Assembly (NCBI GenBank): GCA_947629795.1
Contig: CANRFC010000023.1
Coordinates: 1 to 47,524 of the forward strand
Length of the DNA stretch: 47,524 nt
Source of the DNA: an uncultured Oscillospiraceae bacterium
GTDB taxonomy: Bacteria; Bacillota; Clostridia; Oscillospirales; Oscillospiraceae
Direction of reading: 5' to 3'
Below, in pieces: positions 1-47,524 of this stretch. Within the stretch, counting starts at the first letter, position 1. Each line of letters begins with the position of its first letter. Under the pieces are notes generated by a model. That model saw only the letters and a list, made by a program, of their open reading frames with translations. It had not been told where the DNA came from and searched no databases. A program made the position numbers and the translations under genes.

Positions 1-1734
1 GACGCGGGCAACCTCTTAAAGCCCATGCTGGCCCGGGGGGAGCTCCACTGCATCGGGGCCACCACCCTGAGCGAGTACCGCCAGTATATCGAGAAGGACG
101 CCGCCCTGGAGCGCCGCTTCCAGCCCGTGCTGGTGAAGGAGCCCACCGTGGAGGACACGGTGGCCATCCTCCGGGGGCTCAAGGAGCGCTATCAGGTCTT
201 CCACGGGGTGAAGATCACCGACAGCGCCATCATCGCCGCCGCCACCCTGAGTAACCGCTATATCACCGACCGGTTTTTGCCCGACAAGGCCATCGACCTC
301 ATCGACGAGGCCTGCGCCACGGTGCGCACCGAGATCGACTCCATGCCCACCGAGCTGGACGTGCTCCAGGGCAAGATGACCCAGCTGGAGATCGAGGAAC
401 ATGCCCTGGTGAAGGAGACCGACCCCCTCTCCCAGGAACATCTTGCCGACATCCGTAGGGAGCTGTCCGACCTGCGGGAAGAGTTCAAGGCCAAAAAGGC
501 CCAGTGGGACAACGAAAAGCGGGCCATCGGCGAGGTGCAGAAGCTCCGGGAGGAGCTGGAGCAGGCCAACGCCGAGCTTCAGAAGGCCCAGCGGGAGTAC
601 GACCTGAACAGGGCCGCCGAGCTGCAATACGGTCGCATCCCCGAGCTGCAGAAGAGCCTGGAGGCCCAGGAGGCCCTGGCGGGTCAGGGCAAGGAGGAAA
701 GCCTGCTCCGGGACAAGGTCACCGATGAGGAGGTGGCCAGGATCGTGGAGCGGTGGACGGGCATCCCGGTCTCCCGGCTCATGGAGGGGGAGCGGGAAAA
801 GCTCCTCCACCTGGAAGAGATCCTCCACCGGCGGGTCATCGGCCAGGACGAGGCGGTGCGCCTGGTGAGCGAGGCCATTTTGCGAAGCCGCGCCGGAGTG
901 GCCGACCCGGACAAGCCCATCGGCTCCTTCCTCTTCCTGGGGCCCACCGGCGTGGGCAAGACCGAGCTGGCCAAGACCCTGGCTGCCACCCTCTTCGACA
1001 GCGAGCGCAACCTGGTGCGCATCGACATGAGCGAGTATATGGAGAAGTTCTCCGTCACTCGGCTCATCGGGGCTCCTCCGGGGTACGTGGGTTATGAGGA
1101 GGGGGGCCAGCTCACCGAGGCAGTCCGCCGGCAGCCCTACTCGGTCGTCCTCTTCGACGAGGTGGAGAAGGCCCACCCCGACGTGTTCAACGTGCTTCTC
1201 CAGGTCCTGGACGACGGGCGCATCACCGACGGTCAGGGGAGGACGGTGGACTTCAAGAACACCGTCATCATCCTCACCTCCAACCTGGGCTCCCAGTATC
1301 TGCTGGAGGGCATCGACGGCGCGGGGAACATCACCCAGGAGGCCAGGGAGCAGGTGAGTGCCCTGCTCAAGCAGGCCTTCCGGCCGGAGTTCCTCAACCG
1401 GCTGGACGAGATCGTCTTCTACAAGCCCCTGACAAAGGACAATGTGAGCCACATCGTGGACCTGCTGCTGGAGGGTCTCAACGCCCGCCTGGCCGAAAAG
1501 CAGCTCCGCTGCGCGCTCACCGGCGCTGCCAAGGAGCTGGTCATCGACAGCGCCTACGACCCCCTCTACGGCGCCCGGCCTCTGCGGCGGTATCTCCAGC
1601 ACACGGTGGAGACCCTCATCAGCCGGGCCATCATCGCCGGCAGCGTGAAGCCCGGGGAGACCCTGACCCTGGACGCGCAGAACGGCGAGCTGACCCTGGA
1701 GGGCGGAGAGGTCCTGAAGGGCGAGATCGTATAA
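1..1734 (+). CDS. clpB: ClpB disaggregase, C-terminal part (5' end outside window)
   Basis: ATP-driven chaperone that extracts polypeptides from aggregates together with DnaK. The reading frame is open from base 1, so the N-domain and the Walker motifs of the first AAA+ module are missing and 577 residues are visible. They start in the first AAA+ module ([17 protein letters not shown]), continue through a charged coiled-coil middle domain (about residues 115-235), which separates ClpB from ClpA/ClpX, and then a complete second AAA+ module with Walker A GPTGVGKT (314-321), a Walker B with [11 protein letters not shown], and an arginine-finger region ([12 protein letters not shown]). The last residues form the small C-terminal domain ([11 protein letters not shown]). 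A hairpin terminator follows directly. Family identity is very secure; the true start lies upstream. Confidence 0.97.
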
Positions 1735-1748
1735 AAGCAGTCCCAGGC

Positions 1749-1785
1749 GGGGCGGTTCGGGAAGGATCCCGGGCCGCCCCGTTTT
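1749..1785 (+). terminator. Rho-independent terminator after clpB
   Basis: GGGGCGG (1749-1755) pairs with CCGCCCC near 1774-1780. The stem extends inward through wobble pairs, and a T5 run follows. It sits 15 bases after the clpB stop. Confidence 0.85.
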
Positions 1786-1792
1786 TGCGTTT

Positions 1793-1847
1793 TTTACAAA
1801 GACTTTACGAAGGAGTGGAGGACGGCTTTACATGGGCATACTATACT
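1793..1847 (+). promoter_or_regulatory. Putative PhoP-dependent promoter of the pst operon
   Basis: TTTACA (1793-1798) and TTTACG (1804-1809) start 11 bp apart. A third TTTACA lies at 1827-1832, 9 bp before a good -10 TATACT (1842-1847). No -35 hexamer is visible at the right distance. Firmicutes PhoP boxes are TT(A/C/T)ACA repeats at 11-bp spacing that replace the -35, so the layout fits a phosphate-starvation promoter. The third repeat is offset by 23 rather than 22 bp. Confidence 0.6.
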
Positions 1848-1890
1848 GACCTTGTTCCCGATAATCTGTACAAAGAATGGAGAAGATACC

Positions 1891-2772
1891 ATGAAAAAGT
1901 CCCTTGCCCTGTGTTTGTCTGCCGCCCTCAGCCTGAGCCTTTTGTCCGCCTGCGGCGGCGGGAACGCCCAGCAGTCCCAGGCTCCTCAGACCCAGGCTCC
2001 CCAGTCTGAGGCCCCTCAGAGCGCCGCCCCCGCCGCCCTCACCGGCACCGTGGTGACCAACGGTTCCACCTCCATGGAGAAGGTGATGAAGGCCCTCATC
2101 GAGGGCTTCAAGGCGGCCCAGCCCGGCATCACCGTTACCTATGAGCCCACGGGCTCGGGCTCGGGAGTGGAGGCCGCCTCCAACGGCAGCGCCGACATCG
2201 GCCTGGCTTCCCGGGGCCTGAAGGACAGCGAGAAGGAAACCCTCACCGAGACCGTGGTGGCCAAGGACGGCATCGCCATCGTGGTCAACACCCGGAACGC
2301 CGTGGAGGACCTGACGGTGGAACAGGTCGCCGCCATCGCCAGGGGGGAGATCACCAACTGGAAGGACGTGGGCGGCGCCGACGAGCCCATCGCCTTCATC
2401 GGCCGGGAGGCCGGCTCGGGCACCCGGGGGGCCTTCGAGGAGCTCACCGGGACCGAGGACGAGTGCAAGTACAGCCAGGAGCTGACCTCCACCGGCGCGG
2501 TGATCACCGCCGTGAGCACCACCCCCGGGGCTGTGGGCTACGCCTCCCTGTCCAGCGTGGAGGAGAGCGTGAAGGCCCTGAAGATCGGCGGGGTGGCCCC
2601 CAGTGAGGAGACCGTCCTGGACGGCAGCTACGCCATCCAGCGGCCCTTCGTCTTCGCCACCCTCACCAGCGGGACCCTCACCGACGCGGCCAAGGCCTTC
2701 TACGACTTTGCCCTCAGCGCCGACGCCGCCCAGCTCTATGTGGCCGCCGGCGTAGTCCCTTCTTTTTCTTGA
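1891..2772 (+). CDS. pstS: PstS phosphate-binding lipoprotein
   Basis: Extracellular phosphate-binding component of the high-affinity Pst ABC transporter. The start ATG 1891 is chosen because GGAGAA (1879-1884) precedes it and the product begins with a typical lipoprotein signal, MKKSLALCL...LLSAC, with lipobox cysteine near residue 22; an upstream in-frame start at 1852 would mask the signal. A Gln/Ala/Pro-rich linker is followed by the PstS-type binding fold (VVTNGSTSMEKVMKAL, PTGSGSGVEAASNG, GREAGSGTRGAFEEL), where the Ser/Thr/Gly loops bind phosphate. 293 residues is normal for the family. It is first in pstSCAB-phoU-phoPR. The last codons and the stop lie inside a 12-bp perfect inverted repeat, so the C-terminal PSFS tail may come from that repeat. 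Confidence 0.96.
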   Translation: MKKSLALCLSAALSLSLLSACGGGNAQQSQAPQTQAPQSEAPQSAAPAALTGTVVTNGSTSMEKVMKALIEGFKAAQPGITVTYEPTGSGSGVEAASNGSADIGLASRGLKDSEKETLTETVVAKDGIAIVVNTRNAVEDLTVEQVAAIARGEITNWKDVGGADEPIAFIGREAGSGTRGAFEELTGTEDECKYSQELTSTGAVITAVSTTPGAVGYASLSSVEESVKALKIGGVAPSEETVLDGSYAIQRPFVFATLTSGTLTDAAKAFYDFALSADAAQLYVAAGVVPSFS

Positions 2773-2785
2773 AAAGAAAAAGAAG
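2759..2785 (+). repeat. 12-bp perfect inverted repeat across the pstS stop
   Basis: CTTCTTTTTCTT (2759-2770) and AAGAAAAAGAAG (2774-2785) pair around a 3-nt loop. The pstS TGA (2770-2772) lies at the tip. No U-tract follows, so it is more likely an RNA-stability or processing hairpin, or a dispersed repeat, than a full terminator. It would separate pstS transcript levels from pstCAB. Confidence 0.7.
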
Positions 2786-2894
2786 CAAAAAGAACTTCAA
2801 TACGCTGCTAATGCTCTGCTGAAACAACGTTTTGTGCCCGGTGACGGAAGCAGCCGAACGCAAAGACTGCCCCGTTTTGAAAGGAGACATTTCT

Positions 2895-3848
2895 GTGAAT
2901 GAAATTGTATCCCAACCCCAAGTGAAAAAGCGGGCCCCGTCACAGCCCCCCGCCGCCGGGCGGCGGGGGGCCCGGGAGGTACTGGAGAGGCTGATGCACG
3001 GCCTCTTCTTCGCCTGCGGGGCCCTGGCCGTGGCCTTTGTGCTCTTCATTTCGGTCTACCTCATCCTCTCCGGGCTGCCTGCCATCCGGGAGATCGGCCT
3101 TTGGGACTTCCTCTCCGGAAGGGAGTGGGCCCCCACCCACCAGACCGAGCCCAGGTTCGGCATCCTGCCCTTCATCCTCACCTCGGTCTACGGCACCGCC
3201 GGGGCTGTGGCCATCGGGGTGCCGGTGGGGTTCTTCACCGCCATGTTTTTGTCCAAGCTGGCCCCCAAAGGGGTGGCGGAGGTCATCCGCACGGCGGTGG
3301 ATCTGCTGGCGGGCATCCCCAGTGTGGTCTACGGCCTCATCGGCATGACCGTGCTGGTCCCCGCCGTCCGCACCGCCTTCGGCCTGGCCTCGGGAGCCAC
3401 CCTCCTGGCCGCTGTGGTGGTGCTGTCGGTGATGATCCTGCCCTCCATCATCTCGGTGGCTGAGACCGCCCTCAACGCCGTGCCAAAGGAGTATGAGGAG
3501 GCGTCTCTGGCCCTGGGGGCCACCCGGACCGAGACCTGGTTCCGGGTGTCCGCCCCCGCCGCCTCCAGCGGGGTGGCCACGGCGGTGGTGCTGGGCATCG
3601 GCCGGGCCATGGGGGAGGCCATGGCCATCATGATGGTGGCGGGGAATGTGGCCAACATGCCGGGACTCTTCCGGAGCGTGCGGTTTCTGACCACCGCCAT
3701 CGCCTCGGAGATGAGCTATGCCGCCGTGGGGAGCCTCCAGCGCAACGCCCTCTACTCCATCGCCCTGGTGCTCTTTCTCTTCATCATGCTCATCAACGTG
3801 ATCCTCAACGGGTTCCTCAAGAAAAAGAAGGAGGGCGGGCGAACATGA
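2895..3848 (+). CDS. pstC: PstC phosphate ABC transporter permease
   Basis: One of two membrane subunits of the Pst phosphate importer. The start is GTG 2895, 8 bp after AAGGAG (2881-2886), giving 317 residues; an in-frame start further upstream lacks such a site. A basic cytoplasmic N-terminus is followed by about six hydrophobic segments. The MetI-type permease loop is visible as EYEEASLALGATRTETWFRV, with the EAA motif that contacts the PstB ATPase. A large extracytoplasmic loop (WAPTHQTEPRFGILP) lies after the first segment, as in other PstC proteins. It is separated from pstS by 122 bp containing the inverted repeat, and overlaps pstA by 4 bp (ATGA). Confidence 0.95.
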   Translation: MNEIVSQPQVKKRAPSQPPAAGRRGAREVLERLMHGLFFACGALAVAFVLFISVYLILSGLPAIREIGLWDFLSGREWAPTHQTEPRFGILPFILTSVYGTAGAVAIGVPVGFFTAMFLSKLAPKGVAEVIRTAVDLLAGIPSVVYGLIGMTVLVPAVRTAFGLASGATLLAAVVVLSVMILPSIISVAETALNAVPKEYEEASLALGATRTETWFRVSAPAASSGVATAVVLGIGRAMGEAMAIMMVAGNVANMPGLFRSVRFLTTAIASEMSYAAVGSLQRNALYSIALVLFLFIMLINVILNGFLKKKKEGGRT

Positions 3849-4768
3849 CCGAACGGACGGACAGGGGCCTCTCCCCCCGGCGAAAGCTCTATGACAGGAC
3901 CCTCCGCGTCCTGCTGTGGGGGGCCGCCGGGCTCACCTGCGCCCTTCTGGCGGGGCTGGTGGGGGTCATCCTGGTCCGGGGCCTTCCCCATGTGACCTGG
4001 GAGATGCTCACCAGCGAGGAGAGCGTCCTCAAAGGGGTCATCGGCATCCTGCCCAACATCATCAGCACCCTGGCCCTGGTGGCGGGCACCCTGGTCATCG
4101 TCCTGCCCCTGGGGGTGTGCGCCGCCATCTACCTCACCGAGTACGCCCGGAACCGCCGCCTGGTGGAGCTCATCGAGTTCGCCACCGAGACCCTCACCGG
4201 CATCCCCTCCATCCTCTTCGGCCTGGTGGGTATGCTCTTCTTTACCCAGCTCCTGGGGTGGAAGAGCTCCCTCCGGGCGGGGGTGATGACCCTGGTCATC
4301 ATGATCCTGCCCACCATCGTGCGCACCACCCAGGAGAGCCTGAAAACGGTGCCCCAGTCCTACCGGGAGGCCGCCCTGGGTCTGGGCTCGGGGAAGTGGC
4401 ACATGGTGCGCACGGCGGTGCTGCCCTCGGCGGTGGACGGCATCGTCACCGGGTGCATCCTGGCGGTGGGGCGCATCGTGGGGGAGTCGGCCGCCCTGCT
4501 CTACACCGCCGGGTCGGCCAGCGTGCTCATCGGCTCGGTGGGGCAGCTCCTGCCCGCCGCGGGGGGCAATCCCCTCGTGGCCCTCTTCCTGTGGCTGAAG
4601 AAGCTCTACACCACCGGGGGCGGGAGCCTCACCGTGGCCCTCTATATGTACTCCATGGAGCGGGGGAAGCTGGAGGTGGGCTTCGCCATCGCCGCCATCC
4701 TGATGCTCATCACCTTGCTCATCAATCTGCTGGCCAAGACCGTCGGAAAAAAGCTCCGGCGGGAATGA
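3845..4768 (+). CDS. pstA: PstA phosphate ABC transporter permease
   Basis: Second membrane subunit of the Pst importer, paired with PstC. The ATG overlaps the pstC stop (ATGA), which implies translational coupling. The 307-residue product has about six membrane segments and the conserved cytoplasmic loop [19 protein letters not shown], the EAA motif that docks on PstB. The start of the permease core reads [17 protein letters not shown], typical of PstA. A 149-bp gap with palindromic repeats separates it from pstB, although the genes should still be co-transcribed. Length and motifs are normal. Confidence 0.95.
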
Positions 4769-4780
4769 GGCGGGCCCGGG

Positions 4781-4878
4781 CCGATGAGGACATCGGCCCC
4801 TACGATATCGCATACCCCGTAGGGGCGGGTGGTCTCGCCTTCGGCTCGGTCGTGCGGTATCGGGCACCGCCGGTGCCC
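4781..4878. repeat. Cluster of palindromes between pstA and pstB
   Basis: Several perfect inverted repeats are packed here: CCGATG/CATCGG (4781-4796), CCCCTACG/CGTAGGGG (4797-4804 with 4818-4825) and GGGCACCG/CGGTGCCC (4862-4878). The sequence does not code and resembles the dispersed GTAGGGGCGG palindromic repeats seen between genes of Oscillospiraceae (recalled, not searched). It interrupts an otherwise tight operon. Confidence 0.6.
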
Positions 4879-4917
4879 ACTGCCCTCACCTGCCCGGCCC
4901 TTGAAAGGAGTGATCCT

Positions 4918-5679
4918 ATGGAAGAAAAAGCCGTCCTCACCACCCGGGACCTGTGCCTCTGGTACGGCCAGAGCCAGGCCCTGAAAAACGTGGATATGGA
5001 TATCCCGGAGAAGAAAGTCACCGCCCTCATCGGCCCCTCGGGCTGCGGCAAGTCCACCTTTCTCAAGGTCCTGGACCGGATGAACGACCTCATCCCCATC
5101 GTGAAGGTCACCGGGCAGGTCACCTACCGGGGCCAGGATATCTACGACCCCAGGCTGGACGTGACCTGGCTGCGCCGGCAGGTGGGCATGGTGTTCCAGA
5201 AGCCCAATCCCTTCCCCATGTCCATCTACGACAACATTGCCTACGGCCCCCGGACCCACGGGGTGCGCTCCCGGGCCAGGCTGGACGAGATCGTGGAGCG
5301 CTCCCTCCGGGCCGCGGCCATCTGGGACGAGGTGAAGGACCGGCTGCGCAAGTCGGCCCTGGGCCTCTCCGGCGGCCAGCAGCAGCGGGTATGCATCGCC
5401 CGGGCCCTGGCGGTGGAGCCCGACGTCCTCCTCATGGACGAGGCCACCTCGGCCCTGGACCCCATCTCCACCTCCAAGATCGAGGAGCTCATCACCGACC
5501 TGAAGCAGAAGTACACCATCGTCATCGTCACCCACAACATGCAGCAGGCCACCCGGGTGTCCGACAAGTGCGCCTTCTTCCTGCTGGGGGAGCTCATCGA
5601 GTTCGGGGACACCGAGCAGCTCTTCTCCATGCCCAAGGACAAGCGGACCGAAGATTATATTACGGGGAGATTTGGATAA
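4918..5679 (+). CDS. pstB: PstB phosphate ABC transporter ATPase
   Basis: Cytoplasmic ATPase that powers PstCA. ATG 4918 follows GAAAGGAG (4903-4910). The 253 residues carry Walker [10 protein letters not shown] (39-47), a Q-loop ([19 protein letters not shown]), the ABC signature LSGGQQQR (150-157), Walker B VLLMDE (170-175) with catalytic Glu175, and a switch His in [18 protein letters not shown]. The PNPFP.SIYDN string is characteristic of PstB among ABC ATPases. It overlaps phoU by one base (TAATG). Length and motifs are standard, so the assignment is secure. Confidence 0.97.
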
Positions 5680-6368
5680 TGAGAAAGACCTTTGACGCCC
5701 AGCTCAAGGAGCTCAGCGACGAGCTGGTGAATATGGCCGCCTCCGCCGAGGACGCCATCGACACGGTGACCCGCTCCCTGGGCCACGGCGGCGCCGCCTC
5801 GGCCCGGGATGCCATGGAGCTCACCCGCTCCATGGACGAGAGCGAGCGGGAGATCGAGAACCGGTGCTTCCGCCTTCTCCTCCAGCAGCAGCCGGTGGCC
5901 CGGGACCTGCGCACCGTGTCGGCCTGCCTGAAGATGGTCACCGACCTCCAGCGCATCGGGGACCAGTGCGCCAACATCGCCGAGCTCTCCCTTCTCTGGA
6001 GCGGCGTCCGGAGCGTGGCGGGGGACCTGGCCCCCATCTACGCCATGAGCCAGAAGGCCGCCATCATGGTCAAGCGCTCCATCCACGCCTACGCCAACCG
6101 GGACCTCCGGGACGCCTGGGAAGTCATCGCCCTGGACGACGAGGTGGATGAGCTCTTCCAGCGCTCCCGCCGGGAGCTGGTGGAGCTGCTGGTGGACAAG
6201 CGGGAGGAGGCCGACCGGGCCATCGACCTGATCATCATCGCCAAGTACCTGGAGCGCATCGCCGACCACGCCGTGAACATCGCCCGGTGGGCCATCTACT
6301 GCGTCACCGGCGAGCTGGTGGGAGACGAGGAGGGCGGGAACCCGGAGGACACGACCTCCCAGCGGTGA
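5679..6368 (+). CDS. phoU: PhoU phosphate signalling protein
   Basis: Cytoplasmic regulator that links the Pst transporter to the PhoR kinase and represses the Pho response when phosphate is plentiful. The ATG overlaps the pstB stop (TAATG). The 229-residue helical protein has two PhoU repeats. Metal-binding-type acidic motifs are visible: LRTVSACLKMVTDLQRIGDQ in the first repeat and AKYLERIADHAVNIARW in the second. The N-terminus [16 protein letters not shown] is typical. The pst-phoU-phoPR order supports the role. The C-terminal tail (GDEEGGNPEDTTSQR) is short and acidic. Confidence 0.96.
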   Translation: MRKTFDAQLKELSDELVNMAASAEDAIDTVTRSLGHGGAASARDAMELTRSMDESEREIENRCFRLLLQQQPVARDLRTVSACLKMVTDLQRIGDQCANIAELSLLWSGVRSVAGDLAPIYAMSQKAAIMVKRSIHAYANRDLRDAWEVIALDDEVDELFQRSRRELVELLVDKREEADRAIDLIIIAKYLERIADHAVNIARWAIYCVTGELVGDEEGGNPEDTTSQR

Positions 6369-6379
6369 GAAAAAATCCC

Positions 6380-6407
6380 TTGCGCTCGGCGCCGGCCGTG
6401 GTAAAAT
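6380..6407 (+). promoter_or_regulatory. Candidate internal promoter before phoP
   Basis: TTGCGC (6380-6385), 16-bp spacer, TAAAAT (6402-6407), followed by an AAGGAGG ribosome site before phoP. This would allow basal phoPR expression without the main pst promoter. Confidence 0.5.
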
Positions 6408-6433
6408 AGCGGAGAAAGAAGGAGGGGAGCGCC

Positions 6434-7102
6434 ATGTCTGACGTCATCGTGGTGGTGGAGGACGACGAGAGCATCCGCGCCATGCTGCGCTATTACTTTA
6501 CCTCGGTGGGCTACGCCGTCCGGGACTACGACTCGGGGGAGGCTCTGCTCTCCGCCGAGGCGGGCCGGGAGGCCCCCACCCTCTATCTGCTGGATGTGAT
6601 GCTCCCCGGCATGGACGGGGTGGAGCTCCTGGGCCGCCTGCGGGGGGACCCGGCCACCCAGGACGCGCCGGTGATCTTCCTCACCGCCCGCACCGCCGAG
6701 ATGGACCGGGTGGCGGGGTTGGAGGCCGGGGCGGACGACTATGTGGTCAAGCCCTTCGGCATCATGGAGCTCCAGGCCCGGGTGAAGGCGGTGCTGCGCC
6801 GGACCGGAAGGTCCGCCGGGGAGGTGCTGCGCGCCGGGGAGGTGGAGCTGGACGCGGCCGCCCATCAGGTGCGCAGGGCCGGCAGTCCGGTGGAGCTGAC
6901 CAACAAGGAATTTGACCTGCTGCGCCTGCTGCTGCGCAGCCGGGGGCGGGTGCTCACCCGGGACGAGATCCTGCAGGCCGTGTGGGATTACGACTTTACC
7001 GGTGAGACCCGGACGGTGGACATGCACGTCAAGGCCCTCCGCCAGAAGCTGGGGGAGGACCTGATCGAGACCGTCCGGGGAGTGGGGTACAAGCTCCCAT
7101 AG
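6434..7102 (+). CDS. phoP: PhoP/PhoB-type response regulator
   Basis: OmpR-family transcription factor of the phosphate two-component system. The 222 residues hold a receiver domain with acidic residues D10/D11, phospho-acceptor Asp54 (YLLDVMLPGMDG), Thr84 and Lys106 (DDYVVKPFG), then a winged-helix DNA-binding domain (TNKEFDLLRLLL...VDMHVKALRQKLGE...IETVRGVGYKL). An AAGGAGG site precedes ATG 6434. phoR follows 19 bp downstream. Its likely targets in the window are the TTTACA repeats before pstS, and possibly the GTTACA repeats before the two hydrolases. The specific PhoP name rests on the pst-phoU context. Confidence 0.9.
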   Translation: MSDVIVVVEDDESIRAMLRYYFTSVGYAVRDYDSGEALLSAEAGREAPTLYLLDVMLPGMDGVELLGRLRGDPATQDAPVIFLTARTAEMDRVAGLEAGADDYVVKPFGIMELQARVKAVLRRTGRSAGEVLRAGEVELDAAAHQVRRAGSPVELTNKEFDLLRLLLRSRGRVLTRDEILQAVWDYDFTGETRTVDMHVKALRQKLGEDLIETVRGVGYKLP

Positions 7103-7121
7103 GGGTGGAAAGGAGACGAGC

Positions 7122-8840
7122 ATGAAAAAACGGATCACGGCGGGGACCATGGTCATCGTGGTCCTGGCCCTGCTGCTCTCGGCGGTGGCGGGGGGCTTCG
7201 GCATCTACCTGCGCCAACTGGACGCCGCCCGGCAGAGCCTCCATGAGCTGCTGAGCCTGGCCCAGACCCGGTACGACCCCGCCGACCCCCTGGGGATGGC
7301 AGAGGACTTTCACGCCGCCGCCCCGGACAAGCGGCTGACCCTCATTGCCCCCGACGGCACGGTGCTGGCCGACACCGGGGGAGAGGTCACGGAAAACCAC
7401 GCCGACCGGCCCGAATTCAAGGAGGCGGCGGCCACGGGCTGGGGGGAGATCACCCGCGCCTCGGCCACTCTGGGCTGCCCCATGCTCTACGTGGCCAAGC
7501 GCTTTCCCGACGGCGCGGTGGGCCGGGCGGCCATGCCCCTGAGCTCGGTGGACGCCCTGGTCTGGGCCGGGATGCCCCCGGTGCTCCTGGGGGCCCTGGC
7601 GGCTCTGGTGCTGGCTTTCGCCCTGTCCCGCTCCATGGCGGGGCGGCTGGTGGAGCCCCTCCGGGCCGTGGAAAACGCCCTCCGGGAGGCCCTGGAGGGC
7701 CGGGAGAGCGCCGGCCTGGAGGAATACCGGGCCGACGAGGAGCTCCGTCCCATCCTGCGCACCCTCCGGGAGCTCACCGGGCGGCTGGGGGAGAGCCTGC
7801 GCCAGGTGAAGGCCGAGCGGGACAAGGCGGAGCTGATCCTGGACTCCATGGACGAGGGCCTTCTCCTGCTGGATGAGGAGGAGAACATCCTGGCGGTGAA
7901 CCGGGCGGCCCGGGAGCTGCTGCGCCTGGGGCCGGAGGGGGAGCGGGGGGCCTCGGTGCTCCTGCGGGGCCACCGGCTGCGCCAGGGCCTGGACACCGCC
8001 CGGCGGGAGGGGACCACCGTGGTCCTGGACCTCCATGACCCGGCCCTGGGGGAGGGGGAGCTGCGCTTCTTCCTCACCCCGGTGACCGGCCGGGAATACG
8101 GGGACCGTCCGGTGGGCGCCGCCGTGCTCATCACCGACGTCACCGAGCTGAAAAAGGCCGAGCGGGCCCGCAGCGAGTTCACCGCCAACGTCTCCCACGA
8201 GCTGAAGACCCCCCTGACCTCCATCAAGGGCTTTTCCGAGATGCTCGCCGGGGGCATGGTGAAGGACCCCACCGACCAGCAGCGCTTCCTCACCCTCATC
8301 GGTGTGGAGGTGGACCGGCTCATCTCCCTCATCAACGACGTTCTGGAGATCTCCGAGCTGGAGAGCGTGCGCATCCGGGAGCCCGATGAGACCGCCTCCC
8401 CTCTGGAGACCGCCCGGGAGACGGCGGACCTGCTCTCCGACCAGGCCCGGAGCAAAAACATCGCCGTCTATGTCTCCGGGGACGAGGGCCTGGCCCGCAT
8501 CGCTCCCCACCGGCTGAAGGAGCTGCTGCTCAACCTGATGGAGAACGCCGTCAAGTACGGCAAAGAGGGGGGCGGCGTAGAGGTGAAGACCCTCCGGGAG
8601 GGGGATCACATGACCGTTACGGTCAGGGACGACGGCATCGGCATTCCCCCGGGGGCCCTGGAGCACGTCTTCGAGCGGTTCTACCGGGTGGACAAGGGCC
8701 GCTCCCGTCAGAGCGGCGGCACCGGCCTGGGCCTGGCCATCGTCAAGCACATCGCCGAGCTCTGCGGCGGCACTGTCACCGTGGAGAGCACCCTGGGCCG
8801 GGGTTCCACCTTCACCGTCACCCTCCCCGCGGCAGAATAA
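7122..8840 (+). CDS. phoR: PhoR-type sensor histidine kinase
   Basis: Membrane kinase that phosphorylates the adjacent PhoP. The 572 residues comprise a first membrane segment (about 8-30), an extracytoplasmic sensor of about 115 residues, a second membrane segment (about 149-170), HAMP-like linker, a PAS domain (ILDSMDEGLLLLDEEENILAVN), the HisKA box SHELKTPLTSIKGFSEM with His359, and an ATPase domain with N-box NLMENAVKYG, G1 DDGIGIPPG, F-box and G2 GGTGLGLAIVKHI. The architecture matches Gram-positive PhoR. A terminator shared with the convergent hydrolase gene follows. ATG 7122 has AAAGGAG 11 bases upstream. Confidence 0.92.
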   Translation: MKKRITAGTMVIVVLALLLSAVAGGFGIYLRQLDAARQSLHELLSLAQTRYDPADPLGMAEDFHAAAPDKRLTLIAPDGTVLADTGGEVTENHADRPEFKEAAATGWGEITRASATLGCPMLYVAKRFPDGAVGRAAMPLSSVDALVWAGMPPVLLGALAALVLAFALSRSMAGRLVEPLRAVENALREALEGRESAGLEEYRADEELRPILRTLRELTGRLGESLRQVKAERDKAELILDSMDEGLLLLDEEENILAVNRAARELLRLGPEGERGASVLLRGHRLRQGLDTARREGTTVVLDLHDPALGEGELRFFLTPVTGREYGDRPVGAAVLITDVTELKKAERARSEFTANVSHELKTPLTSIKGFSEMLAGGMVKDPTDQQRFLTLIGVEVDRLISLINDVLEISELESVRIREPDETASPLETARETADLLSDQARSKNIAVYVSGDEGLARIAPHRLKELLLNLMENAVKYGKEGGGVEVKTLREGDHMTVTVRDDGIGIPPGALEHVFERFYRVDKGRSRQSGGTGLGLAIVKHIAELCGGTVTVESTLGRGSTFTVTLPAAE

Positions 8841-8884
8841 AAACCGCCCAGCAGTCCGAACCATTCGGACCGCCGGGCGGTTTT
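8841..8884. terminator. Bidirectional terminator between phoR and the hydrolase gene
   Basis: AAACCGCCC (8841-8849) pairs with GGGCGGTTT (8875-8883), with an inner stem GTCCGAA/TTCGGAC. A-rich and T-rich flanks allow termination of both converging genes. Confidence 0.85.
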
Positions 8885-8913
8885 CCGATCGCAATCAGTC
8901 ACAACGGAAAGTC

Positions 8914-9741
8914 TCAGGCATAGAAGGCGTGGCCGCCGATGGTGGCCACATAGGTGCGGTTCCGGGCCGCCCAGGCGTTCCGGGCGATGCTGGGGTTGTG
9001 GAAGTACAGGGCATTGCCCACCACATTGGCCCCCTCCAGGCACAGCTTGGCGGCGATGACGCTCTCGGCGTTGGGCTCCTTGTAGATGGAGCCGCTGGAG
9101 GCGGGGGAGAACTGGTTCTTCTGGAAGATGACCCCCTTGATGGTGTCGGGGAAGTAGGGCCCCTGGTCGTTGACCCGGTTGAGTACCACGTTGCCCACGG
9201 CGATCTTCCCCTCCAGAGGCTGGTTGCCGCTCTCGGCGTTGATGATGTGGCTGAGCCAGTAGAGGTCGTCGGCATTATAGGTCTCCTTGGCGGAGGGGAT
9301 GGGAGCCTCTCCGGAGGTGAGGACCACGTCATTTCCGATGGGGTCCCAGGCCACGCTGGCGCCCAGGATCAGGGCCAGGGTGCGGGAGGGGAGCAGGTAG
9401 CCGCCGTTTTCGGCTACCCGGACGCCTCCGGGCAGGTAGAGATACCGGCCGTTGGCCTCCACATAGGGCTTGCTGGGGTCGATGACGGCGGTGAGACCGG
9501 GGGCGGTGATGCGGATGATACCGTTGTCCCACAGGGCCTCAGCGCTGGGATACAGGGCGAGGAGCACGGGCAGATAGGAAACATAGGTAGTGCCGTTCTC
9601 ATTCAGGACAGGGCTGTCCAGGGCGATGGCGGAGTCGTTGACGATGACGTCGATGGACTCGCTCTCGTTGGCCAAGGCCACGGTGCCGATACTCAGGATC
9701 AGGCACAGGCTCAGGACCAGGGTGAGCGTACGTTTGAACAT
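8914..9741 (-). CDS. Secreted stalk-domain cell-wall hydrolase (SleB/CwlJ-like), copy 1
   Basis: Predicted exported peptidoglycan hydrolase. The 275 residues start with a signal peptide (MFKRTLTLVLSLCLILSIG...ALA), followed by a copper-amine-oxidase-N-like stalk domain in two halves (VIVNDSAIALDSPVLNENGTTYVSYLPV; GGYLLPSRTLALILGASVAWD), then a SleB/CwlJ hydrolase_2 domain (DDLYWLSHIINAESGNQPLEGK, GNVVLNRV, GVIFQKNQFSP, ALYFHNPS). The Glu of INAES is the expected catalytic acid. The paralogue at 10054-10842 has the same layout. SleB/CwlJ enzymes act on spore cortex in Bacillus, but stalk-domain versions may act on vegetative wall. A promoter with TGTAAC repeats lies upstream. Confidence 0.85.
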   Translation of the reverse strand: MFKRTLTLVLSLCLILSIGTVALANESESIDVIVNDSAIALDSPVLNENGTTYVSYLPVLLALYPSAEALWDNGIIRITAPGLTAVIDPSKPYVEANGRYLYLPGGVRVAENGGYLLPSRTLALILGASVAWDPIGNDVVLTSGEAPIPSAKETYNADDLYWLSHIINAESGNQPLEGKIAVGNVVLNRVNDQGPYFPDTIKGVIFQKNQFSPASSGSIYKEPNAESVIAAKLCLEGANVVGNALYFHNPSIARNAWAARNRTYVATIGGHAFYA

Positions 9742-9789
9742 GGATCGAATTCCTCCTGATCACAATTTAATGGGATATGAGACTTCCGT

Positions 9790-9838
9790 TGTCACTAAAT
9801 TGTAACCGCATTGTAACCGATTCAACCGTAAAAATCAA
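9790..9838 (-). promoter_or_regulatory. Promoter of hydrolase copy 1 with triple WalR/PhoP-like box
   Basis: On the minus strand: -35 TTGATT (9838-9833), 17 bp, -10 TACAAT (9815-9810). On the plus strand TGTCAC (9790-9795), TGTAAC (9801-9806) and TGTAAC (9812-9817) recur exactly every 11 bp and cover the -10 to about +20. This fits the WalR consensus TGTWAH-N5-TGTWAH, and its reverse complement resembles a PhoP box. Overlap with the -10 suggests repression. Confidence 0.6.
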
Positions 9839-9921
9839 GCAAAACTTTGCACAAATGCTGCAAAAGCCGGATTTTTGGCTATTTTGACGACATTTAAATG
9901 GTAACAAAAGTTACAAAGGAA

Positions 9922-9963
9922 AAATCGCCCAATCCCTTGCGTCTCAAGGGGTTGGGCGATTTC
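9922..9963 (-). terminator. Terminator of hydrolase copy 2
   Basis: ATCGCCCAA and TTGGGCGAT form a stem with an inner CCCTT/AAGGG. On the minus strand it is followed by a T5 run. It lies about 90 bases after the copy 2 stop. The rest of the 312-bp gap between the two hydrolases holds the copy 1 promoter and a GTAAC-N4-GTTAC palindrome (9901-9914). Confidence 0.75.
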
Positions 9964-10053
9964 GACAAATGAAAGATCGGCACTTTTCAAGAAAAAGATG
10001 ATTTACAGAAAAACCGAGATAAAAATCCATTTACCGGGGATTTTTCAACATTT

Positions 10054-10842
10054 TTACTCATAAAACCAATGAGAGCCGATGGTGGTCACATAGGTCCGGT
10101 TCTCCATGGTCCAGTGGTTGCTGGTAAGGGAGGGCGCCAGGAAGTAGAGGCTCTCCCCCGCCGCCGAGGCCCCGGCCAGGCACAGCCGGGCGGCCAGGAC
10201 GCAGGAGGGCTCCGGGTCGTTGTACACCGTGCCGTTGCGCACCGGCTCGAACTGTCCGCCCCAGCGCCCATCGAAGATCACGCCGTAGACGTCGCCGGGG
10301 AACTCGGCGCTCTTCACCCGGTTCATCACCACATTTCCGGCGGCCACCTGCCCCAGGAAGGGTTCTCCCCGGCTCTCGGCGGAGATGATGCGGGAGAGCC
10401 AGTAGAGGTCGTCGCTTCCCCGGGTGGAGAGAGCGGCGCCGGTCTCCGGGCTCCAGGAGGTCTCAGCCCCCAGCAGGGCGGCCAGGGGCCGGAGGGGCAG
10501 AAGGGTGCGCCCCTCCTCCAGCAAAACGGGCTGGGAGAGCTTCAGGGCGGCCCCGTTGACCACCAGCTCAAGACTGCCCGGTACGGCCTCCACGGCGGCC
10601 TGGCCGGTGCGCAGCACGGCCCGGTCCCCCTCCCAGCTCACCTGGGCCTGGGGGTCCATGGCGGCGGCCAGCGCCCGGAGGGGCACGTAGGTGGTCCCCT
10701 CGACGATCCGGGCGCCGGGCAGGTCCAGAGACTGCCCGTCCAGGGACACCGGGGCGGTCCGGACCTGGCTCCCGGCGGCGTGAGCGGGGGTGAGCAGCAG
10801 GGCGCACAGGGCCATGGCGGCCAAAGTTCGTGTGGTCTTCAT
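10054..10842 (-). CDS. Secreted stalk-domain cell-wall hydrolase (SleB/CwlJ-like), copy 2
   Basis: Paralogue of the gene at 8914-9741 with the same arrangement: signal peptide (MKTTRTLAAMALCALLLTPAHAAG), stalk domain (VSLDGQSLDLPGARIVEGTTYVPLRAL; LSQPVLLEEGRTLLPLRPLAALLG), then the hydrolase_2 domain (DDLYWLSRIISAESRGEPFLGQ, GNVVMNRVKS, GVIFDGRWGGQFEP). The putative catalytic Glu lies in ISAES. It is 262 residues long and ends with the same TYVTTIG.H.FY motif as copy 1. Ribosome site AAGGAGG precedes the ATG. It is a separate transcription unit with its own terminator and a promoter very like that of copy 1, which implies common regulation. Confidence 0.85.
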   Translation of the reverse strand: MKTTRTLAAMALCALLLTPAHAAGSQVRTAPVSLDGQSLDLPGARIVEGTTYVPLRALAAAMDPQAQVSWEGDRAVLRTGQAAVEAVPGSLELVVNGAALKLSQPVLLEEGRTLLPLRPLAALLGAETSWSPETGAALSTRGSDDLYWLSRIISAESRGEPFLGQVAAGNVVMNRVKSAEFPGDVYGVIFDGRWGGQFEPVRNGTVYNDPEPSCVLAARLCLAGASAAGESLYFLAPSLTSNHWTMENRTYVTTIGSHWFYE

Positions 10843-10864
10843 GGAAAGGTCCTCCTTGATTTTT

Positions 10865-10902
10865 TGTAACCAAATTGTAACCTATGGAAGGGCCTGTTTC
10901 AA
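10865..10902 (-). promoter_or_regulatory. Promoter of hydrolase copy 2 with double WalR/PhoP-like box
   Basis: Minus strand: -35 TTGAAA (10902-10897), 17 bp, -10 TACAAT (10879-10874). Plus strand: TGTAAC (10865-10870), CAAAT, TGTAAC (10876-10881), an exact TGTWAH-N5-TGTWAH pattern lying over the -10 and start region, as at copy 1. Confidence 0.6.
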
Positions 10903-10943
10903 GGAGTAAATCTTTCCAGTTGCGCCCGGAAAGGATGTGACCC

Positions 10944-11102
10944 AGAATGTCAAAAAAGAGGAATATTCGAACAGTTCGAAGGGAAGAAAAGTGTGAAAGG
11001 GGACCGTCAGGGTCTCCTTTCACTTATTTTGATCAACTTTTTGAACTTATTCAAAAAGTATACATCCTGTGAAAAAGCCCTTCCGGGCTTTTTCACAGGA
11101 TG
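10944..11102 (+). repeat. Dispersed three-hairpin element, copy A
   Basis: Three hairpins in a row: TGAAAGGGGACC/GGTCTCCTTTCA (10994-11022), ACTTTTTGAA/TTCAAAAAGT (11036-11059) and a 40-base stem-loop CATCCTGTGAAAAAGCCC/GGGCTTTTTCACAGGATG (11063-11102). A near-identical sequence is at 36640-36800. One stem base differs by a change that keeps pairing (G-U), suggesting selection on structure. In both places it lies between two minus-strand genes. Confidence 0.75.
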
Positions 11103-11132
11103 TAGCCGCCTTTCGGCGGCGGTGGGTGTGTG

Positions 11133-11315
11133 TCACATGATGTGTTCGTGGCAGAAGTCGCTGACCACCCGAAAGCCCATCTTGCCCCGCCGGGCGACAG
11201 GATACAGGGCGATGCCTGCGCTGTCGAAGAGGGGACACAGCCGTTTTTCCGGAGCCAGCCGGAACCCGTCGGCTTGGGCGGTCTTCTCTCTCTCGGCGAC
11301 AAAGCCGGTCTCCAT
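11133..11315 (-). CDS. Small hypothetical protein downstream of the tRNA operon
   Basis: A 60-residue reading frame, METGFVAEREKTAQADGF to VVSDFCHEHIM. ATG 11315 is preceded by GGGGGTG at a normal distance, and codon use is GC3-rich like the neighbours. There is no signal peptide or membrane segment; two cysteines and a basic middle part (PVARRGKMGFRVV) are the only notable features. It lies just after the tRNA terminator on the same strand, and two hairpins (11104-11120 and 11063-11102) follow its stop. I do not recognise the family. It could be a real small protein or chance coding potential in GC-rich DNA. Confidence 0.4.
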   Translation of the reverse strand: METGFVAEREKTAQADGFRLAPEKRLCPLFDSAGIALYPVARRGKMGFRVVSDFCHEHIM

Positions 11316-11405
11316 GGGATCACCCCCAGGAGCAAGTTTGCCCCGCCGGGGAGAAAAGATGACTGGAAAAGAATAGCACACCACCGTGAAATGTGTGCGC
11401 AGATA

Positions 11406-11443
11406 AAAAATCGACAAACCTCTTGATGAGGTTTGTCGATTTT
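11406..11443 (-). terminator. Terminator of the tRNA operon
   Basis: AAAATCGACAAACCTC pairs with GAGGTTTGTCGATTTT around a 5-nt loop. On the minus strand a T-run follows directly after tRNA-Cys. Confidence 0.88.
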
Positions 11444-11517
<74 letters not shown>

Positions 11518-11520
11518 GTC

Positions 11521-11596
11521 TGGAGCGGGCAACGAGGCTCGAACTCGCTACCTCCACCTTGGCAAGGTGGCGCTCTACCAGATGAGCTATGCCCGC
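11521..11596 (-). tRNA. tRNA-Gly(GCC)
   Basis: Cloverleaf with acceptor GCGGGCA/TGCCCGC, anticodon GCC in TTGCCAA, T-loop TTCGAGC and an encoded CCA. Second last in the operon. Confidence 0.95.
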
Positions 11597-11645
11597 ATGC
11601 GGCGGGGCTGTTACACCCCTATTCTATGCATGACCCCGAAGGGAA

Positions 11646-11675
11646 ATTCTCCCGGAAGCTCCCTTCCGGGAGAAT
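11646..11675 (-). terminator. Hairpin between tRNA-Phe and tRNA-Gly
   Basis: ATTCTCCCGGAA (11646-11657) pairs perfectly with TTCCGGGAGAAT (11664-11675). The U-tract on the transcribed minus strand is short (TTTCCC), so it may be a processing hairpin or partial terminator that splits the tRNA operon. Confidence 0.5.
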
Positions 11676-11678
11676 TTT

Positions 11679-11754
<76 letters not shown>

Positions 11755-11757
11755 AAA

Positions 11758-11834
<77 letters not shown>

Positions 11835-11837
11835 ATG

Positions 11838-11913
11838 TGGTGGGAACAACAGGGCTCGAACCTGTGACATCACGCGTGTAAGGCGTGCGCTCTACCAGCT
11901 GAGCTATGCTCCC
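11838..11913 (-). tRNA. tRNA-Val(TAC)
   Basis: Cloverleaf with acceptor GGGAGCA/TGTTCCC, anticodon TAC in CTTACAC, T-loop TTCGAGC and an encoded CCA. It is first in the operon, about 30 bases after the expected transcription start. Confidence 0.95.
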
Positions 11914-11946
11914 CTGTTGCCTCTGCCGAACCAAGCGGCTTTGAGT

Positions 11947-11975
11947 ATTATACTAAAACCAGCCCGCCCTGTCAA
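11947..11975 (-). promoter_or_regulatory. Consensus promoter of the tRNA operon
   Basis: Minus strand TTGACA (11975-11970), 17 bp, TATAAT (11952-11947): a perfect match to the sigma-A consensus, as expected for stable RNA genes. Confidence 0.9.
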
Positions 11976-12030
11976 CCTTAATTTTTGATTTTTTCAAAAT
12001 TTCCCTTTCCAGAGAATTGTGAAAAAACCC

Positions 12031-12059
12031 TTGCATTTTGTCCGCGCTTCTGCTAATAT
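12031..12059 (+). promoter_or_regulatory. Promoter of rpmB
   Basis: TTGCAT (12031-12036), 17 bp, TAATAT (12054-12059), about 50 bases before the rpmB start. Confidence 0.7.
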
Positions 12060-12108
12060 AGTATCCGATGCTTTTTGAGCTATCTTGACCAGCGAGGAGG
12101 GAAAGCAA

Positions 12109-12297
12109 ATGGCCAAGTGTGATTTCTGCGACAAGGGCGTTGTGTTCGGCAACCAGGTCTCCCACTCCCACCGCCGCTCCAATCGGCCTTGGAAGCCCAA
12201 TGTGAAGCGGGTCAAGGCCATCGTGGACGGGACCCCCAAGCACGTTTACGTCTGCACCCGGTGCCTGCGTTCCGGCAAGGTCACCCGCGCCGTGTGA
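12109..12297 (+). CDS. rpmB: Ribosomal protein bL28
   Basis: Structural protein of the large ribosomal subunit. The 62 residues begin MAKCDFCDKGVVFGNQVSHS and hold two CxxC pairs (CDFC and CTRC), the zinc-binding form of L28. The RSNRPWKPNVKRVKA core is typical. ATG 12109 is chosen because GAGGAGGG lies just upstream; the in-frame start at 12085 would add residues before the conserved MAKC. It is monocistronic, with its own promoter and a strong terminator. The zinc-type L28 suggests no special zinc-saving copy at this locus. Confidence 0.96.
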   Translation: MAKCDFCDKGVVFGNQVSHSHRRSNRPWKPNVKRVKAIVDGTPKHVYVCTRCLRSGKVTRAV

Positions 12298-12312
12298 GCC
12301 CACACGAAGAAT

Positions 12313-12346
12313 AAAAGCCGTTATCCTTTGGGATAGCGGCTTTTTT
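12313..12346 (+). terminator. Terminator of rpmB
   Basis: AAAAGCCG..TATCC pairs with GGATA..CGGCTTTT, followed by T6. Confidence 0.9.
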
Positions 12347-12393
12347 CTATGCTTTTGAGGCAGGAATTGCGATAGGCCCTACTGCAATATTCC

Positions 12394-12438
12394 AAAAACG
12401 AAGTCCCAGGGCCAAGGCCCCGGGACTTCGTTTTTTCC
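12394..12438 (+). terminator. Second terminator hairpin between rpmB and prxQ
   Basis: AAAACGAAGTCCC pairs with GGGACTTCGTTTT with an inner GGGCC/GGCCC stem and T6 after it. It is separated from the rpmB terminator by about 50 bases containing a bulged hairpin GGAATTGC/GCAATATTCC (about 12362-12393). No gene explains this second terminator. Confidence 0.8.
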
Positions 12439-12446
12439 CTTCCCCA

Positions 12447-12475
12447 TTGCGTTTTCGCCCCAAACGGGATAAAAT
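12447..12475 (+). promoter_or_regulatory. Promoter of prxQ
   Basis: TTGCGT (12447-12452), 17 bp, TAAAAT (12470-12475), followed by AAGGAGG before the gene. Confidence 0.7.
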
Positions 12476-12507
12476 AGGACAGACCCAACTGTAAGGAGGA
12501 AAAGAAC

Positions 12508-12966
12508 ATGCTGGAGATCGGAACCCGGGCCCCGGACTTCACCCTCACGGACAAGGATGGCAAGGCCGTCTCCCTGTCGGACTTCCGGGGCAAAAAAGTG
12601 GTGCTCTACTTCTATCCCAAGGACAACACCCCCGGCTGTACCCGGCAGGCCTGCGCCTTTGCCGGCGCCTACGGGGCCTTTCAGGATCGCAACGCCGTGG
12701 TCATCGGCGTCAGCCGGGATTCGGCGGCCTCTCACCTGAAATTCGCCGAGAAGTACGCCCTGCCCTTCGTGCTCCTGTCCGACCCGGACCACGCCGTCAT
12801 CGAGGCCTACGGTGCCTGGCAGGAGAAGAAGAACTACGGCAAGGTCTCCATGGGTGTGGTGCGCAGCACCTATCTCATCGATGAGACGGGCGTCATCGAA
12901 AAGGTGATGCCCAAGGTCAAGCCCGACACCAACGCCGAGGAACTCCTGGCCTATCTCAACGGCTGA
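12508..12966 (+). CDS. bcp: Thiol peroxiredoxin, PrxQ/Bcp family
   Basis: Cytosolic peroxidase that reduces hydrogen peroxide and organic hydroperoxides using thioredoxin. The 152 residues contain the PrxQ active site [11 protein letters not shown]: peroxidatic Cys44 and, five residues later, resolving Cys49, the atypical 2-Cys arrangement of Bcp. The peroxiredoxin fold is clear ([54 protein letters not shown]). It is a single-gene unit between a promoter and a terminator. A strong AAGGAGG site precedes ATG 12508. The nearby ferritin gene fits an oxidative-stress neighbourhood, but the two are not co-transcribed. Confidence 0.95.
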
Positions 12967-12977
12967 ACCCCGCAAAG

Positions 12978-13010
12978 CGGCCCTCCGGTCAGCGCCGGAG
13001 GGCCGTCTTT
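12978..13010 (+). terminator. Terminator of prxQ
   Basis: CGGCCCTCCGG pairs with CCGGAGGGCCG, followed by TCTTTT. It may also serve the convergent DUF1653 gene. Confidence 0.85.
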
Positions 13011-13025
13011 TCAGAAAGACCGGGC

Positions 13026-13274
13026 TCAGCGGCTGGCCCGGCTGGGGATGTCCTGGAGTTCAAAGCGGTACTCCTGCCCGGCCTGGGGGTATTTCTCCCG
13101 GTCCACCGGGCTCAGGAACATCTCCTTGGGCCGGGCCCACAGGCTGCCGTCCCCGTAGAGCTTGCGGTAGATCACCAGCTCCTCTCCGGTCTCCGAGCTC
13201 TTGGCCACTGCCTCCACCAGATAGTAGTCCCCCTTGAAGTGCCGGTACACCCGGCCCAATTGCAGCTCCCGCAT
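13026..13274 (-). CDS. DUF1653 family small protein
   Basis: An 82-residue cytoplasmic protein matching DUF1653: [21 protein letters not shown], then a conserved middle ([20 protein letters not shown]) and [11 protein letters not shown]. The family has a small beta fold and no assigned function. The start at 13274 is chosen because it begins the conserved core and has GGGGAG upstream; longer in-frame extensions run into the promoter. It is convergent with prxQ and divergent from the TrmH-family gene, with a good promoter (TTGACA-17-TATCCT). The call is secure, the function unknown. Confidence 0.85.
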
Positions 13275-13313
13275 GGTCGCAGCTCCCCTTTCCGCAGTTT
13301 TTTGGATATCCAT

Positions 13314-13342
13314 AGGATAAAACGGATGCCGCCCCCTGTCAA
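13314..13342 (-). promoter_or_regulatory. Promoter of the DUF1653 gene
   Basis: Minus strand TTGACA (13342-13337), 17 bp, TATCCT (13319-13314). Confidence 0.75.
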
Positions 13343-13348
13343 GGGGGC

Positions 13349-13377
13349 TTGTATTTTGTCCTCCGACACCGTATAAT
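13349..13377 (+). promoter_or_regulatory. Promoter of the TrmH-family methyltransferase
   Basis: TTGTAT (13349-13354), 17 bp, TATAAT (13372-13377). It faces away from the DUF1653 promoter, giving a compact divergent control region. Confidence 0.75.
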
Positions 13378-13423
13378 GAGGAAAAACCATCCACCCAAGG
13401 CGGGAGAGAAGGAGGGAGCGGCC

Positions 13424-14236
13424 ATGAACGTCATCCGGATCACCGACCTGTCCGCCCCCGGGCTGGCCCCCTTCGCCCGCCTCACCGAAGCTCAGCTCCG
13501 CTCCCGGCGGGACCCGGAGAGGGCCCTTTTCATCGCCGAGAGCGTCAAGGTCATCTCCCACGCCCTGGACGCGGGCTGCAGGCCGGTGTCCCTCCTCATG
13601 GAGGAGCGGCAGCTCCACGGCGAGGCCGCCGACGTGGCCGCCCGGTGCGGGGAAGTCCCGGTCTATGTGGGGGAGCGGGAGCTGCTGAAGGACCTCACCG
13701 GCTACGCCCTCACCCGCGGGGTACTGTGCGCCATGGCCCGTCCCAGAGCCCTCCCGGCGGAGCAGGTCTGCGCCGGCGCCCATCGGGTGGCCGTGCTGGA
13801 GGGCATCGTGGACCCCACCAACGTGGGCTCCATCTTCCGTTCGGCGGCCGCCCTGGGGATGGACGCCGTCCTTCTGGACCCCACCTGCTGCGATCCTCTC
13901 CACCGCCGCGCGGTGCGGGTGAGCATGGGCACGGTCTTCCAGGTGCCCTGGGCCACCCTGGAGGAGTGGCCGGAGGGGGGCCTGGCCCGGCTCCGCGCTT
14001 GGGGCTTCCGCACCGCCGCCCTGGCTTTGGACAAACGGGCCATCCCCGTGGACCATCCTGACCTGGCCGGGGTGGAAAAGCTGGCCCTGGTCCTGGGAAC
14101 AGAGGGGGACGGCCTGAGTGCGCAGGCCGTGGCGGCGTGCGACGACACGGTGATGATCCCCATGCACCACGGGGTGGACTCCCTTAACGTGGGCGCGGCC
14201 GCCGCCGTGGCCTTCTGGCAGTTCCGGCAAAGGTGA
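13424..14236 (+). CDS. TrmH/SpoU-family RNA 2'-O-methyltransferase
   Basis: SAM-dependent enzyme expected to methylate ribose 2'-OH in rRNA or tRNA. The 270 residues have an N-terminal substrate-binding region ([20 protein letters not shown]) and a SPOUT domain with the three TrmH motifs: [27 protein letters not shown] and [19 protein letters not shown], forming the knotted SAM site and dimer interface. ATG 13424 follows GAAGGAGGG. The exact target (rRNA or tRNA position) cannot be told from sequence. A ribbon-helix-helix gene follows 36 bp downstream and is probably co-transcribed. Confidence 0.92.
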
Positions 14237-14272
14237 CCGGTCCCCGGCCCGTATGGACAGAGGAGAAAAGAG

Positions 14273-14524
14273 ATGGAGAAAAAGTTAAGCAGTCTCGGCA
14301 TCCGGCTGGAAAAAGAGCTCCACGACAAGATCCAGTATATCGCCGCCTACGAGGGCCGCTCCATGACCCGTCATATCATCTGCCTCATCCAGTGCTGTAT
14401 CTATGCCTTTGAGCATGAAAACGGCCCCATCACCCAGGCGGATATGGACGAGCTGAAGGGGAGCAGGGAGAAGTGGAAGCATTTCCGGTGGCGGCAGCGC
14501 CGGAAGTCTTCCAAACGTCCTTGA
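14273..14524 (+). CDS. Small ribbon-helix-helix-like protein
   Basis: An 83-residue basic protein, MEKKLSSLGIRLEKELHDKI then YIAAYEGRSMTRHIICLIQ. The beta strand followed by two helices (IRLEKELHDKIQYIAAYEGRS.T.HII) is the Arc/MetJ ribbon-helix-helix pattern, with SMTRH entering the second helix. The C-terminus is strongly basic (KWKHFRWRQRRKSSKRP), suiting DNA or RNA contact. Ribosome site AGAGGAG precedes ATG 14273. It is probably co-transcribed with the methyltransferase. No toxin partner is visible, so a stand-alone regulator is more likely than an antitoxin. The target is unknown. Confidence 0.75.
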   Translation: MEKKLSSLGIRLEKELHDKIQYIAAYEGRSMTRHIICLIQCCIYAFEHENGPITQADMDELKGSREKWKHFRWRQRRKSSKRP

Positions 14525-14548
14525 CTTTTTGCCCGGAAATGATATACT
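14521..14548 (+). promoter_or_regulatory. Promoter of the ferritin gene
   Basis: TTGACT (14521-14526), 16 bp, TATACT (14543-14548). The -35 overlaps the stop codon of the upstream gene. No convincing Fur-type palindrome was seen. Confidence 0.65.
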
Positions 14549-14594
14549 TCTTCCTGCGGGAAACGCAAATTTTTGACATATGGAGGGTGATTCT

Positions 14595-15107
14595 ATGGAT
14601 AAGAAGGTTGCCGAGCTCCTCAACGACCAGATCAATAAGGAACTCTACTCCGCCTACCTCTACCTGGACATGGCCAATTTCTATGACGACAAGGGCCTGG
14701 ACGGCTTTGCCAACTGGTACGAGATCCAGGCCAAGGAGGAGCAGGACCACGCCATGCTCATGTACCAGTACCTGCACAACAACGACGTGAAGGTGATCCT
14801 GGAGGCCATTGCCAAGCCCGACAAGACCTACAAGAAGCTCATGGACCCCCTGAAGGCCGCCCTGGAGCACGAGAAGTACGTCACCAGTCTCATCAACGCC
14901 ATCTACGCCGCCGCCGTGAAGGTCAACGACTTCCGCACCACCCAGTTCCTGGATTGGTTCATCAAGGAGCAGGGGGAAGAGGAGAAGAACTCCAGCGACA
15001 TGATCACCAAGATGGAGCTCTTCGGCGATGACGCCCGGAGCCTGTACCTGCTCAACTCCGAGCTGGCCGGCCGGACCTACGCCGCCCCCTCCCTGGTCCT
15101 GGACTGA
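14595..15107 (+). CDS. ftnA: Bacterial non-haem ferritin
   Basis: Iron-storage protein forming a 24-subunit shell. The 170 residues keep the full ferroxidase centre at the canonical spacing: Glu16, Glu49, His52, Glu93, Gln126 and Glu129. Absence of a haem-ligand methionine pattern argues for FtnA rather than bacterioferritin. ATG 14595 is preceded by GGAGGGTGA; an in-frame start at 14580 is less favoured because it overlaps that site. It has its own promoter and a terminator. In anaerobes such ferritins store iron and limit Fenton chemistry, which fits the nearby peroxiredoxin. Confidence 0.95.
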   Translation: MDKKVAELLNDQINKELYSAYLYLDMANFYDDKGLDGFANWYEIQAKEEQDHAMLMYQYLHNNDVKVILEAIAKPDKTYKKLMDPLKAALEHEKYVTSLINAIYAAAVKVNDFRTTQFLDWFIKEQGEEEKNSSDMITKMELFGDDARSLYLLNSELAGRTYAAPSLVLD

Positions 15108-15183
15108 GCAGGCGCCCTTGCGCCGCCCCTCCCGGACGAGAGAAAAGGGCCCGTCCTACGGGCCGTACAGAGGATCAGAACGC

Positions 15184-15221
15184 AAAAAAGGACGTGGAAC
15201 AGCTTCCACGTCCTTTTTTTG
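15184..15221. terminator. Bidirectional terminator between ferritin and the molybdenum operon
   Basis: AAAAAAGGACGTGGA pairs with TCCACGTCCTTTTTTT. A weaker GGCCCG/CGGGCC hairpin (15148-15164) precedes it. Bases 15222-15374 hold no gene; two copies of CCCCGTGCCGCA are present at about 15286 and 15321. Confidence 0.85.
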
Positions 15222-15374
15222 CGCTCAAATGGGCAGAAAAAGCATCTCAAAGCCCTTCTTCCGTCCCGCAAAGGAGAGGGGCGGTCCCCCGTGCCGCAAA
15301 GGGAGAGCTCACAGCGCCGCGCCCCGTGCCGCATCCCTTGCGATGACGCCGCAAACCCTTATGGTTCTTGACTT

Positions 15375-15866
15375 TCAGGGCAGCCGGGCACAGTCCTCGG
15401 TGTTGCCCAGGAGCATCTTCAGCCCGTGGGGGAGGGCGGGCAGGACGGCCTCCAGGTTTTCCCTGGCCGCCTTGGGGGAGCCGGGAAGGTTGACGATGAG
15501 GGTGCCCTTGCGGATGCCGGCCTGGGCCCGGGAGAGCATGGCCCGGGGGGTGATCCGGAGGGAGGCATAGCGCATGGCCTCGGGGATGCCGGGGGTGAGG
15601 CGCTCGCACACCGCCAGGGTGGCCTCAGGGGTCACGTCCCGGGGGGAAAAGCCCGTGCCGCCTGTGGTAACAAGGAGTTCCACCTCCCCGCTGTCGGCGG
15701 CGGCGGTAAGGGCGGCCTCGATCTGGGGCCGCTCGTCAGGGACGATGGCGGTGCGGACCACGGTGAAGCCCGCGTCCTCCAGAAGCTGCGCCACCAGAGG
15801 GCCGGCGGCGTCGGGGCGCTCGCCCCGGGCGCTGCGGTCGCTGACGGTCAGGACCATGGCTGTCAT
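15375..15866 (-). CDS. mogA: MogA/MoaB-type molybdopterin adenylyltransferase
   Basis: Activates molybdopterin by adenylation before metal insertion by MoeA. The 163 residues carry the MogA-type nucleotide/MPT site TTGGTGFSPRDVTPEA, the DRSARGER start loop, and the conserved end NLPGSPKAARENLEAVLP. ATG 15866 overlaps the modC stop (ATGA), so it is translationally coupled and last in the operon; a second ATG three codons in is also possible. Having mogA at the end of a mod operon fits local use of imported molybdate. MogA and MoaB are close homologues, so the exact name is less certain than the function. Confidence 0.9.
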   Translation of the reverse strand: MTAMVLTVSDRSARGERPDAAGPLVAQLLEDAGFTVVRTAIVPDERPQIEAALTAAADSGEVELLVTTGGTGFSPRDVTPEATLAVCERLTPGIPEAMRYASLRITPRAMLSRAQAGIRKGTLIVNLPGSPKAARENLEAVLPALPHGLKMLLGNTEDCARLP

Positions 15867-17176
15867 AGGCTGATATCTCCTTTCTCAAAGAGGAAAATGT
15901 CTTCGCCGGCCAGAGCCACCCGGAGCTCCTGACCCACCGCAAAGCCTTGGGGCACAAGGGATCGCGGGGGTGAGAACACAGAGGAGGACGGGGCGGCGGG
16001 GGGCGGCGTGCCGGCGTCTGCGGGAGCAAGGCGGCCGCTCTGCCTGTCAGAGGGCGCAAAGCCTTGGGGCACAAGAGATTGCGGGGGTGAAAGCACAGAG
16101 GATGGCGGGGAGTGGGGGAGTTTCATGCGGAGGGGCGGAGGATCTTTTTCGGAACTTTTTGGACGCAAAAGGACGGAAATTCCGTCCAAATCGTCGATGA
16201 TACGGATAATCTCACAGGGGAAAGCACTCTCGCCGGGGGCAGCAGGGCGTAGGGCGGCGGCCCGAAAGGCCACAAAAACGGGACTTTTCGACAGGGAATC
16301 ACCGAAAATATCACCGGATTTCCCCGGTTTTTCATCTGCTTTTTCAGAATATGCCGATGGAGAAGGTGGGGCGGAAGGAGGGGGCTGAGAGGGGGCAGAG
16401 GGGAGGGGAAGGGTGAGGCCCAGTTGGGGAAGTTGTACGGAGTTGGACGTCTTTACCCCCTCAAATACGTTCTCTACACCCCCCATTTGGGCCTCTACCA
16501 GGTCCCGTGGGGCCCGGAACAGGTCCTCCTTGGCCCGGGGAGGCCGGGTGCGGCCGTGGTGGATGACACAGACCTCTCTGCAATTCCTCCAGGCCTCCCC
16601 CCGGTCGTGGGTGACCCAGACCATGGGGCCGGAAAAATCTTCCAGGGCGGTCTGGAGCTCCAGCTCCAGTTGGGCGCGGAGAGGGGCGTCCAGGGCGGAG
16701 AGGGGCTCGTCCAGGAGGATGCATCGGGGATGGGAGGCCAGGAGCCGGGCCAGGGCGGCGCGCTGCTGCTCGCCCCCAGAGAGGGTCCGGGGCTTTTGGC
16801 GGGAGACTCCCTCCAGGCGGAAGCGGCGGAGGAGCTCGGGGAGCTCCTTTTCCCGCCGGGCCCGGTCCGGGAGGGCGGCGGCGATGTTCTGCTCCACCGT
16901 CATGTGGGGGAAGAGGGCGTACTGCTGGAAGAGGTAGCCCACCTGCCGCCGTTGGGGGGGCAGGTCGATGTGTCCGGCGCTGTCGAAGAGGGTCATGCCG
17001 TCCAGCTCGATGTGCCCCTCATCGGGGCGGAGGATGCCGGCAATGCACTTGAGGGTGACGCTTTTGCCGCTGCCCGAGGGGCCCAGGAGGGCCAGAGGCT
17101 CCCCCGCGGCGACGGTGAAGGCGGCGTGGAGGGAGGTGGGGCCCAGGCCCTTGCGGATATCCACGATGAGGCTCAT
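15863..17176 (-). CDS. modC: ModC molybdate ABC transporter ATPase with expanded C-terminus
   Basis: ATPase of the molybdate importer. ATG 17176 overlaps modB (ATGA). The 437 residues hold Walker A GPSGSGKS (32-39), Q-loop (YLFQQYALFPHM), signature LSGGEQQR, Walker B CILLDEPLSALD and switch His in VTHDRGEAW, then a TOBE-like tail. ModC is usually about 350 residues; here the region after about residue 265 has a Pro/Ser-rich linker (LPLPSAPSQPPPSAPPSPSA) and SLVPQGFA twice, 39 residues apart. The matching DNA is repeated 117 bp apart, so an in-frame duplication or repeat insertion lies within the tail. ATPase function should be intact; the regulatory tail is unusual. Confidence 0.9.
   Translation of the reverse strand: MSLIVDIRKGLGPTSLHAAFTVAAGEPLALLGPSGSGKSVTLKCIAGILRPDEGHIELDGMTLFDSAGHIDLPPQRRQVGYLFQQYALFPHMTVEQNIAAALPDRARREKELPELLRRFRLEGVSRQKPRTLSGGEQQRAALARLLASHPRCILLDEPLSALDAPLRAQLELELQTALEDFSGPMVWVTHDRGEAWRNCREVCVIHHGRTRPPRAKEDLFRAPRDLVEAQMGGVENVFEGVKTSNSVQLPQLGLTLPLPSAPSQPPPSAPPSPSAYSEKADEKPGKSGDIFGDSLSKSPVFVAFRAAALRPAAPGESAFPCEIIRIIDDLDGISVLLRPKSSEKDPPPLRMKLPHSPPSSVLSPPQSLVPQGFAPSDRQSGRLAPADAGTPPPAAPSSSVFSPPRSLVPQGFAVGQELRVALAGEDIFLFEKGDISL
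15939..16107. repeat. In-frame 117-bp-spaced repeat inside modC
   Basis: About 48 bases beginning GCAAAGCCTTGGGGCACAAG recur at 15939-15988 and 16056-16107 with few mismatches, offset by 117 bp (39 codons). The intervening sequence is GC-rich. It encodes the repeated SLVPQGFA strings of ModC. Confidence 0.75.
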
Positions 17177-17853
17177 CCCTGCCGCCTCCTTCCCGCCCTG
17201 CGCTCCCGCTCCTCCAGGAGGTTCACCGCCAGGAGGAAGCAGGCGGACAGGGCGATGTTCACCAGCACCCAGCGCAGGGCCCCGGCGTCGTCCCCGGTGC
17301 GCCAGAGCTGGTAGACGGTGGTGGAGACCGTGGCGGTGCGGCCGGGGGTGTATCCCGCCACCATGGAGGTGGCCCCGTACTCCCCCAGGGCCCGGGCGAA
17401 GGCCAGCACCGCCCCGGCCAGGACCCCCTGCCGGCAGCAGGGGAGCTTTACCCGCCAGAAGACCCACAGGTCGGACCGGCCCAGGGTGCGCCCGGCGTCC
17501 CCCAGGGCGGGGTCGAAGGCCTCAAAGGCCCCCCGGGCGGTGCGGTACATCAGGGGGAAGGACACGGCGATGGTGGCGAAGACGGCCGACCACCACTGCA
17601 TCACCAGGCGCAAGCCGAAAACCTCTCCCACGAAGGCCCCCAGGGGTCGGTTGGGGCCCATGAGAAGGAGGAGGAGCCAGCCCATCACCGTGGGGGGGAG
17701 GACCAGGGGAAGGGTGAGGACCACGTCCAGGGCCCCCTTGGCCAGCCGGGGCAGACGGGCGATCTCCTGGGCGGCCCAGAGTCCCAGGAAGAAGACGGCC
17801 ACGGTGGAGATGGCCGAGATGCGCAGGGAGTTACAGAGGGGGAACCAGTCCAA
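17173..17853 (-). CDS. modB: ModB molybdate ABC transporter permease
   Basis: Membrane subunit of the molybdate importer. The 226 residues have about five or six hydrophobic segments and the ModB cytoplasmic EAA-type loop (DPALGDAGRTLGRSDLWVFW), plus the conserved ARALGEYGATSMVAGY segment near the C-terminal side, diagnostic of ModB/CysT permeases. The start is TTG 17853, supported by AAGGAGG eight bases upstream. It overlaps modC by four bases and follows modA after a 43-bp gap. The basic C-terminus (EERERRAGRRRQG) is cytoplasmic. Confidence 0.94.
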   Translation of the reverse strand: MDWFPLCNSLRISAISTVAVFFLGLWAAQEIARLPRLAKGALDVVLTLPLVLPPTVMGWLLLLLMGPNRPLGAFVGEVFGLRLVMQWWSAVFATIAVSFPLMYRTARGAFEAFDPALGDAGRTLGRSDLWVFWRVKLPCCRQGVLAGAVLAFARALGEYGATSMVAGYTPGRTATVSTTVYQLWRTGDDAGALRWVLVNIALSACFLLAVNLLEERERRAGRRRQG

Positions 17854-17896
17854 GGTCCTTACCTCCTTTCCAAAGGGGAGTTTTCAGAGGGGGAGC

Positions 17897-18715
17897 TTAC
17901 CCCAGGGGGGTGAAGCCCACGGTGGAGAAGACCTTGCCGGCCTCCTCCCCGGTGAGGTAGTCCAGGAAGGCCCTGGCCTCATGGGGGTGGGGGGCGGTTT
18001 TGAGAACGGCGGCGGGGTAGATGACCTGGCCGCACATTTCGGCGGTGGCGGTGTCGGCCACGGTGAGGCCGGCGGAGGCGGCGTCAGTGGCGTAGATGAC
18101 GCCGCAGTCCACGGTGGCCTCGCCCACCTGGGTGGTGACCTCTTTCACGTTGGAGCCGTAGGTCAGGCAGGAGGAGAGGGCGGCCTCGTCCAGGCCGTAG
18201 TAGGCGAAGATCTTCTGGGTGTACTGGCCCACGGGGACGTCGGAATTGCCCATGGCCAGGAGGACATCGCCGCTTGCCAAGAGCCGGGCCAGCTGGTCAA
18301 AGCTCTCCACGCCCTTGGGATTGCCCTGGGGGACGGCCAGGGCCACCTTGTTCTCCAACAGGTCCAGGCGGGTGGTGTGGTCCACGAAGTCCAGGCCGTC
18401 GGGGTTCTGGGCGCTGTCCCCCTCCAGGTCCAGCTGGTCCATCTGCTTGGGGGCGGCGGAGAGGAAGAGGTCACACTCCGCCCCCTCCTGGATCTGGGTC
18501 TTCAGGGTGCCCGAGGAGTCGAAGGTGAAGACCAGTTCCACATCGGGGGCCACGGCTTTGTAGTCCTGGGCGATCTGCTCCAGGGACTCGGTGAGGGAGG
18601 CGGCGGCGAAGACCACCACCTGGGTGGGCGTTTCGGCGGACTTCTTCCCGCCGCCGCAGGCGGACAGGGAGAGGACCAGGGTCAGGGACAGAAGGGACGC
18701 GGCGAGCTTTTTCAT
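17897..18715 (-). CDS. modA: ModA molybdate-binding lipoprotein
   Basis: Extracellular molybdate/tungstate-binding protein. The 272 residues start with a lipoprotein signal (MKKLAASLLSLTLVLSLSAC) with lipobox cysteine 20, then the ModA fold: VVVFAAASLTESLEQIAQDY (oxyanion-binding Ser), FTFDSSGTLKTQIQEGA (second binding Ser), DLFLSAAPKQMD, and DCGVIYATDA near the end. These are the standard ModA signatures. It follows the molybdopterin-binding protein gene by 28 bp in the same operon, so molybdate uptake and cofactor synthesis share one transcript. Confidence 0.95.
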   Translation of the reverse strand: MKKLAASLLSLTLVLSLSACGGGKKSAETPTQVVVFAAASLTESLEQIAQDYKAVAPDVELVFTFDSSGTLKTQIQEGAECDLFLSAAPKQMDQLDLEGDSAQNPDGLDFVDHTTRLDLLENKVALAVPQGNPKGVESFDQLARLLASGDVLLAMGNSDVPVGQYTQKIFAYYGLDEAALSSCLTYGSNVKEVTTQVGEATVDCGVIYATDAASAGLTVADTATAEMCGQVIYPAAVLKTAPHPHEARAFLDYLTGEEAGKVFSTVGFTPLG

Positions 18716-18743
18716 GATACCCTCACTTTCTCAGACGGATGGG

Positions 18744-19763
18744 TCAAAAACCGAAGCCACAGTTGGGCCAGTGGCAGCTCTCACACCCCAGGCACAGGCC
18801 CCCCTCCCCCAGGGAGGTGAGGTCGCTGCGCGATACCTTCACCCCGGCGGCAAGCCGGGGGAGGATGAGGTCAAAGATGGTGGTCCTGGCGTACATGACG
18901 CAGCCGGGCAGGCCGCAGATGGGGGTGCCGTCGGGGAAATAGCCTACCAGGAACATGGCCCCGGGGAGGACGGGGGCGCCGTAGGCCACCACCTCTGCCC
19001 CCGCGGCCTTGATGCCGCCGGGGGTGTTGTCGTCGGGGTCCACGCTCATGCCGCCGGTGCACAGGATGAGGTCGGGGGAGAGGGAGCGGGCTTCCCTGAT
19101 GGCGGCGGCCACATTGTCCACCCCGTCGCCGGAGTAGGAGACCGAAATGGTCTCGATGCCGTATTGCAGCAGCTTTTCCCGGACCACGGGGGTGAACTGG
19201 TCCCGGATGAGGCCCTTCTTCACCTCACTGCCGGTGGCGATGAGGGCGGCGGTCTTCAGCTTCCAGGGCAGCAGCTCCAGCAGGGGGCCCTGTCCGGCGG
19301 CGGCCTCGGCCAGTTGGAGCTTCTCTTCCTCGATGATGAGGGGAATGACCCGCATACCCGCCAGCTTCTCGCCCTTATGGACGGGGGTGTTGCCGTGGCG
19401 GGTGGCGATCATCACCTCCTCCTGGGCATTTACCGCCCGGAGACGGTCGGAGGCGACCCGGAAGAGGCCGTCACAGAGGGCGGTGAGCTCGATCTTGCCC
19501 TCCTTGGGTTCGCTGGCGGCCATGCCGTCGTTTTGGCACAGGGCCAGGAGCCGGGCGGCGGCGTCGTTTTCGTGGACCATGCCGGGGGTCATCTCCCAGA
19601 CGTAGAGATGCTCCTTGCCCATGGAGAGGAGGACGGGGACGTCTTCGGGGGTGACCACGTGGCCCTTGGAGAAGCGGGGGCCCTTGTATTCGCCGGGGAT
19701 GATCTGGGTCAGGTCGTGGTAGAGGACGTGGCCCACGGCCTGCTGAGTGGGGATACACTTCAT
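18744..19763 (-). CDS. Molybdopterin-binding protein with Cys-rich C-terminus
   Basis: A 339-residue protein with a MoeA/MogA-like molybdopterin-binding domain in the C-terminal half (AALIATGSEVKKGLIRDQF, LILCTGGMSVDPDDNTPGG, GLPGCVMYARTTIFDLILPR). The N-terminal half (IPTQQAVGHVLYHDLTQIIP, FSKGHVVTPEDVPVLLSMGK) resembles the SAF/MoeA N-terminal fold. It ends CLGCESCHWPNCGFGF: four cysteines in a short span, like a metal-binding knot. It is not the main MoeA, which is encoded separately. It may bind, carry or sense the cofactor. ATG 19763 overlaps the MOSC stop by three bases. Exact function unknown. Confidence 0.85.
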   Translation of the reverse strand: MKCIPTQQAVGHVLYHDLTQIIPGEYKGPRFSKGHVVTPEDVPVLLSMGKEHLYVWEMTPGMVHENDAAARLLALCQNDGMAASEPKEGKIELTALCDGLFRVASDRLRAVNAQEEVMIATRHGNTPVHKGEKLAGMRVIPLIIEEEKLQLAEAAAGQGPLLELLPWKLKTAALIATGSEVKKGLIRDQFTPVVREKLLQYGIETISVSYSGDGVDNVAAAIREARSLSPDLILCTGGMSVDPDDNTPGGIKAAGAEVVAYGAPVLPGAMFLVGYFPDGTPICGLPGCVMYARTTIFDLILPRLAAGVKVSRSDLTSLGEGGLCLGCESCHWPNCGFGF

Positions 19764-20203
19764 GCCTGTCCCTCCAAAACTTCGATCTTGTCGCCGGGGC
19801 GGACGGTACCCTCGGTGACCACCACGGCGAAGATGCCTTGGGTGGGCATGACGCAGGTGCCCGCCGCCTTTCGGATGGCGCAGTCGCTGTGGCACTCCTT
19901 GCCGATCTGGGTGACCTCCACCACGGTCTCGCCGATGGAGAGCCGGGTGCCCACCGGGAGGGACTTCAGGTCGATGCCCCGGGTGTTGATGTTCTCAGCA
20001 AAGGCCCCGTCGGTGAGAGGGATGGGGCAGGCCTCGCGCATGGTGTCCACGCTCTCCTCTGCCAGGAGGGAGATCTGGCGGTGCCAGTCCCCGGCGTGGG
20101 CGTCTCCCACGATGCCGTGGCGGAGCTTCAATTGGATCTCGGGCACCGGGTGCTTCTGGATGCCCCGGACCTCGCTGATATTGACCGATACCACTTCTGC
20201 CAT
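19760..20203 (-). CDS. MOSC domain protein
   Basis: A 147-residue stand-alone MOSC domain, a beta-rich fold found in molybdenum cofactor sulfurases and sulfur-carrier proteins. Visible features: VVSVNISEVRGIQKHPV, GIVGDAHAGDWHRQISLLAEES, the conserved cysteine in IGKECHSDCAIRKAAG and MPTQGIFAVVVTEGTVRPGD. The conserved Cys in GKECH is the proposed persulfide carrier. It lies between moaC and the molybdopterin-binding gene, overlapping the latter. Such short MOSC proteins are common in anaerobe Moco operons and may sulfurate or modify the cofactor; this is inference from the family. Confidence 0.92.
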   Translation of the reverse strand: MAEVVSVNISEVRGIQKHPVPEIQLKLRHGIVGDAHAGDWHRQISLLAEESVDTMREACPIPLTDGAFAENINTRGIDLKSLPVGTRLSIGETVVEVTQIGKECHSDCAIRKAAGTCVMPTQGIFAVVVTEGTVRPGDKIEVLEGQA

Positions 20204-20217
20204 GGGGATGACCTCCT

Positions 20218-20694
<477 letters not shown>

Positions 20695-20699
20695 AGTTG

Positions 20700-21644
20700 T
20701 CAGCCTCCGATCTGATTCATGTCTCTGGGGGTGTCGCTGGGGCGGCGGTCCAGGTGGTGCCCGGCGGGCTTTTGCAGGATGCCTTGGCGGAGGGCGTCCA
20801 CCAGCGCGTCGCCGTGGAGGCCCCGGAGGGGGAGCTCCTCGGCACTGTGGAGGCAGCCCTTCAGGTGGCCGTCGGCGGTGAGCCGGATGCGGCGGCACTG
20901 GGCACAGAATTCGTGGCTCAGGGGGGAGATGAGCCCCACCGTTCCCGCCGCGCCGGGGAGCTGGTAACGCCGGGCCACCCCCTGGCTGGGAAGGGGTTCA
21001 AGCTGGGGGAAGCGGTCCAGGATGGTGTCGCAGGAGAGGAAGCGGGAGCTCTCCCAGTGGGCGCAGGGGCCCATGGGCATGAGCTCGATGAAGCGGACCT
21101 CCCAGGGCTTTTCCCGGGTGAGGGCCAGGAAGTTTCCCACCTCGTCGTCGTTGAAGCCGCCAATCAGCACGCAGTTGAGCTTGAGGCGGTCAAAACCGGC
21201 GGCCTCGGCGGCCTCCAGGCCCCGGAGGACGTCTCCCAGCTCCCCCCGGCGGGTCATGGCGGCAAAGCGGTCGGGCCGGAGGGTGTCCAGGCTCACGTTG
21301 AGCCGGTCCACCCCCGCCTGACGCAGGGGGGCGGCCAGGTCGGGGAGAAGGCTACCGTTGGTGGTCAGGCACAGCTCCTCCACGCCGGGGATGGCCCGGA
21401 GCAGGCGGCAGATGTCCAGAAGGCCCCGGCGGACCAGGGGTTCGCCGCCGGTGAGGCGGAGCTTTTTTACCCCCAGGGAGACCGCCGCACGGGCAATTTC
21501 CGCGTACTCTTCAGGGGTCAGGACGGCGCCGTGGGGGCCTTTTTGGACGCCGTCGGGGGGCATACAGTACTGACAGCGGTAGTTACAAAGGTCGGTGATG
21601 GAGATGCGCAGATAGTCCACCTGCCGGCCGCACAGGTCCTTCAT
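20700..21644 (-). CDS. moaA: MoaA GTP 3',8-cyclase
   Basis: Radical SAM enzyme that opens molybdenum cofactor synthesis by cyclising GTP. The 314 residues have the N-terminal [4Fe-4S]/SAM motif Cys20-x3-Cys24-x2-Cys27 (CNYRCQYC), the [14 protein letters not shown]-binding string, and the second-cluster motif [18 protein letters not shown] in the C-terminal part, which binds substrate GTP. The protein ends in GG, the conserved tail that completes the active site in this family. It is encoded between moeA and moaC. Confidence 0.97.
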
Positions 21645-21659
21645 GGGGAGACCTTCTTT

Positions 21660-22856
21660 CTATGGGATGGGAATGAGACGCACCCGGTCGCCGGGGGAGA
21701 GGGGGCCGCTGCCGGCGGGGAGGTCGATGAGGCAGTTGCAGCCCACCATGCTCCTGAGCTGGCCGTTGGCCTGGGCCTGGGGGATGGACACCAGGCCGTC
21801 CTGAAGCCGGCCCCGGAGGAAACGGCGGGTGGGGCTGGGCTTGGGGAAGGGGTCGGCGGCGGTGGCCTCCCGGTAGGGAAGGGGGGCGGGCCGGGCCCCG
21901 GCGAGCTTGGTCAGGAGGGGTGGGACCAGGAGCTCGAAGGCCACGGCGGCCGAGAAGGGGTTGCCCGACAGGCCCAGGAGAAGGGTGGAGCCCTTCCGGG
22001 CGCAGAGGGTGGGCATGCCGGGCTTCATATCCACTCCGTGGAAGAGGAGCTCGGCTCCCCAGGCCAGGGCGGCGGTCTCCAGCAGGTCCTTCTGCCCCAC
22101 CGACACCCCGCCGGTGGTGAGAAGCAGGTCGGCCCTTTGGGCGGCGGCGTCCAGGGCGGAGACCAGGAGGGGGAGGGAGTCCCCGGCCAGGGCGGTCTCT
22201 GCCCGGGCCCCCAGGGCGTGGAGCCGGGCGGAGAGGTAGGGGGAATTCACGTCGTAAATTTTCCCGGGAGGGAGGGGAGCGCCGGGGGGGCAGACCTCGT
22301 CCCCGGTGGTGAGGACGGCGGCCCGGCAGGGCCGGGTCACCGAAAGGGCGTCCACTCCCGTTCCCGCCGCCACCGCCAGGGCGGCGGCGTCCAGCACGGT
22401 GCCGGCGGGAAGGAGGACCTCTCCGGCGGCATATTCCTCTCCCTTGCGGCAGAGGTTCTGCCCCGGCCGGAGGGACTGAAAGACGGTGACGGCCTCCTCC
22501 CCCAGGTCGGTGTCCTCCTGGCGCAGGACGCAGTCGGCCCCCGCCGGGACCATGGCCCCGGTCATCAGGCGCACCGCCTGACCGGGGCCCACGGTGATGT
22601 GGGAGAGGTCCCCGGCATAGAGCTTGTCCACCACCCGGAGCCGGACGGGATGTTCCGGAGCGGCCTGGACCAGGTCGGCGGCCCGGAGGGCGTACCCGTC
22701 CAGGGGGGAGCGGTCAAAGGGGGGCTGGTCGGTCCGGGCGGTGACGCTCTTCCGCAGGGTCCGGCCCAGGGCGGCGGAGAGGGGGACGGTCTCCGCGCCC
22801 AGGGGACGGGCGGCGGAGAGGAGGAGCTTCAGGGCTTCTTCCACGGTCACGGGCAT
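21660..22856 (-). CDS. moeA: MoeA molybdopterin molybdotransferase
   Basis: Inserts molybdate into adenylated molybdopterin. The 398 residues show the MoeA layout: PVTVEEALKLLLSAARPLG, the FDRSPLDGYALRAADL loop (usual form DxSAMDGYA, here S.LDGYA), GQAVRLMTGAMVPAGADCV, the MPT-binding LLLTTGGVSVGQKD and LLLGLSGNPFSAAVAFELLV, then domain IV. Start 22856 is chosen because AAGGAGG lies just upstream; an earlier ATG at 22874 overlaps that site. It overlaps the mobB end by 10 bp. The second molybdopterin-binding protein of the operon is distinct from this one. Confidence 0.95.
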   Translation of the reverse strand: MPVTVEEALKLLLSAARPLGAETVPLSAALGRTLRKSVTARTDQPPFDRSPLDGYALRAADLVQAAPEHPVRLRVVDKLYAGDLSHITVGPGQAVRLMTGAMVPAGADCVLRQEDTDLGEEAVTVFQSLRPGQNLCRKGEEYAAGEVLLPAGTVLDAAALAVAAGTGVDALSVTRPCRAAVLTTGDEVCPPGAPLPPGKIYDVNSPYLSARLHALGARAETALAGDSLPLLVSALDAAAQRADLLLTTGGVSVGQKDLLETAALAWGAELLFHGVDMKPGMPTLCARKGSTLLLGLSGNPFSAAVAFELLVPPLLTKLAGARPAPLPYREATAADPFPKPSPTRRFLRGRLQDGLVSIPQAQANGQLRSMVGCNCLIDLPAGSGPLSPGDRVRLIPIP

Positions 22857-23332
22857 AGGTGGGCCTCCTTGCACAGGAATTCCGCCAGGGGGGCGGGGTC
22901 GTCAAGGGGAAAGAGGGGACAGGGGACGGCCAGGGGCACGTCGCTGACCACGGCCAGACAGTTCTCCGGCTCCGCCGCCAGGGGCTTGCCCGAGGCGGCG
23001 CGGTACAGGGCGATCCTGGGCCAGGGGCCAGATTTGTCTCCCTCGATGAGGATGAGGTCCACGTCCCGGATGGACTCCACCAGCCGGGAGAGGGGGGTGG
23101 GCCGGTAGGAGAGGACGGCGGCGGCGGTGGGAGAGGCGATGGCCACCACGTCGGCCCCCGCCCGGGCCAGGCGCCAGGTGTCCTTGCCCGGGGTGTCCAT
23201 CTGAAAGCCGTGTCCGTCGTGCTTCACGGCGGCCACCCGCAGGCCCCGGGCCTTGAGACAGGCGATGAGCCCCTCTAAGTACTGGGTCTTGCCGGTGCCC
23301 GACCAGGCACACAGGGAGAAGACGGGGAGCAT
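22847..23332 (-). CDS. mobB: MobB molybdopterin-guanine dinucleotide biosynthesis GTPase
   Basis: P-loop GTPase associated with conversion of Mo-molybdopterin to the guanine dinucleotide form. The 161 residues begin MLPVFSLCAWSGTGKTQYLE with Walker A (AWSGTGKT, 9-16), followed by AAVKHDGHGFQMDTPGKDTW and DLILIEGDKSG, both typical of MobB. No mobA is seen in the window, so the partner enzyme is encoded elsewhere. ATG 23332 follows AAAGGAGG. It is the first gene of the operon, immediately behind the leader terminator, so it is the first gene controlled by the leader RNA. Confidence 0.93.
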   Translation of the reverse strand: MLPVFSLCAWSGTGKTQYLEGLIACLKARGLRVAAVKHDGHGFQMDTPGKDTWRLARAGADVVAIASPTAAAVLSYRPTPLSRLVESIRDVDLILIEGDKSGPWPRIALYRAASGKPLAAEPENCLAVVSDVPLAVPCPLFPLDDPAPLAEFLCKEAHLCP

Positions 23333-23365
23333 GGCGGGGCCTCCTTTCCGGGGCGGAAATGGGCA

Positions 23366-23400
23366 GAAAAACGGCGTGCCTGTCTGAGACAAGGCACGCC
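23366..23400 (-). terminator. Leader terminator before mobB
   Basis: On the minus strand GGCGTGCC..GTCT pairs with AGAC..GGCACGCC (23371-23400), followed by GTTTTT. It lies between the leader RNA and the mobB ribosome site, where a riboswitch expression platform would act. Confidence 0.85.
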
Positions 23401-23408
23401 CAACCAAG

Positions 23409-23545
23409 AGTCCTCCCCCTGGGAGGACCGGCGCGCGCCTTCTTCTCAAACACGGAAAGCAGCCCCGTTTCCAGGACCACTCTGCAACGCCCGGGGGCGT
23501 CCGGCCGGCAGCTCATAGGTCATCCCCGTAGAGCGGGCGGCTCGA
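23409..23545 (-). promoter_or_regulatory. Structured leader of the molybdenum operon, candidate Moco riboswitch
   Basis: About 140 nt of 5' leader fold into several stems: ACGCCC/GGGCGT (about 23488-23501), an arm GCAG...CTGC around TGGAAAC (about 23460-23486), GGCGCGCGCC, and a stable GTCCTCCC/GGGAGGAC hairpin (23410-23428) before the terminator. Position upstream of moa/moe/mob/mod genes, a GAAA-containing loop and a terminator are what the Moco RNA motif shows. I cannot align it to the Rfam model by eye, so the class is inferred from context and structure. Confidence 0.6.
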
Positions 23546-23570
23546 AAGCGGCACAATGAAGTTGTACTAT

Positions 23571-23599
23571 ACTATATCATATCCACCTGCTGCCGTCAA
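23571..23599 (-). promoter_or_regulatory. Promoter of the molybdenum operon
   Basis: Minus strand TTGACG (23599-23594), 17 bp, TATAGT (23576-23571). The start would be near 23563, leaving a 5' leader of about 230 nt before mobB. Confidence 0.8.
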
Positions 23600-23630
23600 C
23601 GGATTTTTGGGGCAAATGGAGGATTTTCCC

Positions 23631-23659
23631 TTGACAAATGGGGGAGATTGGGACAGAAT
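23631..23659 (+). promoter_or_regulatory. Candidate promoter of the ParB-like/BMP gene
   Basis: TTGACA (23631-23636), 17 bp, CAGAAT (23654-23659). It is divergent from the molybdenum operon promoter. Confidence 0.6.
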
Positions 23660-23707
23660 ACCCGTGAACACCGGGCCGCCGGCCCGGAGGAAAAGGAGGG
23701 ACCGCCC

Positions 23708-25657
23708 TTGACCAGCCGACAAGAGGCGTTCAGCTTATATACCAAGGCCCTGAAAAGCGGCCAGAAATGCTATCATACCTGCGTCCATCAGGGGCGCTAC
23801 CCCTACCCCCAGGCCCTGGAGGAGATCCTCAGTGACGCCATGGTGGCGGGCTATGTGGATCTGGGGGTGGTGGACGTGCCCTTGGACCAGATCGCGGGGA
23901 CCAAGCTGGCGGGGCGGCGCAACGCCTTTGCCGCTAACTTCATGCCTCTGCTGGATCAGCACAGCGAGTTCGCCGAGAAGTGGATCGCCCTGTGCGAGGC
24001 CCATCTGGGGGACGCCGGTATCCGGGACCCCATCCGCTGCTATGAGTACATGGGCCGCTTCTATGTCCAGGAGGGCAACAAGCGGGTGAGTGTGCTCAAG
24101 AGCTTTGACGCGGTGACCATCCCCGGCTATGTGACCCGGGTGCTGCCCATGTGGTCGGAGGCCAGGGAGGTCCGGGTCTACTACGAGTTCCTGGAATTTT
24201 ACAAGCGCAGCCGGATCTACCGGGTGCGCTTCCGGCAGCCGGGGGACTTCGCCAGGCTCCAGGCCGCCCTGGGCTTTGAGGCGGACCACGATTGGACCGA
24301 GGAGGAGCGGCGCAGCTTCCTCAGCGCCTTCGCCGCCTTCCAGAAGGTCTTCCGCAAGGTGGGGGGCGACTCCCCCGCCGTGACCACCGCCGAGGCCATG
24401 CTGGCCTGGCTCCAGGTCTATCCCCTGGGAGAGCTCAAGACCATGGACGCCGCCGGACTGGAGAAGTCCCTGCGGGCCATCTGGGCCGACGTGACGGCCT
24501 CGGAGCGGGGGGCGGCCATCGCCGTGTCCACCGCCCCCGAGGAGCCGGAGAAGAAGGGCCTGGGGCGGCTGGTGGACAATGTGCTGCTGCCCAACCATCT
24601 CAATGTGGCCTTCTTCTACGACCGGACCCCGGAGGAGAGCGGGTGGCTCGCCGACCACGACAGGGGCCGGGCGGCCATGGAGCGGGCCATGGAGGAGACT
24701 GTGACGGTGAAGACGCATTTCACCCAGGGCTCCGACGCCGCCGCGGTGATGGAAAAGGCGGTGGAGGAGGGGGCTCAGGTCCTGGTGGCCCCCACCCCGC
24801 CCCTCATCGCAGCCTGCCGGCGGACGGCGGCGAAATATCCCCAGGTCCGGGTGCTCAACTGCTCGGTGGCCATGCCCTACACCGGGGTGCGGACCTACCA
24901 CTGCCGGATGTACGAGGGGGCCTTTCTGGCCGGGGCCGCCGCCGGGGCGGTGGCAAGGGAGGGGCGGCTGGGCTATCTGGCCGACAATCCCCTCTTCGGG
25001 GTGCCCGCCAGCGTCAACGCCTTCGCCCTGGGGGCGCGGTTGACCAACCCCCAGGCCAGGGTGGTCCTGGACTGGAGCTGCCTGCCGGGGGACGGACTGG
25101 AGCGGCTGCGGGAACTGGGGGCGGAGGTCGTCTACGGCCGGGAGGTCCCCGGGGAGGGCGCGCACGGGAGCGGATACACCCTCTTCCGCTTTGACGGAGA
25201 TGGGGCGGAGATCCTGTTCCGGGTGGAGAGCGCCTGGGGACGGGTATATACCAAGCTGATGACCGGCATCCTCCACGGGGGATGGGACTCCCTCAACGCC
25301 GGGAACAAGGCGGTGAACTACTGGTGGGGCTTCAACAGCGGGGCCATCGCCGCCGAGGCCGGCGAGGCTTTGCCCGATGGGGTGGCCGCCCTCACCGACA
25401 TCCTCCGCCGGGGCATCACCGAGGGGACCGTGCTCCCCTTCCACCGGAAGATCCGCTCCCAGGACGGGGCGGTGCGCAACGACGGCAACCACTGGTTCTC
25501 TCCGGAGGAGATCCTGTATATGGACTGGCTGTGTGACGCCGTGGAGGGGCGCATCCCGCCCTTTGAGGAACTGGACGAGCGCTCCAAGGCCATCGTCCGG
25601 CTCCAGGGGCTCTACCGGGACAGCATCCCCCCGGAGAAGGAGGGTGGGCAGAGATGA
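23708..25657 (+). CDS. ParB-like domain fused to BMP-type substrate-binding domain
   Basis: A 649-residue protein without a signal peptide. The start TTG 23708 follows GGAGGG by seven bases. Residues about 57-131 resemble a ParB/Srx-like domain (VPLDQIAGTKLAGRRNAF; GIRDPIRCYEYMGRFYVQ; EGNKRVSVLK). After a helical linker, residues about 298-590 resemble a BMP/PnrA periplasmic-binding domain (LNVAFFYDRTPEESGW, EEGAQVLVAPTPPLI, YEGAFLAGAAAGAVAREG, LTDILRRGITEGTVLPF). BMP proteins normally bind nucleosides outside the cell; here the fold appears cytoplasmic, suggesting a ligand sensor. It overlaps the next gene by 4 bp. Function is not established. Confidence 0.75.
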   Translation: MTSRQEAFSLYTKALKSGQKCYHTCVHQGRYPYPQALEEILSDAMVAGYVDLGVVDVPLDQIAGTKLAGRRNAFAANFMPLLDQHSEFAEKWIALCEAHLGDAGIRDPIRCYEYMGRFYVQEGNKRVSVLKSFDAVTIPGYVTRVLPMWSEAREVRVYYEFLEFYKRSRIYRVRFRQPGDFARLQAALGFEADHDWTEEERRSFLSAFAAFQKVFRKVGGDSPAVTTAEAMLAWLQVYPLGELKTMDAAGLEKSLRAIWADVTASERGAAIAVSTAPEEPEKKGLGRLVDNVLLPNHLNVAFFYDRTPEESGWLADHDRGRAAMERAMEETVTVKTHFTQGSDAAAVMEKAVEEGAQVLVAPTPPLIAACRRTAAKYPQVRVLNCSVAMPYTGVRTYHCRMYEGAFLAGAAAGAVAREGRLGYLADNPLFGVPASVNAFALGARLTNPQARVVLDWSCLPGDGLERLRELGAEVVYGREVPGEGAHGSGYTLFRFDGDGAEILFRVESAWGRVYTKLMTGILHGGWDSLNAGNKAVNYWWGFNSGAIAAEAGEALPDGVAALTDILRRGITEGTVLPFHRKIRSQDGAVRNDGNHWFSPEEILYMDWLCDAVEGRIPPFEELDERSKAIVRLQGLYRDSIPPEKEGGQR

Positions 25658-26244
25658 AGCTCCTGCTCATCTCCGACCAGGAGAGCCCCTACTTCTGGGA
25701 CTACTATCAGCCCGGCAGGCTGGATGGCTATGACGCGGTCCTCTCCTGCGGGGACCTGAAGCCGGAGTACCTCTCCTTTCTCACCACCATGGGGAACATC
25801 CCCGTGCTCTATGTCCACGGAAACCACGACGGGGTCTACCGCCTGCGGCCCCCGGAGGGGTGCCAGTGCATCGAGGACCGGCTGGTGCGGGTGGGCGGCG
25901 TGCGGATCCTGGGGCTGGGCGGGAGCCCGAAATACAACGGCGGCGAGCACCAGTACACCGAGGGCCAGATGCGCCGGCGGATCCGGCACTGCGCCGGGCA
26001 GCTCCTGCGCGCCGGCGGGGTGGATGTGGTGCTCACCCACGCGCCGCCCAGAGGAGTGGGAGACGCGGAGGACTACGCCCACCGGGGATTTGAGGCCTTC
26101 CTGCCTTTGCTGGACCGGGCCAAGCCCAAGTATCTCGTCCACGGGCACGTCCATCTCAACTACGGACACAACATCCCCAGGATCCTCCAGCGGGGGGAGA
26201 CCACGGTGATCAACGCCTTTGGGTACTATACCCTGGAGGTGTGA
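25654..26244 (+). CDS. Calcineurin-like metallophosphoesterase
   Basis: A 196-residue cytoplasmic phosphoesterase. Metal-binding motifs are in order: D8 in LLISDQESPYFWD (usual form DxH; here DQE), CGDLKPEYL, GNHDGVY, a histidine in VVLTHAPPRG, and the closing HGHVHLNYG. The first motif lacks its histidine, a deviation that could alter the metal site. The ATG overlaps the BMP-fusion stop (ATGA), so the two products are probably made together and may act in one pathway. The substrate (nucleotide, phospholipid or other) cannot be told from sequence. Confidence 0.85.
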   Translation: MKLLLISDQESPYFWDYYQPGRLDGYDAVLSCGDLKPEYLSFLTTMGNIPVLYVHGNHDGVYRLRPPEGCQCIEDRLVRVGGVRILGLGGSPKYNGGEHQYTEGQMRRRIRHCAGQLLRAGGVDVVLTHAPPRGVGDAEDYAHRGFEAFLPLLDRAKPKYLVHGHVHLNYGHNIPRILQRGETTVINAFGYYTLEV

Positions 26245-26256
26245 GGAAAGTTCCCC

Positions 26257-26285
26257 TTGCCTTTTCCAAGTACGAAATGTATAAT
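26257..26285 (+). promoter_or_regulatory. Promoter of the TIGR00266-family gene
   Basis: TTGCCT (26257-26262), 17 bp, TATAAT (26280-26285), about 45 bases before the start. Confidence 0.75.
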
Positions 26286-26333
26286 GATCCCAGGGCCCCG
26301 GGCCCGGAAAAAGGAAGAAAAGAGGGATCGTGT

Positions 26334-27011
26334 ATGCAGTACCGCGTGATCGGCGAGCCCATGCCCGTGGTGGAGTGCCAGCTCCAGAGCGGAGAGGGGA
26401 TGATCACCCAGCGTGGGTCCATGGTCTGGATGAGCCCCAACATGCAGATGAGCACCGGCGCCGGCGGCCTGGGCAAGGCCTTTGGCCGGATGTTCTCCGG
26501 CGAGACCATCTTTCAGAATACCTATACCGCTCAGGGCGGGCCGGGCATGATCGCCTTTGCCTCCTGTGTGCCCGGGTCCATCCGGGCGGTGGAGATCTCC
26601 CCTGACCGGCCGGTGGTCATTCAGAAGTCGGCCTTCCTGGCCTCCGAACAGGGGGTGGAGCTGTCGGTGTTCTTCCAGAAGAAGGCGTCCGCCGGCTTTT
26701 TCGCCGGAGAGGGCTTTATCATGCAGAAACTCTCGGGCCGGGGCATCGCCTTTGTGGAGATCGACGGCCACGCGGTGGAGTACGACCTGGCCCCGGGGCA
26801 GTCCATCGTGGTGGACACCGGCAACCTGGCCATGTGCGACGTCACCTGCTCCATCGACGTGCAGACCGTCAAGGGGGTCAAGAACGTGCTCTTCGGCGGC
26901 GAGGGGCTGTTCAACACCATCGTCACCGGGCCGGGGAAGGTGGTCCTCCAGACCATGCCCATCACCAGTCTGGCCGCCGCCCTGGGGCCCTTCGTCAGCA
27001 GCGGAAGCTGA
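26334..27011 (+). CDS. TIGR00266/AIM24 family protein
   Basis: A 225-residue protein of the AIM24/TIGR00266 family: MQYRVIGEPMPVVECQLQSG, GMITQRGSMVWMSPNMQM, glycine-rich FGRMFSGETIFQNTYTA, PGMIAFASCVPGSIRAVEI, GEGFIMQKLSGRG and NVLFGGEGLFNTIVTGPGKV. The fold is a trimeric beta barrel and the function is unknown in bacteria. No signal peptide is seen. It has its own promoter, and tRNA-Gln begins 85 bp after its stop with a separate promoter. Family call secure, role unknown. Confidence 0.9.
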   Translation: MQYRVIGEPMPVVECQLQSGEGMITQRGSMVWMSPNMQMSTGAGGLGKAFGRMFSGETIFQNTYTAQGGPGMIAFASCVPGSIRAVEISPDRPVVIQKSAFLASEQGVELSVFFQKKASAGFFAGEGFIMQKLSGRGIAFVEIDGHAVEYDLAPGQSIVVDTGNLAMCDVTCSIDVQTVKGVKNVLFGGEGLFNTIVTGPGKVVLQTMPITSLAAALGPFVSSGS

Positions 27012-27036
27012 GACGGAATTTTTTAGCGGAAAAGCC

Positions 27037-27064
27037 TTGACATTCCTCGATATTTTGGTATAAT
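27037..27064 (+). promoter_or_regulatory. Promoter of tRNA-Gln
   Basis: TTGACA (27037-27042), 16 bp, TATAAT (27059-27064). A leader hairpin CTTGCGC/GCGCAAG (about 27069-27094) lies between the promoter and the tRNA. Confidence 0.8.
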
Positions 27065-27096
27065 AGCACTTGCGCTTGCGGAAGTGAGCGCAAGAT

Positions 27097-27170
27097 AGCG
27101 GGATTGTGTAAGGGTAGCACAGCAGACTCTGACTCTGTATGTGAGGGTTCGAATCCTTCTCCCGCTGCCA
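27097..27170 (+). tRNA. tRNA-Gln(CTG)
   Basis: Cloverleaf with acceptor AGCGGGA/TCCCGCT, anticodon CTG in CTCTGAC, T-loop TTCGAAT and an encoded CCA. Its 3' end (27148-27165) is duplicated exactly at 34549-34566, marking it as the integration target of the following island. Confidence 0.95.
27148..27165 (+). repeat. attL-like site in the 3' end of tRNA-Gln
   Basis: TTCGAATCCTTCTCCCGC, covering the T-loop and acceptor 3' strand, is identical to 34549-34566. It bounds the low-GC island on the left. Confidence 0.7.
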
Positions 27171-27176
27171 AATTAG

Positions 27177-27222
27177 ACAAAGCCTACGTATAACTTCGGT
27201 ATACGTAGGCTTTGTTGTTTTA
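27177..27222 (+). terminator. Terminator of tRNA-Gln
   Basis: ACAAAGCCTACGTATA pairs with TATACGTAGGCTTTGT around a 7-nt loop (ACTTCGG), then TGTTTTATT. Confidence 0.85.
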
Positions 27223-27296
27223 TTGGCGGAACGCACAAAATAGCCGTCAATGAGTTGTGCAAAAATAATAAAACCTGAAAGGTTAAATACTTTATA

Positions 27297-27350
27297 TTCC
27301 TATGTTTCATCTTCTGCTAAGGAGATGCGGACATAGGAACTTTTATTTTT
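27297..27350 (+). terminator. Terminator-like leader hairpin before the recombinase fragment
   Basis: TTCCTATGT (27297-27305) pairs with ACATAGGAA (27331-27339), with an inner CATCT/AGATG stem, followed by CTTTTATTTTT. It may attenuate the downstream gene or end an older transcript. Confidence 0.6.
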
Positions 27351-27363
27351 GGAGGGGTTAAAC

Positions 27364-27717
27364 ATGAGAATACCATATGGTTTTAGCTTGACTGGCACTG
27401 GCGCGCTTGAAATCAACGAGAACTCTGCGGATGTTATACGAAAAATCTTTGCTTGCTATTTAGCGGGAGCAAGCTTGGGAAGAGTTGCCGATATACTTTA
27501 TGCACAGCAGATTCCCTCGCCAACAGGGAAAGCAAGATGGACTCGTGCCGCAATTGACCACATTTTATCTAATTCCAAGTACGTTAGCATTGTTGGGCTG
27601 CAGCCCTTTATGGATGCTCAAATTGAAAAGGCTGACCGCTGCAATGTTGATTATAGCAAAGAGGATGTGTCTCGGAAGTCCACTCGATATGCTTCTCCTA
27701 CCATGATCCAATGGTAA
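27364..27717 (+). pseudogene. Isolated serine-recombinase 'Recombinase' domain (fragment)
   Basis: A 117-residue product that matches only the middle Recombinase domain of large serine recombinases: MRIPYGFSLTGTGALEINEN, ADVIRKIFACYLAGASLGRVA, IPSPTGKARWTRAAIDHILS. The catalytic N-terminal resolvase domain and the zinc-ribbon/coiled-coil C-terminus are absent. GGAGGGG precedes ATG 27364, so it could still be translated. Large serine recombinases are about 500 residues. It is either a remnant of the island's integration machinery or a stand-alone DNA-binding domain. The AT-rich codon use differs from the flanking chromosome. Confidence 0.7.
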
Positions 27718-27725
27718 TCTGTCTC

Positions 27726-27755
27726 TTCCAAATCATTGTAATATCTGTTACAATG
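27726..27755 (+). promoter_or_regulatory. Promoter with palindromic operator before the KilA-N gene
   Basis: TTCCAA (27726-27731), 17 bp, TACAAT (27749-27754). A perfect palindrome CATTGTAA-N6-TTACAATG (27734-27755) covers the spacer and -10, a likely operator. Confidence 0.5.
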
Positions 27756-27774
27756 ACATAAAGGAGGGAGCGAT

Positions 27775-28389
27775 GTGACAGGGGATAAGAAACTTCAGCC
27801 GATAGACTTAGTGGGCATCGGCAAGCTGCTGGAACAGCTTGTGATAGAGAATAGCATTTCCTGTGACGAGCGAGACAGGATCATACAGCGAATTGCGAAG
27901 GAAAATGCTTTGGAAAATGTGAACCTTGTCACGCTTGTCGGCTATGGTCAAAGCAGAGAAGATGTGCTGCGGAAGTCCGCTCACAGGACGTCACTTGAAA
28001 TATTGCCTCCCAAACATGATGATGAGTATCTTTCCCTAACTGAAATTGCTCGCGCGCATAGTGGGGACGCACCAGGATATGTTATTCAAAGCTGGTTGCG
28101 GAGCGGAAATACATTGGCGTTTTTGAACCTGTGGGAGAAAGAGAACAACCCCGACTATCTTGAAGGAGCTTACATGGAGTTGATGGATAAAAAGAAAGCC
28201 GCTTCCTTTACTTTAACGCCAAAGCTGTGGATCAGCCAAACAAAAGCGATTGGCATTGTGTCAAAGCAAGGCAAATCTGGAGGCACTCTTGCTCATCCAG
28301 TCATTGCCTGCGAATTCGCCTCATGGCTTACACCAGAGTTCAAAATGCTGTTGCTGAAATTGTCGCTAAGAAGAAATAGTTTGACGTAA
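27775..28389 (+). CDS. KilA-N domain protein, frameshifted near the C-terminus
   Basis: A 204-residue protein with a KilA-N DNA-binding domain in residues about 85-190 (EYLSLTEIARAHSGDAPGYV, IQSWLRSGNTLAFLNLWEK, SFTLTPKLWISQTKAIGIVS, AHPVIACEFASWLTPEF). KilA-N proteins are common in phages and mobile elements. The N-terminal 75 residues form a separate helical part. The start is GTG 27775 after AAGGAGGG. After EFK the frame reads MLLLKLSLRRNSLT, whereas the +1 frame gives NAVAEIVAKKK and a stop at 28379, as expected of the family; loss of one A in the run near 28342 explains this. The DNA-binding part should be intact. Confidence 0.75.
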   Translation: MTGDKKLQPIDLVGIGKLLEQLVIENSISCDERDRIIQRIAKENALENVNLVTLVGYGQSREDVLRKSAHRTSLEILPPKHDDEYLSLTEIARAHSGDAPGYVIQSWLRSGNTLAFLNLWEKENNPDYLEGAYMELMDKKKAASFTLTPKLWISQTKAIGIVSKQGKSGGTLAHPVIACEFASWLTPEFKMLLLKLSLRRNSLT

Positions 28390-28434
28390 TTGACGGTCGA
28401 TTATAGAAAGTTCTTTTTTAATCGGGTGGTAAAA

Positions 28435-28521
28435 ATGGTGCAACGGCAAGATGAAATCTTACATGTTCTAAACTTGGTCATTGATGAGTTTCATCAGCAA
28501 GAACCGTTTCTTGTTGAATAG
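28435..28521 (+). other. Short remnant ORF in the island (28390-28589)
   Basis: This 200-bp stretch has no clear gene. A 28-codon ORF (MVQRQDEILHVLNLVIDEFH) lies at about 28435-28521 with a weak ribosome site. It may be a leftover of a larger gene. I see no RNA structure here. Confidence 0.3.
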
Positions 28522-28589
28522 CAATTTGACCTATATATGTGCCGTGATGTATGGTACGATTGCAACCTTTTATCAGAGGAGGATGAAAG

Positions 28590-28952
28590 ATGGCGTTTTG
28601 GAACAAGAAGCGCAAAGGGAACGATAGCTTAGAGGACTTTATAGCAAAGAGAATTGTTGAAGTCTCCAAACAACCGGACTTTCAAGAAAAAATGAAAAAG
28701 CAGGCCGAAAGACGCAATACCATATTTAATGGGCAGCGGCCTGACTCCGACGATTACGGCTATAGCCTCAGTAATCCTATTTGTACCTCAACGATAGAAC
28801 ATAGTAGTAAGTACCTTTCACGCTTACTTACTGAAAAAGGCGAAAAATTATACTGGGTGCGTGTTGGTTCCTTTGATTTAAAAGAGTGTAACGGAGTTCC
28901 TGACGTGATTGTAGATCACTATTGTTTATACTGCTTGCCTCGGCCGCTGTGA
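28590..28952 (+). CDS. Hypothetical island protein
   Basis: A 120-residue, mostly polar protein with a strong AGGAGG site before ATG 28590. The N-terminal third is basic and helical (MAFWNKKRKGNDSLEDFIAK); the rest (YGYSLSNPICTSTIEHSSKY, GEKLYWVRVGSFDLKECNGV) looks like a compact globular domain. It has four cysteines. No signal peptide or membrane segment is seen. The end, LYCLPRPL, looks abrupt and may be a truncation. I do not recognise the family. Low GC matches the island. Confidence 0.55.
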   Translation: MAFWNKKRKGNDSLEDFIAKRIVEVSKQPDFQEKMKKQAERRNTIFNGQRPDSDDYGYSLSNPICTSTIEHSSKYLSRLLTEKGEKLYWVRVGSFDLKECNGVPDVIVDHYCLYCLPRPL

Positions 28953-29123
28953 AAAGTCAGGCCATGAGGTTGGCCACGCTCCTGATAGGCTGCCCTGAAT
29001 GTAGCCATGACCAAATGCGTACTGGAATTATGAGATACCCGGTACCCGACTACTTTACGAGAGTACACGTCCAGAATTATGCAGAGGTAGACCCAGTAGT
29101 CCTTGATTTTGAACTGCGTAATA
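28953..29123. other. Gap between the hypothetical gene and the transposase remnant
   Basis: No supported gene. An open frame continues to 29158 (MRLATLLIGCPECSHDQ...) but lacks a ribosome site and resembles no family I know. It may be the broken 3' part of the preceding gene or the insertion site of the IS3 remnant. Confidence 0.3.
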
Positions 29124-29795
29124 TCACTGACCCATATCTAGTTGGGATGATCTGCTGAAAACTCTCGTTTCAGCAGATTTTTTTGCCCGCTGCAGCCGCT
29201 TCTTGAATAGCTTTTTAGAATCTACCCGGACACTACATAGGCCAAGCTTCCGCATGATTGCCGTCACTCGCTTTTTGCTGACCTTAATACCGCTCTGAGC
29301 CAAGACAATACGAATTTTCTCGGCTCCATACCGTTGCTCGCTGTCATCAAAGACCTGCTTGACCTTCAGCATGAGCTGAGCTTGCTCATCTTCATATTTA
29401 CTTCGGTCTGCACGGCGGAAGATATGATTGTAGAAGGTCCCCCGTGCCACATCCAAGGCATCGCAGAGCTCATGGACACTGTATGGGTTGTCTGGCTGAT
29501 TGTATAGCTTTTCCAGCGTTGAGAGTTTTTGCTGCAAAGGGACAGAAACCAGATATCCGCTGAGCCGGATAATCTCCATCTCATGTTCCAGTTTTTGAAG
29601 CCACCGGGAGATAGCATCAAACTCTGCTGGAGTGTATGTGCGATTAGGCGTCTGAATGGAGCAATACTCCTTACGCCAGTGGTAGAGGGTGCTTTGGGAG
29701 ATATGTAGTTCTTTACTAAGGGTTTTGATGGATTCGCCTTTCTCATAGCAATCGATTGTTTTAGCTTTGAGTTCAGCAGGGTATGTAACTGGCAT
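29124..29795 (-). pseudogene. Truncated IS3-family transposase
   Basis: A 223-residue product joining an OrfA-type helix-turn-helix (YPAELKAKTIDCYEKGESIK, TLSKELHISQSTLYHWRKEY) to the N-terminal HTH_21 part of OrfB (YSVHELCDALDVARGTFYNH, QRYGAEKIRIVLAQSGIKVS, KKRVTAIMRKLGL). The DDE catalytic core that should follow is absent: the protein ends shortly after KKLFKKRLQRAKKS. A hairpin CTGCTGAAA/TTTCAGCAG (about 29154-29178) lies at the break. It cannot transpose. It separates the older left part of the island from the NACHT gene and could mark a past rearrangement. Confidence 0.8.
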
Positions 29796-29885
29796 AATTT
29801 TAAACCTTCTCTGCAAGATTGTTACGATCACTATGCTACCGTAGCTCAAACAGGACATTACGCTAAACCCATCGTGCATATTGAC

Positions 29886-29914
29886 TTGAAAAGAATGAGA
29901 TGCCCTGTTACAAT
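29886..29914 (+). promoter_or_regulatory. Promoter of the SMEK-NACHT gene
   Basis: TTGAAA (29886-29891), 17 bp, TACAAT (29909-29914). The gene therefore has its own promoter right after the transposase remnant and is likely expressed constitutively. Confidence 0.75.
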
Positions 29915-29959
29915 AAAAGAAATCAACATAATATCGTTTGGATGGCGGGAGGGATTTGA

Positions 29960-32692
29960 GTGCTGATGCGAAAAGAATATATTGAAGAAATTACATTTCG
30001 ACTTTCTTGGCTTCTGAACAAAATTGAATTTTCTAATTCTTTAAGTTTATACGATAATGACATCCATGCAGAAACATTTTTTTGCGGATTGTTGAATGCT
30101 ATTTGGGGATATCAACTCAAGAACCTCAACAGCGATACCACTAATCATGTTGCGATAGATTTGGGCGACAAATCCAATCGGGTTGCTATCCAGGTCACAG
30201 TTCAACGAAAAAGAGAAAAAATCCAGAGTACAATCGACAAATTTCTTGAAAACGGCTTTCAGAAAGATTATGACCGTTTAATAATCTTAATTATGGGGGA
30301 AAAGCCAAACTTTAGAGTGGATTTTAACACAGGTGGAAAATTCTCGTTTTCCACAAGGGACGATATCTGGGGCAAGAAAAATCTTATTAAGGCGCTGAGG
30401 GCCAAAACTGTCAATGAATTAAGCGATATTAAGGAGTATCTTGACAAAGAACTAAGCCCCGTCAAAGGATTTGTGGGATCAGGAAATTTGCATATTGCCA
30501 AAACAATGGGGAAAAAAGCATATGAAGAATGTATGAAAAAGCTCCTCGCTGCTGGGATTAAAAAAGAAATTGCAGATAACATCATCTCAAATGACATCCA
30601 AAGCCAAAAATACGAATACATTTTGAAAGAAGTCCATGCTAAAAAATGTTATCTTATAGGCGAATTTGGCATGGGGAAATCACATGCGTTGACTATTTTG
30701 GTTCAGCGATATGCTCAACACTTCTCAACTGATTGTATGGGATTATTGCCCTTGTTTGCTTTGGCCAAAGAAATTGCCTCAAGCGGATCTATTCGTCAAT
30801 GGGTAAATCAATTTAGTATTCCCATGGAAAGCTGTCTTCTTTTTATTGATGGCCTGGATGAAATAGATTATAGCACCGCTCGAGAATTGTCTGATGAAAT
30901 CAAGCTTCTTTTAAGTCAAGAGATTCGCATCTTGGTTGGAAGCCGGACCTTGTATGCTTTGGTTGATGAGAGTCAAATAATCAGAATTGCTCCTCTGACA
31001 AACCAAGAGCGAATCTCACTATATCAAACAATTACAGGTGATACCTCCGCAAATATGGTTTTTGCACATATTAAGGAGGAAATGAACGAAATGCTTTCCA
31101 GGCCATTCTATTGCATTATCTTTGCGCAGCTCAAAACATCTCCAATGAGTTGGGCAAAAAAGGATATTGATATTGTGTCGGAATTTATTGAAAAGAGTTT
31201 GCAAAAATGCGGCGATGAAGCAGAGATAACTTACTATGACCTTGCAAACATGGCAGCTAAATCTATAGATCGGGGCTTAGGTGATATTCTTTTGCCTGAA
31301 GTTCAGTTAAAAAGTTCGAAATCATCCATTCTAAAGACGGGATTCATTTCTCTGTCAAATAATTATGTCAGCTTTCCTCTTCCTATTATCACGCAATGGT
31401 TAGCGGCAGAATCTATTCGGCGCAAAATAGTAAATTTGGACGATATTTTATCCAGTGAACTTCGAGCAAATCGATGGATGTATGCACTTTCCATTCTATT
31501 TAGCCAAATGACATTTGAAGAATCATTGGAATACTTTTCGGTGATTGTAAAAAAGATGCCCGGAATTGCTTCTCGCATTATTAGGGATGGCATTCGGTTT
31601 GGGCAACATATTAAACTCCCTTCCGAAAATGAATGTGGAGAGATGATTCAACAATGTATGCAGATATGGATTGAGTCATTGGGAGAACTGAGCAAATTCA
31701 TTGCACCTTGTTGCAACGGAAAAGTGCGCCCATTAGCAATAGATATCGAAGACGATTTCTTATGTTATGGGTGGACAAAGAATACAGATGGCCCCATTGT
31801 GACTCAAATGCCACATGAGAAAATTGTTCAGATCTGCGGTAGCATGCATTCGCGCAGTATACACCCACAACCGACTTGGCCATGGATACTTACTTTTGAA
31901 GAATTATCAGATCGGTTAGGGAAAGCAATTAAGAATCATGCCTTATTTCCGACTAACAGCCAGCTAAAGGATGAATGGTTTTGGAGTTTAGCGCTTCATA
32001 TGCGGGGCGGGAACAAATCTATTCATGAAAAACAAGGCATTGAGCTGTCATATTTTGAGCAGTATAGAAAATATGTCGGGCAAGGTTTCATTTTGGATGG
32101 CAAAAAGATACCAACTAATGAGTTTTTTGATGAAGTAGATAGGCTGTTAGCACAAGGAATAACAAAAGTTGTGGCACCATATCCTTTGCCAGATAAAAAG
32201 CAAAATCAGTCGGGATGGATATGGGGAAATTACAGTGCGGACAAATATTTGGCAAAAGCTCAATTTGTTTGTAAAAAGGCATTGGAAGAGTATATAAATT
32301 TGGTGAATTCGGTCTTTTATGCCTTCAAAGGCAACTTGAGGCTCGCAAGGCTTTACCCATGCAAATTAGTTGGCGGACTTAAGTTTACCGAAGGCATGGG
32401 GACTGGGAATTGGGTAAAAGATACTCCTCAAATGACTTGGTACTGGGAAGCATTGCCTTATACTGAAACTGGATATATTGATATCCAGTTAAAAGAAATC
32501 CCATTCGATGACCGTCGCTTATATGAGACTATCCAGAAGCGCAATGAGGAATTACGGCCACTGGCAGAAGGCCAAATTGGAGCACGCATGGCATCGGGTG
32601 AATTTACTCAAATCATTAGTACAACCCCTGTTTCTGATATAACATTTGATTGGCTCAAGGAAGATCTAAAGGAAATCGGATGGATTAGCTAA
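29960..32692 (+). CDS. SMEK-NACHT STAND ATPase, putative anti-phage protein
   Basis: A 910-residue cytoplasmic protein. Residues 1-165 match the SMEK domain found before NACHT ATPases (IHAETFFCGLLNAIWGYQL, HVAIDLGDKSNRVAIQVT): a restriction-endonuclease-like fold with Glu38, Asp67 and Gln78-Val-Thr80 where nucleases have D...(E/Q)xK. Residues about 228-360 form a NACHT NTPase: Walker A GEFGMGKS (234-241), Walker B LLFIDGLDE (293-301, the NACHT/STAND signature), and GSRT with Arg329. The remaining 500 residues are probably the sensor. GTG 29960 lies 6 bp after GGGAGGG; ATG 29966 is an alternative. By family analogy it would sense a phage component and activate its N-terminal effector. A terminator follows. 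Confidence 0.85.
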   Translation: MLMRKEYIEEITFRLSWLLNKIEFSNSLSLYDNDIHAETFFCGLLNAIWGYQLKNLNSDTTNHVAIDLGDKSNRVAIQVTVQRKREKIQSTIDKFLENGFQKDYDRLIILIMGEKPNFRVDFNTGGKFSFSTRDDIWGKKNLIKALRAKTVNELSDIKEYLDKELSPVKGFVGSGNLHIAKTMGKKAYEECMKKLLAAGIKKEIADNIISNDIQSQKYEYILKEVHAKKCYLIGEFGMGKSHALTILVQRYAQHFSTDCMGLLPLFALAKEIASSGSIRQWVNQFSIPMESCLLFIDGLDEIDYSTARELSDEIKLLLSQEIRILVGSRTLYALVDESQIIRIAPLTNQERISLYQTITGDTSANMVFAHIKEEMNEMLSRPFYCIIFAQLKTSPMSWAKKDIDIVSEFIEKSLQKCGDEAEITYYDLANMAAKSIDRGLGDILLPEVQLKSSKSSILKTGFISLSNNYVSFPLPIITQWLAAESIRRKIVNLDDILSSELRANRWMYALSILFSQMTFEESLEYFSVIVKKMPGIASRIIRDGIRFGQHIKLPSENECGEMIQQCMQIWIESLGELSKFIAPCCNGKVRPLAIDIEDDFLCYGWTKNTDGPIVTQMPHEKIVQICGSMHSRSIHPQPTWPWILTFEELSDRLGKAIKNHALFPTNSQLKDEWFWSLALHMRGGNKSIHEKQGIELSYFEQYRKYVGQGFILDGKKIPTNEFFDEVDRLLAQGITKVVAPYPLPDKKQNQSGWIWGNYSADKYLAKAQFVCKKALEEYINLVNSVFYAFKGNLRLARLYPCKLVGGLKFTEGMGTGNWVKDTPQMTWYWEALPYTETGYIDIQLKEIPFDDRRLYETIQKRNEELRPLAEGQIGARMASGEFTQIISTTPVSDITFDWLKEDLKEIGWIS

Positions 32693-32756
32693 TCCTCAGA
32701 AATTTGGTTCCATGCCGTTGAGTGGCATCTATTTTGTCTGGGTGTTACATGATAAG

Positions 32757-32791
32757 TTGACAGGCTTCATGTCGAAGCCTGTCAATTTTTT
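32757..32791 (+). terminator. Terminator of the SMEK-NACHT gene
   Basis: TTGACAGGCTTC (32757-32768) pairs with GAAGCCTGTCAA (32774-32785), then TTTTTT. Confidence 0.88.
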
Positions 32792-32878
32792 CAAATATAT
32801 TTATACTTATTGCGCCGCAGCGGATTCCGCTGTGGCTATTTTTATTGTGGAGAGATGATAGAGGCGCACATTTTACCC

Positions 32879-34180
32879 CTAAATGCAAAACACCGCATAA
32901 AGTGGTACCGACTTCAGCCCATCTTTTTCTCCAAAGTTCTTCTGCGAGAGACGGATCGACCAGGCCGGATGATAGGTCTTGACAAACACGTCCAGGCTGC
33001 GGGAGCGGACATGTTCTCCCTTTTTGACCTCTACGCCGATGATCCGGTTCTCCTGCTGGAGGACAAAATCCAGCTCCGCCGTGCCGCCGCTCTCCCAATA
33101 GTAGAGAGAATAGCCTTTGGCGGTCAGTTGCTGCGCCACATAGTTTTCGGTGACCGCCCCCATGAAAGTGTTGCCCTCATCTGAAAGTACGGTTTGCTGG
33201 GAAAGACCTGCCTTCAGCGTCAGAAGCCCCACATCACCCATATAGAGTTTAAAGGCCGAAAGGTCGGCATAGGCAGGAATAGGCTCTATCGCCTGGCTAA
33301 TGCGTTGGCATTTGAGCACCACTCCGGCCAAGTTCAGCCATTCAATGGAGGCTCCAAATAGTGTGGCACTGCCGCCCTTTTGAACTACCTTGTATTGAAA
33401 TTTCTTGTTTTCCTTGGCAAGCTGAGCAGGGATAGAGTTATAGCAGGCCCTGATTTTCACGCTGTCAGCGTTGCTGGCATACTTGGCCATGTCGGCGATA
33501 TAGTTATCCAATATCTCACTCTGCACCAGAGGCACATCTAAAAAGCTGCCCTTTGCCAGATAGGCGTTTACGCAGGCAGGCATGCCCCCGATGAGCAGAT
33601 ATTCCCGATAGAGCTCGATGGCTTCCCGGTGCAGCGGCTCAGGCAGCGGCATCATGCTGTCATAAGCCATCCTGATCTCCTGTGCCAGAAATTCTTTTCC
33701 CCTCGCCCACAGGAATTCCTCAAAATCCAGCGGATAAAGGGTCAGTGTCTCGACTTTCCCCACCGGGAAGGAGTATTGCTGCCGGTTGATGGCGACCCCC
33801 AGCAGGCTCCCCGCAGCGGCAATATGGTACTCAGGTGTCTCCTCGCAAAAGTATTTCAGTGCCGTCAATGCCCGTTCGCAGGATTGGATCTCATCCAGGA
33901 TAACAAGAGTCTCACCCGGAACGATCCGCTCTCCGGTGGCCGCCTCCAGATAACGAATCAGCCGCTCCGGGGCGATATTGTCTCCGAAGTAACCAGCCAC
34001 GGTCAGGTTGGTCTCCAGGTTGACATAGACCACGTTTTTGAAGTGCCGCTCACCAAACTCCCGCAAAGTATAGGTCTTTCCTACCTGCCGGGCGCCGTTC
34101 AGGAGCAGCGGCATCCGTCCGGTCGACTTCTTGGCCCAGGCCACCAAGGCTGTTTCTACTTTCCGTTTCAAGGGCATCAC
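32879..34180 (-). CDS. AAA ATPase with DUF4143 domain
   Basis: A 433-residue ATP-binding protein: AAA_14 domain with Walker A GARQVGKT (29-36), Walker B LVILDEIQS (91-99), and a sensor region (IAAAGSLLGVAINR), followed by DUF4143 (PLDFEEFLWARGKEF, YLLIGGMPACVNAYL, FKLYMGDVGLLTLKAGL). Near the C-terminus ELDFVLQQ...GVEVKKGE places an Asp and an EVK motif at PD-(D/E)xK nuclease spacing. Function is unknown; these ATPases are widespread in gut Firmicutes. The promoter (TTGACT-17-TAAACT) predicts transcription only a few bases before the GTG 34180 / ATG 34177 start, so the message may be nearly leaderless. Confidence 0.85.
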   Translation of the reverse strand: MMPLKRKVETALVAWAKKSTGRMPLLLNGARQVGKTYTLREFGERHFKNVVYVNLETNLTVAGYFGDNIAPERLIRYLEAATGERIVPGETLVILDEIQSCERALTALKYFCEETPEYHIAAAGSLLGVAINRQQYSFPVGKVETLTLYPLDFEEFLWARGKEFLAQEIRMAYDSMMPLPEPLHREAIELYREYLLIGGMPACVNAYLAKGSFLDVPLVQSEILDNYIADMAKYASNADSVKIRACYNSIPAQLAKENKKFQYKVVQKGGSATLFGASIEWLNLAGVVLKCQRISQAIEPIPAYADLSAFKLYMGDVGLLTLKAGLSQQTVLSDEGNTFMGAVTENYVAQQLTAKGYSLYYWESGGTAELDFVLQQENRIIGVEVKKGEHVRSRSLDVFVKTYHPAWSIRLSQKNFGEKDGLKSVPLYAVFCI

Positions 34181-34191
34181 CTCACATGGTC

Positions 34192-34220
34192 AGTTTACAA
34201 GCATCGGAGAGTTAAGTCAA
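34192..34220 (-). promoter_or_regulatory. Promoter of the AAA/DUF4143 gene
   Basis: Minus strand TTGACT (34220-34215), 17 bp, TAAACT (34197-34192). The start codon is only 12-15 bases from the -10. Confidence 0.65.
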
Positions 34221-34259
34221 GAAAAATCTGCTGAATTTTGATTTTTTCAAAGATAATTG

Positions 34260-34304
34260 CAGAAAGCTGAAGCGTTGCAAATTTTGCAACACTTCAGCGT
34301 TCTG
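34260..34304. repeat. 45-bp near-perfect inverted repeat at the right side of the island
   Basis: CAGAA-GCTGAAG-GTTGCAA pairs with TTGCAAC-CTTCAGC-TTCTG around a 3-nt loop, with two single-base mismatches on each arm. The surrounding 34221-34548 holds no gene; it is AT-rich and includes a CCCCGC/GCGGGG repeat (about 34397-34437). Confidence 0.7.
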
Positions 34305-34548
34305 CGTATATTCTCATACTTATGCCCGGAGAAGTTCATCACCTGTAGCGAAATCTTTCTCACCGTTCTAACATGATCTGTGATTGATCCCCGCTGTGCG
34401 GCGCATAAAGTTTTTCCTTATTTTTTTCCTTGCGGGGATAATACGGACTGACATGAGATGGCATATTTCAAAGGATAAAGTTGCGGATTCTATGCGATTC
34501 CAGATGAGATGGGATATATTGAGACAGAGTAACATGACCGGCGGGTAA

Positions 34549-34566
34549 TTCGAATCCTTCTCCCGC
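34549..34566 (+). repeat. attR-like duplicate of the tRNA-Gln 3' end
   Basis: TTCGAATCCTTCTCCCGC matches 27148-27165 exactly and is followed by CGGCAAA where the tRNA has TGCCAAA. It sits in a CCGGCGGG/CCCGCCGG hairpin (about 34539-34569), 9 bp from the MATE stop. Confidence 0.65.
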
Positions 34567-34574
34567 CGGCAAAA

Positions 34575-35945
34575 CTATTGTGGCCGGACCTCCGGCTCCG
34601 GCGTCCTGCGCAGCTTGCTCAGGTAGGGCAGGAACAAGGCAAGGGAGACCGCCAGGGCGATCCAGTCGGCCAGGGGGGTGGCCCAGGGGATGCCCCGGAC
34701 GCCCATCCGGCGGTCCAGAGCCAGCATGAGGGGAATGTCCAGGGAGCCCTTTCGGAGCAGGGAGAGGATCAGGGGCTGGATCCGCTGCTTGGTGGCCTGG
34801 AAGGTGGTGATGATCATAAAGTTGACCGCCGTGGAGGGGCAGGTAAAGCAGATGACCTTCAGAAAATCCCTCCCGTAGGCCACGGTCTCGTCGTTGTCAA
34901 TAAAGCACCGGGTGATGGGAGCGGCGAAGAGGAAGAGGGTCAGGGTGGCGGTGCAGGCGATGGCCAGGGTATAGGTCAGGGTCACCCGGATGGACCTGGT
35001 CATGCGCGCCCGGTCCCCCGAGGCGTAGTTGTAGGCGATGAGGGGCAGCACCCCCTGGGTCATCCCCTGGGCCACGGAGAAGGCGATCATGTCGATCTTC
35101 TTGGCAATGCCCATGCCGGCCATGGCCTGGTTGGAATAGGCGGTGATCAGCCGGTTCAGGACGCTGTTGGACAGGCAGCCCAGCATCATCATCAGAAAGC
35201 TGGGAAGGCCGCCCAGGATCACCTCGCCGGGGACTTCGCCGGAGAGCCGGTAACGGCGGGGGTCGGGGGTGATGACCGTCCTGCCCCGCAGCCGGTAGAG
35301 AAAGAGGAGGAAGTAGGTCGTGGCTGCCGTGTTGGACAGCATGGTGGCCATGGCCGCGCCGGCGATCTCCAGCCGGAAGACGAAAATGAAGATGGGGTCC
35401 AGAAGGATGTTCAGCACGCCGCCGAAGGCGACCCCGAAGCCCGCCTGTCTGGCGTAGCCCTCGGTGCGGACCAGATGGGCCAGCCCGGCGTTCAGCACGG
35501 TGGGGACGGCGCCGACGGTGATGGTCCAGAAGACATAGCTGGAGCAGAAGCCGTAGGTCCCCTCGTTGGCGCCCAGGATGGGGAGGAGCCAGGGCCGGAT
35601 GAGAAACACAACTATGCCGTAGAGCAGGGCCAGGGTCAGCGCGGTCCAGAAGCTGAAGGCAGCGGTGGCCTTTGCGGTCTCCCGGTCCCCCTGCCCCAGA
35701 CAGCGGGAGATCTTACTGGCGCCGCCGATGCCGAACAGGTTGGACAGGGCGGTGAGGGCCACAAAGGCGGGCATGGCCACGGTGGCCGCGGCCACCTGGT
35801 TGGGGTCGTTGAGTTGGCCGATAAAAAAGGTGTCCGCCATATTGTAGACCACGGTGATGATCTGGCTGATGACCGTGGGGAGGGCCAGGGCCAGCACCGC
35901 CCGGCGCACAGGGGCCTCCCGGAAGAGATATTCATTCTCCTGCAT
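34575..35945 (-). CDS. MATE-family multidrug efflux transporter
   Basis: A 456-residue inner-membrane exporter with about twelve hydrophobic segments in two similar halves, typical of MATE proteins of the MepA/DinF type. Visible motifs: VISQIITVVYNMADTFFIGQ, GGASKISRCLGQGDRETAK in the first half, LPSFLMMMLGCLSNSVLNRL and MTQGVLPLIAYNYASGD at the start of the second. MATE pumps exchange cationic drugs for Na+ or H+. The ATG overlaps the tetR gene by 14 bp, so both are one operon and the regulator probably controls the pump. The stop lies 9 bp from the island edge. Confidence 0.93.
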   Translation of the reverse strand: MQENEYLFREAPVRRAVLALALPTVISQIITVVYNMADTFFIGQLNDPNQVAAATVAMPAFVALTALSNLFGIGGASKISRCLGQGDRETAKATAAFSFWTALTLALLYGIVVFLIRPWLLPILGANEGTYGFCSSYVFWTITVGAVPTVLNAGLAHLVRTEGYARQAGFGVAFGGVLNILLDPIFIFVFRLEIAGAAMATMLSNTAATTYFLLFLYRLRGRTVITPDPRRYRLSGEVPGEVILGGLPSFLMMMLGCLSNSVLNRLITAYSNQAMAGMGIAKKIDMIAFSVAQGMTQGVLPLIAYNYASGDRARMTRSIRVTLTYTLAIACTATLTLFLFAAPITRCFIDNDETVAYGRDFLKVICFTCPSTAVNFMIITTFQATKQRIQPLILSLLRKGSLDIPLMLALDRRMGVRGIPWATPLADWIALAVSLALFLPYLSKLRRTPEPEVRPQ

Positions 35946-36522
35946 GGCTGTTTTCCTCCTGTTCGGCGTGGAGCCCGCTCACGAAACAGCGGACCGCCAC
36001 CTGATAGCTGACCTCAGCGCTGACGGGGGAGTGCCGGAAAAACCCGGCCTCCTCCTGGGACAAAAAGTCGTGGATGATGGCGCGCAGGACCCGCTGCCAG
36101 TGCATGACCTGCTCCTCATCCAGCCCGTATCGGGAGAGCACAAAAAGGATGGGCTCGGCGATGGCGGCGGCCAGTTGGGGCTGGGACGCCTCGGGCAGCG
36201 TGGGAAGGGAGAGGGTGAGCTTGTACAGCCCCTTGTGCTCTTGGGCAAAGCGCCGGTAGGCGGCGGCCAGCCCGAAAAGGGCCTCATCCCCGGTCTTGCC
36301 GTCTATGGCGGCAAGCTGGGCCTGCCGCAGCTCCTCCGCCGCGTAGCGGCTGGCCTCCACCAACAGTTCGTTTACGCACTTCACGTGGTTGTACAGGGAC
36401 GGGGTCCTGATCCCCAGCTCCTCCGCCAGCTCCCGCATGGAGATGGTGGGGGACCCGCTCCGCTCTATCATCTCAATGGCCTTGGCAAGGACCGCGTCCC
36501 TGGTGATCCCTCTCTGTGCCAT
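35932..36522 (-). CDS. TetR-family repressor of the MATE pump
   Basis: A 196-residue regulator with an N-terminal TetR helix-turn-helix (RDAVLAKAIEMIERSGSPTI, SMRELAEELGIRTPSLYNHV) and a C-terminal ligand domain of the WHG type (GLAAAYRRFAQEHKGLYKLT). Start 36522 is chosen because AAGGAGGG lies six bases upstream; a longer in-frame start at 36540 would include that site. It overlaps the MATE gene downstream. A perfect palindrome adjoining its own -10 suggests autorepression, with relief by a pump substrate; the ligand is unknown. Confidence 0.93.
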   Translation of the reverse strand: MAQRGITRDAVLAKAIEMIERSGSPTISMRELAEELGIRTPSLYNHVKCVNELLVEASRYAAEELRQAQLAAIDGKTGDEALFGLAAAYRRFAQEHKGLYKLTLSLPTLPEASQPQLAAAIAEPILFVLSRYGLDEEQVMHWQRVLRAIIHDFLSQEEAGFFRHSPVSAEVSYQVAVRCFVSGLHAEQEENSHAGE

Positions 36523-36543
36523 GGAAAGCCCTCCTTCCATAAA

Positions 36544-36587
36544 ACTAATGCCATTAGTATTATGGCAGACAGAGAGGCCCCTGTCAA
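36544..36587 (-). promoter_or_regulatory. Promoter and TetR operator of the tetR-MATE operon
   Basis: Minus strand TTGACA (36587-36582), 17 bp, CATAAT (36564-36559). Directly downstream lies the perfect palindrome ACTAATG-C-CATTAGT (36544-36558) covering the start site: a classic position for an autoregulatory TetR operator. Confidence 0.75.
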
Positions 36588-36610
36588 GAGCTCCCTCCAC
36601 GCAGCAAAAA

Positions 36611-36827
36611 CCGCCGCGGGCAAGGGCCCGCGGCGGTCAGAGTGTCAAAAAAGAGGGAAAGCCCAAAGGTTTCGGAGGGAGGAAAAGTGTGAAAGGGGAC
36701 CGTCAGGGTCCCCTTTCATTTATTTTGATCAACTTTTTGAACTTGTTCAAAAAGTGCGCAGCCTGTCAAAAAAGCCTGGAAAGGCTTTTTTGACAGGCTG
36801 ACCGCCGCGGGCAAGGGCCCGCGGCGG
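36611..36827. repeat. Dispersed three-hairpin element, copy B, flanked by direct repeats
   Basis: Core at 36640-36800 with hairpins TGAAAGGGGACC/GGTCCCCTTTCA (36690-36718), ACTTTTTGAA/TTCAAAAAGT (36732-36755) and a 42-base stem-loop ending AGGCTTTTTTGACAGGCTG (36759-36800). It is closely similar to 10944-11102. Identical 26-bp GC-rich hairpins (CCGCCGCGGGC/GCCCGCGGCGG) flank it at 36611-36636 and 36802-36827. This fills the 337-bp gap between tetR and the YjbR gene. Confidence 0.8.
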
Positions 36828-36859
36828 TTTGATATACGGAAGGGAAGAGGGGGCGCAGA

Positions 36860-37243
36860 TCACGGGATCAGCCCCAGCTCCCGCTGTACGGTTTTGGTGA
36901 GCTTGGCGGTGACCAGGGCGTAGGACCCGTCGCACATTTCCCGCAGGACTTCCTCCGGGACGGCGCCGTCCAGATAAACGGTGTTCCAGGTCCGCTTGTC
37001 CGAGTAGAACCCCGGCACCACGTCGGGGAACTCCCCCCGGTAGAGCAGCGCCCAGTCCGGGTCGCATTTGAGCAGCACCATGGTCCGGCCGGCGTGCTCC
37101 CTGTACTCGGGGCCGGGGGTGCAGATGGCGGCAAACTGCTTCCCCGCCACCAAAAACCGGTCCCACTGCCACTCCAATTTGTACTCTCTCACCGCCCCCG
37201 GCTTCGCCAGAAGATATTCCTCCAGCCACGGATAGTTGTTCAC
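36860..37243 (-). CDS. MmcQ/YjbR family protein
   Basis: A 127-residue cytoplasmic protein of the MmcQ/YjbR family (CyaY-like fold, often annotated DNA-binding). Features: EYLLAKPGAVREYKLEWQWD, FLVAGKQFAAICTP, MVLLKCDPDWALLYRGEFPD, and the C-terminal half DKRTWNTVYLDGAVPEEVLREM with KLTKTVQRELGL. The start is GTG 37243, supported by AAGGAGGGG. It probably stands alone: the upstream AGCS gene ends 29 bp before it on the same strand, so read-through is possible. The biological role of the family is not settled. Confidence 0.9.
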   Translation of the reverse strand: MNNYPWLEEYLLAKPGAVREYKLEWQWDRFLVAGKQFAAICTPGPEYREHAGRTMVLLKCDPDWALLYRGEFPDVVPGFYSDKRTWNTVYLDGAVPEEVLREMCDGSYALVTAKLTKTVQRELGLIP

Positions 37244-37272
37244 GGCGACCCCTCCTTTATGGAACTATTGTA

Positions 37273-38646
37273 CTATGCAGAGGGCCCCCTGTCAACCGCT
37301 TTTTTCAGCTCGGCGCGGACCTCGGGAAGGAGCACCATCAGGGCGAAGAGGTTGGGAATGGCCATCAGGCCGTTGCAGATGTCGGACAGGGCCCACACTG
37401 CCGTCAGCTCCCCCACGCTGCCCAGGACGATGGCGGCCAGGAACACTCCCCGGAAGGCTCCCCGGAGCCGGGAGCCCCCCAGGGCGGCCAGGCCCCGCTC
37501 CCCGTAGTAGCTCCACCCCAGCAGGGAGGTGAAGGCGAAGAGAAGCAGGCACACCGCCACGATGACCCCGCCCCACTGCCCGAAGAGGGTGGAAAAGGCG
37601 GCGGCGGCCAGGGGCGCCCCGGTCATCCCGGGCTCCACCGCCCCCTGAGCGATGGCCGCGAGGGCCCGGCCGGGGTCGTAGACTCCCGAGGTCAGAATGG
37701 CCAGGGCGGTGACCGAGCAGACCACCAGGGTGGCAAAGCCCGTCTCGAACATCCCCCAGAAGCCCTCCCGGGCGGGGCTCTCCACCTGGGCGGCGGCGTG
37801 GGCCATGGCCGAGGAGCCCACCCCCGCTTCGTTGGTGAACACCCCCCGGGCAATGCCGTAGCGCAGAGCGGCGGAGAGACTGTACCCCACGGCGCCCCCC
37901 AGAGCGGCCCGGGGGGTCAGGGAACAGGTGAAAATGAGCTCCAGGGCGGGGAGGAGGGCGGCGCGGTGGGCGAGGATCACCGCCAGCCCTGTGGCCAGGA
38001 AGAGCCCCGCCATCACCGGCACCAGCCGCTCGCTGACCCGTCCCACCCGGCCCACGCCCCCGGTGATGACCACCCCCACCGCCCCGGCGGTGACGGCGCC
38101 GATGAGCCCCTCCCGCCAGCCGAAGGCGGCGTGGAGGGCGGCGGCGATGGAGTTGGACTGCACCAGAGCCCCGCCGGTGAGGGAGGCCAGAACGCACCAC
38201 CCGGAGAACCAGGCGGCGCCGCCCTCCCACCCCAGGGCGCGCAGGTACTCCATGGGCCCGCCCTCCCAGCCTCCGTCGGAGGCCCGTTTGCGGTACTTCA
38301 CCGCCAGGGTCTTCTCGGCGAAGGAGGTCATCAGTCCCAGAAAGGCGGACAGCCACATCCAGAACACCGCCCCGGGGCCCCCGAAGAAGATGGCGGTGGC
38401 CACCCCGGCAATGGACCCGGTCCCGATGGTGGAGGCCAGGGCAGTACAAAGGGCCTGGAGCTGGGTGAGCCCCGCCGCCTTCTGCCGCTTTTTTCGGGAA
38501 AACAGGCTCCCCACCGTGGCCTTCAGCCAGGTCTTCAGTCCAAAGACCTGGAAAAACCCGGTCCCCGCCGAGCACCATAGCCCCACCAGCAGGAAAAGCG
38601 CCAGCAGCCAGGGGCTCCACAGGGCCGCCGCCCACCGATCCAGCAT
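37273..38646 (-). CDS. Sodium:alanine/glycine symporter (AGCS family)
   Basis: A 457-residue membrane transporter with about eleven hydrophobic segments. It matches the AGCS family: FFQVFGLKTWLKATVGSLF near the start, the conserved ALCTALASTIGTGSIAGVATA block, FTNEAGVGSSAMAHAAAQVE, and FAFTSLLGWSYYGERGLAAL. These proteins import alanine or glycine with Na+. ATG 38646 is chosen for its distance from the GAGG site; alternatives lie at 38652 and 38655. Substrate specificity cannot be read from sequence. The tail is short and polar. Confidence 0.93.
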   Translation of the reverse strand: MLDRWAAALWSPWLLALFLLVGLWCSAGTGFFQVFGLKTWLKATVGSLFSRKKRQKAAGLTQLQALCTALASTIGTGSIAGVATAIFFGGPGAVFWMWLSAFLGLMTSFAEKTLAVKYRKRASDGGWEGGPMEYLRALGWEGGAAWFSGWCVLASLTGGALVQSNSIAAALHAAFGWREGLIGAVTAGAVGVVITGGVGRVGRVSERLVPVMAGLFLATGLAVILAHRAALLPALELIFTCSLTPRAALGGAVGYSLSAALRYGIARGVFTNEAGVGSSAMAHAAAQVESPAREGFWGMFETGFATLVVCSVTALAILTSGVYDPGRALAAIAQGAVEPGMTGAPLAAAAFSTLFGQWGGVIVAVCLLLFAFTSLLGWSYYGERGLAALGGSRLRGAFRGVFLAAIVLGSVGELTAVWALSDICNGLMAIPNLFALMVLLPEVRAELKKAVDRGPSA

Positions 38647-38719
38647 CCCCATCACCTCAACTCAGAGGTATGCGCCGCCGGGACGGCCTATGCCGGGGAA
38701 AAGGGAAGAGGACCGGGAG

Positions 38720-40057
38720 TTACCTCCCAGCCCTCTCAGCCAGTTTTTCCAACAGGACCTCCCGGTCGTTGGGGAGGCTTCCGTCCAGCACCTGTTCCAG
38801 CAGCGCGTGAAGGGCCTCCCCCACGGCGGGGCCCTTGGGGATGCCGGCGGCCAGGGCGTCGGAGCCCTTCACCGCCAGCCCCTTGAGGGTCAGGCACTCC
38901 CCCTGGGCCAGAATGGCCCGGGCCTTGGCCTCCAGCGCGTCCAGCTCCCCCCGCCGGGGCAAGGAGACCTCCTCCGGCTGGCCCCGGCCGTCGCACCGCT
39001 TGACCTCCAGAAGCTGGAAGAAGGTCTCCGCTCCCAGCCGGCCCAGCCAGCGGCGGATGTTCCGTTCCTCCGGCGGGAACCAGAGACAGTGCCGCGCCAC
39101 CAGGGTCACCACCCGCTCCCGGGTGGCGTTGTCGAATTTCAGCCGGCGGAGCATCCCGTCGGCCAGCTCGGCCCCCACGCTCTCGTGGCCGTAGAAGTGG
39201 TCCACCCCCGCCTCGTCGGTGGAGCGGCAGGGGGGCTTGCCCACGTCGTGAAGGAGCACCGCCAGCCGCACCGCCAGGTCCGGAGGGGCGGCGGAGAGGG
39301 CGTGGAGGGTGTGCTCCCAGCCGTCCCAGCAGTGGTAGGGGCTGTTCTGGGGCATGCCCTTCAGGGCCTTCAGCTCGGGCCAGAACTCCCAGAAAAGCTC
39401 AGGCCACCGCCGGAGGACCTCCACGCAGCCCGCACCCATCAGGAGCTTGCGCAGCTCCGCCTGGATGCGCTCGGCGGCCACGTTTCGGAGCATCTCCCGG
39501 CACCGGAGGAGGGCCGCCCCGGTCTCCTCCTCCACCGCATAGCCCAGGTCGGCGGCAAAACGCAGGCACCGCATGAGCCGCAGTCCGTCCTCCCGGAAGC
39601 GGCGCTCCGGCTCTCCCACGCAGCGGATGAGCTTCCGGCGGATGTCCTCCGCCCCGCCGAAGGGGTCCCGAAGGGCCCCATCCAGGCCCAGAGCCATGGC
39701 GTTCATGGTAAAATCCCGCCGGGCCAGGTCCTGCGTGAGGTCGCTGACAAAGTCCACCCGGTCGGGCCGCCGCCCGTCGGAGTAAGTCCCGTCCACCCGG
39801 TAGGTGGTGATCTCAAAGGGCTGGCCCTCCACCAGGACGGTGACGGTGCCGTGCTTGAGCCCGGTTTCGATGACCCGCTCCCCGGCAAAGCAGGCGCGGG
39901 TCTGCTCCGGCCGGGCCGAGGTGCAGATGTCCCAGTCCTGGGGAGTCTCCCCCCGGAGCAGGTCCCGGACGCAGCCCCCCACCAGGAAGGCCTCATACCC
40001 GGCGTCATTCAACCGTCTGAGCAAGGAGGCGGGAGCCTCCGGGATGGGAAAGTCCAC
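38720..40057 (-). CDS. cca: CCA tRNA nucleotidyltransferase
   Basis: Adds or repairs the 3' CCA of tRNAs. The 445 residues contain the class II nucleotidyltransferase signature: GGCVRD (27-32), metal-binding DWD (Asp41, Asp43), the RRDFTMNAMAL motif, the template arginine region EDGLRLMRCLRFAADLG, and an HD domain with LLHDVGKPP and GHESVGAELAD. The HD domain implies possible phosphatase/phosphodiesterase activity. The start GTG 40057 is supported by AAGGAGG seven bases upstream. All tRNA genes here already encode CCA, so the enzyme would mainly repair ends. Confidence 0.94.
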   Translation of the reverse strand: MDFPIPEAPASLLRRLNDAGYEAFLVGGCVRDLLRGETPQDWDICTSARPEQTRACFAGERVIETGLKHGTVTVLVEGQPFEITTYRVDGTYSDGRRPDRVDFVSDLTQDLARRDFTMNAMALGLDGALRDPFGGAEDIRRKLIRCVGEPERRFREDGLRLMRCLRFAADLGYAVEEETGAALLRCREMLRNVAAERIQAELRKLLMGAGCVEVLRRWPELFWEFWPELKALKGMPQNSPYHCWDGWEHTLHALSAAPPDLAVRLAVLLHDVGKPPCRSTDEAGVDHFYGHESVGAELADGMLRRLKFDNATRERVVTLVARHCLWFPPEERNIRRWLGRLGAETFFQLLEVKRCDGRGQPEEVSLPRRGELDALEAKARAILAQGECLTLKGLAVKGSDALAAGIPKGPAVGEALHALLEQVLDGSLPNDREVLLEKLAERAGR

Positions 40058-40079
40058 GCGCCCACCTCCTTTTTCCAGC

Positions 40080-40108
40080 AGTATAGCACGTTTCTCTTTT
40101 TGCCGCAA
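40080..40108 (-). promoter_or_regulatory. Promoter of cca
   Basis: Minus strand TTGCGG (40108-40103), 17 bp, TATACT (40085-40080). Confidence 0.7.
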
Positions 40109-40134
40109 TGCAGGAAAAATATTTGTTTTTGGGC

Positions 40135-40163
40135 TTTACTTTCACACTTCACTTTGGTAAAAT
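40135..40163 (+). promoter_or_regulatory. Promoter of the yerC-methyltransferase-hslO genes
   Basis: TTTACT (40135-40140), 17 bp, TAAAAT (40158-40163). It is divergent from the cca promoter. Confidence 0.65.
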
Positions 40164-40253
40164 AGCAGTCAGGAAAACCGATCCGCAGAAAAAGGTGACG
40201 CCGCAGCGCCCAAAGGGGGGGCCGTGGCGTCGAGAACTGTAAAGGAGGCCATT

Positions 40254-40571
40254 ATGGCGATGGCAAAGGCGGGCAAGAAGGAAAGGAGCGACCTGCTCTA
40301 CAAGGCGGTGCTCTCCCTGAAGGACCTGGAGGAGTGCAAGAAGTTCTTTTCCGACCTGTGTACGGTGTCCGAGCTGCGGGCCATGGAACAGCGCTTCGAG
40401 GTGGCCCTTCTCCTCAGCGACGGCATGATCTACAACGACATCCTGGAGCGCACCGGAGCCTCCAGCGCCACCATCAGCCGGGTCAACCGCTCCCTCCACT
40501 ATGGGGCGGACGGCTATCAGGAGGTCCTTCCCCGGCTCAAGGCCCAGCTCAAGGCCGATGGGGAGCTATGA
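40254..40571 (+). CDS. YerC/YecD family TrpR-like regulator
   Basis: A 105-residue protein of the TrpR-related YerC family: KKERSDLLYKAVLSLKDLEE, CKKFFSDLCTVSELRAMEQR, and the helix-turn-helix DILERTGASSATISRVNRSL. It resembles the tryptophan repressor fold but lacks a known ligand. ATG 40254 has AAAGGAGG upstream; a second ATG two codons later is possible. The next gene starts inside its last codons (40558), implying coupling. Its regulatory target is unknown. Confidence 0.92.
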   Translation: MAMAKAGKKERSDLLYKAVLSLKDLEECKKFFSDLCTVSELRAMEQRFEVALLLSDGMIYNDILERTGASSATISRVNRSLHYGADGYQEVLPRLKAQLKADGEL

Positions 40572-41301
40572 GACCCTGCCGGGGAGCTATGACGCCCTGA
40601 CCCGGGACGTGGACTACCCCCGCTGGGCCGACTACCTCCAGTGGCACTTCTCCTGGCTTCCCCGCCCGGTGGAGTCGGTGCTGGACCTGGCCTGCGGCAC
40701 CGGGAGCCTCACCCTGGAGCTGTGCCGGCGGGGCTATGCCCTCACCGGGGTGGACCTGTCCCCCGATATGCTCACTGTGGCCGAGGAGAAATGCCGGGAA
40801 GCGGGCTTTCCGGTGCCCTTTTTCTGCCAGGATATGAGCGCGCTGCGCCTGCCCCACCGGGTGGACGCCTGCGTGTGCTGTCTGGACAGCGTGAACTACG
40901 TCCTCTCCCCAAAAAAGCTCCAAAAGGCCTTCCGCCGGGTCTGGGACGTCCTGGAGCCCGGCGGGCTCTTTCTCTTCGACGCCGACACCCCCGAAAAGCT
41001 CCGGTGCATGGACGGCCAGGTCTTCCTGGACGAGACCGAGGAGGTCTTCTGCGTCTGGAGGGGGGAGTACAGCGAAAGGCGGCGGCTGTGCTCCTTCTGG
41101 ATGGACCTTTTTCAGCAAAACGGGGCAAACTGGACCCGCAGCGGCGAGCTCCACCAAGAGTACGCCTACACCATGGCCGAGCTGGCCCAGTACCTCACCG
41201 ACGCCGGCTTCGCCTCGGTCCGGCAGTACGGCGAGCTCCGCCGCCGTGCCCCCCGGGCGGGGGAGCAAAGAGTCTTTTTCGCCGCAGTTAAAGGAGAATA
41301 A
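40558..41301 (+). CDS. Class I SAM-dependent methyltransferase
   Basis: A 247-residue methyltransferase with motif I VLDLACGTGSLTLEL, the acidic motif II end GVDLSPDML, a motif IV-like region (CCLDSVNYVLSPKK) and LEPGGLFLFDADTP. The start MGSYETLPGSYDALTRDVDY is typical of the Methyltransf_25 family in Firmicutes. ATG 40558 overlaps the end of the yerC-like gene by 14 bases. hslO begins 6 bp after its stop, so the three genes form an operon. Substrate unknown; the small-molecule type of fold argues against DNA methylation. Confidence 0.9.
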   Translation: MGSYETLPGSYDALTRDVDYPRWADYLQWHFSWLPRPVESVLDLACGTGSLTLELCRRGYALTGVDLSPDMLTVAEEKCREAGFPVPFFCQDMSALRLPHRVDACVCCLDSVNYVLSPKKLQKAFRRVWDVLEPGGLFLFDADTPEKLRCMDGQVFLDETEEVFCVWRGEYSERRRLCSFWMDLFQQNGANWTRSGELHQEYAYTMAELAQYLTDAGFASVRQYGELRRRAPRAGEQRVFFAAVKGE

Positions 41302-41307
41302 ACACCT

Positions 41308-42198
41308 ATGGCAGACGAGATCGTTCGCATATTGTGCAAAGACGCCCCGGTAAAGGCCATGGCCATCACCGGCCGGGACCTTGTAGAGCGCGCCCGGGAG
41401 ATCCACAAGACCCTCCCCGTGGCCACCGCCGCCCTGGGCCGGACCCTGATGGCCGCCTCCATGCTGGGGGACCAGCTCAAGGGGGACGGCTCCTCGGTGA
41501 CCCTCCGCTTCAAGGGGGACGGCCCCCTGGGCTCGGTCACCGCCGTGGCCGACACCGACGGCAGCGTCCGGGGCTATGTGCAAACCCCCGCCGTGGACCT
41601 CCCTCTTCGCCCCGACGGGAAGCTGGACGTGGGCGGCGCCGTGGGGCGGACGGGCACCCTCACCGTCATCAAGGACCTGGACCTCCGGGACCCCTACGTG
41701 GGCACGGTGCCCCTGGTCTCCGGGGAGATCGCCCAGGACCTCACCCAGTACTTCGCCGTCAGCGAGCAGATCCCCACAGCCTGCGGTCTGGGGGTGCTGG
41801 TGGACCGGGACCAGTCGGTCCTCCGGGCGGGGGGGTACCTCATCCAGCTCCTCCCCGGCGCCACCGAGGAGGACATCACCCAGGTGGAGCAAGGAGTCCG
41901 GACCCTGGGCCAGGTCACCGCCGCCCTGATGGAGGAGGGCATGGACGCCGAAGGCCTTCTCCGCCGGGCCCTGGCCGGCTTTGAGCTTGAGGTGGTGGAC
42001 CGCCACAGGGTGGAATACCGCTGCTCCTGCTCCCGGGAGCGGGTGGAGCGGGCCCTCATAAGCATGGGCGCCGCCGAGCTCCGGGATATGATCGCCGAGC
42101 AGGGCCAGGCCGAGGTGGCCTGCCAGTTCTGCGACAAGGTTTATCACTTCACAGAGCAGGAACTTACAGCTCTTTTGGAGAAGAGTCAACAGCACTGA
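41308..42198 (+). CDS. hslO: Hsp33 redox-regulated chaperone
   Basis: Holdase chaperone switched on by oxidative unfolding. The 296 residues show the Hsp33 N-terminal fold (VKAMAITGRDLVERAREIHK, GRTLMAASMLGDQLKGDGSS, GSVTAVADTDGSVRGYVQTP) and the C-terminal zinc-binding redox switch: CSC near residue 235 and CQFC near 270, the CxC-x(n)-CxxC pattern. All four cysteines are present, so the protein should be redox-active. An AAAGGAG site precedes ATG 41308. It is third in the operon after the regulator and the methyltransferase. Confidence 0.95.
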   Translation: MADEIVRILCKDAPVKAMAITGRDLVERAREIHKTLPVATAALGRTLMAASMLGDQLKGDGSSVTLRFKGDGPLGSVTAVADTDGSVRGYVQTPAVDLPLRPDGKLDVGGAVGRTGTLTVIKDLDLRDPYVGTVPLVSGEIAQDLTQYFAVSEQIPTACGLGVLVDRDQSVLRAGGYLIQLLPGATEEDITQVEQGVRTLGQVTAALMEEGMDAEGLLRRALAGFELEVVDRHRVEYRCSCSRERVERALISMGAAELRDMIAEQGQAEVACQFCDKVYHFTEQELTALLEKSQQH

Positions 42199-42203
42199 TT
42201 GAC

Positions 42204-42217
42204 AAGGAAAATTCCTT
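42204..42217. repeat. Palindrome upstream of the ZIP gene
   Basis: AAGGAA-AA-TTCCTT lies 42 bases before the ZIP start. It could be a small operator; no matching known metal-regulator box was recognised. Confidence 0.3.
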
Positions 42218-42259
42218 GCAGGACTTCTCCCTTGCCTGGGACCGGAAAAGGAGAGATCA

Positions 42260-43042
42260 ATGAGAGTTGAAGTCATACAGGGGGTGCTGCTGCCCTTCCT
42301 TGGCACCACCCTGGGCTCCGCCTGTGTGTTCTTCATGGGCGGAGAGCTGCGCCGGGGGGTCCAGCGCGCCCTCACCGGCTTCGCCGCCGGCGTGATGGTG
42401 GCCGCCTCCATCTGGAGCCTGCTCATCCCCGCCATGGAGCAGGCCGAGGGGATGGGGACCTGGGCCTTTGTCCCGGCGGTGGTGGGCTTCTGGCTGGGCA
42501 TTTTGTTCCTGCTGGCCCTGGATCGGGCCATCCCCCACCTCCACCAGGGCAGCAGCGAGCCCGAGGGCCCTCCCGTGGCCTGGAAGCGCACCACCATGCT
42601 GGTCTTGGCCGTGACCCTCCACAACATCCCCGAGGGCATGGCCGTGGGGGCCGTGCTGGCGGGCTGGATGGAGGGCAGCGAGACCATCACCATGGCCGGA
42701 GCCCTCACCCTGGCTCTGGGCATCGCCATCCAGAACTTCCCCGAGGGAGCCATCATCTCCATGCCCCTGCGCTCCGAGGGCACCGGCAAGCCCCGGGCCT
42801 TCCTCTACGGCGCCCTCTCCGGCGTGGTGGAGCCCCTGGCGGCTCTGCTCACCATCTGGGCGGCCCACCTGATCCTCCCGGCCCTGCCCTACCTCCTCAG
42901 CTTCGCCGCCGGCGCCATGGTCTACGTGGTGGTGGAGGAGCTCATCCCCGAGATGTCCCAGGGCCATCACTCCAACCTGGGCACCCTTTTCTTTGCCCTG
43001 GGCTTTACCCTCATGCTCACCCTGGACGTGGCCCTGGGGTAG
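42260..43042 (+). CDS. ZIP-family metal transporter
   Basis: A 260-residue membrane protein with about eight hydrophobic segments, matching prokaryotic ZIP (ZupT/GufA) importers of zinc and other divalent metals. The two core helices carry metal ligands: HNIPEGMAVG in the fourth and QNFPEGAIIS in the fifth, where the usual second motif HxxxE is seen as EPLAALLT nearby. The start MRVEVIQGVLLPFLGTTLGS and end (GTLFFALGFTLMLTLDVALG) are typical. ATG 42260 follows AAAGGAG. The metal carried (Zn, Fe or Mn) cannot be told from sequence. A terminator follows, shared with the convergent lyase gene. Confidence 0.93.
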   Translation: MRVEVIQGVLLPFLGTTLGSACVFFMGGELRRGVQRALTGFAAGVMVAASIWSLLIPAMEQAEGMGTWAFVPAVVGFWLGILFLLALDRAIPHLHQGSSEPEGPPVAWKRTTMLVLAVTLHNIPEGMAVGAVLAGWMEGSETITMAGALTLALGIAIQNFPEGAIISMPLRSEGTGKPRAFLYGALSGVVEPLAALLTIWAAHLILPALPYLLSFAAGAMVYVVVEELIPEMSQGHHSNLGTLFFALGFTLMLTLDVALG

Positions 43043-43078
43043 GGGGGTCCCGACAGGCCCATCGCCTTTCCAACGCGC

Positions 43079-43114
43079 AAAAGCGCCCGGTTTCCGCGGA
43101 AACCGGGCGTTTTC
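43079..43114. terminator. Bidirectional terminator between the ZIP and lyase genes
   Basis: AAAAGCGCCCGGTTTCC pairs with GGAAACCGGGCGTTTT around a GC centre; it suits both converging genes. Confidence 0.88.
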
Positions 43115-43129
43115 GTGACTTTTCAGAGC

Positions 43130-44482
43130 TTATTCCTTCCCCACAATGGCGTCCACGAAGTAGGTGGACAGGCCGGTATAGTGGGCGGGGTCCATGATCT
43201 GGTCCAGGTCGGCCTCGGTGAGCTTGGAGGCCGTCCGCTCGTCCTCCAGCAGGAGCTGCCGGAAGCTGCGGTTCTCCGAGATGGCCTTCTGGGCCAGCTC
43301 GTAGATGATCTCGTGGGACTCCAGCCGCCCGTAGTCCTTGCTCAGGCGCATCATCAGCGCCTCGGCGTAGACCAGGCCTCCCAGCAGGTCCAGATTCCGC
43401 TTGATGCCGCTCTCGTGGACCTCCAGGTCCTCCATGAGCAGGATGCACCGGTCCAGGGCCGCGTCGGTGAGGCAGCAGATCCGGGCCAGGAACTCCTTCT
43501 CCATACCGATGGTACGCACGTCCCGCTCATTGGTGCCCTCCATGCAGCCCAAAGCGTCCACCATCACGCTGCGGGCCAGGCGCGCGTAGGCGATGACCTC
43601 CCCGGGAATGAAGGGGTTGCGCTTGTGGGGCATGGTGGAGGAGCCCACCTTGCCGGGCTTGAAGCCCTCAGAGAGCTCGTTGACCTCGCTCCTCTGGCCG
43701 TTGTAGACCTCGTTGGCGATGCGCCCCAGGGTGCCGCACAGGATGCTCAGGTCGGCGGTGAGCTCGGCCAACCGGTCCCGGCTGGTGAACCACATGATCC
43801 TGGAATCCCCCAGTCCCAGCTCCTTCATGAGACCTTGCTGGATCTGGAGCCCCTTGTCCTCCAGGGAGGCCAGGGTCCCCGCCGCCCCGAAGAAGGAGCC
43901 CACGAAGATGCGGTCCTTGTCCTCGGCCAGACGGGCGATGCTCCGGTCCAGCTCGTCGGCCCAGGTGGCCATCTTGAACCCCAGGGTGATGGGCAGGGCC
44001 TGCTGGTCGTTGGTCCGGCCCATCATCACCGTGTCCCGGTACTGCCGGGCCAGCGCCCCGATGCGCTCCCGGAGCTTCCCGGCCTTCTCCTGGGCCAGCT
44101 CATAGGCCTGCTTGAGCTGGAGCATGTTGGCGGTGTCGATGATGTCCTGGGTGGTGGTGCCGTAGTGGATGTACTCCCCGGCGTCCCCGTCGCAGATCTG
44201 GGCGTAGGCCCGGATGAGGGCCACCAGGGGGTGGTTGGTGATGGCGTACTGCCTGCGGAATTCCTCCTCGTCCAGCAGGTCCACGTCACACTTCTTGTTG
44301 ATCTCGTCACAGGCGGCCTGGGGGATGATCCCCAGCCGGGCCTGGACCCGGGCCAGGGCGGCCTCCACGATCATCTGGGTGCGGATGGTGTTCTCGGCGC
44401 CGAAGAGGTGCCCCACCACATCGGTGCTCTTGAAGTTGCCGCACTCCAGGCCGATGCCGCCAATGCCTTGAAATCTTGCCAT
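43130..44482 (-). CDS. Adenylosuccinate lyase-like fumarase/aspartase superfamily enzyme
   Basis: A 450-residue lyase of the PurB/ArgH/fumarase superfamily. The signature GSSTMPHKRNPFIPGEV (about residues 279-295) carries the catalytic serine loop, and HYGTTTQDIIDT and GRTNDQQALPITLGFKMATW form the other two conserved regions. It most resembles adenylosuccinate lyase. However, it follows a SLC13-type anion transporter by 23 bp and a LysR regulator, not purine genes. It may therefore cleave another succinyl or carboxylate compound imported by that transporter. The housekeeping purB name is given only provisionally for this reason. Confidence 0.88.
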   Translation of the reverse strand: MARFQGIGGIGLECGNFKSTDVVGHLFGAENTIRTQMIVEAALARVQARLGIIPQAACDEINKKCDVDLLDEEEFRRQYAITNHPLVALIRAYAQICDGDAGEYIHYGTTTQDIIDTANMLQLKQAYELAQEKAGKLRERIGALARQYRDTVMMGRTNDQQALPITLGFKMATWADELDRSIARLAEDKDRIFVGSFFGAAGTLASLEDKGLQIQQGLMKELGLGDSRIMWFTSRDRLAELTADLSILCGTLGRIANEVYNGQRSEVNELSEGFKPGKVGSSTMPHKRNPFIPGEVIAYARLARSVMVDALGCMEGTNERDVRTIGMEKEFLARICCLTDAALDRCILLMEDLEVHESGIKRNLDLLGGLVYAEALMMRLSKDYGRLESHEIIYELAQKAISENRSFRQLLLEDERTASKLTEADLDQIMDPAHYTGLSTYFVDAIVGKE

Positions 44483-44505
44483 AGTTGATCTCTCCTTTCA
44501 GGTGC

Positions 44506-45792
44506 TCAGCCGAAGGCCGGGAAGAACAGGGAGCACCAGACCACGCCCACCGCGCAGATGAGCAGGCCGGGGAGGATGCCGATCTTCACGCAGTCCTTCA
44601 GGCTGTACCCGCCGGAGGCCATGCACAGGGGGATACCCGGGTTGGCCATGGGGGTCAGGTAGGAGGCGGTGCAGCCGATGTTCACCAGAGCGATAGGGCC
44701 GATGGGATTCATCCCCAGACGCACGCACACCATGAGCACCAGGGGGGTAAACACCTGAACACAGGCGGTGTTGGACAAAAACTGGGTGGAGATGAAGCTC
44801 ACAGCCACAAAGACGATGGAGATGACCCAGGGGTTGGTGCTGCCGCCGATGAGGGTGACGATGCCGTCGGCGATGACGTCGCTGGCCCCGGTCTTGGTCA
44901 GGGCGGTGGCCAGGGGGAGCACCCCGGCGAAGAGGAATACCATCTCCCAGTTCACCGCGCCGATGGCCTGCTTGGTGTCCAGAACGCCCACCAGCACCAT
45001 GAGGAAGGCGCCGATGCAGGCCAGCATGCACACGTTGAGCTTTAAGGTGCCCGCCAGGATCATCAGCACAATGGTGGCGGCCGAGATGATGTAGGCGGCG
45101 GTCTCCTGCCAGCCCTTCAGGGTGGACTTGGCCACCTCCCGGCCCATGTCGTCCCGGGCCTCCACCGAGGACTCGGCGGGGCAGAGCTTGGGCAGGACAA
45201 AGATGGCAAACAGGGTGTTGGCGATGCACCCGGGGAGCCGGGCGATGGTCATGTCGAACATGGTGAAACGGAAGGTGCTGCCATAGCTCTCCAGATAGCC
45301 GTTGGGCTGGGCGAAGTTACCCGCCACACCCTGGCCCACAGGCAGCCAGAAGATGAAGGTCAGGGCGATGACCATCACGGGATAGATGACCTTGGTGCGC
45401 TTCAGGTTCAGCTCCTTGCACATGCCGGTGATGAAGGGCAGCAGGCAGGCCACCGCCACAAAGGCGTTCATGAACTGGGCCATGATGGCGGCGATGATGC
45501 CGAAGCCCGCCACCATGGCGGTCTCGCTCTTGCCCACCTTGCCCACCAGGCCCACGATGTGGTTGATGATGCTGGTGCGCATCAACCCGGCGGACATGAC
45601 CATCATACAGAACATGATGACCACATTGGTGTTGGAGAACCCGGACAGGGCCTCCGCCGGGGTCAGGATGTTGGTGACCATCAGGGCCACCACGATGGCG
45701 GCGCCCACGATGCCGTAGGTGAATTTGCCGCTGAGCAGAGCCACGAACACGAGGAGAAGGATCACAAGGGTAATGATCAGCTGGGGTGACAT
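44506..45792 (-). CDS. SLC13/DASS-type anion permease
   Basis: A 428-residue membrane transporter with about eleven or twelve hydrophobic segments, belonging to the SLC13/DASS-like (ion transporter) superfamily that moves di- and tricarboxylates with Na+. Visible: LSGFSNTNVVIMFCMMVMSA (SNTNV-type hairpin in the first half) and FISTQFLSNTACVQVFTPLV in the second, the paired SNT motifs that bind substrate and Na+. ATG 45792 follows GGGAGG. It lies between the LysR regulator and the lyase, all on the minus strand, so it probably imports the lyase substrate or a related organic acid. Confidence 0.9.
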   Translation of the reverse strand: MSPQLIITLVILLLVFVALLSGKFTYGIVGAAIVVALMVTNILTPAEALSGFSNTNVVIMFCMMVMSAGLMRTSIINHIVGLVGKVGKSETAMVAGFGIIAAIMAQFMNAFVAVACLLPFITGMCKELNLKRTKVIYPVMVIALTFIFWLPVGQGVAGNFAQPNGYLESYGSTFRFTMFDMTIARLPGCIANTLFAIFVLPKLCPAESSVEARDDMGREVAKSTLKGWQETAAYIISAATIVLMILAGTLKLNVCMLACIGAFLMVLVGVLDTKQAIGAVNWEMVFLFAGVLPLATALTKTGASDVIADGIVTLIGGSTNPWVISIVFVAVSFISTQFLSNTACVQVFTPLVLMVCVRLGMNPIGPIALVNIGCTASYLTPMANPGIPLCMASGGYSLKDCVKIGILPGLLICAVGVVWCSLFFPAFG

Positions 45793-45844
45793 ACAAAAAC
45801 CTCCCTACAATGATTTCAGACCGTTTTCGGCCTGTTCTGCCCTC

Positions 45845-45873
45845 ATTGTAAGGATTCCGGCCCCAAAAGTGAA
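45845..45873 (-). promoter_or_regulatory. Promoter of the permease-lyase operon
   Basis: Minus strand TTCACT (45873-45868), 17 bp, TACAAT (45850-45845). Confidence 0.6.
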
Positions 45874-45913
45874 ATATTGATTCTCTATTCCACTATTCTG
45901 CCCATTTATAATA

Positions 45914-45930
45914 TTGCGCAATATGCGCAA
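45914..45930. promoter_or_regulatory. Candidate LysR operator
   Basis: TTGCGC-N5-GCGCAA is a perfect 17-bp palindrome of LysR type, about 40 bp upstream of the permease -35 and just after the lysR gene. Confidence 0.4.
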
Positions 45931-45958
45931 AAAAAGCCCCGGCCTTTTGTGCAAAACG

Positions 45959-46873
45959 TCAGGGCCTGTGTGTGCTGTGGATATATTTGGGATATTCCTC
46001 CTGAATGTACTCCATCAGCCGCCGGGTGCCGGCGGACAGCTTGCTCCCCCTCCGGTAGGCCAGCCCCACCTGGATCATCACCGGCGGGGTCACCGACACG
46101 ATGGGCAGGTCGGTGACGTCCTCCAGCGCGTGCTCCGGGGAGAAGGCAGGCCCCAGGCCGTTGCGCACCCACTCGATGGACATTTGCTTGTCCGGGTGGT
46201 ATTGTCTGGCGTTGGGGTCCGGCTTGGGTTCAAAGCCGACCTCCCGGTAGCGGTCCAGAATGACCTGGGTCAGGATGGCATTGGGGGTGGAGAGCAAGGT
46301 GGCGGGGGGATACTCCCGCAGGTCCTCAAAGGTGATCTCCTCCTTGAACTGCAGAGGATGGTCCGGGGGAAGCACCAGCAGCACCTCCTGCCGCTCCAGC
46401 AGGATGAACTCCAGCTCCGGGGGCAGGTGGTAGTTGATCATCAGGCTCAGGTCCAGCTCCCGGTCCATCAGCTGAGCTATCAGATCGGTGGCCGAGCGCC
46501 GCACCAGGTTGAAGAAGACCCCCTGCTTCATGGCGTCGGGGTGGGACAGGATGCGCTCCAGGATCACCCCGGTAAAGGGGCTCAGCCCCACGCTGATGGG
46601 CAGCTTCACCGCCTTCTTTTTGGGCCTGACCTCCTCCACCGCCTGGTCCAGCTCTTGGAGGATCCGCTCCACATGGGCGTAGAACACCTCCCCCTCCCGG
46701 GTCAGCCCCAGGGGCTTCTGGCTGCGCTCCACCAGGCGCACCCCCAGCTCGCTCTCCAGCTGCTGGATGGCCTTGGTCACCGAGGGCTGGGACACGTTCA
46801 GGTTCTGGGACGCCAGGGTAAAGTTCCGCGCCTTGCACAGCGCCGCGAAATAGGTCAGCTGCCGCAGCTCCAT
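45959..46873 (-). CDS. LysR-family transcriptional regulator
   Basis: A 304-residue regulator with an N-terminal winged helix-turn-helix (MELRQLTYFAALCKARNFTL, ASQNLNVSQPSVTKAIQQLE) and a C-terminal LysR substrate-binding domain (PISVGLSPFTGVILERILS, LDLSLMINYHLPPELEFIL, VLLVLPPDHPLQFKEEITFE). Start 46873 is chosen because GAGGGG lies eight bases upstream; an in-frame ATG at 46879 is too close to that site. It lies upstream of the permease and lyase in the same direction. It probably controls them in response to the transported organic acid; the effector is unknown. Confidence 0.94.
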   Translation of the reverse strand: MELRQLTYFAALCKARNFTLASQNLNVSQPSVTKAIQQLESELGVRLVERSQKPLGLTREGEVFYAHVERILQELDQAVEEVRPKKKAVKLPISVGLSPFTGVILERILSHPDAMKQGVFFNLVRRSATDLIAQLMDRELDLSLMINYHLPPELEFILLERQEVLLVLPPDHPLQFKEEITFEDLREYPPATLLSTPNAILTQVILDRYREVGFEPKPDPNARQYHPDKQMSIEWVRNGLGPAFSPEHALEDVTDLPIVSVTPPVMIQVGLAYRRGSKLSAGTRRLMEYIQEEYPKYIHSTHRP

Positions 46874-47007
46874 CCCCATTTCCCCTCTCAAAGCATCAAA
46901 ATTTGCCCCCATTATACCCTGCCCCGTCCTAAAAAGTCAAATCTCTTTCTCCCTCGTCCCTTTCCACCCCTGCCCTCGCCCCAAAAAAGCGGGCGGAGGC
47001 GGAAAGC

Positions 47008-47038
47008 GGCCCGGTGGAGATAAACTCCGCCGGGTCGC
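47008..47038. repeat. Hairpin between the WG fragment and lysR (46913-47070 gap)
   Basis: CGGCCCGG.GGAG pairs with CTCC.CCGGG.CG around ATAAA. It may end the short WG gene on the minus strand, though its U-tract is weak. The rest of this 158-bp gap is pyrimidine-rich on the plus strand and holds no gene. Confidence 0.4.
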
Positions 47039-47070
47039 AGTTTTACGGGCTCTTATTCGTTTGGGCCCTG

Positions 47071-47313
47071 TCAGTTTGCCGGGTCATAGGGCTTGTCGGT
47101 CCTGTCGACAAAGCCGTACTTATCGTTCCGCTTCACGACCACCATGCCTTCGGGAAAACCCCTTGTTTCGCTATAATAGTCTATATAGTCATACTTGCCG
47201 CAGGGCACGACCTCGGTGACGGTGACGGTGGTTCCGACGGCTCCCGCCGGGAGAGTGAACAGGCCCAGGCAGAGGACCAGCGCCAGGGACAGAGACAATA
47301 CGCGTGTTTTCAT
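47071..47313 (-). CDS. Short exported WG-repeat protein, probably truncated
   Basis: An 80-residue product with a clear signal peptide (MKTRVLSLSLALVLCLGLFT...AGAV) and one incomplete WG-type repeat (GFPEGMVVVKRNDKYGFVDR). WG proteins usually carry many such repeats and are several hundred residues long, so this one seems cut short after DKPYDPAN. The start is ATG 47313, preceded by AAGGAGG; earlier in-frame starts lack a signal. It may be a degraded remnant or a tiny secreted protein. No partner gene is visible before the window end. Confidence 0.6.
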   Translation of the reverse strand: MKTRVLSLSLALVLCLGLFTLPAGAVGTTVTVTEVVPCGKYDYIDYYSETRGFPEGMVVVKRNDKYGFVDRTDKPYDPAN

Positions 47314-47447
47314 GCTTGTTTCCTCCTTAATATTCTGCGGCTTTCGGCAGAACACTTCGCCGGACTGATTTTTCGGAAACTTAATCAATATTTTACACTG
47401 CGCCCGCAGGAAAATCAAGGACTCATCACCCAAAAGCATGCAAAAGC

Positions 47448-47489
47448 GGGAGCGTTGCAGAATGAGAAATTTTGCAACGCTCCCTTTTT
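47448..47489. terminator. Hairpin terminator near the window end
   Basis: GGGAGCGTTGCA (47448-47459) pairs with TGCAACGCTCCC (47473-47484), flanked by AAAAGC and TTTTT. It can end a minus-strand gene lying beyond the window. It shares the GCGTTGCA...TTTTGCAAC theme with the inverted repeat at 34260-34304. Confidence 0.7.
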
Positions 47490-47524
47490 GCCAGCAACGG
47501 GGGATGCGGGAGGAAAACATGAGG

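Follow-up and report, generated by a model that had tools for sequence, protein, structure and literature searches.

A SMEK-headed STAND protein with an undescribed C-terminal module, encoded on a tRNA-linked genomic island, as a candidate one-gene defence system

Introduction

Bacterial STAND proteins are related to the immune receptors of animals and plants. To our knowledge, the trigger is unknown for most of them. Their stimuli have been called challenging to discover (PMC12169576, in excerpt). The same source describes bNACHT25 as a nuclease-NACHT protein whose nuclease is turned on by phage proteins and which requires host DnaJ, and the bNACHT25/bNACHT32 layout as working through phage-triggered DNA degradation (PMC12169576, in excerpt).

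Here we consider a gene from an uncultured Oscillospiraceae bacterium, found in a stretch of 47,524 nucleotides that was analysed as a whole and is called the window below. Its product joins a nuclease-type N-terminus to a STAND-type ATPase and to a long C-terminal part, and the locus raises the question of what such a protein does and which part of it would receive the signal.

Results

An intact gene on a tRNA-linked genomic island

The gene is real and forms one unbroken frame (Table 1). It is a single open reading frame of 910 codons with a GTG start and no internal stop; an ATG at 29966, two codons inside the frame, is an equally possible start, and a ribosome-binding-like GGGAGGGA lies upstream. 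The first-pass annotation, made from the sequence alone, was correct in describing a single gene, and the motifs on which it relied are where it placed them: IHAETFF at residues 35-41, AIDLGD at 65-70, IQVT at 77-80, GEFGMGKS at 234-241 and FIDGLDE at 295-301. Its proposal that the gene has its own promoter and terminator held in the second part only. Promoter consensus matches were as frequent as expected by chance (12 observed versus 10.5 expected from shuffles), and the candidate promoter does not stand out from them. The terminator hairpin is strong and followed by a T run; a terminator consensus scan was itself at chance level (2 observed versus 2.5 expected) and did not list this hairpin. 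No antitoxin-like partner was recognised adjoining the gene, which is flanked on one side by an IS3 remnant and on the other by a DUF4143 gene convergent with it.

Table 1 Features of the locus. Positions are those of the window; a dot marks a feature without strand.
Feature	Position	Strand	Basis or remark
Low-GC genomic island carrying the gene	27173..34548	.	43.6% GC versus 65.4% outside
Left att-like repeat, the tRNA-Gln 3' end	27148..27172	+	repeat search
Right att-like repeat, 23/25 identical to the tRNA 3' end	34549..34573	+	repeat search
Possible promoter, TTGAAA-17-TACAAT plus a TG, located after the IS3 remnant and ahead of the gene	29886..29914	+	consensus match alone
Whole gene, SMEK - NACHT-like STAND NTPase - undescribed C-terminal module, 910 aa	29960..32692	+	intact frame; GC 38.8%
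Residues 11-146, SMEK domain; putative effector nuclease (PD-(D/E)XK-like)	29990..30397	+	Pfam SMEK_N, 26bh similarity, alignment
Walker A GEFGMGKS, residues 234-241	30659..30682	+	aligned in relatives
Walker B FIDGLDE, residues 295-301	30842..30862	+	aligned in relatives
FPLPIITQWLAA, residues 472-483, conserved LP/QWFAA motif closing the NTPase/helical part	31373..31408	+	alignment
C-terminal module, residues 486-910, proposed sensor	31415..32689	+	conserved in ten proteins; no library family
Strong terminator hairpin separating the gene from the convergent DUF4143 gene	32754..32788	.	-24.4 kcal/mol, z -7.95

The gene lies within 7.4 kb in which the GC content drops from about 65% to about 38-45%, climbing toward the right end. 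The 3' end of a tRNA-Gln gene (27097-27170) at the left edge recurs at the right edge, where the repeat abuts a high-GC MATE gene; the best of 300 mononucleotide shuffles matched the 25-nt repeat at 19 positions. We compared this arrangement with loci around AIM24, the gene preceding the tRNA, which is present in 12 of 16 same-genus genomes. Ten such loci were fetched and nine compared (L066, 1 kb, was dropped). All nine hold a tRNA-Gln (CTG) within the stretch, and the SMEK, KilA-N, recombinase, IS3, DUF4143 and MATE proteins gave no tblastn match at 1e-5 in any of the nine, three of which are short stretches of 3.5-6 kb (L065, L067 and L068). The repeat, the GC contrast and the genes missing from related loci together confirm the tRNA-linked island, mobile in appearance, that had been proposed.

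Two further genes of the island are PADLOC defence candidates, a KilA-N gene (PDC-S22, E 2.9e-39) and the DUF4143 ATPase (PDC-S01, E 1.7e-169), and their presence was counted in favour of a defence role. No intact integrase was found on the island. It carries a serine recombinase remnant of 117 aa (44 bits, profile positions 2-55 of 102) and the IS3 remnant, so the cargo may be decaying; these remnants were counted against a defence role.

The N-terminus is a SMEK domain with a probable motif of its own

Pfam SMEK_N (PF21941) matched residues 11-146 at E 2.4e-42 (144.5 bits, cut-off 27) and the NCBIfam SMEK model at E 1.6e-29 (101.6 bits, cut-off 30). With these values the match is not due to chance, and the N-terminal SMEK domain suggested earlier is established. 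In PADLOC the SMEK part alone matched, to the Argonaute-associated model (E 8e-40). A solved structure, 26bh, entitled 'the Mrr domain from Kordia jejudonensis Mrr-APAZ pAgo', is related to the domain by sequence (E 3.8e-16). Among the partners of short Argonautes, SMEK figures in the list of nuclease domains (PMC10810196, in excerpt), and collateral nuclease activity toward both dsDNA and ssDNA, albeit weak, is described for KjAgo with SMEK-APAZ (PMC12205087, in excerpt).

An alignment of five SMEK domains from different proteins revealed invariant E38, D67, Q78, V79, T80 and K87, and the Kordia domain of 26bh keeps the equivalent E, D, Q-I-T and K. The seventh domain compared, from genome G173, reads Q-V-S, so the third position of Q-x-T, present in six of the seven, is not absolute. 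The classical ExK/QxK lysine is missing, a feature that was counted against a defence role. Given the Q-x-T of the SMEK domains compared and the reports of SMEK as a nuclease, Q-x-T is probably SMEK's own motif: it looks like a family signature and not like decay, and K87 may provide the missing lysine. The first-pass annotation had suggested that 'QVT' may mark a degenerate nuclease; the recurrence of Q-x-T with its upstream D and downstream K in five SMEK domains and in 26bh does not bear this out.

SMEK also occurs in contexts apart from the module described below. In L010 it is combined with DUF2326 and a weak match to the ABC-3C middle component, in L012 with another NACHT module, and in G173 it precedes an unlike frame of 1569 aa. 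The domain is rare in this lineage: above the cut-off it was found in 2 of 200 genomes of the family and in 1 of 299 of the phylum, the latter being the source genome. Two records of one Klebsiella phage match part of SMEK. The defence settings in which SMEK appears elsewhere (the Argonaute-associated model, ABC-3C and 26bh) were counted in favour of a defence role.

The central NTPase is probably NACHT-like

A Walker A motif, a Walker B motif of the form hhhhDGhDE and a downstream arginine are marks of NACHT. All three are present in the window protein, the arginine in VGSR at residues 326-329, downstream of Walker B. The conserved motif that closes the NTPase/helical part (Table 1) resembles the winged-helix motif of NACHT proteins.

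Library profiles and profile-profile comparison gave different answers to the claim that this is a NACHT domain. Pfam NACHT had no match in the window protein at E <= 0.1, and its NTPase reached no Pfam cut-off, a miss that was counted against a defence role. Among relatives, L005 and L009 scored 20.3 and 19.6 bits with Pfam NACHT, below the cut-off of 26.7, and L035 scored 21.5 bits with nSTAND3, below the cut-off of that family. A profile of nine family NTPases compared with one of four NACHT-type proteins, one of which (L072) is under the Pfam cut-off, gave a probability of 94.5 (E 7.9e-8, 133 columns) versus 0.1 for the AAA_14/DUF4143 neighbour as control, the control being a single sequence. 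The claim therefore stands on profile-profile similarity and fails on the Pfam search. From motifs and profiles we regard the NTPase as probably a NACHT-like STAND domain, and the SMEK-STAND layout read from the sequence was recovered, a SMEK_N match being followed by Walker A and B and by NACHT-like profile similarity.

Avs chains are present in the PDB. A PDB profile search of the module returned ten distinct sequences to E 1, none of them named Avs. The best match, Bms1 (E 0.0048), was rejected as a generic P-loop match, its similarity covering the P-loop. AlphaFold2 run without an alignment gave a mean pLDDT of 35.9 for residues 175-505 and a pLDDT of 39.8 for residues 490-910, both too low to be of use.

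The C-terminal module is conserved and absent from the libraries searched

Residues 486-910 (about 425) are conserved across ten aligned proteins, the row of L007 beginning 29 residues late. P49, Y293, G320, P348, L414 and D417 (numbered within the stretch) are invariant, and a W-x-W and a WLxxDLK-like motif are nearly so. Scans of the ten C-termini detected no Pfam and no NCBIfam family, each returning one stray match in one of the ten (E 0.028 and 0.12, respectively). Against the PDB, the C-terminal profile had no match better than E 0.13. In PADLOC, the NTPase/C-terminal module of the window protein matched no family, and one of nine members gave a stray match (E 0.0055). The C-terminus is undescribed in Pfam, NCBIfam, PADLOC and the PDB, as the first-pass annotation had anticipated. 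We propose that it may act as the sensor.

A constant module behind exchanged N-termini

Together, the NTPase and the C-terminus make up a conserved module of about 720 residues behind differing N-termini, found on plasmids of Bacillota, Actinomycetota and cyanobacteria and in the genomes G410 and G851. When the whole protein was searched by tblastn against 72,556 plasmid records, 42 matched; among the 20 matches listed, eight extend beyond the SMEK part, one of them over residues 190-909. Two relatives used as queries each retrieved 11 plasmid records with the whole or part of the module. G410 matches along the whole module and, with the source genome, makes 2 of 398 genomes of the phylum (7 of 398 if partial P-loop matches at E <= 0.001 are included); G851 does so with an 886-aa frame, making 2 of 391 of the class (3 of 391 with one weak partial match). 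These genome counts are lower bounds, often just two candidates having been scored per genome. Weak partial P-loop matches in G242, G332, G377, G506, G584 and G832 were left out of membership. G602 holds a module fragment with one stop, L025 is broken, and the truncated L006 was used only for its existing part. No phage record matches the whole protein, one matches a piece of the L005 module (E 6e-5), and a search of viral contigs with narrow peptide patterns found no relative. L002, a 32-residue Desulfotignum match and the sole one in the genome collection, was rejected as, by eye, an rRNA-methyltransferase-like frame.

The protein is present in 1 of 200 genomes of the family, the source genome itself, a sporadic distribution that was counted in favour of a defence role. 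This distribution and the lack of a match in the nine related AIM24 loci led us to reject a housekeeping function. No close relative suited to selection analysis was found, a point counted against a defence role.

Nine module members with a readable N-terminus were compared. Five kinds of N-terminal domain exceed their Pfam cut-offs: SMEK in the window protein, an alpha/beta-hydrolase in L005 (LCAT, 34.3 bits, cut-off 21), EAD10 in L007 (79.8 bits, cut-off 24.1), TIR-like DUF4062 in L027 (32.5 bits, cut-off 24.7) and Schlafen SLFN_AlbA_2 in L035 (43.9 bits, cut-off 25.3). Two more fall below theirs, a probable HNH in L008 (HNH_2, 15.6 bits versus 21) and a probable SEFIR in L014 (18 bits versus 23). 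L009 has two hydrophobic stretches and no effector family, and L024 likewise no effector family. An all-versus-all BLAST of the nine N-termini produced no pair better than E 0.3. The modules of the relatives, by comparison, align from the NTPase through to the end; L008, L014 and L026, whose gene is cut short and whose N-terminus is another without a family, share 42-51% identity in alignments that begin just before the NTPase. The module tree joins the window protein to the AlbA_2 protein of G851 with a support of 97/97, a placement that is unsure because of its long branch.

In Nostoc, two genes adjoin the EAD10 member: another EAD10-NACHT gene and a caspase gene whose C-terminal match to EAD10 is partial (22.3 bits, cut-off 24.1, E 1.3e-4). 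According to PMC8195603 (in excerpt), EADs are small domains without catalytic activity through which effectors are connected to regulatory cores of this type. Judged by these alignments, the N-termini are probably effectors exchanged on a constant core. The pattern of exchange is the best evidence for the module as receptor and switch and for the N-terminus as output, and the recurrence of the ATPase and C-terminus with other effectors is the strongest evidence for a role in conflict.

Discussion

We favour, with good though not full confidence, the reading of this gene as a one-gene abortive-infection STAND protein directed against phages or mobile elements. The SMEK match, the profile similarity of the NTPase to NACHT-type proteins, the exchange of effectors on one module and the att-like repeats of the island all speak for it. 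The ATPase would be held closed at rest by the C-terminal module. By analogy with bNACHT25, a foreign or infection-linked trigger acting on that module would lead to ATP-dependent oligomerisation, as in the STAND class, and the N-terminal SMEK domains would cluster into an active, probably non-specific DNase, as SMEK in KjAgo/SMEK-APAZ suggests. The resulting DNA degradation would stop the infected cell, i.e. cause abortive infection.

The same switch and nuclease could serve without phage sensing, guarding the island or its host against competing plasmids or mobile elements or killing cells that lose the island. The mobile-looking island, the 11 plasmid records with at least part of the module and the SMEK-APAZ partners of short-Argonaute systems, which target invading DNA (PMC12205087, in excerpt), are consistent with such a guard, but no antitoxin-like partner was recognised beside the gene, where the IS3 remnant and the convergently oriented DUF4143 gene lie, and we consider this version unlikely. 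Less probable still is a STAND regulator in which SMEK is a catalytically dead scaffold, the degenerate effector of the earlier reading. Q-V-T does replace ExK/QxK, the DUF4365 relative TmuRE relies on Q62 and K64 (PMC10810196, in excerpt), and the activity of the Kordia domain is described as weak (PMC12205087, in excerpt). Five SMEK domains nevertheless share E, D, Q, T and K without exception, and 26bh has these residues as well, a pattern unlike decay; other members have other effector domains at the same place.

We give very little credence to the gene being silent or dying cargo on a decayed island. The recombinase and IS3 are remnants and the promoter match is at chance level, yet all 910 codons are free of stops, every motif is kept, the ribosome-binding-like element precedes the start and a strong terminator follows.

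How this protein relates to described systems can be stated part by part. Like bNACHT25 and bNACHT32 (clade 6, PD-(D/E)XK + NACHT + NCH1, in the excerpts available), it is a single protein with an N-terminal nuclease-type effector, a central NACHT-type NTPase and a C-terminal part to which we ascribe a putative sensing role; unlike them, by their description, its effector is SMEK and its C-terminus of about 425 residues has no family match. With short-Argonaute SMEK-APAZ systems (KjAgo, SPARDA group) it shares a homologous SMEK effector (26bh); in KjAgo a guide RNA and an Argonaute/APAZ pair drive that effector, whereas here the STAND NTPase of the same protein would do so. Agrobacterium WP_111791087 (L012, 883 aa) also combines SMEK (E 4.4e-42) with NACHT (29.6 bits), but its similarity to the window protein was found over residues 2-229 only, with no match to the C-terminal module. 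The relative L027 is headed by DUF4062, the TIR-like NADase of Swarozyc, whereas bacterial Swarozyc is described as a sensor of the phage portal in which DUF4062 is joined to an auxiliary domain; it is in eukaryotic DUF4062 proteins that a neighbouring NACHT is mentioned (PMC13174449, in excerpt). EAD-linked STAND conflict systems (Kaur et al. 2020, 2021) resemble the family in their constant core, exchanged N-terminal effectors and EAD adaptors, but the excerpts of those papers do not mention SMEK, nor did we recognise such a C-terminal module there (PMC8195603, PMC7159879). No paper in the literature searched contained 'SMEK domain' and 'NACHT' together, and none of the text available from it described such a C-terminal family, the bNACHT/Avs clade surveys lying beyond that search. 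STAND proteins with exchanged effectors are already known; new to the libraries searched is the C-terminal module.

More tentatively, and with slightly less than even confidence, we suggest that the module of about 720 residues represents an unnamed STAND defence family, in which a constant receptor carried on islands and plasmids of Bacillota, Actinomycetota and Cyanobacteriota is combined with at least five kinds of effector (seven including those below cut-off). If so, the constant C-terminus would recognise one widely conserved infection signal, and the SMEK nuclease, elsewhere linked to Argonaute or ABC-3C partners, would come under a further kind of control. A constant C-terminal module across differing effectors makes the question of the trigger directly testable: natural variants that share the sensor but differ in output would be expected to respond to a common set of phages, and phages that escape them would name the trigger.

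Gene neighbourhoods of SMEK and module relatives

On a Nostoc plasmid (locus L007, 4304-10329), the EAD10-bearing relative that shares the NTPase and C-terminal module lies in a row between a caspase gene with a partial EAD10 and a second EAD10-NACHT gene, and this row is surrounded by CHAT and TPR genes. In genome G410, the DUF4062 form of the module (locus L027) is adjoined by a 1426-aa frame (4221-8498, minus strand) whose start was judged by eye to be Mrr-like; a Pfam scan of this frame returned no match.

SMEK was also seen outside this architecture. At locus L010 (6001-8894), the gene for a SMEK protein lacking the module precedes an 80-aa gene that weakly matches ABC-3C middle component 6 and a DUF2326 gene; a DpnII-type restriction system adjoins the three. 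The record of Klebsiella phage ST15-OXA48phi14.1 carries a SMEK-like stretch (31.9% over 94 residues, E 7e-6) at its extreme end, bases 2-283, which is probably a fragment of a gene truncated where the record stops.

Genes accompanying the SMEK gene in the island

The island ends look like those that a tRNA-targeting integrase leaves, whereas the remnant recombinase near its left border is of the serine type. Among the PADLOC defence candidates, the KilA-N protein matched PDC-S22, with an alignment that covers the first half of this model (E 2.9e-39). The two overlapping frames further downstream may be a single broken gene; the 120-aa frame had no match in Pfam, NCBIfam or PHROG.

Genes within and bordering the island
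Feature	Coordinates	Strand	Basis
Serine recombinase remnant, 117 aa	27364-27717	+	Pfam Recombinase, 44 bits
KilA-N domain protein	27775-28389	+	Pfam, 47.1 bits
Pair of overlapping frames (120 aa, 78 aa)	28590-29158	+	Frame calls
AAA_14/DUF4143 ATPase, convergent to the SMEK gene	32879-34180	-	PADLOC candidate PDC-S01, E 1.7e-169
MATE transporter bordering the island	34575-35945	-	One of the genome's MATE-type matches

The 2.86-Mb genome has 18 MATE-type matches, including the transporter at the island border. Among the nine same-genus loci compared, the tRNA-Gln (CTG) strand relative to AIM24 is opposite in two (L065 and L067) to that in the other seven.

The GC content of the AAA_14/DUF4143 ATPase gene is intermediate (54%), which suggests that its origin differs from that of the SMEK gene.
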